Source: Haliclystus octoradiatus | Taxonomy: Eukaryota; Cnidaria; Staurozoa; Stauromedusae; Haliclystidae | NCBI GenBank assembly: GCA_916610825.1 | Contig: OU744452.1 | Location: 19,815,781 to 19,879,780 of the forward strand | Direction of reading: 5' to 3' | Length of the DNA: 64,000 nucleotides | Shown: positions 1 through 64,000 of the stretch, in pieces | Numbering within the stretch: position 1 is the stretch's first letter | Layout: each line of letters opens with the position of its first letter | Program-made: the position numbers and the translations under genes | Notes under the pieces: generated by a model | Told to the model about the DNA's origin: nothing | The model's input: only the letters and a program-made list of their open reading frames with translations | Databases searched by the model: none

Positions 1-1312
1 TGGACTTATCCTTCAAAAATAGTTCATATCTGCTAAGTAGCCCAATTTTCATGAAATGTTTGTAAACTCGGTAAATTTAAACGGTCCATTGACCATTATG
101 ATCAATTTTTGTCATGGAGTTCATATCCTGAGTAAACGGTTTGTTGTGAAGTATTCAAAAGGTTATCATGAGCAGTTTATAAATGTTTATATAGCTCTTG
201 GATCTTTATTTGTTTATAAATAGTTCATGAAGAACGTTAAATGGCCCCTAATTTTCATAAACTGTTCATGAACTGTGCTGTTCATGAACTCCTGAACTGT
301 TTTTCACAGAGGATACAGATATAGAAACAATAGAGCTGGTAAATATTTTCATAATAAACAATATTAACAGAAATAAAGCAAAATAAGAAATCTATTATCT
401 CTTCATAAACAGTATCATAATGATACAATTTTGAATTTATAAAAATTATATCCTAGCACATTTTACCTATTTCTATCTTGTAATTTCATAAAAATTTTGT
501 TTTGATGATCACTTGAAAAAATAGCGAGTCATGTTTGGCGGATTTGTACCACGGTTACTTTCAGTGATGTCAAGACAACCCACGACAACCCAGTAAAACT
601 ATATTGGTTTTCGTTGCCAAGTCGGGTATAGACCTTGCAAGTATAGGCCTATACCTAACAGCTTCAAGAATTTGAAAAACCAGTATGTTGAATTCTTTGC
701 GTTGTGTTTTAAATGATATTGATAGGAATTTCATTCAAATTGTATAACTATCTAATGAAAAATCAATGACCCACTATTTTGGAAAAAAAATCATTGTTTT
801 GGTGAAATTGATTAGAAATAATTGATGATCCAGATAAAAGCTAGGTTACATGATTATTAAAATGATTACATCATTCTTGTTGTACCGTAAGTTTGACCCA
901 CTCGTTCTCTAACACCAACCTTAAAATCCATATCCTAAACTTGGCGGCAACAACAGTAATGTAATCTCTAATTAACCTTGATAATGAGAACTGCAATGTC
1001 AAAACATTGGAACCAATTGAATTGTGAATTTCCTTAGCTATTTTTCATATTACAGCATATTCGATGTGTGTGATGCATGTGTAATATATATTGCGTGTTA
1101 TCCCCTGCTGCAATGCTAGCTGACTGTGGTCAGCGGTGATTGTTGATAGTAGGAAGTGATAAGTCTTGTAAAGGGAGTTGCCTTGAGTCCTCCGAAGAGA
1201 ACAGTCTGATAAGATAATTAATTGAAACTTTTACTGTGTTGTTTATGTCTCCCTCACATCGACCATAGTCTCACACAATGGTATCTATATTTGATGTATT
1301 TTTGTTTGATAG
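1..1312. other. Upstream intron/flank of RRP12, no exon seen
   Basis: No convincing coding exon is visible here. Because the first recognised RRP12 exon (1313) corresponds to the middle of the protein family, this stretch is probably intron. It holds a GTTCATGAAC-type repeat near 176-312 and, at about 1120-1277, a copy of a repeat that recurs at about 32720-32894 in a CDC23 intron. Confidence 0.5.
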
Positions 1313-4300
1313 AGTGTTGTTTCCATGTGTGAACTTCATCAAATACCAAATCTTATCGCAAAGAATGATGTTGAGAAAGCAGTTGGTGCCGCTGTGAGAT
1401 ATTTTGGTCCAAAGTAAGAAAATATTGTATTATGAAACAGAATCAACCATTTCTTATTTTATATTTTGATATGATAATGTTATACAGAATGTGAAACAGG
1501 AACGAGGTTATTAAATGATAACATAGGGCAGATGCTCTTACCTATCCTTGGAAATGTATTATTCTGGTTAATAGTTGATTGTTATTCTATTATTTTGTAG
1601 ATCAATTCTTGAAGCCTATCCTCTCAATCTTCTAACTCAAACGTAAGAGATTTATTAAAACTGCTTTTGATCTGTCTGGCAGCGTAGCATGTATTTAGTC
1701 CAATGTTTTGTTACTTTGACTAGCATATGTCTGTTCAATTTCTTTGTAGTAATAAATGTGAATTTCCACGTGCGTGGCTGCTACCATTGTTAAAAGAATA
1801 TGTCCAAAGCACTGAATTGCAACACTTTATTGATTTCTTTCTTCCTTGCGCAGCAAAGCTTAGACAAAAAGGTATAAACAGCAAACTTACTTATTATTAT
1901 CTTTATTATTATCTTTATTTTGTTATTTATATTGGCAAAGTCTGAAATTACAGCTCCCTCAGAACTTAGGCAGCTCAAAGACCTTGTAGGTCCAAAATAA
2001 ATTGTCCTTGTTCGTTAGAAATGATATATAGTGGTAGTAGTAGTAATTATAAAGTAGTTAGACAGTATCACCCGCCCTACCAAAAGAGCCTGTAGGCTAC
2101 CACTTCTATTTCTATCATTATTTACGTTTTGTTTATTTTCCTTGTCTTTCAGCACACGAATGTAAAGAAAATGGATTGTTGCTCGAAGGAAAAGTATATG
2201 ATACATTACAACATCAGGTACGTCTCAAGAGGACACTCGTAGAGGGCTATTGCTAATTTAGGGCTGTAGGCCTACAGTAGAATGCGCTTTCGTGAAAGAC
2301 GAAAACATTTATGAAAACAATGAGTCCCACTTAGGCGCTTACCAAACCATCAAAATTCTGCAGATCAAAATAAGCGGGACTTGGAGCCAGTCAACTCAAG
2401 GGAGACAACTTATTTACTGTTTTTGGCAGAATAAAATATCAGGGGTAAATATTGAGTAAAGTTTGACTGTAAATTAATCAATATCGGACATTGTTAGTTT
2501 ACTGTTATGTATTGAGAGGATATCGCCAAAGCCAGAACCGTTGTTGCTGGATTGTACTGTATCTTTATTTCAATTGTGAGTCATTGCAGGCAAACTGAGT
2601 CTTGCTTATATTTGTTCAGCATTCAGCAACTGGTGTCTTTATCATTTTTATAATTGCTAGGTTTTTATAACGATATGCCTGACATTTATGATTAGTATCA
2701 TACTGTGTTGTTTGATGTAATACTTTTATTATTTTTTTAGATTTGGTCGTTACTGCCTGGCTATTGTACAACACCGACTGACCTAACGACAGTAGGAACA
2801 TATTTACATCTCAACCACATTTCATCATTCATGTATCTATTGTTTTTGTCTAATTTTTATATTTGTGTATGTCTCTTCTTGCCGTATTTATTTAGTCATT
2901 CAAAAACATTGCCCGGTTTCTTGGGACAGCATTAAATGAGCGTGAAGAGCTTCGACCAATGGTTTTGACTGCCATGCGCACACTAATAAACAAAAATAAT
3001 GATAATGGTAAGTTTAAGCGTGCTAATTCTTAAAGGTTATCTATATACAGAAGCCACATGTCTATAGTGATCACACTCGCTGTAAGTTGTTATTTGTATT
3101 GACTCAACCCTGTATATAATGGTCACTTTATCTGTATAACTTTGAATGTTGCTTATGTATGTAATACTAACGACGACAAACTTTTGACTTTCAAACTTCT
3201 ATATGTAAACTTTTGGGCTAACTGGAGATGAGCCAAGTTGTCATCCCAACCCTCTTGTTATCACAATTTTTGACTGTATAAGTACAGGGATAGTAAGGAT
3301 TTAGGCCTACACTATACTTTCTGATATACCTAATCTTAAAATTTTATTCTAGATGAAAATACAGTTGAGTTGGCTAAATTTTCGAAGAATTACCTACCGA
3401 TTTTATTTAATCTACTAACCAATCAGAGCCAGAGTGGTATAAATGTTGATCTTTCATTGGCTGTGATTGAAACAATCAAATCGTATTTAACAATAACAGA
3501 TAAAAAGGTTGGTTAATGAAAATCATTTTGTTTATGTTAACTAATTTGTAGATTTTGCATATTCTGATAGTCTGTAAATGGCTAGCCTGCGTGCAAAAAT
3601 ACTTTTTATTTGTATAGTCGTTGTCGCATTAGCGCCAAATGCAGCGTACTGATTGTTCTTTCCACTGCCACTTATTTGGCAGTAAATTGTGATTGGCTAA
3701 TGAAATATATGAATAATTGGCCAGTATTTTAAAATAAAGGAAATTGAATAATAACAGGAAACCACACCAGGTAAATATTTGATTTAATATGAATTCAATA
3801 CAAACACTTGGTACGCGATACTCGGCCCAATACGCAGACGGACTATACGAAGGAAAAGTCTGTCTGCACCCAGGCTATAAATGGTAAATTATTGTTTATA
3901 TTTTAATGAATTTTGGAATTGTAGCTGATTGAAAATCTTCTTGAAAAAGTTGTTGGAAAAATTCAAGCAGCAGATGAAACCACTGCAAACAGGTTTGATA
4001 TTGAATTTATTTGTCAAGTAACAACAATTTTACATTGGCAGCTATGAATTGGGGTCTGTGCGGTGTATGCATAATAGGGATGATAGTCAACATCAAAATC
4101 TCATTTGAATTTTTGGATTTTGTGATTTTTAGTACTGAAATAGTTTTCAAATAGTTCTGTTGTTTACAAAAACAATCTAAGTTGGTCGTAAAAAATAGAA
4201 ATGGCCTCGCTCACAAGATATCAGTAGGCAAATCTCGTTTTGATATTTCATAGTTGCCATTTTGTTTTCGACTGAAGAGAGAGGATTTCATTAACATGTC

Positions 4301-7300
4301 AATAGTAGATTAACATGTCATTAAATTATGTTAATAGTAGATTTTTATTCATCTTTCTGTACATGCAGGCACAGTCTTTTAGATCTGGTTGTGGTTATGG
4401 TACCATATGCTTCAACAAAACTCACAACTACAATATTCTCAATCGTCATTCCACTCACAAAGGTAATTAACTACACAAACCATTATGTTATTTTCGATCA
4501 AGGCCTGTGGTTCATACGCCGTTCTGTACATTTGCGGATCCTATTCCTGTTGAGAACGTCTTCAGATCGATTAAATAGATAATTTGGTTCTAGAAGCTGT
4601 TATAAAATTTCATGCATAAATTCACACCTAATGGAGTCGTTTGGAACAGGTTAGATGGCTCTTTGGATTTGATATAGAGGCATTGTAAGGCTAAATATTG
4701 TGTAATTTATATTCAAGTTGATATAATAATATAAACATTAGAGATCGAGACACAAGACATATTTTCATGAGTTGATCTGTTTAGATAGACTTGTTGACAC
4801 GACGAAGGACAAAGACATCAGAGAGTAAACAGAACAATAGGGCAATTTACATGATTACGGAACAGCTATAAAACGTCTTACACAAACCACTATGTTATCA
4901 TTCAATATTGATGTAGTTAATACAATCTCAATTGAGATGTACAAATTTGTAAAAGTATTGTAGTCGTAACACCCTGACGACCCTGAAGCTCCATTGGAAT
5001 ATACAGTGTAGCCCGCTTAAGTGCAATTCAGTTAAGTGAAATTCTCACTTAACTGCAACCTGAATCTGAACTCTGTAAACTATTATCTGGCTAATACCGT
5101 GATAAACATTAGGTGCAAATTAGGATACATGCAACATTAATTGTTGGCAATTTTGACTTGCACATAAATGGGTTACACTGTATGTATCTTACTGGCCTTG
5201 TATGGCTACCTTAGCAGGAAAAAAGTCACTTAATTCATGAAATGTTTTTATCAGGTAAGTAGTAGACTGTAGTAATGTATGTCAGAAGGTAGACTGTTTC
5301 AAAGTTATAATAGACGATGTATATGATTATGTACAGTATATCGCTTCATCAGGAATAACAAAGGATTAAACACATTCCTGTTGGACATTTTAAATCTACC
5401 ACTGCGAAAAACTGTTCAGGAGTTCATGAACAGTTTATGAAAATCAGGGCCATTTAACGTTCACAAACTGTTCATGAACAGTTCACAAACTCCTGAACTC
5501 AGGGGGACCCCTTGAGATTAATGAAATGATCATTTTTTAATTGAATCCTGTAATATATGCATTCACAGAGCGCTGATGTAACTAGCCAAAAGAAATCATA
5601 CCGTATTTTGGAAGAGATATGTGCCTCTCGTTACGAAGGTTGTCTCACATTCTTAGACAAACATTTCACTGAAATTCAGCAATGTCTCTTGGACTCATTA
5701 TCATCATCAATTGCATCATCCAAAGCTGTGAGTTTTGATCCCCAGTAATCACTCTGCATATTACATATTGTGCGGCCTTGGTGTAGTGGCTAGGGCGTTA
5801 GACCATGGTCCGCAGGATCTCAGGTTCAATCCCTGGCCGGAGCACTATAGGTTGGCGTCAGGAAGGGCATCATCCGGCTATTAAACGCACACAAGCTTCA
5901 ATATATTAACAAATTAACTAACCACCCTGGTGAAAAAAAGCTACAAGGTTACCCGGTTTGGGGATAAATTATAAATCCAATAAAAAAAGTAGCTTTATAT
6001 AAACTACAAACAAGGTGTAACATGCTTGTGACAGCTGTATCATTTGTCAGCCTTCTGGAATTCCAAATTCACAATTTATTTTCCAAATCCAAACCCCAAA
6101 AGTTTTCTAATACCGGTAAAAGCATTTGACTTCTTGTCCAGCTCCAAAATTGTAAGAAAAATAACTCTGGCTCCTGTTGAAATATCAAATACTCCTGCAG
6201 GAGCCGATTTTTGACTCCTGTTCCTGTACACTTCTTCTAAAGCAATTACAGTATTTTTTGTTAAAGTTTGCCTTCAAATCAGAATGCATCAATTTTCTTG
6301 TGAATATGCGCTAGCCTTCTGGAATCTAGAAATGTAGAATTCAAACTGAAACTGTTTGACCGTGGTTATTACAAAATGTTTCGTATATGAGATTGTTGTT
6401 TTATTGCGTTCACATTACATTTTGATTCCGTTTTATGACTTTTTTATATATCATCTGATACATTGTATTAGATAATTCAAGCACAATTGTTTCTATATTG
6501 TTACTCATAGAAAGAGTCTAAAATACTACAAGTGTAGATTATATTGATCTATTGATTTTATTTTATTTTTAGCCTCGTTTAAGATGTTTAACGAGTATCG
6601 TTGGAAAATTGAAACCTGAGCAAAGAAATTTTGTCACAACGATTTTACCTGAGGTGGGTTTGTTCTCCTGTCGCCGTTCGACTTATACAGTAGGCCTATA
6701 TATAATACATCTAATTACGAGTTTATATTATAACATTTGTCATCAAACACTCTCATGTATAGTGTCCCTGCAAAAAAAGTTTAAGAGTTCATGAACTGTT
6801 CATGAACTCCTGAATTGTTGTTATCAGGGGTACTGGAAATTTGTTAGCGTTTCTGGTTGATCTATAGAGATTGAAAATTGTCTCCAATTTATTTCACTCT
6901 AAATTTGACGCTAGTGTCAACAGATTCTGGTGAATATATGTGTAAGAGAAATTGCAGCTAAAATCCAAGTCATAAATTTGTTTCTGCTTAAAGAACGTGA
7001 GTAAACTTTCTGACTTTTACAGCGTCAATGATGCAAAGCCGTGGCTATGGTGATCGGATGGAGGAAAACCCTTGTTTTTGTAGTTTGAGGTCGGGAGCCG
7101 TAAATGAAAGCTATGGCAAGATGCGGTTTGTTTCGCTACAAAACGGATGAACTGAAAATTATAGAAACAAAATTCCTGCCATTATAATGTGGTTCAGAAT
7201 TTAGCGGTTCTGATTATAATATTTACAAAAGGATTTGGTTAAAAAGAACAAGCAGGCTGATAAACAAACATTTATTGAAACTCTTTTTTATATATTGTGA

Positions 7301-10300
7301 TCAGTGTCTGAGAAAAGTTTTAGCCTTCTGGAATCTTAAAAACATTTTCACACTTTTTATTCTGAATTTTTTCTTGAGGTTTGACCTATACAGTAAATCA
7401 GAAAATTACTCATTTTCTTCTAGATTTGCTCCCGTCATTTCAAAACCTTCGATTTTGTTGGACCCTGATTATGATTGTATTAGCATTTTAATTTTTGAAA
7501 AGGCTGAGGACAGGTCTATAGAATTTGCTATATATATGAATGCTTCACCTTCTTAACATTGTGCACTTTTGCTGCCTCTTTCTATAGGTAATCTTGTGCA
7601 CAAAGGAGATCAATTCAAAAGCACGTTCTGCTGCGTTTAACTTACTAGTTGAAGTTAGTAGAGCCTACATTTATCTCAGTGGATTACCAAAGGAAGGTGA
7701 GAACAGAATGGTATATATATATTCTATGTACAGTGAAACCTGTATATAACTGAGAATGTCAAATGCCAAATTTCCTAAAATGTGCTGTAAAGTTACTGCC
7801 TTTGTAAAATTAAAGAGTGAATGCAATCATGGACAGTTCATGAACTTTTTTTGAATCAATCATCTAGCCACAAGCCTAGTAGCTTTTTTCACCTGGGTGG
7901 TTGGTTAGTTGGTTAGAATGTTTGATGTGTGTAGATGCCCTCCCTGGCGCCAACCAACAGTGCTTCTACGCGGGATTGAACCAAAAACCCTGCAGGCCGA
8001 GGTCCAGCGCTCTAACTACTAAACTTCGGCCTAATATTCGATAGTATCTATTAATGAATGTTTTCATACTTGATGAACTTTTTATGAAGATATGGCCATT
8101 TAAGATTCATGAGCTGCTTCTGTAGGGTCTGATACCTTGCAGAAGACTATTGGTTGGTGTCAGGAAAGCATCAGGCTATCAAACTCACACACTCTCCAAA
8201 TAACAGTAACCAACTAACCAGCCACATGGTGAAAAAAAAGCCACTAGCTACTTGGTTTGTGGTAAAAGGATGAATCCAAAAAACAATTGCTAATAGGCTC
8301 TCAATTAAGTATCTTTTATTTATTTTAGAATTACGTCTTGTCTTTATTTTCTAGAGTGTGTGACTGGATTTTTTGAACTTGTCATGGCTGGATTGGCTGG
8401 CTCTAGTCACATGATCAGTGCTTCATTATTAGCATTTACAAAATTAGCATTCGAATACAAAGGTAATTTTACACATGTCAATCAACTAACCAGAACAATC
8501 AGACACGTGAAAATGTTGAAAATGCTTACGCTTCCTTTATCGGGACTGCTGTTTTTCTCCACGTGTAGATAGCATGGCTCCACGACTTGTTCAAACGTTG
8601 CTCAAAACAGTCACTGGTTTAATGAAATCAAAATATAAAGAAGTTAGAAAATCATCCATGATCTTTGTCAAGGTAATTATTATATAGCAATAAAAAGAAA
8701 TAAATCGCATGATTGTGAAACTTATTTGTGATTGTGATACATATTTGAACAATTGTGTTGAAAAAAAAATAAAAACAAAAAAATATATTTGTTCTGTTTT
8801 GAAAGTATGGCCCCGCAAAATTTGATGAACAGTTCATTAACTCACAGACATTTCATGCAAAGCTATATTACTTTCGTGAACATTTCATGGAGAATTAATT
8901 GAAAATTCAGAGATTATAATCTATACGGCACACTAATTCATAAACTTTTCATGAATTGTTCATAGAAATCTTTTCAAAAAATTTTGTAAAAAAGTGCCGT
9001 TTTAAAGTATTACTATTCTATTTCTGGACCAATTGCTCTTTCCACCAATGTTTTAAATGCTCATTAGGGATCCAAGGAGAGTTGCTATACAGTGTAACCC
9101 GCTTATGTGCAATTCGGATAAGTGAAATTCCCGCTTATCTGCAACCTGGCTTTGAAACGTGTTAAACAATTTTCTGGTCAAGTCCTTGGTAAACAATTTC
9201 GGATAACTGCAAATTCGGATAAATGCAATGAAAACCGTTGGCAATTTGACTTAAGCGGGTTGTTGTTGCTGATATTTTTCCTTATCTATCATATCATTGA
9301 TTCAATAAACCTTTAGGCTTCAAGTTACATGCACGTTGCTTCAAAGCACTTAAGCGAGTTACACTGTAATTTATTTTATGAAGATTTTACAAACAAAAAA
9401 ATTATAGATTTTTCAAGATTCTAAACATTTTTCAAATAAGTAATATTTATAGTTATAGCAATATGAAAACAATCACCCCTTTTGTATGTTGAAAGTCAGC
9501 AAAGAAACATACCTCATAATCGATGCTTTGTCATTTTCTCTAGATAATTCCAATTGCTGTCATACAATGATTCTCATTATTTAAAATTTTAGATGTTAAG
9601 ATGACAAGTCAAGCTGATTTGGTTATCTGATTTGAAACACAATTTGCGTTTATTTTTGTAGGCTTTGGTTGTAACCCTAGATGTTGAAGAACTGCGACAA
9701 CATGCCCACTCACTTGTGAGTTTTGGTTTTTGTTAATTAATAGAGTTCTTTAACTCTACACTCTTTCGATGAATCAAACAGTCTGTAGCGGTTAACAAAT
9801 TAATTAGATTTTCTTTGTGTTGTAGGTTTCAAATTTGTTTCACTCTAAAGATGGAAAAACAAGTCATCGTCATCAATCGAAAGTTGTTGTCGAGAGGCTA
9901 ACAAGGAAACTGGGGTAAATTATGATAGTCAATCATACAGATGAATAATATGCCTAACCTTGGCCACAAACCTAAACTATTCGCGAGAGTTTGTTGACTG
10001 TGATGCTGCCTACAATTTCACTTTATTTCCACTGCCAAAAATTCACTACGTTGATGAACTGTTCATGAAAATTAGGACATATGTTCATAAACTATTCTCA
10101 TATGGGTATGCAATATCTGAAATGTTGTCATTTTTGTTGCCCATGTTCAATTTGAAAAATATTGCCGATTAAGTTGAGATATCTTAAACATTTTGATTTC
10201 AAATCATGTGTTTCGTTTGCCCGTATTTATTATTGTGGTAATATTTCATAATCATTATATGAAATTGAAATGAAAATAAAATAAAATAAAATATTTGCAA

Positions 10301-13300
10301 ATGAAATATAAAACAGATGTTCTGTTACTTTATTATTTGATTGAATGTTTCAGTTATGAATTCGTTCGAGATTTGGTTCCTGAAGCGCATCGTCGTTTTG
10401 TTGTGAATCTTCACAAGACCACAGAACGAAATAAAAGACGCAAGGAAAATGAAGATGATAGTATTGTGAGTTGAAGGATCCACTTCTTCTTTAGATCCCA
10501 AATTCTATTTGTCTTCTCTCTAGCTCAATCAGCATATTATTATGATTAAAGTGTAATTTAAGGCGTATCAATACTCTGTTTATCGCACAACACCCTGTAT
10601 TACACAATTCATGAACTTTACATCTGATGTCTCAAAATTAAATGTTCTTTGTTCATCACAATAGATATTTTTGCATTAAAACACCACAGGCAATATTCCA
10701 GAACCCTATGTAGTAATTGAGACGATATCGTCCTACCAATCCCTGCGAAAAGCAATTTGGGAGTTCATGAACAGTTCAAGAACAGTTCATGAACATTAAA
10801 TGGCCCCAAATTCATGAACTGTTCGTCAACTGTTCATGAACTGCCTGTGTGCGTTCATGAACTGTTCATGAACAGTTCAGGAAAATTGGAGCCATTTAAC
10901 GTTACCAAACGAACAGTTCATGAATATTTGGGGCCATTTAATGTTCATAACTGTTCATGAACTTTTCATGAACTCCTTAACTGTTTTCGCAGAGAAAGGC
11001 TCTCATACCACCAGGGTCTGACAAAAGTAGGAAACCTGGAATGCTAGATTCTGGCAGGTTATAGCAAATTCAGAAGGAAATTGATATTTTCACTGATAAA
11101 TTTGTCAAACATCAACAAAAAATTCTGAAGGAAATTGTCAAATTCCTCTAGGATCCCAGAAGGCTCAACCCTTTGCCGGACTCTGCATACCACTGTTCTA
11201 TTCCGAGGCGTCTGCTAGTGGCTCTATTGTAATGATTGTGAATGCTCTTCATTGATGTCTCCTGCGACACTGCAGATCAAATCATCCCCTATATGGAACT
11301 TGATCATGTGAAATTTTAATTAATACGAGAACTAACTCGGAACATAACGTTGACATGACTAGCATGACGTTTGGGTGAAAATCGACACGCAAGAATATTA
11401 ATATGGTAACAACGTATATTCAACTTTTTATTAAATTTAGGGTACTGGTCAACAGGAAGCCTCGTTTGATGATATACTGCGTGATTCTGATTCTGAAGAT
11501 GAGGCAGACGCTGACAATGCAGCACGTGCAAAAATGAAAGGCAAAAAAGGAAAGAAAGAGAAACCAACGGTAAATAATAGTGATCACTTGTTAGAAGGGC
11601 CACCTCTACAAAGCGGCCATTTTTGCATTACCAATATCAAATGAGATAGTGTAGCTAATTGAATCTACCCTGTTTGTAAGACCACCTGTCTATTGTGACC
11701 ATTTCAGATTTGCTTTTTATGACATCTGGTAGTCTGTGTTAGCTAATTCTACCTCATTGAATATTGAATAGGAGTACAGTAATATGAAGAAATTGGCACG
11801 CAGTTATCCTACGAGCTATTGATATTTGGCGAACGAGAGGCACGTAAGGAGAAAACGAAAATGCTTCAGAAAATTACGAGCCGCCTCTGCGAGACATTTT
11901 AGACTTTCAGTTTTCTCCTAAAGTGACTTGAGTGCGTCAAATATCAATAGCTCATAGGAAACTGTGCGCCAATTGTTTTGTATTATAACTAGCACAACTT
12001 TTACAAGCATCTACATGACTTTCTTGATCATAAAATGTTTTTGAAACCTCTTGATCAAATTGGAATTTCTTATTCGTGATATCAAGTTCGAATTATAAGA
12101 TCGATTGTGTTTTCAAACCTAGCTTTGCTTTGGTGATTTGGCACCAATACTCTAAACCAAGTTTTATTTTTTTCAACATCTTTTTCAGATATCAAAAAGT
12201 TGGATTGTCGAAGCGCAAGAAGATGCTGTTGATTTTCTTGATCCAAAAGCATCCATGCGAATTGTTGGTACGTATTTTCACTGAAGTTAAAACATTATTG
12301 TGCGTATGGTGTAAAACATTATCCATTGAAATAAGGGGCACCTCAACTGCTTCTTTGTCTGTGGCGGCCACTTCGATAATAAACATGAAGCATTCTATTG
12401 AATCAACCCTGTGTGTAAAGGTCACCTGTCTATAGTGGTCCATTTTTGTGTCCATCTATTTATTCAGATTAAGAAATTTCAGATTTTGGTACTTTTAGGT
12501 CCCCCTTTTGACTTTCTCTAGAGAACTTTGAATTCTGAAGAACTAAGAAAGCAAAATTAAAAATTTGGATAACTTTTTGGTAGGTTTTTGGAACTTTTTG
12601 GGTGGTAGTAGCCTGGCATTGACAGGATTGTCGGTACTTTTTGGATGCTTCACGTTTTTCCAAAGTGGCACCCTCCCACCCCCACCCCCGTCCATGCAGA
12701 GATGGTGTTACTATCCTACACAAGCAAATATGTTTGTTTTTATCTGTTTTTATTTTTGTGGTTAAAAACAGGAACGCAACCGAAATTGAAAGATGGGAAA
12801 AGAAAAGCAGATTCATTTGAAAGATCAGAAGATGGACGATTTGTTATTGATGATCCGGATGATAGTAAGAATAAGGAAATGATTTTATTTGGCGTTGATA
12901 GTAACGGATTAGAATAGAATACATTTGTTAAGGAATTCCTAATCCTAAAAGTCAGTGCGGTGGGCTAAGGCGTCATACGCACAAGTTTCGCATATTCAAT
13001 AAGTTATTTCCTGCAAGGAGCACGATTGGCGTCAACTTAAAATGTAATCGAGATGATATCGCTCTACCAAAAGCGCCTGTACCACCCTTCCATTTCGAGA
13101 TTAGTAGCTATTTTCGCTATAAGAGCAATGAAATGTTTTAGTGATTTCGGCATTGATACTGTATGTCAATTTCAACAGATTTTTGCTCTGCCACCTGAGC
13201 TAATCAACCACCCCTATGAAAGAACAAGGATTCACATAGAATAGACTCATAATTTCTGACAAGACTATCAGTCAAAAAGATTTTACCTTAATGGAGACAA

Positions 13301-16300
13301 ATGAACGCTTCCCTCCAAAAAATGTTTCTTTCATTTGAATATTCTTGAAGTTTTCATACCTAGCGACGTTGAAAACTAAAACCATACAAATGTATTAATA
13401 AAATCAGTCGCCAAGGATTATAAATGCGATACATTAACTGTTTTTATTATTTTATTCATTCTATATTCTAGTTGATGGGTCTCAATCAAAACAAGTAAGT
13501 GTGGTTGTTGTTGCTGATATTTTTCAATATCTATCATTATCATCATTGATTCACTAAACCTTTAGGCTTTAAGTTACATGCACGTTGCTTCAAAGGACTG
13601 CTTACTATACTATATATAAGGTATAGTGGACAGGAAAACAGATATCTAAATACAAAGCCATCGATTTATAACAGTTGGGACACGCAATTCCGTTCTCGTT
13701 CCATTAAAAACGAGGTTTTGCTTTTGAGCACAAAGTTTTTTGATTTCGTGATATTATTTTCGCGCGCTTTGCTCAACTTCTGCGAGCCTGGGTTTGACAG
13801 AACGAGAATGGCGTCCATAAAATCACGTGGCTGGCATCTGCCAGTTGGAACCTTAGAACGGCACACGAGAGAGTGTCCTAACTCTTGTAAATGGATGGTT
13901 CTGTCTATTATAGGGTTAAATAACAGTGAGTAAATTTTTAGATTTATAATTCGAAACTTTCATTTTTGCCCCTTAGGGTAAAACAAATTTAATTTCACAT
14001 CAAATTCGTATACATTTCGACACTCGATGATAATTATTAATGTATTCTTGCTATTCCCCTCCATTTTCAGGGATTTAAAAATCTTGCTGGCGATGACGAT
14101 GAGGAAGATGATGCTACCATGGAAACCGATTCAACTAATACGTCATTACCTCGATATAAACGTACGTAAGAAATACTTTTAGTAAGGTTATTTAATACCA
14201 GCACTCCAAATATGGTTTGGTACACTTTTTAAGAGCTGTTGCACTTGAATTGTGTGCATATGTTATGGATGACGTCGACCGTCTGGGGCAATTAGGCACA
14301 ATTTCTTGCTGGGGGACGGGGCCATGTGAATAATTTCTTATCATTCCCAGAAAAAAAGGTTCTGTTGGTGGAAGGCTATATTGAATTACGAAGTTTTTAG
14401 GCAGATTAAAAGACGTATTCGGAAGATTCTACTTAATAATTTGGTAATGAAGATAAGCGATAAAAAACAAATTAATTGACGTTTTGACGGGGCTCGTGTC
14501 ATCTTCATAATTAAATTTAAAAAGAAATATAAAATGGTTTAAATTGTAAAATTACATCTACTAATACAAACAGTAATTTTACTATTTAAACCCTTCTAAC
14601 TCTTTTTATATTTCTTTTTAAATTAAATGCTGAAGATTGCATGAACTAGTCGAAACGTCAATGATTAAAAGACACACGCGTAGAATGATATAAGCAGTAT
14701 GCCCTCCAAGTGCACCTTTCCAATTTGTTTATTCCTAAGTGAGTTGCTCTTTTCATTGAGCCCAACCAATGGCTGTGAATGTCAGATAGGCCTTGATTGA
14801 CAATCCACAGCCGTACGTTGCACACTATTCCATCCGTCCGGTGTACTGATTTTATGTTCAGACAAAGTCAAGAATGATTGAGGTTAGGTGGGTTTGAATA
14901 CGTCAGTCAATCGCATTTGATGTCCATGTCCTCTGCTGTTTAGAGACCTTTTAATGCTATAGTCACCTGTTATTTCATGTCTATAGACAGATTTTGATTA
15001 ATATTCTCTATCATTTACTTAGCTGGTGGTCGTGGTATCCATCGATCTTTGGGAGGGGACGAAGATGTCCGTCCCGGTGGCGAATATCGATCTAAGGTAA
15101 GATCTAGGTTCAAATCCGGAATTGTCAGTCTCAAGAACATTTATTAGTCTCTATGTTATAATAACAAATTTAAAAAAAACTAATTATAGTGAGTGTAAAC
15201 TCATATACACGTATAATGTGAAATTGCTCAATGTTGGTTAAACGGATCATTTTATAATAAGAGACAAAGATGAGGCAAAGCCTTTTTCCGTTACTCGGAG
15301 TTTCACTCGTTTAATTATTACCTAAGGCTTTGCGTCATCTTTGTCACTTAGTCTCCATGTTAGAAAATTTATTGAATAAAAAAAACTCCACAAAATTAAC
15401 ATTTGAAAGTAATCGTTAATGTTTTTCTACTATTTGATAGGCAAAAGGATATACTGTTGGCAAGCCATGTGTTCTACTTTCTTTCGCCTGAAGGCATTCT
15501 ATCCCGGCATGCTATTCGTATTTCTAATGATTATGTTTTTATTTCTTATTTGATCCTATCAGAAAGCACGTGGAGATGTTAGTCTCCGTGGTAAACATGA
15601 TCCATTCACATACATTCCTTTGAATCGACAAAAGTTAAATCGCCGGTGAGTAAGATATCAACAGCATCGGGCCTTATTAAAGAGAGTTTGCTTGGCAAAT
15701 GGACCATCCCTTATATAGTATTGGGGGTGTTGGCAGATCGGAAAATCTCCCTCGGATTATATCCTAGCGATGTGGCTTTTGGACTTTCATTTGCCAACAT
15801 CCTTATAGGATTTATTTTATTTACTATTCGTCAACATCAGTGATATTTTGATGGTTGGTGACTATTCAATCGAGCCCGCCAATGCTGAATCGAACTGCGT
15901 CATTATCGACCAATCAGAAGAAGTCAGATATCACAAATCCTAGCGATGTTGGCTAAAGTAGAAAGCCATTGGACCATTTTGGATTACATCGGATTCGATA
16001 GGATTAAATCGGATTCGATAGGATTACGTCGTGCACAATAGAATATTTGATTATCATATCAATGTTGACGAAATTTTAGAATTTTTTACAAAATCCAAAA
16101 AAGGGAAATTCAACGACAGCCAACAACAGGTAACATCGCGAGGATGGCCAAATGACTTTTTATTTCACCAACATTCGTAGAATGGCGAGATGAAAACAAT
16201 TATTTGACCAGGAGCTTTAAGTTTCCAATATGCTCCATCAGTATGACGTGTATTGAATTTGTATGATTGTTATCCTTCCAGGAAAACGGCAAAGCTTGCT

Positions 16301-16372
16301 GGTCAGTTTGATGGTATTGTTAAAGCAACTAAAAGAGGTTCATTAAAGGCGAAACGAGGTCGAAGAAAGTAA
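1313..16372 (+). CDS. RRP12: RRP12-like ribosomal RNA processing protein, C-terminal 762 residues (25 exons)
   Basis: RRP12 is a HEAT-repeat nucleolar protein needed for maturation and export of pre-ribosomal subunits. Exons read from the sequence: 1313-1413, 1601-1642, 1750-1871, 2153-2217, 2741-2791, 2896-3007, 3353-3507, 3925-3992, 4369-4462, 5569-5727, 6573-6653, 7588-7696, 8355-8462, 8569-8672, 9662-9715, 9826-9914, 10354-10465, 11441-11569, 12189-12267, 12772-12864, 13472-13494, 14071-14161, 15023-15096, 15563-15645, 16282-16372. All junctions are GT-AG, phases match, and the total of 2289 nt is a whole number of codons ending in TAA. Family hallmarks seen: [22 protein letters not shown], the acidic stretch after [21 protein letters not shown], and the tail [15 protein letters not shown] followed by a basic GRRK end. 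The N-terminal part (about 550 residues in the human protein) lies before the window. The 23-nt exon at 13472 is the least certain, but it is required to keep the frame. Confidence 0.93.
5004..5180. mobile_element. pogo-like MITE
   Basis: This 177-bp element lies in an RRP12 intron. Its ends are imperfect inverted copies, CAGTGTAGCCCGCTTAAGTG on the left against a right end finishing GGGTTACACTG, and it is flanked by TA on both sides. TA target duplication and CAGT-type termini fit the Tc1/mariner-pogo superfamily. There is no coding capacity. A relative is at 9090-9366. Confidence 0.65.
5401..5510. repeat. GTTCATGAAC palindromic interspersed repeat
   Basis: The copy starts with CTGCGAAAAACTGTTCAGGA and has a central GGGCCATTTAACGTTC segment. 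The right half repeats the decamer GTTCATGAAC in inverse order and ends in CTCCTGAACT. It belongs to the family best seen at 10741-10993. Confidence 0.6.
5772..5990 (+). mobile_element. tRNA-derived SINE (family 1)
   Basis: A tRNA-like head carries an A-box region (TGGTGTAGTGGCTAGGGC) and a B box (GGTTCAATCCC). It is followed by a conserved body with GGTTGGCGTCAGGAAGGGCA and an A-rich end near AAATCCAATAAAAAAAG. It lies in an RRP12 intron. The body motif resembles one known from animal SINE/RTE tails; that link is from memory. Related copies: 38974-39150 (+), 7875-8033 (-), 8128-8285 (+, head missing), 42100-42257 (-). Confidence 0.75.
7875..8033 (-). mobile_element. tRNA-derived SINE (family 1), inverted copy
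   Basis: Reverse-strand copy of the SINE at 5772. The B box is visible on the minus strand as GGTTCAATCCC, and the conserved GTTGGCGCCAGG body and GGTGAAAAAAGC tail are present. Diverged from the other copies. Confidence 0.65.
8128..8285 (+). mobile_element. tRNA-derived SINE (family 1), headless fragment
   Basis: It contains the SINE body (TTGGTTGGTGTCAGGAAAGC) and the A-rich tail (GGATGAATCCAAAAAAC) but lacks a recognisable A box, so it is 5' truncated or decayed. It lies about 95 bp from the inverted copy at 7875-8033, giving the pair potential to fold back in the RRP12 transcript. Confidence 0.6.
9090..9366. mobile_element. pogo-like MITE
   Basis: TIRs are CAGTGTAACCCGCTTATGTG on the left and a right end TTAAGCGAGTTACACTG, with TA on both sides. 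Same family as 5004-5180 but about 100 bp longer. The extra right-hand stretch, around GTTGTTGTTGCTGATATTTT, recurs at 13503-13605 without the left half. Confidence 0.65.
10741..10993. repeat. GTTCATGAAC palindromic repeat, longest copy
   Basis: About 250 bp in an RRP12 intron built from many iterations of the palindromic decamer GTTCATGAAC, in both directions around GGGGCCATTTAATGTTCAT-like cores. Outer ends are inverted: CCCTGCGAAAAGC on the left and CTGTTTTCGCAGAG on the right. It looks like a fold-back element or nested insertions of one. Other copies: 176-312, 5401-5510, 34385-34535, 38235-38350, 39185-39260, 39395-39560. Confidence 0.7.
11012..11185. mobile_element. hAT-like MITE with 8-bp target duplication CATACCAC
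   Basis: The left end CAGGGTCTGACAAAA is matched by the inverted right end GCCGGACTCTG. The flanks 11004-11011 and 11186-11193 are identical (CATACCAC). CAGGG-type termini with 8-bp duplications are the signature of hAT transposons. Non-coding; relatives at 35210-35407 and 41092-41282. Confidence 0.8.
13677..13920 (+). repeat. About 240-bp dispersed repeat shared with 31345-31590
   Basis: The two stretches align along their length. Shared blocks include TTTGCTCAA, AATGGCGTCCATAA and TTCCTAACTCTTGTAAA or close variants. One copy is in an RRP12 intron and the other in the first CDC23 intron. Short open frames inside it are incidental. No clear terminal repeats, so I do not assign it to a class. 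Confidence 0.55.
14474..14664. repeat. Inverted repeat with decayed hammerhead-like cores
   Basis: The arms (about 14478-14550 and 14575-14660) are inverted copies in an RRP12 intron. On the plus strand at 14630-14659 the right arm has CTGAAGA, then about 15 nt, then GAAACGTC, the order of a hammerhead core. The left arm on the minus strand has ATGAAGA and AAAACGTC in the same places, so core bases are lost there. Probably remnants of a PLE-type terminal region. Confidence 0.4.
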
Positions 16373-18073
16373 CAGACAGACAGACATTCCTTTGCAAAAG
16401 ATGGGTAAATCAAACAGTAATGCTATATTAATTTTATGATGACATTGGATGCGAAATAATACGAAGAATGGAAGATAGATATGTGCTCATTTTAACATTT
16501 TTAAATGACCTAAATATATTTGATGAACTTTACTCTCGACAGTGTGCGAAACATATATCTACATAATTTATAGACTTTCTCTTCTGTAAATGATCTTTAT
16601 GTTGAACAACAAGGAGTTCCAAATTGCAGATAAATGCGCAGTGGTTTTTACAACCAATGTAATGCCGGGCACAGAAATATGTATCTATCATTTGTAACAG
16701 TCGGCAAAATTAATAAAACTATATTTCTATATTTGCTTAAACATTTTGCTTTTGTAGACAAAAAATTAACCAATAGTATGCATTTGATTGTGTATAGTCT
16801 TCGCATGAACTAAAATAAATTACAGATTTTGTTTTCCTCTTGGGTTGCGTCCCTGCATCATGTTGTTCTGAAATTGTTATTCTGCGTCTGTCAATTTTCG
16901 TGTTTACGTCAAACTGAGTCTATATACTTTACGTTTCTGGAATGTCAATCTATGTAATCAGGGTAGAGGCTCAATTCTTGTTCTTCAGTCGATCCAATCA
17001 GAGCCTTGTATGTGGAAGGCATTTATAATTTTTTTTTACATAGAAGGCTCTGATCCAGCACAGTCAAACATCGCTATTATAAAACGAGAATCGATGTACG
17101 ACGTTTCAAAAATCGTTTCTATCCGTGAATTTTGCATAATTGCCTATATACACGTATATTTGAATGATTATATTGTATAGTATAGTGAAAAATTGTTACT
17201 TTTAAATTCTTTCCCCCCTTCATGTTTATAAACTGCACTTTGCTAAACGCTAAACATAGACCTTCCGAAGTAGTTTCTCTTCTCAACTTGCTATCAATTC
17301 GAAAGCAATAGATTCGATATTCAATGTTGTCATGCAAACAATATATTTTGACTCATTTATTTTTGCTCCGTTCGAATGATTTTTGCATATGAAAGTCAAT
17401 TGAATGTTTTGTTGCTTTGTTACAATTATTTATAAAACAGTTTCTATCCCACTGGGTTTTTCTTTTCCATAACAATTAAATCAACCATGTGGAAGGTATA
17501 GGAATTTATGATTATTTTGCTACATATATTCGAACGATGTCGCTTGGTATTTTTTAAAGATTGTATATTATTGGTTTTGATTTTGAATAAGAGAAATGGT
17601 AGGTATATAAATCTATTTAATATCATGATTCAAACACTATGGTTTGGCATAAATGTTTGGTTTTTTATCAAGTTATAACTTTGTGCCGCATTTATCGAAG
17701 TTATTTTGACTTAGCTGTTATTGCGCAGTCGATTCCTTGTTTCTTCGCTCTATAACGACGACGACTAATGGCCAGAAACAAACATCTCGTCCATTTGTTG
17801 AGATTTTTTGATTGAGTATGTTTATATTTAGTGCTATATGGTTGATAATTTTTATGATATACCACTTTTTATACGAAATAATCTGTCCTAATTATCAGTT
17901 ATATATATCCGCATTTTTCGAAATAATTGTTCGTGAATTCAATACAAAAGCTTCAATATAGTCTAATAAATACAAATTAAATTATTTCAAGACGATTTAA
18001 TTTTGAAATATGTAACTGCAAAACTAATTCTCATTTTTAAAATGAAATTGTGTGTTTAGTCTGAGTGCCTTAC
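16373..18073. other. RRP12 3' UTR and intergenic DNA
   Basis: AT-rich non-coding sequence. At about 17700-17800 it contains a decayed copy of the repeat carrying the hammerhead at 34882, recognisable by CTAATGGCCAGAAAC. No exon or RNA gene seen. Confidence 0.5.
16712..16717 (+). promoter_or_regulatory. Candidate polyadenylation signal of RRP12
   Basis: AATAAA lies 340 nt after the RRP12 stop codon in AT-rich, non-coding sequence. The position is reasonable for a 3' UTR end; no transcript evidence is available. Confidence 0.4.
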
Positions 18074-18275
18074 ATGAAATTCTATGTATAATATATCTGT
18101 TCTATTCGTATATATAAATAAGACCTTGATGTTATCTCTATTTGATGTCATCTCTATGTCCCAAAACGCTAAATTTATATCTTAAATTTTTCACTTGATG
18201 ACCTTATAGCCAATCATGGTTTAAGAATGTCTTTTTATATTTGTGACATTCAAATTATCTTATTTTTCATTGTAG

Positions 18276-19085
18276 ATTTCTCGAGTTTTTCTTCTTGTTC
18301 TTTTGCCTTACGTTACGGTTAAAGGATTTGAATGGGTTAAACTAAACACAGTACCAGTTTGTTTTGGAAGTAGCAATGACGATTATGGGCAATTTAAAGT
18401 TGGCAGAGATATTGAAACAAGGAATATAAAATTCTCTTATGTTAGTGGTCATCACGATTGTTCTCAAGTAGCTGGTGGTTATTTTGGATGTGAATTATAT
18501 ATGTGGGCCTATTTTCAACTATCTGATCCAAGTGTATTAAATACAACACAATCGGATTCTGCTGCTTCTGATGATCGAAACATCAGAGGTAAAGTGAGAG
18601 AATATTTCAATGATATTATGCAATCTGAGAAACAAGAAAAACGTCAAAAAAGATTTAATGCAGAAGATTATACTCCTGGTCCGCAAGCCATGCATAGGAT
18701 TTATGCTATGTTAACCGATGAAAATAATTTACCAATCGTTCCTTTTCTACCTAATCCAACAGATGCATATTACTATATTCCACAAGTATATCGTCCAGCT
18801 TTTGATTACGATGTTATTGTACCATCATATGGTATGCCTTATGTATTTCAAAAAGATCAAGTTGTACGTCTTTGGCATGGCGAAGATTTACAAAATAAAG
18901 ATGATGCAAATAATCAAGGACAATTATGTGCTGATATTTACGGTGAAATTGAAAGCACTACGTTCGATCCTGCGTGTCGATGTCTTACTCCAGAATGTTT
19001 AGCTGAAGAGGTTAGCGATGCGAATTGTTATAGCGCGCCAATATTTCCACAATCAAATGGACAATTTGATACTTCATGTTTTTGA
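18276..19085 (+). CDS. Secreted cysteine-rich protein of unknown function (main exon)
   Basis: I do not recognise this protein. The frame is open from the acceptor TTCATTGTAG at 18275 to TGA at 19083-19085; an in-frame TAG just before the exon means it must be spliced or start inside. The exon begins with codons for ISRVFLLVLLPYVTV, a signal-peptide-like core. A 12-nt upstream exon at 18074-18085 (ATG then AAA TTC TAT, followed by GTATAA) would supply MKFY in phase and complete a good signal peptide; that is inference. The mature part is about 250 residues with about ten cysteines, clustered in the C-terminal 60 residues (CADIYGE, DPACRC, PEC, ANC, SCF), and a basic KQEKRQKRF stretch that could be a furin-type site. 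It lies between RRP12 and the convergent homeobox gene. Confidence 0.7.
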   Translation: MSRVFLLVLLPYVTVKGFEWVKLNTVPVCFGSSNDDYGQFKVGRDIETRNIKFSYVSGHHDCSQVAGGYFGCELYMWAYFQLSDPSVLNTTQSDSAASDDRNIRGKVREYFNDIMQSEKQEKRQKRFNAEDYTPGPQAMHRIYAMLTDENNLPIVPFLPNPTDAYYYIPQVYRPAFDYDVIVPSYGMPYVFQKDQVVRLWHGEDLQNKDDANNQGQLCADIYGEIESTTFDPACRCLTPECLAEEVSDANCYSAPIFPQSNGQFDTSCF

Positions 19086-20548
19086 TTTATTGATAATCAT
19101 AATTTAATAATTTTGCACAAAAATCAAATTTGACAATTTGATACTCCGTGTTTTTGATATATTGCCGATAGTCATAATTAAATAATATGCCCATTGTTAC
19201 ATTTGCACGGCATTCTTTTGCTACATAATTATATAAATACTTTTGCGAGTTAATTAAGTATTCATGTATAGAAATTAATTTTGCTTGTAACATTTTTGTT
19301 AGCATTTCTTTATGTTATATACTATAGTGTTGTACTGTATGCTGATGCTCCTTTTCAAATATATCTTTTATTTCGGATCTTGTTTTGGCTTTCGACAGTG
19401 TATATGACTGATTATTAGTCCCTTCTTTTCTATGAAATTCCGGTGAAAATGTTCCATTCTGTCACATCGAAAGCACATCAATGGAAGATTTTGAGTTTTT
19501 CGGGTTTTGAAAACTAAAAAGTTTTACTTGAAAGCATTATAGAATATAGATATACTATATATATATTGCTAATAAGCACCAAAGTAAAGCTCAAATCTTT
19601 AACATGTCACATTGCTTCATAGTGGATAGTGCAACCGATTTATGAGAATATTTATTGACTTTTACTGTCTAGCTGCATTCAGATAGATATCGGCCGATAT
19701 AGTTTATCTGGAGTCAGAGCTCAAGTAGGATAACAAAGACCTCTTGGTAATACTGTTGCTCTTTTTAGTTGCTCGATCTGACAAAATTGTTATTCCTGAA
19801 TTTCATAGAAATATTTACCTTATGTCCAGTTGATAAAACTAAATATCCATGAATTTCTCACTATATATGGCCCTTTTCATTTCGATTTGCTTCTTTTCTA
19901 TTTTACATTGTTATTATCATAATTATGTGAATGTATATATCGCCTTTTTACACAACGGATTTGAGTAGAACTCTTTTTCTATCCGTACAAGTCACTGTTG
20001 CGTTTTTGCATAGCGTGACTCTTTCCCCGTCAAAATTGGCCTTGAACATAATTCGTATTTTGGAGATTCTCGTGTCCCACTTTCTGAAATCATTTTCTGC
20101 GCAACATTGAGATTAATAATTTCTTGGTTCCTTTTTGGTTTCGAAAAGTAGGTCTCGAGAATCTTCAAAATACCAAATATGTTCAAGGCGAATGTTGACG
20201 GGGAAAGAATCACGCTATACAAAATCGCAACAGCGACATGTACTGATGGAGAAATAAGTTCTATCCAAATCCGTTGTGTCCCAAAACGCGATATTTCCAC
20301 CTTATAAATATAAATAGTAAATTTCTAAAAATGAAATTAATATAGCTTATAATATTTATATATGATATATGTTTGAATTTACTTTGTATGTTATTGTATA
20401 TATTAAAATGAATTATATATTGATAAGTTATTAAAATAATAAACGGAAAAGGCCTAATCATTGTGTCCAATCTATAATGATATAGAAGTTACAAAGTTTT
20501 TACACGAATTTTTCCTTTTCTGTGTAATGAAAAACTTGCCATCATTTT
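19086..20548. other. Intergenic DNA between convergent genes
   Basis: Non-coding sequence between the 3' ends of the secreted-protein gene and the homeobox gene. Its main structure is the fold-back element at 19950-20279. I see nothing else in it. Confidence 0.5.
19950..20279. mobile_element. 330-bp fold-back MITE
   Basis: Two arms of about 140 bp are inverted copies. The left begins ACACAACGGATTTGAGTAG and the right ends CCAAATCCGTTGTGT, and the similarity continues inward through TTTCCCCGTCAA / TTGACGGGGAAA and GATTCTCG / CGAGAATC. No target duplication was obvious, so the superfamily is undetermined. Short open frames here are by-products of the palindrome. Confidence 0.65.
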
Positions 20549-23500
20549 TCATGTATTATGTATGGTGACAACATCAATGTAAGGAGAAGACATCTTTTGA
20601 TCAATGTCATTGTATTCGTCATCAACATGCATTTGTGCATCATGTAATTCATTGCTTTCATCATCCATTTGACGATCGTGTTCTTTAAGACGTTTCCATT
20701 TTGTTCTTCTGTTTTGAAACCAGACTTTAATTTGTGTTTCGCTCAAATGCAAATAGAGAGAAAGATTTCTTCTTTCATCGCCAACTAAATATTGTCCTTT
20801 TTCAAATGCTTTTTCAAGTCCAAGAAGTTGAGTTGGTGTAAACGCTGTCCTGTTACGTTTATTTTTCTTACCACCTTGTTGTGACGATACATTTTGATAT
20901 GAACGTCTGCAGTTTTCATTTTCTGTGTTTCTGTTTCTGAATGGAGAGAAAGCTATTGGTCCTGCAACAATAACAAAAAAGTATATCTTAAAAAAATGTA
21001 GTTGCTGTAAGTAAGATAAATTGCGCAGAGCCCAACAAATGGAACGAATGACTACAGAAATAGTTTTTCATCGGTAACATTTTGCCACAGGTTAATTTTT
21101 TATTGTTATCAAGAAGAAAGTTACTTTTATACATTCTAGTATCGATTCTTAAATTTCGTTCAATTAATATGCTGAGAAATCCCTTGGTCCTATGTATTAC
21201 CAGGCATGCTTCTGCGCCTTCCTGTGTGTATGCATCTACGGTGTACCGATCCTATTCCTGTTGAGAAAGCCTTCTAATAGACTTCAGGAATAAATTTGGG
21301 CACCGTTCCAATGATTTCATGTATGTTAATTCACACCTATAATGCAGGCGGTCGGGACGGACTATAGAAAGGTGGTTGGAACGCCTTCACATTATCAAAC
21401 GTTCTTTCGTTTCATACGCCGTTGTGTATTCGATCTTTGATTTTTGGCATAAGCAAAATGCAAAGTAGGATAGGTACAGAACTGCATATGGACTCAATCT
21501 ACACAAGAAACGATCGCTTGATTTCGTTTTGGAATAATAGTTTGTATATTTTCCAATGCCAAATATCTACTTAGTGGACAAAACTGTTGGGTCATGGAAT
21601 TGAAAATCTTTTTGTAAATTAAACTCTGGAATAAGATCGTCGATAATTGTCAAAGATTTTGATAAATTAAATTCGACTAAAAAAAAAGTGGTCATCGGAA
21701 CTTTTCGCATGAAAGTTTTAGGTTCTCAAACCAAAAGTTTATAATTATGCGTGCTAGGTTGATTTGGACTTAAAATTTCAGTCGTCGCATTAATTACCAA
21801 AGGAATTGTAATTGTAATAATAATTGTAAAATAACATATAATGAGTCATTATGGTACCATTAATACACAAAATTTATAATTGATGATACCGATAATTAAA
21901 CATTATTTTAATAAACACCTCATTGTTTTTAAGAGGAACAACTTTATTATAGACTTACAAAGTATCTATTCCTTTGGCGGTATGCCGTCTTAAACATATT
22001 TAATTGAAAATAGTTTGTTCAGGAACCTACTTTTTTTTAAATTTTCAAATAGAAAAATATTGTTAACCGCTGTGTATATATGGTCCTAATTTATTATTGA
22101 CCCTTTCTTACGAAAATTTGCAAAATATCAATTTGATTTCTATAATAATATATTCGTTGGATCCGAAATAAAATTCGAAATTCGTTATTAGTTTTGCCAA
22201 TAGATTTTAGCATACTTTATAGGACTGTAACAATAAAAAGCAAAGTGTCTTGAATTGTAATACTTAAAATTATACGTGAAACAACTTTTCTTCGGCTAAT
22301 TTAGTGCTCCGACTGGAAACACGAAATGTATATATAGTTTATACTAGACCGAACGCTTGTTGATTTTGCTAAATTACAAGTTTTCACTTTGATAACTCGT
22401 TTCGGAAAATCTACTAGATTAGTTATATATTTTAGGTTCTGAAAGAAATGCCACGTGGGAAGAGTGTTTTTCCAAACGGGTACCTATATGTGTTATTTAT
22501 AACAGAACAATTACAAACGGATATTCCAAATATAATATATTCATATTGAACGTAACATACCATACTAAAGATTACAACGTAACACACTGACTAAAGATTA
22601 AATTCAAGGTTATCGAAATTCAAATTACAGTAGCTAACATGAAATATGAAGTCGATAATAGCATAGCGTCACTTAGGTACAACTAAATAAATAAATAATA
22701 AATAAACGTATTATACAGATATAGAATTCTAAGCTGTTTTTCATATAGGAGTGGTTTGTCAGTATATTAAGAATTTGAAGCGTTATTTAAAGTGCGTGCT
22801 TCGTGTTACTTAATGGTTACTCTGACTCCTTCAGCTGATCGTGTTCGGTGCTTCTAGCACTCAAGCGGGACCGTGAACGGATAGAAACCCAAAGCTCTAT
22901 AGCAACCATACACTGTTGTCGCACATAGATCATTATTGCTAGTGATTTACTTCAAATGATTTCCACGTAAGCGTTAATCATGCTTTCTATACCAATTAAT
23001 GCAGTTTCTATCTATCAAAGAAACTCAAACTTGCGGATTATACCACACGAATGGGTGAATTGGATAAACTCAGGATATTTCAAAGAAATTGTTCTTATGC
23101 AGTGTTTCGCATTTTAGTTCAATTCGAATGAATGAAATTGCCGATTGTCTGTAACCTTGCTTGTTGCAGGTTGCGTAAGATATTTTAAAATTTTTGATAC
23201 GTATAAATTCGGATGAATTGATTGAAAATCGTTAGTAATTTTGAATTTCACTTATCAGTGAGCTACATTTTATTATGTAAAATAATCGTTTTTCACAGTT
23301 GCTGTTTCGATGTGATGAAGTTTAGTCCGCATTGACTAACTCAGCTTGACCTAGCTTCATTGCAAAGTTAGTTATACGGCCAATGGTCAGAAACAATCTA
23401 CTAATAATGGTTTATTGCTAATAATTATCAATTCTCATGTGAAAATTCGCAACTGCTACATTCTAATTGCTTGCCGCACGTCAATCAATTTTATCATTCG

Positions 23501-25050
23501 AATTCTACATGATATTATCCGCAACAATTTTATTACGCTGATATATATGTGTAGTGAGTTAGTAAAGAATCATATAAGGTGCTGTGTATGCTTCAACAAG
23601 GGAGTGAAAAATTTACGGTCTCATGCATAGAGTAACGCATATATTCCTATGTTACGGACTCTGCTATTGAAAGCTACAAGCGAATTTAGCTATTATCTAT
23701 ATACATCACAGCCAATTGAAGAAAAAATTTTTTGGCATCGCCCGTATCAGAGAGCATATGTCTGCATTTCTAACATTTTTATTAAAAGAAGAGATAAATT
23801 TTTCATATTTCCTCTAGAGTATTTATTCATATGTTGCCTACTTTTTATAAGAACATTATACTTTTATAAAGTTCGTAAGAACAAAGATGCTCAGACGATA
23901 AGAAGTTCGAGGATAAATTAATGAAGAGCATTCTAAGGATTCTCATTCAACAAAACTTTCACAATATATTTAAAACAAATCAGGCTTCATAAACTTCATA
24001 TACAAAAATAGCGTATTTTGATTTGATAACAATTTTTGCAATTAATTGGAAGAATGTTCTGTTGTTTAATTGGATTCCTCTACCTTACACATCATTAAGA
24101 TTAATCGAATTCAAATATATCATTCATCATTTTTTGTTCGGTATTGTAGTGGAATCGATGGGAAGATTTCATTGAGGAGAATTTCTGATTTTTTGGAGAA
24201 TGCGGTATATCGCTAGATTCAAAACTAGCATCGGTTTTGTTTTCACCGCATCTTTCACAGCTGTATATCTATATACACTATTCCTTTCCTTTTACGTCAT
24301 GTTATCTATGATGTTTTTCATGTATATATTTATATCAAAGCATAGCGCTTTATATAGTGTAATTTACTAATGAGGCAAAATGCCTTTCATTTTAATATCG
24401 GCTTTAACATCTGATAAAATACGCGGTTAATACCGAATCAAGCAAACTTAAAATATTCAATGTTCAAGTGTCAATCTTCACACAGTCATTCTTCCGATTA
24501 ATTTTTATATTTTAAATTATAAACATCTCCTTAGGAAAGAAAACATAAAACATGACGTCAGTTATATTCGCGCTACATCCATACTGGCCCATTTTAAAAT
24601 TGACTATAAATACCGAATGATTCCTGATTTTCGTTGATGGTTTTTCTGACTATTAAACGTTTGTATAACAATACAGATAATACACTGATGATATTTACCT
24701 AGATTTCTCTTCTCTGTTTCCCCAATTGAATTTCTCCTTCTCCAGAATGGACCTCTATCAAAAACTAAAGGAGGGGGCATGATAGACGATGTACTTCTTC
24801 CAATTATAGGATAGAACGCACCCCCACTTCTCCTTTGATACTTCTCAACATGTTTATCTTCTCTTGATTCTTCTGTAATTTTACACCAAATTAAATCAGG
24901 ATGACATCCAGAACATATTAAAGGTTTAGATGTACAACACTTCCTATTATCAGATGATAATTCATCTTTACATTGACGATGACAGTATTCTGGTGTTAAT
25001 GTATAACATGGACGACTTCTTTCGACTTGATTTAATGGTCTACGATACAT
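20549..25050 (-). CDS. EMX/NOT-like homeobox transcription factor, two exons, 254 residues
   Basis: Exon 1 is 25050-24699 (ATG, 117 codons plus one base) and exon 2 is 20961-20549 ending in TGA. The join is GT-AG with matching phase. The homeodomain occupies about residues 151-210: [18 protein letters not shown] starts it, QYLVGDERR is helix 2 and [13 protein letters not shown] is helix 3, with W48, F49, Q50 and N51 present. The RTAFxPxQLL start and LEKAFEKxxYxVGxER pattern are closest, from memory, to EMX, with NOT and VAX as alternatives. The C-terminal tail is acidic ([19 protein letters not shown]). Exon 1 is unusual in having seven cysteines within residues 15-56 and no clear eh1 repressor motif. 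The intron is 3.7 kb. The ATG at 25050 is inferred; further upstream exons cannot be excluded. Confidence 0.88.
20962..24698 (-). other. Intron of the homeobox gene
   Basis: 3.7 kb of AT-rich non-coding sequence bounded by GTAAAT and TTGTTGCAG on the minus strand. A decayed relative of the hammerhead-bearing repeat lies near 23285-23400 (CCAATGGTCAGAAAC). No other exon is convincing. Confidence 0.55.
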
Positions 25051-26634
25051 AATTAATCTGTTTTGCCTTTGCTAACGATTTGAGAGGTGATACTATACCA
25101 ACTGATATGGGATGGTAATGTTCGTTTCTCTGAGCAATGATTAATGTGTCATAATACATAATTAAATGACTCCTGGAGCTGTAACTAAGTCAATATTGTA
25201 TTTTAAAGACTCTTGGAGATTAAAAGCTGTGCTAACATTGATTATTTTACTTCAGTTATAGCCCGTTGCCTCTATTGACATTCTCTGACATTTTGTTGAC
25301 TTAACTAAGGCATTGATTTTTAGAAATATATGAAAGCGGCTTTACTACACACTAGTCAATTCATTCCCCCATACCGGGAAATATCGGGATATAATGTCAA
25401 ACCTATTTAGGACCATATATTTGCAACTTGTTCTTTTCTTCCAGTTCATTGTACCTTAATTGCTTATAATGCTTTTAGAATACCTCTCGTCGCTTAGAAT
25501 ATCTCTCGTCGTTTAAAATTGGGTTTTCGATGTGGAATTATGCCGCTAGAGGGGTCTGCTTCAACCTTAAATTTCGATCACTTTTACCCATCGACATTAT
25601 TCCCGGGTAATCTTCTACATTGTACATTATGTGGACTAAAGGATATCTTTTGAAATGCTACATGTACTAAATTCTAACTTAGGATCAAAACAATTATAAG
25701 AAAGAGTTATATGGACGATCGTCTTCTATAGGACAATACATTATCAAGTCTCTACTATCTAACCTATTTATTCCTAAATCAATCTTTAATTTCCTTTTTC
25801 TTAAATACCTACTCGTATTTTATATACCTAAAATACTATTATTAGTTCTCTCTCTTATCATATTTATTTGGCTATATTAACTTTTGATTCATTTAATACG
25901 ATTTCTATTATACGTTGTCTTAGAAACTGGTTTTTCTCTCAATGGAATGTGAAGCTTCGTCAAATAAATGGCATGTCAACATTTAAAGTTACGACTCAAA
26001 TAATTAATATTTGAAAATAAATATACATTGTAAAGATGCATTATTATAACATAAAGCATTATTTTGTTAACAGATTCAATTTTAATCTTTTTTTATCTAA
26101 ACATATTTGAACAGGGGTTCAATGCTTTTTAAAATGAAATCTTTGGATTAAAAAAAATGATATCGAATTGATATCTTATATTTTAATTTGATACTGTTAC
26201 GTGGCGATTTGCAACACTTGTCAAAACTAAACCATTGTAATATTTCAATTAAACTTTATGAGGAAAATATTTTGACTATAGATTAACTATTATACATCGA
26301 ATTCGTAAATACACTCTTTTTATAAAAAACTTTATAAGGAGACATTACAGCTCAAATCCTGTTAAATTTAAGAGAAAATTCCGAATATTTAGAAGCTTGT
26401 TTCTTGAAGATATTTATTTAGAAGAAAAAAGATATTCCGTAAATATTATTAGATATACACTTTCTTCGTCTATATTCACGAAAAACAATTCTAGCCGGAC
26501 CATATAGAAATATCATTATAAAATAGAGTTCGTCTATATATATTTTTTTTTGCATGTGATGAATTTTTTAACCACATTGATAACTCATCTTGACCTAGGT
26601 ATATACCGAAGTAGTCCCATTTGTTCGCTCATTG

Positions 26635-26684
26635 AGCAGTACTGACGATTACTAATGGCCAGAAACATGTGCTTGTCTGCTGCT
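26635..26684 (+). ncRNA. Hammerhead ribozyme-like motif, partly decayed
   Basis: The order matches a type I hammerhead: AGCAGTA, CTGACGA, a 13-nt stem-II segment, GAAAC, an 8-nt loop, GTC, TGCTGCT. The stem I strands pair over 7 positions, including one U-G. Stem II is damaged compared with the copy at 34882-34931 (TTACTAATGGCCA against AGGCTAATGGCCA), so activity is doubtful. It sits at the end of a repeat of about 130 bp starting near 26555. Confidence 0.55.
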
Positions 26685-27794
26685 ATATATATACATCGCC
26701 GCTTTCATACAGTGAAATGCGTTGCTGATTGTGTAATTTATCGTCTCTTCTTAGATCATTTCAAATTTTTCAATATTATTTCTACTCGTTCCAAATTATC
26801 GGCATTCCAAGTCCAATTTTAGTTCAAATCCTGTAGCACTATTTTCCATTGGAAATTTGCATTATATATGGTTTAACTATTGCATTTCTTCAGCTTTACA
26901 ATTATTTAAACTTTTCTTTGTTTATTGCTAATCCATGTACAAATCAATATATGTAATAATAAGTAAGACGATATATAGGTAATCGAAATTGAATTTCTTC
27001 AATGGATTGATTGTTTCGGCATTTCGGCTGAATAAAATAGTTGACAATTTACCTAAACGGAATTTCTCCAAAGGCAAACTAATAAGCTGAGTAAATATAT
27101 ACAGGATATTGCAAAGTTGTGTATTTGTGACGATTGTGGTAAACCGTAACTTCGCATATTTTTATTATATATTGAAAATATTTTGCTTTTTCATCCCATC
27201 ATATAAGATGTCTCTACTAACTTAAATATTTATCAGCATTGATTGCCAGTCTACATGTAGATTGACACAGTTGTAAACAGATAACTCCGTAAAACTGGGC
27301 TATAGCTGAAAAAGGGATTCATACCTGAGCTTCAAGAACTTCAAAGAACAAAGAAACGCCATGTATTGAGATGCCTTTTATGTCTAGAGTTTTTCAAAAG
27401 GACTCATATACACAGTATATATACTACATATTAAGCGTACAATTACATGTTTAGCAGATTGTCTTGGACAGATTTCTTTGAAAGTTTGTCTGTCCAATGC
27501 CAGCCATAAAATAGGTTAATGGTGTAAAATAAGTAAGTAATGTAGACGGCGTCGCCCTACCGAAGGCACCCGTATCACTCCTCTATTTATAGAAGAGTGG
27601 CTCAGCCGCAACACTGCAGATCAATTTCAACAGGTTTCATGGCAGATAGGTCTCGATTGTCAATGCGCAACGATGCGCCGCAGCTACTCACAATGCAATT
27701 CCATTTGGCTCATTCCATCCGCCATCCTCTGAGTACTCATTTGATGTTTTAGATAAAGTTAAGGCTGAGTTGACCTTCGGGGGATTTGAGCCAC

Positions 27795-27865
27795 TGTCGA
27801 TCAGATATGATCCGATCTGAAGTTCGGTTGCTCTGCCATCTGAGCTAATCCTCTCTCACGGGATG
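27795..27865 (-). mobile_element. tRNA-derived SINE head (family 2)
   Basis: On the minus strand the sequence reads GATTAGCTCAGATGGCAGAG, a tRNA-like A-box region, and about 50 nt later TGGCTCAAATCCC, a degenerate B box. The longer repeat probably spans about 27540-27870, since parts around CGCCCTACC recur near 2070 and 13070, and an A-box fragment recurs at about 13190. Too diverged to be a functional tRNA gene. Confidence 0.5.
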
Positions 27866-28037
27866 GTACGTATTTGTAAGAAGAAAACGAGAAGACATGA
27901 GAAAATCCACATAGGGTGAGTATACCAGAGATGTATACGGAGTCTAAGGTTTCAGACTTCGAATCCGAAAATAGGCTGTATGAATGCGTTTGACACGACA
28001 AACTCACTGTAAAAGTCTGAAAGTGGATATTCATCCA

Positions 28038-28129
28038 GCCTGCGCGCAGACCTTACTTGAAAATCTTACTTCCTCGTTTAGTAAGGAATGAGGAAGTAAG
28101 ATTTTTAAGTAAGGTCTGCGCGCAGGCTA
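28038..28129. repeat. Near-perfect hairpin, 39-bp arms
   Basis: Arms 28038-28076 and 28091-28129 are inverted copies with one mismatch, separated by 14 nt. The tip sequence is AGCCTGCGCGCAGACCTTAC. The 14-nt loop and GC-rich ends contrast with the AT-rich surroundings. It may be a very short fold-back element. Confidence 0.8.
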
Positions 28130-29771
28130 GTATTTATCATAATATGCAGACAATTTTGCAATGCTTTTTAAAAAAATTATCAGGATTACATTTTATCTCC
28201 GGTTCCATCTCCTTGACAGACAAAACATTCATTTCAGCTCGGCTCCTGTTGAAATATGGATACTCTTGCCAGTGTCAGAGTTTGAGCTTTGATCCTGTAC
28301 ACAGCTAGCGCATACCGCTACGGGTTAAATAGAAAATATGCGCTAATAGCTTTGTAAATTATACTATAGTAGCATATACACTCAATTTTTATGAAAGATA
28401 TGTAAAACCTTATAAAAGAGTGAGACATGAATGATATAAATTTTTGTGCATAAGGTGATGTTTTTGAAAAATCCGTTCGAATTAGAATTGCAAGATCGAT
28501 CATGTTTTGAGTCTGATTTTGTTTACGTTGATATGGTAAATTTCGTCGTATCTCTAAGGCAATCAGATTGAGCGAATCAATTTCGATAATATCAAACATA
28601 TAATTATATAATTGTATTTAATTGTAAATCGCAGATGGTTGATAGTTAAAAACTGGCAAGTAAATATCACTCATGCAGGCTGAAGCCTATATATGATTTA
28701 TTACAATGACCCATTAAATTAGAACAGTAGTGAAATTGATGAGAGATAATTGATGTTCCAGATAGAGGTTATGTTACATAATTATTAAAATGTTTCAATC
28801 ACGGCCTCGTTTACGATATGGATTTCTGTTGGTTGTTAGTGAACTCGTGGGTCTAAATTCCGATAACTCACTCACAAGATTGATGTAATCCCTATTATTA
28901 TTCAGTATAATTTTAAATCAGTATAGATTTTATTACGGCAGAGTATATATTTGCCACACAAATTCATTCGTGTCACTCTTTTGTCTTACCCATCTATCAT
29001 CGTGTCTTTTGTTGGCTAAATTATTTCAAATTGTAACTAGATATTTCCAATCAGTAAAATGCCTTTAAATGATACAAGAGTAATCGGCTACCGAAGGGAA
29101 CTAAACTTTGCAAACAAATTTTTGAATAAAAAATTGGCAAGCCGGGACTCATCATGGAGATCGTTCTGATGTCGTAGCTCGTCAGATATCACATCTGAAG
29201 TCTCGCTAATGAATAATATAGATCGTGAAACATAGAGCCTGGGTTTCTAATCATCGCTGAATCGTCCCATTCTCTTGAAGTCTTCATAGGGTGGTCATGA
29301 TGAAGGGTCATTTAGCGTCCATGAACTTCTTATGAACTTGACATTGAGTATGCCAAGACACAACTAACAGCATGTAGCTATAATAACTTTAAAGCATAAA
29401 AGTGTCTATAGCCTCACTCAATGGCCCTAGAAAAGACAATGGATGGAAATGTTGAAATTGAAGCAGTTGTTTACGGTTCATGAAATCGTCATGAAAACAT
29501 AAACATTTTTATAAGGGTTTTGGATAAATGCGATACTCTTAATGTAATTTCAACTTACATTAATTTTATAGAATACAACTCCCTCAAGTAAGTAAAAGAA
29601 ATTCTCACATGTTCCGCCAATCAAATCTGGCTTCTAACGCTAGCTACATGTTCTGTAAGATTTACAATGAAGATTTTAATATTGTTGCAGCAGACAGAAG
29701 AAACGTTTAACGCGGGAAATCTCTTTCAATAACTCAATAATCAAAGCCTCCCATTTTCACGATTGCATAAA

Positions 29772-46007
<16,236 letters not shown>

Positions 46008-47638
46008 ACATTTTTGACGCATGAAGATGTCAAAGCTGGTGAGAAAATAATGGGGCAATCATTCCCCCATATTTGACTTACTATGTATACCTCCAAGTAG
46101 ATGAAGCAAAATATTTAATAAAAATTCAATTTAAGAAGAATTCCATTTAAGAAGAATCCCAGTATTCCATCGCTGTTTGCTTGTATAGTATATACTCAAA
46201 GAATGGAATTCTTGAGGGATGTCTGTTTTTCACTCAGAATCCAAGTTAGGCTTTATATGCTTTAAACTGCAAGTATCAAATAATGTATGGATCCTGCAAA
46301 TTGAAAAATGCTTGAAATTTAACAGAAAATTATAATGTTGTGTGGCCTGAACATTGAACAAGATGAAACAACATATTGTCTCGATAATATATTTGTGACA
46401 AGGATAAATTATTATGAATATCTTTCTATCTTAATAAGTTTCATTGTTTATTTGATCTTATTGAAGAACAATTTTTTAATTTGTTGGTTTTAAATGATAG
46501 GCCTACAATGTTAATCCATCTTTGACAAACTTTTTTATAAAACTCAAAGATGCATGCTGCCATTTTTATTAAAGAACCCTCAACGCAAAAAGACTGGAAC
46601 AACGAAATATAAACAGTGTGATTTGATTGGCGACAAGTACAGTTGAATTCGGCAATAACGGTACGCTAGGGAGACCAACCATTTTACCGGCTTTGGTAGA
46701 ATCCCTTGTTAGCGGTAAATATTAACAAATTTTGACCGTAAATTACTCATTCCGGAACCTTTTTGGCTTACCGTTATTCCGGGCGTTATTGACAGAATAC
46801 CATTAAATCCGGAACCGTTATTTCCGGATTTTACCGTTTATTATTACTTTGAACAACATTAGAGATCTATAGTTTACTGTTTGCTGATTAATTTTGTTGT
46901 TAAATTAATAATATATAAATCTGGAAAGTATTATACTGAAACCTGTGCATATAGGGTGACCCCTATGGAGCAGCAACCTGTCTATAACGATCACTTCATA
47001 CTGTTACCAATGTAAATTTCTACTGGATTTAATCTCTCTAATCTCATCACTGGTCGTCATAGACAGGTTTTCATTGTACTGAGTTTCTCTACTTGCGCAT
47101 CGAATATGGTCAAAACATCAAAATTAGAATTGAAAATGTCTACCTTGACTTATTGTACTAAATACCTTGATTCATTTTAACAAGTTTTCGACAAATGATT
47201 AAGTATTTTTCGAGAAGTTGTGAGCGTTTAAAAAGTGACAAATAATCAATTACAACGTCAATGACGAATGATCGTCACACTCACTCGTCGTAACCAGAAA
47301 TTATATTTTAGGAACAATTTTTATTTTATTATAACGGCACTGACTTTAATTTAGAGCGAATCACTCGCTGGGATACATTAACAATGTTACCTCTAAAAGA
47401 CACCCACCCATCATGCAATCATGCCAATTAGGAGTTCACAACATCATATATATATATAAATACTCAATATTTGTAATATTCCCATTATTTAATAATGTTC
47501 ATATCATCAGTAATAAAATAATAACCAACCTAACTGTATATATAACAACATATAATTATATACAAACCATTTTAAAAATTAAATTAATCCATTGTAATAC
47601 TAAAAAATGAAATTAAAACTAAAACTCGTAATAATAAA
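46008..47638. other. Intergenic DNA between convergent CDC23 and lyase genes
   Basis: Non-coding. It contains a family-2 TA-type MITE at about 46936-47076 (CTGAAACCTGTGCATATAGG at the left, GACAGGTTTTCATTG at the right) and, at 46640-46850, a patch with repeated CCGTTATT / CCGGAA words. Nothing else recognised. Confidence 0.5.
46117..46122 (+). promoter_or_regulatory. Candidate polyadenylation signal of CDC23
   Basis: AATAAA lies 110 nt after the CDC23 stop codon in non-coding sequence. Position is plausible; unproven. Confidence 0.4.
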
Positions 47639-50600
47639 TTAAGTAACAAAAGGTTTTTTATTGTTGTAATTTGAACTGAAACCATTATGTGTTAGAATAA
47701 TTTCAGTTGTAAGTCCTTTTGATAAAACCAATCTCAATAATCTTTTCTTGCCTGTGTGATCAGGTAATAACCGTGCCGATAGTTTCAATGTCTTATCTTG
47801 ATTTTTCACTTTACTCAGTTCAATATTTTTGTAATTAAGACGTATAATAATTTCCTTGGGTATACTTTTCGCTTTAATTTCTTTGATTTTGATTTCATTT
47901 GTTGAAGTTAAAGGATGTAAACGTAAATCAGGATCACTAACAGCTAAACTAACAGCACCATTACGATGTTCCTCAACTAGGATTAAACAGGGTCGATTAA
48001 CCCTCATAATTGGACCACGCCTTCGACTAAATTTGTGATCATCAAATATGGCATAGCTATAAAATATTCTATAATCTACCGTAATAATTTTAACAATATG
48101 TGCTATTCTATCGCTTCTTAAAACAGAATAAAACTTTTCGAACGGATTACTTTGCGCTTTCATAAATCGTTTAATAATATCTAATCCACTAGCAACTAAA
48201 ATCGCATATTCGTAATTAGCATTGTTTGGTGAATTTCCATGATGGAATTTAGCCGTTGTATAAAACTCAGTTTGATTTGAAATGACACCGTCTGGTCTAT
48301 AAGCTTTATCTGGTTTTGAAATACTGATTTTTAAATTCTTTGTTCTTGGTATATAATAACCATTATTATTTGAATCCAATAAAAAATGTGCTCGCTGATC
48401 ATTTATTGTAATAATTTGATTATAAGATTTATCATATTTTAATATTTTACCATTGATAGCTATGAATGAATCGTTAAACATTCGACTTTGAAATAATGTT
48501 GTTATAGTGTTTTCTGGTAGGCCACTATCCTCAGTAATGTCACTACCCAGGCATACAATTAGATCTTCAACAAAATGATACGATTTTCTAAATCGTAAAC
48601 GGTGATTTTTTTCATTACGATATATTGGTTGTAAAAACTCCATAGCAAATAAACCGTTAGCAAAACCACGGCTACCAGTTAAATGGACACCACCCATGAA
48701 TGTTGATCTAGCAAAATTTCTACTGTATCCTTCATCCTTGAGAGTATTCATATTCATATCGACCGTGGTTGTTCCCGGAATAGCTGTCCATTCCCAACCA
48801 TGAAACACATCATGATTTAAAAGAGAACGTCTACCGTTAGCAATTTGAAGATTACCGTGACTTAGGAACCGACCATAAGGATTTTGACCCTTTGCTGACT
48901 CATAATCCCATACATAAGAACTACAACCTTTAACGGTAGCCGTCCATCCATCACGGCGATGAATTGATAAACCACCATAATTCGATACCCAATGACCCTT
49001 CGGATTATAGGAATTATAATAGTTATTTTGTATTAATACACGTCGTATCCTTATCAACAAAGCATTTGATCCTAATGAATTATGATATTGGCCTGCAGTA
49101 TTCAATGTTCCATCTCTAATATAACGTTGTACAAGTTGATCTTTTAATTTAAATAATCGTAAAAATATCAACCCAGTTTCCACATGAAAATCTTGCAATC
49201 CGTTCGTTGAGCCTACACTAGCATATCCAAAGGCAGGTATTAATTTTAATAACGCATTATTACTATATGATATAAAGCGACCAGATGAACCTACAGGTAT
49301 TGAATAATCATTAGAAGATAAATAGATTAATTTTAATGATTTTCTTAGATTTGATAATGGTGTTTCTGCCAATGCAAATGTTGTATTATGTGTGAGATAA
49401 TTAATGAGTGATGCTGTATGTAATGCTTTTGGTACATAGGCTGATAGATAAGCTCCTCGATGATGGAAACCGATAAAATCTGGTTTAATAACACCACCAA
49501 ACCCTTCCTCGATTGATAATGCCATATCTAACCAATGTTTATAATCTGTTGCCATTTTTATTAATGTTCTTTTTTCTCGATTTGTATTTCTTGGTAATGT
49601 CAATATTAATAATAATCGATTAAATGAAAAATTACGTAAACGATCTGCAGTTGTACCCGGATCTCTTGTATTTTTATTTTTCCGAATTTCACCTATTTCA
49701 GCAAACCATTTCATTGTTCTGATCTCCCTGTGTAAACGACCACTCGATTGTAATTCTTTACGTAATAAATAAACAGTATGAAAATATAAAGCGTTTAAAT
49801 TCATAAAATGATCAAGAACACCGACGCCACTACCTTCAGAAAATCCTTCGTTGTGTAAATGATCAAAGATACGCATTATGAAATCAATATTATCACGTTG
49901 ACTGGTATTTCTTGGTATAAAAATTTCGTCTTGACGTAATTTAGGTATTTTTGGTTCCATACGAGGCCGACCTGATGCTAAAATATTTGGTCTACGATTA
50001 CGTTTTTTAATTCTTGATTTATTTGAACGGAGTTTTGCCTTTCGTAAGATCTTTTTTGTTAGATAATGATCTAAAGCTAATGGAAATAATACTGCATGAA
50101 TAATATCATTAAATTTGCGAACAGGATAACTGTTATTACCACGAAAATACGTCCCAAATATATCTCGTGACGCAAATAATGGTGGCAGTTTACCGTCAAT
50201 ATTTTCTAAACGTCTAGCTAATTGTTTGGCATTCTCAACACAAACAATTTTTTGTTGTGAAAAACTACTATGCAAATTACGAATATGTGATCTCTGATGA
50301 ACTGTTCTAACCAATAGATGCGATTGACGATCTATAAAATCGCGATAAACAGGTTTACAATGTAATGACATATATCTAGCAAATGATAAATCAGTTCTTG
50401 ATAATAGTAAATCATCTGGTACTAGTAACCAAGCCTCTAACCGTCGATCAATCCATTGTATTTCATAGAATTGATTTTTTTCTGTAGTAGATAATATTGA
50501 ATCATTATTTGAGGGTGTTCCTAAAACACGTTCGTATTCATTCCATTTATAAGTCTGCTGCCAATGATTATAACTACTATACATTCCATCTAGGTCTAAT

Positions 50601-51599
50601 GTACCTCCTAGATCATTTTTCTCTTTGTTAAGAAGTTCTTTTCTAGGAGGGTTAAGATAATCGTAGGACCATCCATTACATGATTTTGCAAGTCGTATCA
50701 AATCAAAATAAAATGGATCATTAAATGATAAATAAAGATCTGGGCTTGTAAATCGAATTTTTGAGACAATACGGATTTTTTTGTTTAACGGTGTTATTGT
50801 TCTGTAGGCCACATAAATTGCTCTCCACCCTGTAAAATCCATTGGGATTGTTCTCTCTTCAATTACACGTGACGAATCCATTAATTGATATCGTAAGTTA
50901 GATTTTATTTCATTTTCTCTATAGATCCAAAATGCCACTCCACATATTCTATGATTACTAATTTGATGAGATAGATCTATTGTTATTGTTGTACCATAGG
51001 ACCATAACCATTCAAGAGATGAATGGCCATATTTGGTATGCTTTTGACTGATGTTTAAACCAGTACCTTTGATGTATTTCAAATCTTCAATGTTTTCAAA
51101 TGATAGACCAAGAACTTCCGTTGCATCTAAAAATTGAAAAGAAATATAGAAAATATGAAAAAGTATGGAAACTTTCTCAAGTAGATCGTGAATTCAGTTT
51201 CAAAACTTTCTTGACACTTTCTTATTAATGATTGACAGTATTCAAATACTAAATAAGCATAATTCAGTTTTTTACTTCAAATTTCTAGAAAGTTGTCTGG
51301 AAAGTCAAAAAAGAGACAATAAAAGTTCCAGAATCTGAAATTTCCTACCCAAAAATATTTCTCGCAGCTCATATGGACCCCCCAGAAAATGGCACGTCCC
51401 CGTATAGCCATCATATATGGGAGTTCACCCCTGTGGTTTACCTCCTCAGGAATAAGTAACATCGTCTAACAGCTATAAAGGTCAATAATTGACATTACTT
51501 ACGAATAAGTGCTTGTTTGTTAAACATTTTTGCAAATGTCATGTTGTTATAGCAACAAACTAATAGTGCCATGATGGCGAACACAGTAGGAAAAATCAT
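47639..51599 (-). CDS. Secreted polysaccharide lyase family 8 enzyme (chondroitin ABC lyase-like), 1194 residues
   Basis: PL8 enzymes cleave glycosaminoglycans such as chondroitin, dermatan or hyaluronan by beta-elimination. Exon 1 is 51599-51503 and exon 2 is 51126-47639. The join ATTC|GTAAGT to TTTTTAG|AT is in phase and adds a signal peptide (MIFPTVFAIMALLVCCYNN). A lyase N-terminal beta-sandwich region with MDFTGWRAIYV is followed by the alpha-toroid and the C-terminal beta domains (SHGNLQIANG, GWEWTAIPGTTTVDM). By comparison with the known Proteus enzyme, candidate catalytic residues are His587/588 and Tyr596 (in FHHRGAYLSAYVP), Arg649 (VGSSGRF) and Glu775 (VWDYESAKGQNPYGRF), so it looks active. 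Against the roughly 1020-residue bacterial enzyme it has a lysine/arginine-rich insertion near residues 390-430. Codon usage is AT-rich like the neighbours. Exact substrate is unknown. Confidence 0.88.
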
Positions 51600-53267
51600 C
51601 TTTGGTGTTTTCTGATCAGTCTGGCCTGGTTGGAGAGGATAGAAAAAAACAACTAAATAGAATCATTATATATATATATGAATATCATTCAGTCTTATTG
51701 TAAACAACCTTTTCTTTTACCTTCGTTTGTTTAATAGATAACATTTTGATTCAAAGACAAATAATGATTTGTTCGTATGAGTACACAATACTCAAAAATA
51801 ATGTACTGTATTTTATTACGCTAAAATGTCGCTCGTGGGCATTGATTTCACCATTTCACCCACTCGTATTAGAATGCCCATTAGAATAACGATGGTAATC
51901 CCCCTGTATAGTAAATTGATACTGTGCAATATTAATCGCAGAAGCATTGAAGAGAAATTGTCACCCGAATTTTACTCACCAATTTACCAAGGTAGTTGTT
52001 ATTTGCAATGCAAAGATAGACGCAACGCTATTTTGTATTAAACTGCTGTAGGCCTACCAGACACCATCGCCATCGACTGATGTTATCAATTACAGAATAG
52101 TAATATAATTATTCCACTTTCGACGTTCGCTCGCGCCGTGTTTCGATTGTGTCAATGGTTAATAACTGCGCTGCGATACAATTTCCTATACCGTTCCACG
52201 GTTTTGATACTGTGATAAAAAAACAGTAGCTGACGTATTTAAGCCACCAAAAACTTCCGTTCGTGTTTCCTGCCAACAAATAGGCGGCCAAAAATAAGAT
52301 AAGGCAACATTTCCTGGTGTTTATTTCAGATTTGAAACCACAGAATATGCAACAAGAGGCCTCAAGAGTTTTCCGTGATTTATCGCATTTACTCCTTGAG
52401 CGCAGACAAGTTTGAACATTGAAAACATGCAGTTCACCTTCAACTTACACAAATTCATAACATTTAAATTTGACAAGCCAAACAGAACTTACATTATTGT
52501 ATGTTAAAGACCTATAATGGTACGTGGACGACCTTTCTCTTATTTAGCGTTTTACAGTGAATATATAAATTCAATGGTTTGACTGCAGTAAAAATGATTA
52601 AAAAACTGTGCTATAAAATCTAATCATTATTTTTATTACATGAAATAATAAATACCTTTTTTAATATCCCCACACAAAAGTTGTTTCTATCATCTACTCT
52701 AATTCATTCATACAAACTCTCAAACACCCCCTTTTTATAAAAACATGAAAAATGGAACTTCAAGATGATGTTCTTAACTTTCTATAAATGCCAGCCTAAT
52801 AATTTGGTGGGTTCCAAGTCCCGCGCTTACTTTGATGTGCCGAGATTTGATGGTTGATAAGCGGTTGGTTGGTCACCTACCAACATACAGTATCAAAATC
52901 ATCAGAAAAGTAAGTGAGACTTGGAGCAAGTCAACCAAATAATGTTCTTAATTTGTTCTTGAATTTCAAGAATCTGAGCCTCATGTGTGTGTCTATGTAA
53001 GAGTGTTCTTAAAGGAGCAAAAATGACCGGCAGGCGCTACGCGCTTAGGATCACGTGCACGCTTATTGTTATAACACAATATTCATTGTTGACATGAATT
53101 TTATTACAAGGTAGGCCTGCGTATAACAATTGTTTCAAAGCGAGACGGTTGAATTACGCTAAGCATAAATTCAACTTGTGCTCGCAGCGGTCGCCGGTCA
53201 ATTTTGCCCCTTTAACAGAATGAATTCTAACACGATTAATAACCCACTTTTCGTACTATAGTTTCGA
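51600..53267. other. Intergenic DNA upstream of the lyase gene
   Basis: AT-rich and non-coding apart from chance short frames. It contains a short inverted-repeat element at 52813-52927 and must include the lyase promoter, for which no element is convincing. Confidence 0.45.
52813..52927. repeat. Short inverted-repeat element
   Basis: The ends TCCAAGTCCCGCGCTTACTT and GTAAGTGAGACTTGGAGC are inverted copies. A relative sits at about 2325-2390 in an RRP12 intron (GAGTCCCACTTAGGCGCTTA with AATAAGCGGGACTTGGAGC). Class unknown. Confidence 0.5.
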
Positions 53268-54981
53268 ATGAAGACAAGCGATCAAATAGAGGCAATTGTG
53301 CGACGTTTCGTCTTTGACCACAAAATAATTACTACAACACGTGAATATTACACAGCGATAGACAGATTAAAAAAGGTAAAATAGGCTTCCTTCCTTGGAA
53401 TAAAAACTTCCTATGTCCTATACATGACCTATATGAATTTCTTTCTTGACTTTTTTTTCTTGAATGGCTAAACAAGTATAAAATATCCTAAAAACGGGAA
53501 ATAGTTGCAATGGTAAAAGGGGAGCCACATATCTCTCTCTATATATACTTCCTATATTTGCCTGGCGGATCAAGGTTTAATTCGAATAAGGTTATAAAAG
53601 GAACACAGTAGCATTGACTTTTACAACATGCATAAATTCAAGTTGATAATTCAATACATGCGCTTTTTCCTATGCTTTCATGAGATTTTCCAACTGCCAA
53701 TCGAATAGAGATTTCTTTTCTATTGACTATGATGTAGGTAGAGTCAAGAAAAGTATAAAAGGTATAAAAGGCATAGAAATCGCTTGTATAGAAAATCAAA
53801 ATGCATCATTATTATTTTATTGAATGGAGTAATTCTTATTTTATACTTCATAGTAATGATATGCGATAATGTTAACAAAAAAGGTTTGCAATATTTCGAA
53901 ATAATCGTTATTTCATCTTCAGGCAGGTCATTCTCTTTCTGGCCTCCCAAGATGATATAAAGATTATTTCGAAATTTTGCAAACCTCTGTGTTATTTTTT
54001 ATCGCATATCATTACTATGGAGTAGCATTATTTTATCGAAGAAAATATAAATTAAACAGTTTCTGAATAAAAGGTTTTTGGTTTAATAATTGAAAATATT
54101 TCGATGATTAAGTTTCAAATAATCTACAATCATTAATGATTAATGAGTCATTGGTAATTAATAATGACTGAAGTAGCCCGATGTGTAGACATACCGATAC
54201 AGTATAATGTGCTTTTTGGGAAGGAACAATCTTCTAGGGGATATTACATTGACATCTCTTCGAATAACAACAATAATCGAAGTCAAAACCTTGAAGTTTG
54301 AAGATGTTAAGACTGCTAACGACTAACAAAGATAAATGCAAAACGAACGAAACGACCATCAATAAAACAGTAAAAGATAGTTAAATAAAATCTAAATTAA
54401 CCATATTATGTATCACTAATTAACTTTCAACTCCGTCGATTTGTATATTACTTTATTATTAAGTCTTTTACATGATTAAATAAGCATCTATCTAAATAAC
54501 AAGTTGAAATGGTTTTATTAACTGCGTCTGCATATGTAATGTTGACCATAATTTTACTTTACCTCAAAACGACGGGATTATTTTACATGTTATCACATAT
54601 AAAATTTGTACTCTTCTTAATTTGATTTGATTTCTTTTGCCAACTTTCAATATTTGAAGCTCAATATCTGCTCTGTTTCACCATCATCAACTCCGATTCA
54701 ACCATGACGGACGATTCGGACCCTCGTTTTACGAATGAATCAATTCGAGACAGATTAGTTTTAGAAACAGGACGAATAGACTTTTCAAAACAGAAGAGTC
54801 GAGACGGGCTGCTAGACTACTGAGCCTACCGAAAATACTACTCAATTCCAACACACTTAGTGGAATACTTTGTGAAAATGTTTGCATTGAGAGATTGCTT
54901 TATCATCCAAAAAATATGACGAGACAAAACTACTTGGCTACTGTTGTAGAATTGAAGAGATTATCATCTACAGAAGGATAA
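53268..54981 (+). CDS. Weak candidate two-exon gene
   Basis: I do not recognise it. 53268-53375 is an ATG-led 36-codon frame (start MKTSDQIEAIVRRF, end YYTAIDRLKK) finishing exactly at AAG|GTAAAA, a possible donor. 54754-54981 is a 75-codon frame after a CAG that could be an acceptor in the same phase, with residues SRRAARLLSLPKILL and a stop at 54979. Joined, they would encode about 111 residues. Against it: the acceptor lacks a strong pyrimidine tract, and the fold-back at 53841-54020 would lie in the intron. Another 39-codon ATG frame at 54704 overlaps in a different phase. It could be a real small gene, a pseudogene or chance. Confidence 0.25.
53841..54020. repeat. Fold-back repeat with a hammerhead-like core
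   Basis: Arms of about 75-80 bp (53841-53919 and 53949-54020) are inverted, sharing TAGTAATGATATGCGATAA and AATATTTCGAAATAATC or its complement. The left arm on the minus strand carries the core described at 53887-53925. Probably two inverted fragments of a PLE-type terminal region. Confidence 0.6.
53887..53925 (-). ncRNA. Hammerhead-like motif in fold-back repeat
   Basis: On the minus strand TGC is followed by CTGAAGA, a stem II of GAAATAA and TTATTTC with loop CGA, then GAAA, TATT and GCA. CUGANGA, stem II and GAAA are ideal. Stem I is only TGC/GCA, and stem III would be AU/AU without a loop, so it could fold only as a dimer. The right arm lacks the CTGAAGA word. Confidence 0.4.
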
Positions 54982-55400
54982 ATGAATAAGCTATCGTATT
55001 CCGTGCGTGCTAGCGTACGGTTGTATGCACTGTTGCGCGCTGCTTTTGCGTTCATCACGATCGTGGTTCGAAAGCAGCTCAATGTTGAGTTTTGCCATAC
55101 TTGGGCTTTATCTGTAGTTAATTGAATAAATGTATTATTATAAATCGTCTGTAATCCCGCTATTGTTCACTGTATATTATAACTTCCGTTTGTAATCAAG
55201 TATTCCATTGGGTATTCTTCGGCTATCACGCCTCGGACCGTCTCCATATATGCATCTTAGCAAAGATATTGCAAATATAAATATTAATTAAAGCTATCTA
55301 TTGATTGAATAAATTAATATTAATTGAAACCTATTGTGGAATATGTGAGCGAATGTTTCATTCCTGTATTTATCAGTCTAAATATATTTTATCAGACTAA
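54982..55400. other. Non-coding DNA before the mobile-element block
   Basis: AT-rich; I see no gene, RNA or repeat I can support. Confidence 0.4.
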
Positions 55401-55620
55401 CATACATACATACATACATATACATACATACATACATACATACATCCATACATACATACATACATACATACATACATACATACATACATACATACATACA
55501 TACATACATACATACATACATACATACATACATACATACATACATACATACATACATACATACATACATACATACATACATACATACATACATACATACA
55601 TACATACATACATACATACA

Positions 55621-55652
<32 letters not shown>
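55401..55652. repeat. (TACA)n microsatellite
   Basis: About 62 tandem TACA tetramers with isolated interruptions near 55420 and 55446. Open frames in several phases across it are repeat translations, not genes. Confidence 0.97.
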
Positions 55653-55654
<2 letters not shown>

Positions 55655-56004
55655 AATCGAACAGTCGACGTTGTCTCCGTTGTTACAGTTCACGGAGGCA
55701 GCGAGGCTACATCATTCATAGCCTACAAAGCAGCCCTGGTTTTATTTCTGAAATCATAGGGTCTGTGAACTGAAGTGTGATTTTCAGCCCAACAAGTTCC
55801 CATGAGTTTGGGATATAATTTATGCATTACGTCATTGTTGCGGGTTGACGAAGACTTCATTGTTTAATTGATGTTATGAAAGTATGCTGCCGCCATCTTC
55901 AATACCGATTCTTCATTCTCTCCATGTCGATGGCCACCTATTTATATCTATGAATATGGATATCCCCTTTATTATAAATGAAATAAAGATTAGTCAAACT
56001 TTTA

Positions 56005-56044
56005 CCGTGACTCTGAGTTTCGCGCTTGTGCGCTCTTTAGACGG
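56005..56044 (-). ncRNA. Hammerhead motif with mutated core
   Basis: On the minus strand: CCGT, CTAAAGA, GCGC-ACAA-GCGC as a perfect stem II, GAAAC, TCAGA, GTC, ACGG. Stem I (CCGT/ACGG) and stem II are ideal, but the invariant G of CUGANGA is A, which is known to abolish hammerhead cleavage. Confidence 0.6.
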
Positions 56045-56085
56045 AATTTATTCTAATAATTAATTTACTCATTTATTAATAAATT

Positions 56086-56125
56086 CCGTCTGAAGAGCTC
56101 ACAAGCGCGAAACTCAGGGTCACGG
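56086..56125 (+). ncRNA. Hammerhead ribozyme motif
   Basis: In type I order: CCGT, CTGAAGA, GCTC-ACAA-GCGC, GAAAC, TCAGG, GTC, ACGG. Stem I is 4 bp (CCGT with ACGG), stem II has one U-C mismatch, stem III has A-U and C-G, and cleavage would follow GTC. The core bases are complete. Its inverted partner is 56005-56044. Confidence 0.68.
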
Positions 56126-56202
56126 TAAAACTTAACTAATCTTTATTTCATTTATACATAGCTCTACTTTACTGTATCAAGCACTCTCTTAAATTGCTTG
56201 CA

Positions 56203-56470
<268 letters not shown>

Positions 56471-56479
56471 ATAATAATA

Positions 56480-57647
56480 TATGGCGAAAGAGTCAAAGAA
56501 TACACATTCTTTACTGTTACTCAAGTTTCACGCTTTTCACAGCGATCTTCAGACAGATTTTTTACTCAATGAAAAATATACATGATATCTACGTTCTATG
56601 ATAAACTCTCCGTAATGCTGCTTTCTATTGTTTAATTAATACAATGCTATTGTTATTGCTATTGTTAATACAAGTGGTAGAAAAATGTGATGGTTTCCTT
56701 TATTCTCAGTAAATGATTATTTATTATGTTTTTGATTTATTAAAATTGGACAGGTAATATTTATTTTCGTGACGACATTTAGATATTAATTCAGTTTTTT
56801 TGTTTATTATTGGTTCTTTTGCGCATATAATATGATATTTTTCTAAGAGGCATAAATGGCATTTTTTCGAGATGTTGTTGTATGCTTTTGCATTAGCGAT
56901 GGCTGACCATTCGATTTTGTATGTGATGTTTTTGTCTTTTAAATCCCAAACGTGTTTGGATAGTTGTGTGCTAGTGTTGTATTTTCTGTGTTTAAGTGTT
57001 GCCTTGTGTTGCGTGTAGCGTTGTTTGAACGTGCCTTCCGTCAACCCAATGTAGCTCTGTCCTTCTTGGTCAAATGGAGTAGTGACGTTTGCTTTATAGA
57101 TAATACTTTTCATTTGGCATTTGTTGTTGAAAGGGCATAAGTTTTTGTATCTACAGTTGCATTGGTTGGTGTTAGTTGTGGTGTTTGTTGTCGAATTGAT
57201 TATTTTATTGTTATGGCTCTTTAGGATTGAATTCATGTTATTTGTGCAACTATAGCTGACTTTGATTGTGTTGAGATTGAAAATCTTGTTTAATTTGTTC
57301 GATTTCGGGAAGTGTTTTTTTATTAAGTTAAGGAACGTACGACCGATGTTAGTTTTCACGCTCTTGTTGTAGGGTGGATTGAACCATATGGCTTTTCTTG
57401 ATCGGCATTTTCTATTGTTGTTTAATGTTGTTTCTCGTGGATTGTATATTAGGTGCGTATCGTGTCCGCTTTTTCTCAAAGCGTCAGCGTATGGTTCTTT
57501 ACTGTTCTCGAATATTGTGGAGTTAGTGGATAAATCAGATAGTCTTTGATTAATAGCTGTTGGTATTTGTTTTAGTATATTTGGCGGGTGGTTGGAGTTG
57601 ATGTTAATGTATAATGGTTGGTCGTTAGGCTTTCGATATGGATATTT
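56480..57647 (-). mobile_element. Penelope-like element copy A (5' truncated)
   Basis: Reverse-strand PLE fragment running from the end of the reverse-transcriptase region through the GIY-YIG endonuclease, a 3' region of about 200 nt and a hammerhead, ending in (TTA)n. It is the longest of the four copies. It is joined head-to-head to copy B at about 57647/57648, where the mirrored sequence TTCAATCCACC resumes in the other direction. Shares diagnostic bases with copy B (TGATAAACT near 56597; AAAAGAACC near 56818) rather than with C and D. Confidence 0.85.
56514..56556 (-). ncRNA. Hammerhead ribozyme motif of PLE copy A
   Basis: Minus strand: CTGT, CTGAAGA, T-CGCT-GTGAAA-AGCG-T, GAAAC, TTGA, GTA, ACAG. 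Stem I CTGT/ACAG and stem II CGCT/AGCG pair fully, stem III is A-U and C-G, and cleavage would follow GTA. Identical in all four PLE copies. Hammerheads in PLE terminal repeats are an established finding. Confidence 0.72.
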
Positions 57648-57650
57648 CAA
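56724..57650 (-). CDS. PLE reverse transcriptase C-terminus plus GIY-YIG endonuclease (copy A)
   Basis: This frame encodes about 308 residues, starting at the truncation junction rather than a true start. The first 100 residues (AIWFNPPYNKSVKTNIGRTF, then HFPKSNKLNKIFN and VSYSCTNNM) are the conserved linker after the PLE reverse transcriptase. Then come a cysteine cluster CNCRYKNLCPFNNKC and the GIY-YIG nuclease: IIYKANV, SYIGLTEGTFKQRYTQHK, KHVWDL and CHLCLLEKYHIICAKEP. PLE enzymes reverse-transcribe at target DNA nicked by this nuclease. The catalytic reverse-transcriptase motifs are missing, so the copy is not autonomous, but the nuclease frame is intact. Confidence 0.85.
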   Translation of the reverse strand: MKYPYRKPNDQPLYININSNHPPNILKQIPTAINQRLSDLSTNSTIFENSKEPYADALRKSGHDTHLIYNPRETTLNNNRKCRSRKAIWFNPPYNKSVKTNIGRTFLNLIKKHFPKSNKLNKIFNLNTIKVSYSCTNNMNSILKSHNNKIINSTTNTTTNTNQCNCRYKNLCPFNNKCQMKSIIYKANVTTPFDQEGQSYIGLTEGTFKQRYTQHKATLKHRKYNTSTQLSKHVWDLKDKNITYKIEWSAIANAKAYNNISKKCHLCLLEKYHIICAKEPIINKKTELISKCRHENKYYLSNFNKSKT

Positions 57651-57665
57651 TCCACCCTACAACAA

Positions 57666-59854
57666 CACCCTACAACAGGATGACCCTTGTTTTCTCTTGC
57701 ATGAAACAACACATCCGGTACTGCAAAGGAAAGGCGGGGTCATCCCTTTGTTGGGAAAGTCTGGCAGAGTTTTCACAAGCGTTTAACGACTGTCTTGAGA
57801 ATTCTCTTGTTGGACAACCCACAAGAGGTGATTTCTCCATTCTTTCCTCAGCCATCATCAAAGCAGCCGAGACCGTTTTGCCGCGGAAGAAAAGACAATG
57901 GTCACGCGTCTCTTGGGACAGTGACGCAATGATCACACAGGTAAGATATGAATTGAAACTTGCCAAAAAACAATTACGTGATTGTTCTCCTACTATACAC
58001 AATATCAGTCTTTTACAATCTATTGTTGATCAAAAAACAATAGATCTCGCTGCCGCTCATAACGCCCTAATCGAGCGTGAATTAAACGCTATAATTTTAG
58101 CGGTAAAAACGGCTAGTAATAGTAATAAGCATTGTATAGCATGGAAAGAGATAAGGCGTCTTAAGAACCCATCCCACAAGCCCTTATTAGTTGAAGCGTA
58201 TGATTCTGTCGAGGCAAATAGTATGATTCGTAATTATTTTTATGATTTATATAATCCCCCATCCTGTCTACTATCGTTAAATAAATTAGCTCCACCGCCT
58301 AACTTCTCCCCTCCTGATATGTCCAATTATAATACTTCTCCTGTTACTAATGACGAATTATGCTGTATTCTATTTTCTATGAAACCCCTTGCGTCTCCTG
58401 GACCAGATGGAATCCCCACCCTGGCACTTCGAGAACCTCTTGTACAAAATGAGCTACTTACCATCATAAATGCCGTTTTGTCAGGGGAGCAACAAGTACC
58501 GGGTCAATGGCGAAGATCTGCTGTCATCACCGTCAACAAGAACACGTCTAGAAACCTAGACCAACAGAGGGGTATCACTTTAAGTTGTACTGCAGGAAAA
58601 GCTAATAATAAGATTCTACATAAAAGGCTGGCGTCAGTAATTGACCCATATTTAAGATACAATCAAAATGGTGGCAGGAATAGCCGGTCAACCTTAGGCC
58701 AAATTCTATCAGCTAGGATATTGTTAGAAGGCTGTAGGACTCATCAAAAAGACATTGTTGCAATTTTTATTGACTTCAAAAAGGCCTTTGACTCTGTGTT
58801 AAGATGCAGAATCCCAGAAATATTAGATTTCTATAATGTACCTATTGTTCTTATCGATGCTATTATGTCCTTTTATTCTTCTACTTCGGCTTTTGTTAGA
58901 ACTCACTATGGTGATACTGATGATTTCCCGACAGCTTGTGGCGTACTACAGGGTGACACATTGTCCCCTTTTTTATTTATACTATTTATCGATTATGTTT
59001 TTCGTATTTCATGTCCTGACTCTTCCGGTTTTATCCTTGATCGTCGTAGGTCTTCACGTCATCCAGAGCGCAGCGTATCGGACCTCTCATTCGTTGACGA
59101 TATTGCTATCTTAACAAATAGCATATCTGAAGCACAACAGCTTCTTGATGAAGTTGAACGGGTTGGTAAAACGGTAGGCTTGACAATTAACACGACTAAG
59201 ACGAAATTTATTGCTTTAGGCATAAAACAGGCACACCTTGCTACATCTAATGGTGACATAGAACGTGTAGATTCGTTCAAGTACCTAGGTTCTGTACTTC
59301 CATCTTCTTCAGATGATTTAACACAACGTAGAGGCCAGGCTTGGGCAGCCATTAGAGGTCTGAATAAATTCTGGGCGTCCGATGTCAACACTGACGTTAA
59401 GTTAAGACTGTTCAGACACACGATAGAACCTGTTCTATTATATGCTTCTGAAACGTGGGTTCTATCAACTTCACTATTGACCCGACTTGACTCAGCTTAT
59501 GACGCCATGCTTCGGCATGCTTTAGGAGTACATTGGCCCAACTTACTGTCTACTGCTAAACTTAGGAAACTTTCCCCTTCTGCCTCTGCTATTGCTCACC
59601 AACGTCAGATGTCTTTTTTAGGTCACATCGAAAGATCAAAGACGTATGCCCCTCAACCGCTGCATGACATCCTTCATTGGCAACCGAAGGAGATGCTTCG
59701 ACGGGGCTATGGTAGAGTAGTATCTTTTCATAATGTTTTGTATCGTGAATTGTGTTATTTAAAAGTTTCTTTGTCAGCTATGTCTGACCGTGTTTTGTGG
59801 CGTTCTTTATGTAGCAAATATGTAAGGCGTAAGAGGGACGGCACATTCCTATAA
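57666..59854 (+). CDS. LINE reverse transcriptase, truncated ORF2 (about 729 residues)
   Basis: The open frame runs into the element from the target DNA (57638) and ends in TAA at 59852-59854. The first 200 residues are the linker between endonuclease and reverse transcriptase. RT motifs follow in order: SPGPDGIPTLAL, FIDFKKAFDSV (motif A), GVLQGDTLSPFLF, FVDDIAIL (motif C, catalytic Asp pair), then TKTKFIALG and VDSFKYLGS. The C-terminal part (LLYASETWVL, LRHALGVHW, FLGHIERS) resembles that of RTE/jockey-group LINEs; the clade is my reading from memory. There are no stops or frameshifts, so the insertion is recent. The endonuclease domain is missing through 5' truncation. Confidence 0.85.
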
Positions 59855-59874
59855 TGTGACTGTCTATACTACTA
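57666..59874 (+). mobile_element. 5'-truncated LINE inserted in PLE copy B, 9-bp target duplication
   Basis: CTACAACAA flanks both sides (57657-57665 and 59875-59883), and the empty site is preserved in PLE copy A. The element lacks the 5' endonuclease region. It has only about 20 nt after the stop codon and ends in short CTA repeats, as RTE-type LINEs often do. Its first 12 nt (CACCCTACAACA) repeat the adjacent target sequence. Confidence 0.85.
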
Positions 59875-60523
59875 CTACAACAAGAGCGTGAAAACTAACA
59901 TCGGTCGTACGTTCCTTAACTTAATAAAAAAACACTTCCCGAAATCGAACAAATTAAACAAGATTTTCAATCTCAACACAATCAAAGTCAGCTATAGTTG
60001 CACAAATAACATGAATTCAATCCTAAAGAGCCATAACAATAAAATAATCAATTCGACAACAAACACCACAACTAACACCAACCAATGCAACTGTAGATAC
60101 AAAAACTTATGCCCTTTCAACAACAAATGCCAAATGAAAAGTATTATCTATAAAGCAAACGTCACTACTCCATTTGACCAAGAAGGACAGAGCTACATTG
60201 GGTTGACGGAAGGCACGTTCAAACAACGCTACACGCAACACAAGGCAATACTTAAACACAGAAAATACAACACTAGCACACAACTATCCAAACACGTTTG
60301 GGATTTAAAAGACAAAAACATCACATACAAAATCGAATGGTCAGCCATCGCTAATGCAAAAGCATACAACAACATCTCGAAAAAATGCCATTTATGCCTC
60401 TTAGAAAAATATCATATTATATGCGCAAAAGAACCAATAATAAACAAAAACACTGAATTAATATCTAAATGTCGTCACGAAAATAAATATTACCTGTCCA
60501 ATTTTAATAAATCAAAAACATAA
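59873..60523 (+). CDS. PLE GIY-YIG endonuclease fragment (copy B)
   Basis: The frame resumes after the LINE with YNKSVKTNIGRTFLNLI and continues to TAA at 60521-60523. Same motifs as copy A: CNCRYKNLCPFNNKC, SYIGLTEGTFKQRYTQHK, CHLCLLEKYHIICAKEP. Private differences are HKAILKH and INKNTEL. Shares the CAKEP variant with copy A. No start codon of its own. Confidence 0.8.
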   Translation, partial: YYNKSVKTNIGRTFLNLIKKHFPKSNKLNKIFNLNTIKVSYSCTNNMNSILKSHNNKIINSTTNTTTNTNQCNCRYKNLCPFNNKCQMKSIIYKANVTTPFDQEGQSYIGLTEGTFKQRYTQHKAILKHRKYNTSTQLSKHVWDLKDKNITYKIEWSAIANAKAYNNISKKCHLCLLEKYHIICAKEPIINKNTELISKCRHENKYYLSNFNKSKT

Positions 60524-60690
60524 TAAATAATCATTTACTGAGAATAAAGGAAACCATCACATTTTTCTACCACTTGTATTAACAATAGCAATAACAATAG
60601 CATTGTATTAATTAAACAATAGAAAGCAGCATTACGGAGAGTTTATCATAGAACGTAGATATCATGTATATTTTTCATTGAGTAAAAAAT

Positions 60691-60733
60691 CTGTCTGAAG
60701 ATCGCTGTGAAAAGCGTGAAACTTGAGTAACAG
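60691..60733 (+). ncRNA. Hammerhead ribozyme motif of PLE copy B
   Basis: Plus-strand copy identical to that at 56514-56556, located 168 nt after the endonuclease stop codon and about 30 nt before the (TTA) tract. Confidence 0.72.
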
Positions 60734-60780
60734 TAAAGAATGTGTATTCTTTGACTCTTTCGCCATATATTATTATTATT

Positions 60781-60839
60781 TACCGCTCTGTCAAATGAAG
60801 ACATAGAGCCCTATATTATCTGCTATTAGATAAACATAA

Positions 60840-60935
<96 letters not shown>

Positions 60936-60999
60936 AAAATTTATGTTTATCTAATAGCAGATAATATAGGGCTCTATGTCTTCATTTGACAGAGCGGTA
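60781..60999. repeat. Inverted repeat with (TTA)n centre between PLE copies B and C
   Basis: Arms of about 60 bp, left TACCGCTCTGTCAAATGAAG and right CTTCATTTGACAGAGCGGTA, enclose a (TTA)n run at about 60838-60932. The mirror symmetry continues outward into copies B and C, so the whole 59884-61850 interval is one large palindrome. It may be a MITE inserted in the array before duplication. Confidence 0.75.
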
Positions 61000-61046
61000 A
61001 ATAATAATAATATATGGCGAAAGAGTCAAAGAATACACATTCTTTA

Positions 61047-61089
61047 CTGTTACTCAAGTTTCACGCTTTTCACAGCGATCTTCAGACAG
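61047..61089 (-). ncRNA. Hammerhead ribozyme motif of PLE copy C
   Basis: Minus-strand sequence identical to 56514-56556. Confidence 0.72.
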
Positions 61090-61256
61090 ATTTTTTACTC
61101 AATGAAAAATATACATGATATCTACGTTCTATGGTCAACTCTCCGTAATGCTGCTTTCTATTGTTTAATTAATACAATGCTATTGTTATTGCTATTGTTA
61201 ATACAAGTGGTGGAAAAATGTGATGGTTTCCTTTATTCTCAGTAAATGATTATTTA

Positions 61257-61858
61257 TTATGTTTTTGATTTATTAAAATTGGACAGGTAATATTTATTTT
61301 CGTGACGACATTTAGATATTAATTCAGTTTTTTTGTTTATTATTGGTTCTTCTGCGCATATAATATGATATTTTTCTAAGAGGCATAAATGGCATTTTTT
61401 CGAGATGTTGTTGTATGCTTTTGCATTAGCGATGGCTGACCATTCGATTTTGTATGTGATGTTTTTGTCTTTTAAATCCCAAACGTGTTTGGATAGTTGT
61501 GTGCTAGTGTTGTATTTTCTGTGTTTAAGTGTTGCCTTGTGTTGCGTGTAGCGTTGTTTGAACGTGCCTTCCGTCAACCCAATGTAGCTCTGTCCTTCTT
61601 GGTCAAATGGAGTAGTGACGTTTGCTTTATAGATAATACTTTTCATTTGGCATTTGTTGTTGAAAGGGCATAAGTTTTTGTATCTACAGTTGCATTGGTT
61701 GGTGTTAGTTGTGGTGTTTGTTGTCGAATTGATTATTTTATTGTTATGGCTCTTTAGGATTGAATTCATGTTATTTGTGCAACTATAGCTGACTTTGATT
61801 GTGTTGAGATTGAAAATCTTGTTTAATTTGTTCGATTTTGGGAAGTGTTTTTTTTTTT
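61257..61858 (-). CDS. PLE GIY-YIG endonuclease fragment (copy C)
   Basis: Endonuclease part as in copy A, with CAEEPIINKK instead of CAKEP. The open frame continues upstream through the homopolymer into antisense copy D; that extension is an artefact of the palindrome. Ends with TAA at 61257-61259. Confidence 0.78.
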
Positions 61859-61877
61859 TTTTTTTTTTTTGGGAAGT

Positions 61878-61910
<33 letters not shown>

Positions 61911-61911
61911 C
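61849..61911. repeat. Poly-T centre of the copy C/D palindrome
   Basis: Two T runs separated by GGGAAGTG, which repeats the GGGAAGTG just before the first run. It marks the head-to-head joint. Such a tract may be real slippage or a consensus error at a hairpin tip. Confidence 0.7.
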
Positions 61912-61912
61912 C

Positions 61913-62520
61913 TTAACTTAATAAAAAAACACTTCCCAAAATCGAACAAATTAAACAAGATTTTCAATCTCAACACAATCAAAGTCAGCTATAGTTGCAC
62001 AAATAACATGAATTCAATCCTAAAGAGCCATAACAATAAAATAATCAATTCGACAACAAACACCACAACTAACACCAACCAATGCAACTGTAGATACAAA
62101 AACTTATGCCCTTTCAACAACAAATGCCAAATGAAAAGTATTATCTATAAAGCAAACGTCACTACTCCATTTGACCAAGAAGGACAGAGCTACATTGGGT
62201 TGACGGAAGGCACGTTCAAACAACGCTACACGCAACACAAGGCAACACTTAAACACAGAAAATACAACACTAGCACACAACTATCCAAACACGTTTGGGA
62301 TTTAAAAGACAAAAACATCACATACAAAATCGAATGGTCAGCCATCGCTAATGCAAAAGCATACAACAACATCTCGAAAAAATGCCATTTATGCCTCTTA
62401 GAAAAATATCATATTATATGCGCAGAAGAACCAATAATAAACAAAAAAACTGAATTAATATCTAAATGTCGTCACGAAAATAAATATTACCTGTCCAATT
62501 TTAATAAATCAAAAACATAA
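61913..62520 (+). CDS. PLE GIY-YIG endonuclease fragment (copy D)
   Basis: It begins LNLIKKHFPKSNKLNKIF and carries the same cysteine cluster and GIY-YIG motifs as copy A, with CAEEP as in copy C. Ends in TAA at 62518-62520. The upstream poly-phenylalanine reading is homopolymer. Confidence 0.78.
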
Positions 62521-62687
62521 TAAATAATCATTTACTGAGAATAAAGGAAACCATCACATTTTTCCACCACTTGTATTAACAATAGCAATAACAATAGCAT
62601 TGTATTAATTAAACAATAGAAAGCAGCATTACGGAGAGTTGACCATAGAACGTAGATATCATGTATATTTTTCATTGAGTAAAAAAT

Positions 62688-62730
62688 CTGTCTGAAGATC
62701 GCTGTGAAAAGCGTGAAACTTGAGTAACAG
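62688..62730 (+). ncRNA. Hammerhead ribozyme motif of PLE copy D
   Basis: Plus-strand sequence identical to 60691-60733. Confidence 0.72.
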
Positions 62731-62761
62731 TAAAGAATGTGTATTCTTTGACTCTTTCGCC

Positions 62762-64000
<1,239 letters not shown>

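What the first reader, a model, noticed from the sequence alone, without database searches (positions are those of the whole stretch)
56480..62762. Four Penelope-like copies in alternating orientation form nested giant palindromes
Copies A(-), B(+), C(-), D(+) alternate head-to-head, tail-to-tail, head-to-head with arms of about 0.85-0.9 kb. Diagnostic variants pair A with B (TGATAAACT, CAKEP, GATTTCGGG) and C with D (GGTCAACT, CAEEP, GATTTTGGG), so each head-to-head pair seems to come from a single inverted duplication, not from four independent insertions. This suggests that the integrating molecule was itself a self-complementary dimer, or that template switching to the opposite strand occurs during PLE integration.
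Basis: partly seen in the sequence, partly recalled or inferred. Interest (0 to 1): 0.78.

Follow-up and report, generated by a model that had tools for sequence, protein, structure and literature searches.

The report
Paired Penelope insertions with unequal ends
The four mirror-image copies are two separate insertions of a Penelope-type jumping element in one ATT repeat tract, and each looks as if two DNA copies were made together from one RNA, starting at two different points, one on each side of the cut.

Summary
The array is real. A(-)B(+) and C(-)D(+) are two insertions of a Penelope-like element (PLE) in one (ATT)n tract. Head-to-head PLE pairs are already known (PMC3846280, passages).

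What this genome adds is a strict rule. The element has two 3' ends: site 1 (no tail) and site 2 (with a ~70-nt tail X). In 46 of 46 scored two-armed units, from 44 of 59 fetched intervals, one arm ends at site 1 and the other at site 2. In a second PLE family 10 of 10 chosen pairs do the same. Arms share source alleles: the minor allele is in both arms in 40 cells, in one arm in 2. Their 5' ends coincide more often than re-pairing gives, and either arm may reach further 5'.

Fold-back self-priming, the published suggestion, predicts a second arm copied from the first and does not give this. I favour twin target-primed reverse transcription, most likely on one RNA; two RNAs from one locus remain possible.

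Each window copy carries a hammerhead-type motif; a few arms elsewhere start at its predicted cleavage site.

The parts
56468..57641 (-). PLE copy A, 5'-truncated, ends at site 1 (tail-less)
57646..57665 (+). 5' end of PLE copy B, cut off from the rest by the LINE; 4-nt filler to A
   Evidence: sequence read
57666..59874 (+). LINE (RVT_1) inserted in B; CTACAACAA repeated at 57657-57665 and 59875-59883
59875..60846 (+). PLE copy B, main part, ends at site 2 with tail X (about 60781-60846)
60847..60931 (.). (ATT)n between the two units
60932..61857 (-). PLE copy C, ends at site 2 with tail X
61858..61908 (.). C/D centre: T-run with GGGAAGTG copied a second time
61909..62776 (+). PLE copy D, ends at site 1 (tail-less)
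56204..56467 (.). (ATT)n target, left
62777..62980 (.). (ATT)n target, right
56514..56556 (-). hammerhead-type motif in A
60691..60733 (+). hammerhead-type motif in B
61047..61089 (-). hammerhead-type motif in C
62688..62730 (+). hammerhead-type motif in D

Best explanation
The region holds two independent PLE insertions in one (ATT)n tract, each made by twin target-primed reverse transcription. The endonuclease cuts both strands of an AT-rich target about a dozen bases apart. Each free 3' end primes one cDNA on element RNA; one cDNA starts at site 1, the other about 70 nt downstream at site 2. Both run towards the RNA's 5' end and stop early or run off. The two cDNA 3' ends are then joined head to head by end joining with microhomology or filler. 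Shown here: the pair structure, the pairing of one site-1 with one site-2 end, shared alleles, excess coincidence of 5' ends, shared flank stretches, ribozyme-type motifs. Inferred: double-strand cutting with 3' overhangs, simultaneous priming, one shared RNA rather than two from one locus, the joining pathway.
For: 46 of 46 scored units pair one site-1 with one site-2 arm; 31 of these 46 were found by queries without tail X. Second family: 10 of 10 chosen pairs. At 13 shared variant sites the minor allele is in both arms 40 times, in one arm 2 times; random re-pairing averages 39 one-arm cells, minimum 10. 5' ends within 20 nt in 16 of 46 units against 3.6 expected; without the two recurrent start places 5 of 30 against 0.91, p 3e-4; also without R1960-1990, 4 of 22 against 0.36, p 4e-4. 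Tailed arm further 5' by more than 20 nt in 16 units, tail-less arm in 14, within 20 nt in 16. Centres overlap by 1-8 nt in 15 of 46; 11 of 17 scored fillers of 9 nt or more match nearby arm sequence at shuffle p<=0.025. Flanks share stretches such as 14 nt at C1:31769076 and C4:10144223. Which arm carries the tail does not follow tract orientation, 17 against 14. PMC11167929 (main text read): PAc protein cleaves and extends both strands, prefers ATT, and has two internal start sites that bound the tail.
Against: Five insertions show only one arm within the fetched DNA. Most units have clearly unequal 5' ends, so one RNA per unit is a statistical inference; among the 30 units outside recurrent starts the rank correlation is weak (0.28, p 0.13). 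Overall arm divergence is only modestly lower within units (97 in 17,121 sites, 46 of the 97 from one unit) than between units (0.83%), and a unit's own partner is often not its closest arm. PMC11167929 reports no difference in start site between strands in vitro. Conversion between palindrome arms could raise allele sharing. Each search scored 40 of 678 to 1955 candidates, best matches first, in one genome. Arms were assigned by hand from the hit table.
Confidence: 0.68

Rival explanations
1. Twin priming on two separate RNA molecules from the same source locus, for example one bound by each half of a dimeric enzyme.
For: Shared alleles and unequal 5' ends fit; PMC11167929 predicts a protein dimer.
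Against: Coincident 5' ends at non-recurrent positions need a further reason. Use of two different start sites in every scored unit is natural if one RNA offers each site once, less so with two RNAs (inference).
Confidence: 0.22
2. Self-priming: the first strand (or an antisense template) folds back and is copied into the second arm, as suggested for Adineta vaga.
For: Gives identical head-to-head arms and near-equal 5' ends; discussed in PMC3846280 (passages).
Against: A copied arm should carry the same 3' end, yet 46 of 46 units have different ends. If copying stopped at site 1, the tail-less arm could not extend beyond the tailed arm, but it does by more than 20 nt in 14 of 46.
Confidence: 0.05
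3. Integration of a preformed self-complementary DNA dimer, or inverted duplication after insertion.
For: Arm identity of A/B and C/D.
Against: Different 3' ends on the two arms, unequal truncation in most units, and recurrence at 44 of 59 intervals.
Confidence: 0.03
4. Assembly artefact.
For: Palindromes and microsatellites are hard to assemble; no reads were available here.
Against: The same unit type occurs at 44 of 59 intervals, some with non-repetitive flanks and shared target bases; two families with different tails follow the same rule.
Confidence: 0.02

Closest known systems
Penelope elements of Adineta vaga (PMC3846280; passages seen)
   Different: There explained by self-priming; no one-of-each rule is stated in the passages seen
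PAc, Poseidon of Anolis carolinensis (PMC11167929; main text read)
   Same: Both strands cut and extended, ATT preference, two internal start sites bounding the tail, hammerhead near the start of the ORF
   Different: In vitro start sites do not differ by strand, and the main text does not say that one integration uses both. Here family 1 has ATT tracts at both sites; family 2 has none at site 2
L1 twin priming (PMC3649969 and PMC5668948 seen in search listings only; mechanism recalled)
   Same: Both target strands prime on element RNA and give an inverted structure
   Different: In L1 the second primer is internal and arms hardly overlap (recalled); here two neighbouring sites give largely overlapping arms
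PLE-associated small hammerhead ribozymes (Lunse et al.; Cervera and de la Pena; seen only as cited)
   Same: CTGANGA and GAAAC core (recalled) with a minimal stem III
   Different: Here a few arm 5' ends fall on the predicted cleavage site

Membership tests
Penelope-like element with GIY-YIG endonuclease | C-terminal GIY-YIG endonuclease | tested here: inconclusive
Penelope-like element with GIY-YIG endonuclease | PLE-type reverse transcriptase in the same ORF | tested here: inconclusive
   712-residue ORF shows FDIENFYPSI and YRDDG, RT-like by recall; no Pfam match and no PDB sequence match.
Penelope-like element with GIY-YIG endonuclease | Partial tandem copies giving pLTRs | tested here: met
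   Tandem copies in C11:7912484, C2:6291239, C4:23212417 and C1:30337484 with a period of about 2516 nt.
Penelope-like element with GIY-YIG endonuclease | Inverted head-to-head copies with a tail on one | tested here: met
   46 of 46 scored units.
Penelope-like element with GIY-YIG endonuclease | Hammerhead ribozyme motif in the pLTR | tested here: met
   Sequence motif only. 127 core matches in the merged loci; 118 have a stem I of 4 or more pairs, 10 of these with a stem sequence other than CTGT/ACAG, and 9 lack the stem. Reversed sequences gave 0. Rfam makes no call on the copies searched. Cleavage not tested.
Twin-primed target-primed reverse transcription | Both strands of one target prime separate cDNAs from element RNA | not testable with these tools
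   Inferred from end and allele statistics.
Fold-back self-primed palindrome | Second arm is a copy of the first, with the same 3' end | tested here: not met
   0 of 46 units have equal 3' ends.

The most novel reading that the evidence does not exclude
The two PLE reverse-transcription start sites are not alternatives: in nearly every two-armed integration one serves each strand of the target, both cDNAs are copied from the same RNA molecule, and the pair with a tail on one arm is the signature of a two-primer, one-template integration. Some templates are hammerhead-cleaved RNAs whose new 5' end sets the head of the insert.
Probability: 0.5. Interest if true: 0.75.

Novelty: new member of a known kind. 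Interest (0 to 1): 0.6.

Why it matters
How PLEs integrate, and why they leave inverted pairs with a tail on one copy, is treated as unresolved in PMC3846280 (passages) and PMC11167929 (main text). A genome with many young units lets the question be addressed by counting ends, alleles and junctions. The result disfavours self-priming and links the two in vitro start sites to the two ends of one insertion, which is directly testable. Seven library searches showed no title or abstract start stating the one-of-each rule or twin priming of PLEs; most listed papers were seen only as listings, and three PLE papers that I looked up are not held, so I cannot say that the rule is unpublished.

Tried and rejected
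Tail X as a separate repeat next to the PLE: rejected, because X also lies just before the ORF in tandem copies and follows the 3' end at a fixed distance. Complementarity of the (ATT)n target to the RNA as what decides priming: not needed, since tract orientation is 17 against 14, (AT)n targets are used and family 2 has no ATT tract at site 2. Hammerhead by Rfam: no call on PLE copies or on L035. RNA folding: no unusual stability (z -0.87; z -1.57), and the fold is not the hammerhead. Single-sequence AlphaFold model of the ORF: mean pLDDT 33, useless. Pfam on the ORF and on six relatives, NCBIfam and PHROGs: nothing convincing. Foldseek on the C-terminal model: nothing significant.

Not counted among the 46: 15 of the 59 merged intervals. 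No partner arm within the fetched DNA: 5 insertions in 4 intervals (C1:30337484, C1:34654000 with two, C1:37759000, C2:10216635). One arm truncated: C1:32108131, C7:12255567. Masked N: C5:25304344. Ends or centre outside the fetched DNA: C1:15205441, C1:16874437, C8:17021221, C7:7742271, and the half loci C2:5683747 with C2:5687331, and C7:4672278 with C7:4675756. C7:7742271 and the two split loci agree with the rule as far as seen. Among the 46, one arm of C10:18424244 is cut by the locus edge and one of C4:18655725 by a LINE, both already past site 1. The filler test left out A/B, C/D and C4:18655725.
Full report
The observation. One search confirms the four copies and their arms. B is interrupted near its 5' end by a LINE with an RVT_1 domain between two copies of CTACAACAA.

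What the units are. Five searches of the window's own genome (262 Mb, unnamed) gave 41 to 48 matches each, from 678 to 1955 first-look candidates of which 40 were scored. The loci of the first four and merge with the window into 59 intervals; 44 of them hold at least one fully scored head-to-head unit, 46 units in all. A 73-bp stretch between B and the (ATT)n, which at first looked like a separate repeat, is the PLE 'tail': it follows the 3' end at a fixed distance and also lies just before the ORF in tandem copies with a period of about 2516 nt. In the coordinates used here (R, one period), site 1 is at about 2443-2448 and site 2 at 2514-2516.

The end rule. All 46 scored units have one site-1 and one site-2 end. 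Fifteen were found only through the tail query and so needed one tailed arm; the other 31 were found by queries without the tail. In a second PLE family, about 70% identical in DNA, I chose 10 pairs with minus and plus matches facing each other within about 4 kb from the 48 matches, and fetched only their outer ends. In 10 of 10 one end is tail-less and the other tailed; their centres were not read.

Allele sharing. At 13 sites where two alleles each occur in at least two units, both arms of a unit carry the minor allele in 40 cells and only one arm in 2. Re-pairing arms at random gives a mean of 39 one-arm cells, minimum 10 in 2000 trials; 35 of 37 units with comparable sites show no discordance. 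The window's C/D variants at R2309 and R2311 belong to a minority type (9 units against 23). Over all sites the contrast is smaller: 97 differences in 17,121 sites within 32 units, 46 of them in C6:27642867 and there largely one deletion, against 0.83% between units. Private later changes explain most of the within-unit differences (inference).

5' ends. They lie within 20 nt of each other in 16 of 46 units against 3.6 on re-pairing. Without units that start at the two most recurrent places it is 5 of 30 against 0.91 (p 3e-4). Also without the cluster near R1970 it is 4 of 22 against 0.36 (p 4e-4), and at 50 nt 4 against 0.91 (p 0.01). The rank correlation among the 30 is weak (0.28, p 0.13). 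The tailed arm reaches further in 16 units and the tail-less arm in 14 by more than 20 nt. The second fact is hard for fold-back copying.

Ribozyme and run-off. A hammerhead-type motif lies in each of the four window copies. In the merged loci the core pattern occurs 127 times; 118 have at least 4 pairs in stem I and 9 do not. Of the 118, 108 have the stem CTGT/ACAG and 10 another stem (CCGT/ACGG, TTGC/GCAA, TTGT/ACAA, TCGC/GCGG). One search, which required the stem, found none in reversed sequence; its count of 95 main copies included the window twice, and one search gives 91. The core rule is recalled; Rfam makes no call on these copies. The predicted product would start at R2395. Of 92 arm starts 5 are scored there and one at 2394, in four units; in one of these units both arms are scored at 2395 although they overlap by 5 nt. 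Ten starts are at R2342, which may be the RNA start. All arms at R2395 come from the tail-query sample, which favours short units.

Centres and targets. Centres overlap by 1-8 nt in 15 of 46 units, abut in one and carry filler in the rest, apart from A/B, whose gap is the LINE with a few bases. Of 17 fillers of at least 9 nt scored, 11 match neighbouring arm sequence at shuffle p<=0.025. In 31 of 46 units both flanks are ATT tracts, in 5 both are AT tracts, in 10 at least one is neither. In all 31 units scored on both sides the ATT flanks are oriented as one interrupted tract. Shared flank stretches at less repetitive targets are for example 14 nt (C1:31769076, C4:10144223) and 17 nt (C1:31225889), upper bounds because element ends share letters. 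In C/D the T-run and the second GGGAAGTG read as slippage and re-copying by the reverse transcriptase, helped by the AAAA of the C/D variant (inference from the sequence).

Why two units. The (ATT)n runs in one orientation left of A, between B and C, and right of D. A/B and C/D carry different source variants and have their tails facing each other. The simplest reading is two separate insertions in one tract. C1:39148600 shows two units in one (ATT)n in a similar way.

Mechanism. PMC11167929 (main text) shows in vitro that PAc cuts and extends both strands, prefers ATT and starts at two internal sites bounding the tail, without a strand difference. PMC3846280 (passages) describes head-to-head copies and the optional tail, and proposes self-priming. 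The counts here fit a joint picture: each two-armed insertion uses both start sites, one per target strand. That both cDNAs come from one RNA molecule is the most economical reading of shared alleles, coincident 5' ends and the use of both sites, but two RNAs from one locus are not excluded.

Limits. One genome, mostly young best-scoring copies, no reads, hand-assigned arms, and a literature library that lacks three PLE papers I looked for.

Noticed in passing
window 55997-56133: A 56-nt inverted repeat whose right arm holds a hammerhead-type motif (56086-56125); Rfam HH9 weakly (20.3 bits, below its cut-off), other Rfam rows there are miRNA hairpins. Possibly a short pair of another family.
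   Followed up: partly
window 57666-59874: LINE with RVT_1 inside copy B; pieces of the same LINE lie beside PLE copies in L005 and L050.
   Followed up: partly
window 61858-61908: T-run with GGGAAGTG repeated, read as reverse-transcriptase slippage and re-copying at the C/D centre.
   Followed up: partly
L052 1139-1896 (C1:39148600): A second four-copy alternating array: two PLE units in one (ATT)n.
   Followed up: yes
L054, L057, L026, L080: Insertions with a single arm in the fetched DNA, the 5' end meeting a repeat tract or other sequence directly.
   Followed up: partly
L010, L015, L025, L027, L029, L031: Further PLE relatives at about 64-70% DNA identity lie close to copies of this one.
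   Followed up: partly
L083/L084 and L048/L049: Apparent local tandem duplications of a PLE unit or part of it with its flank.
   Followed up: no
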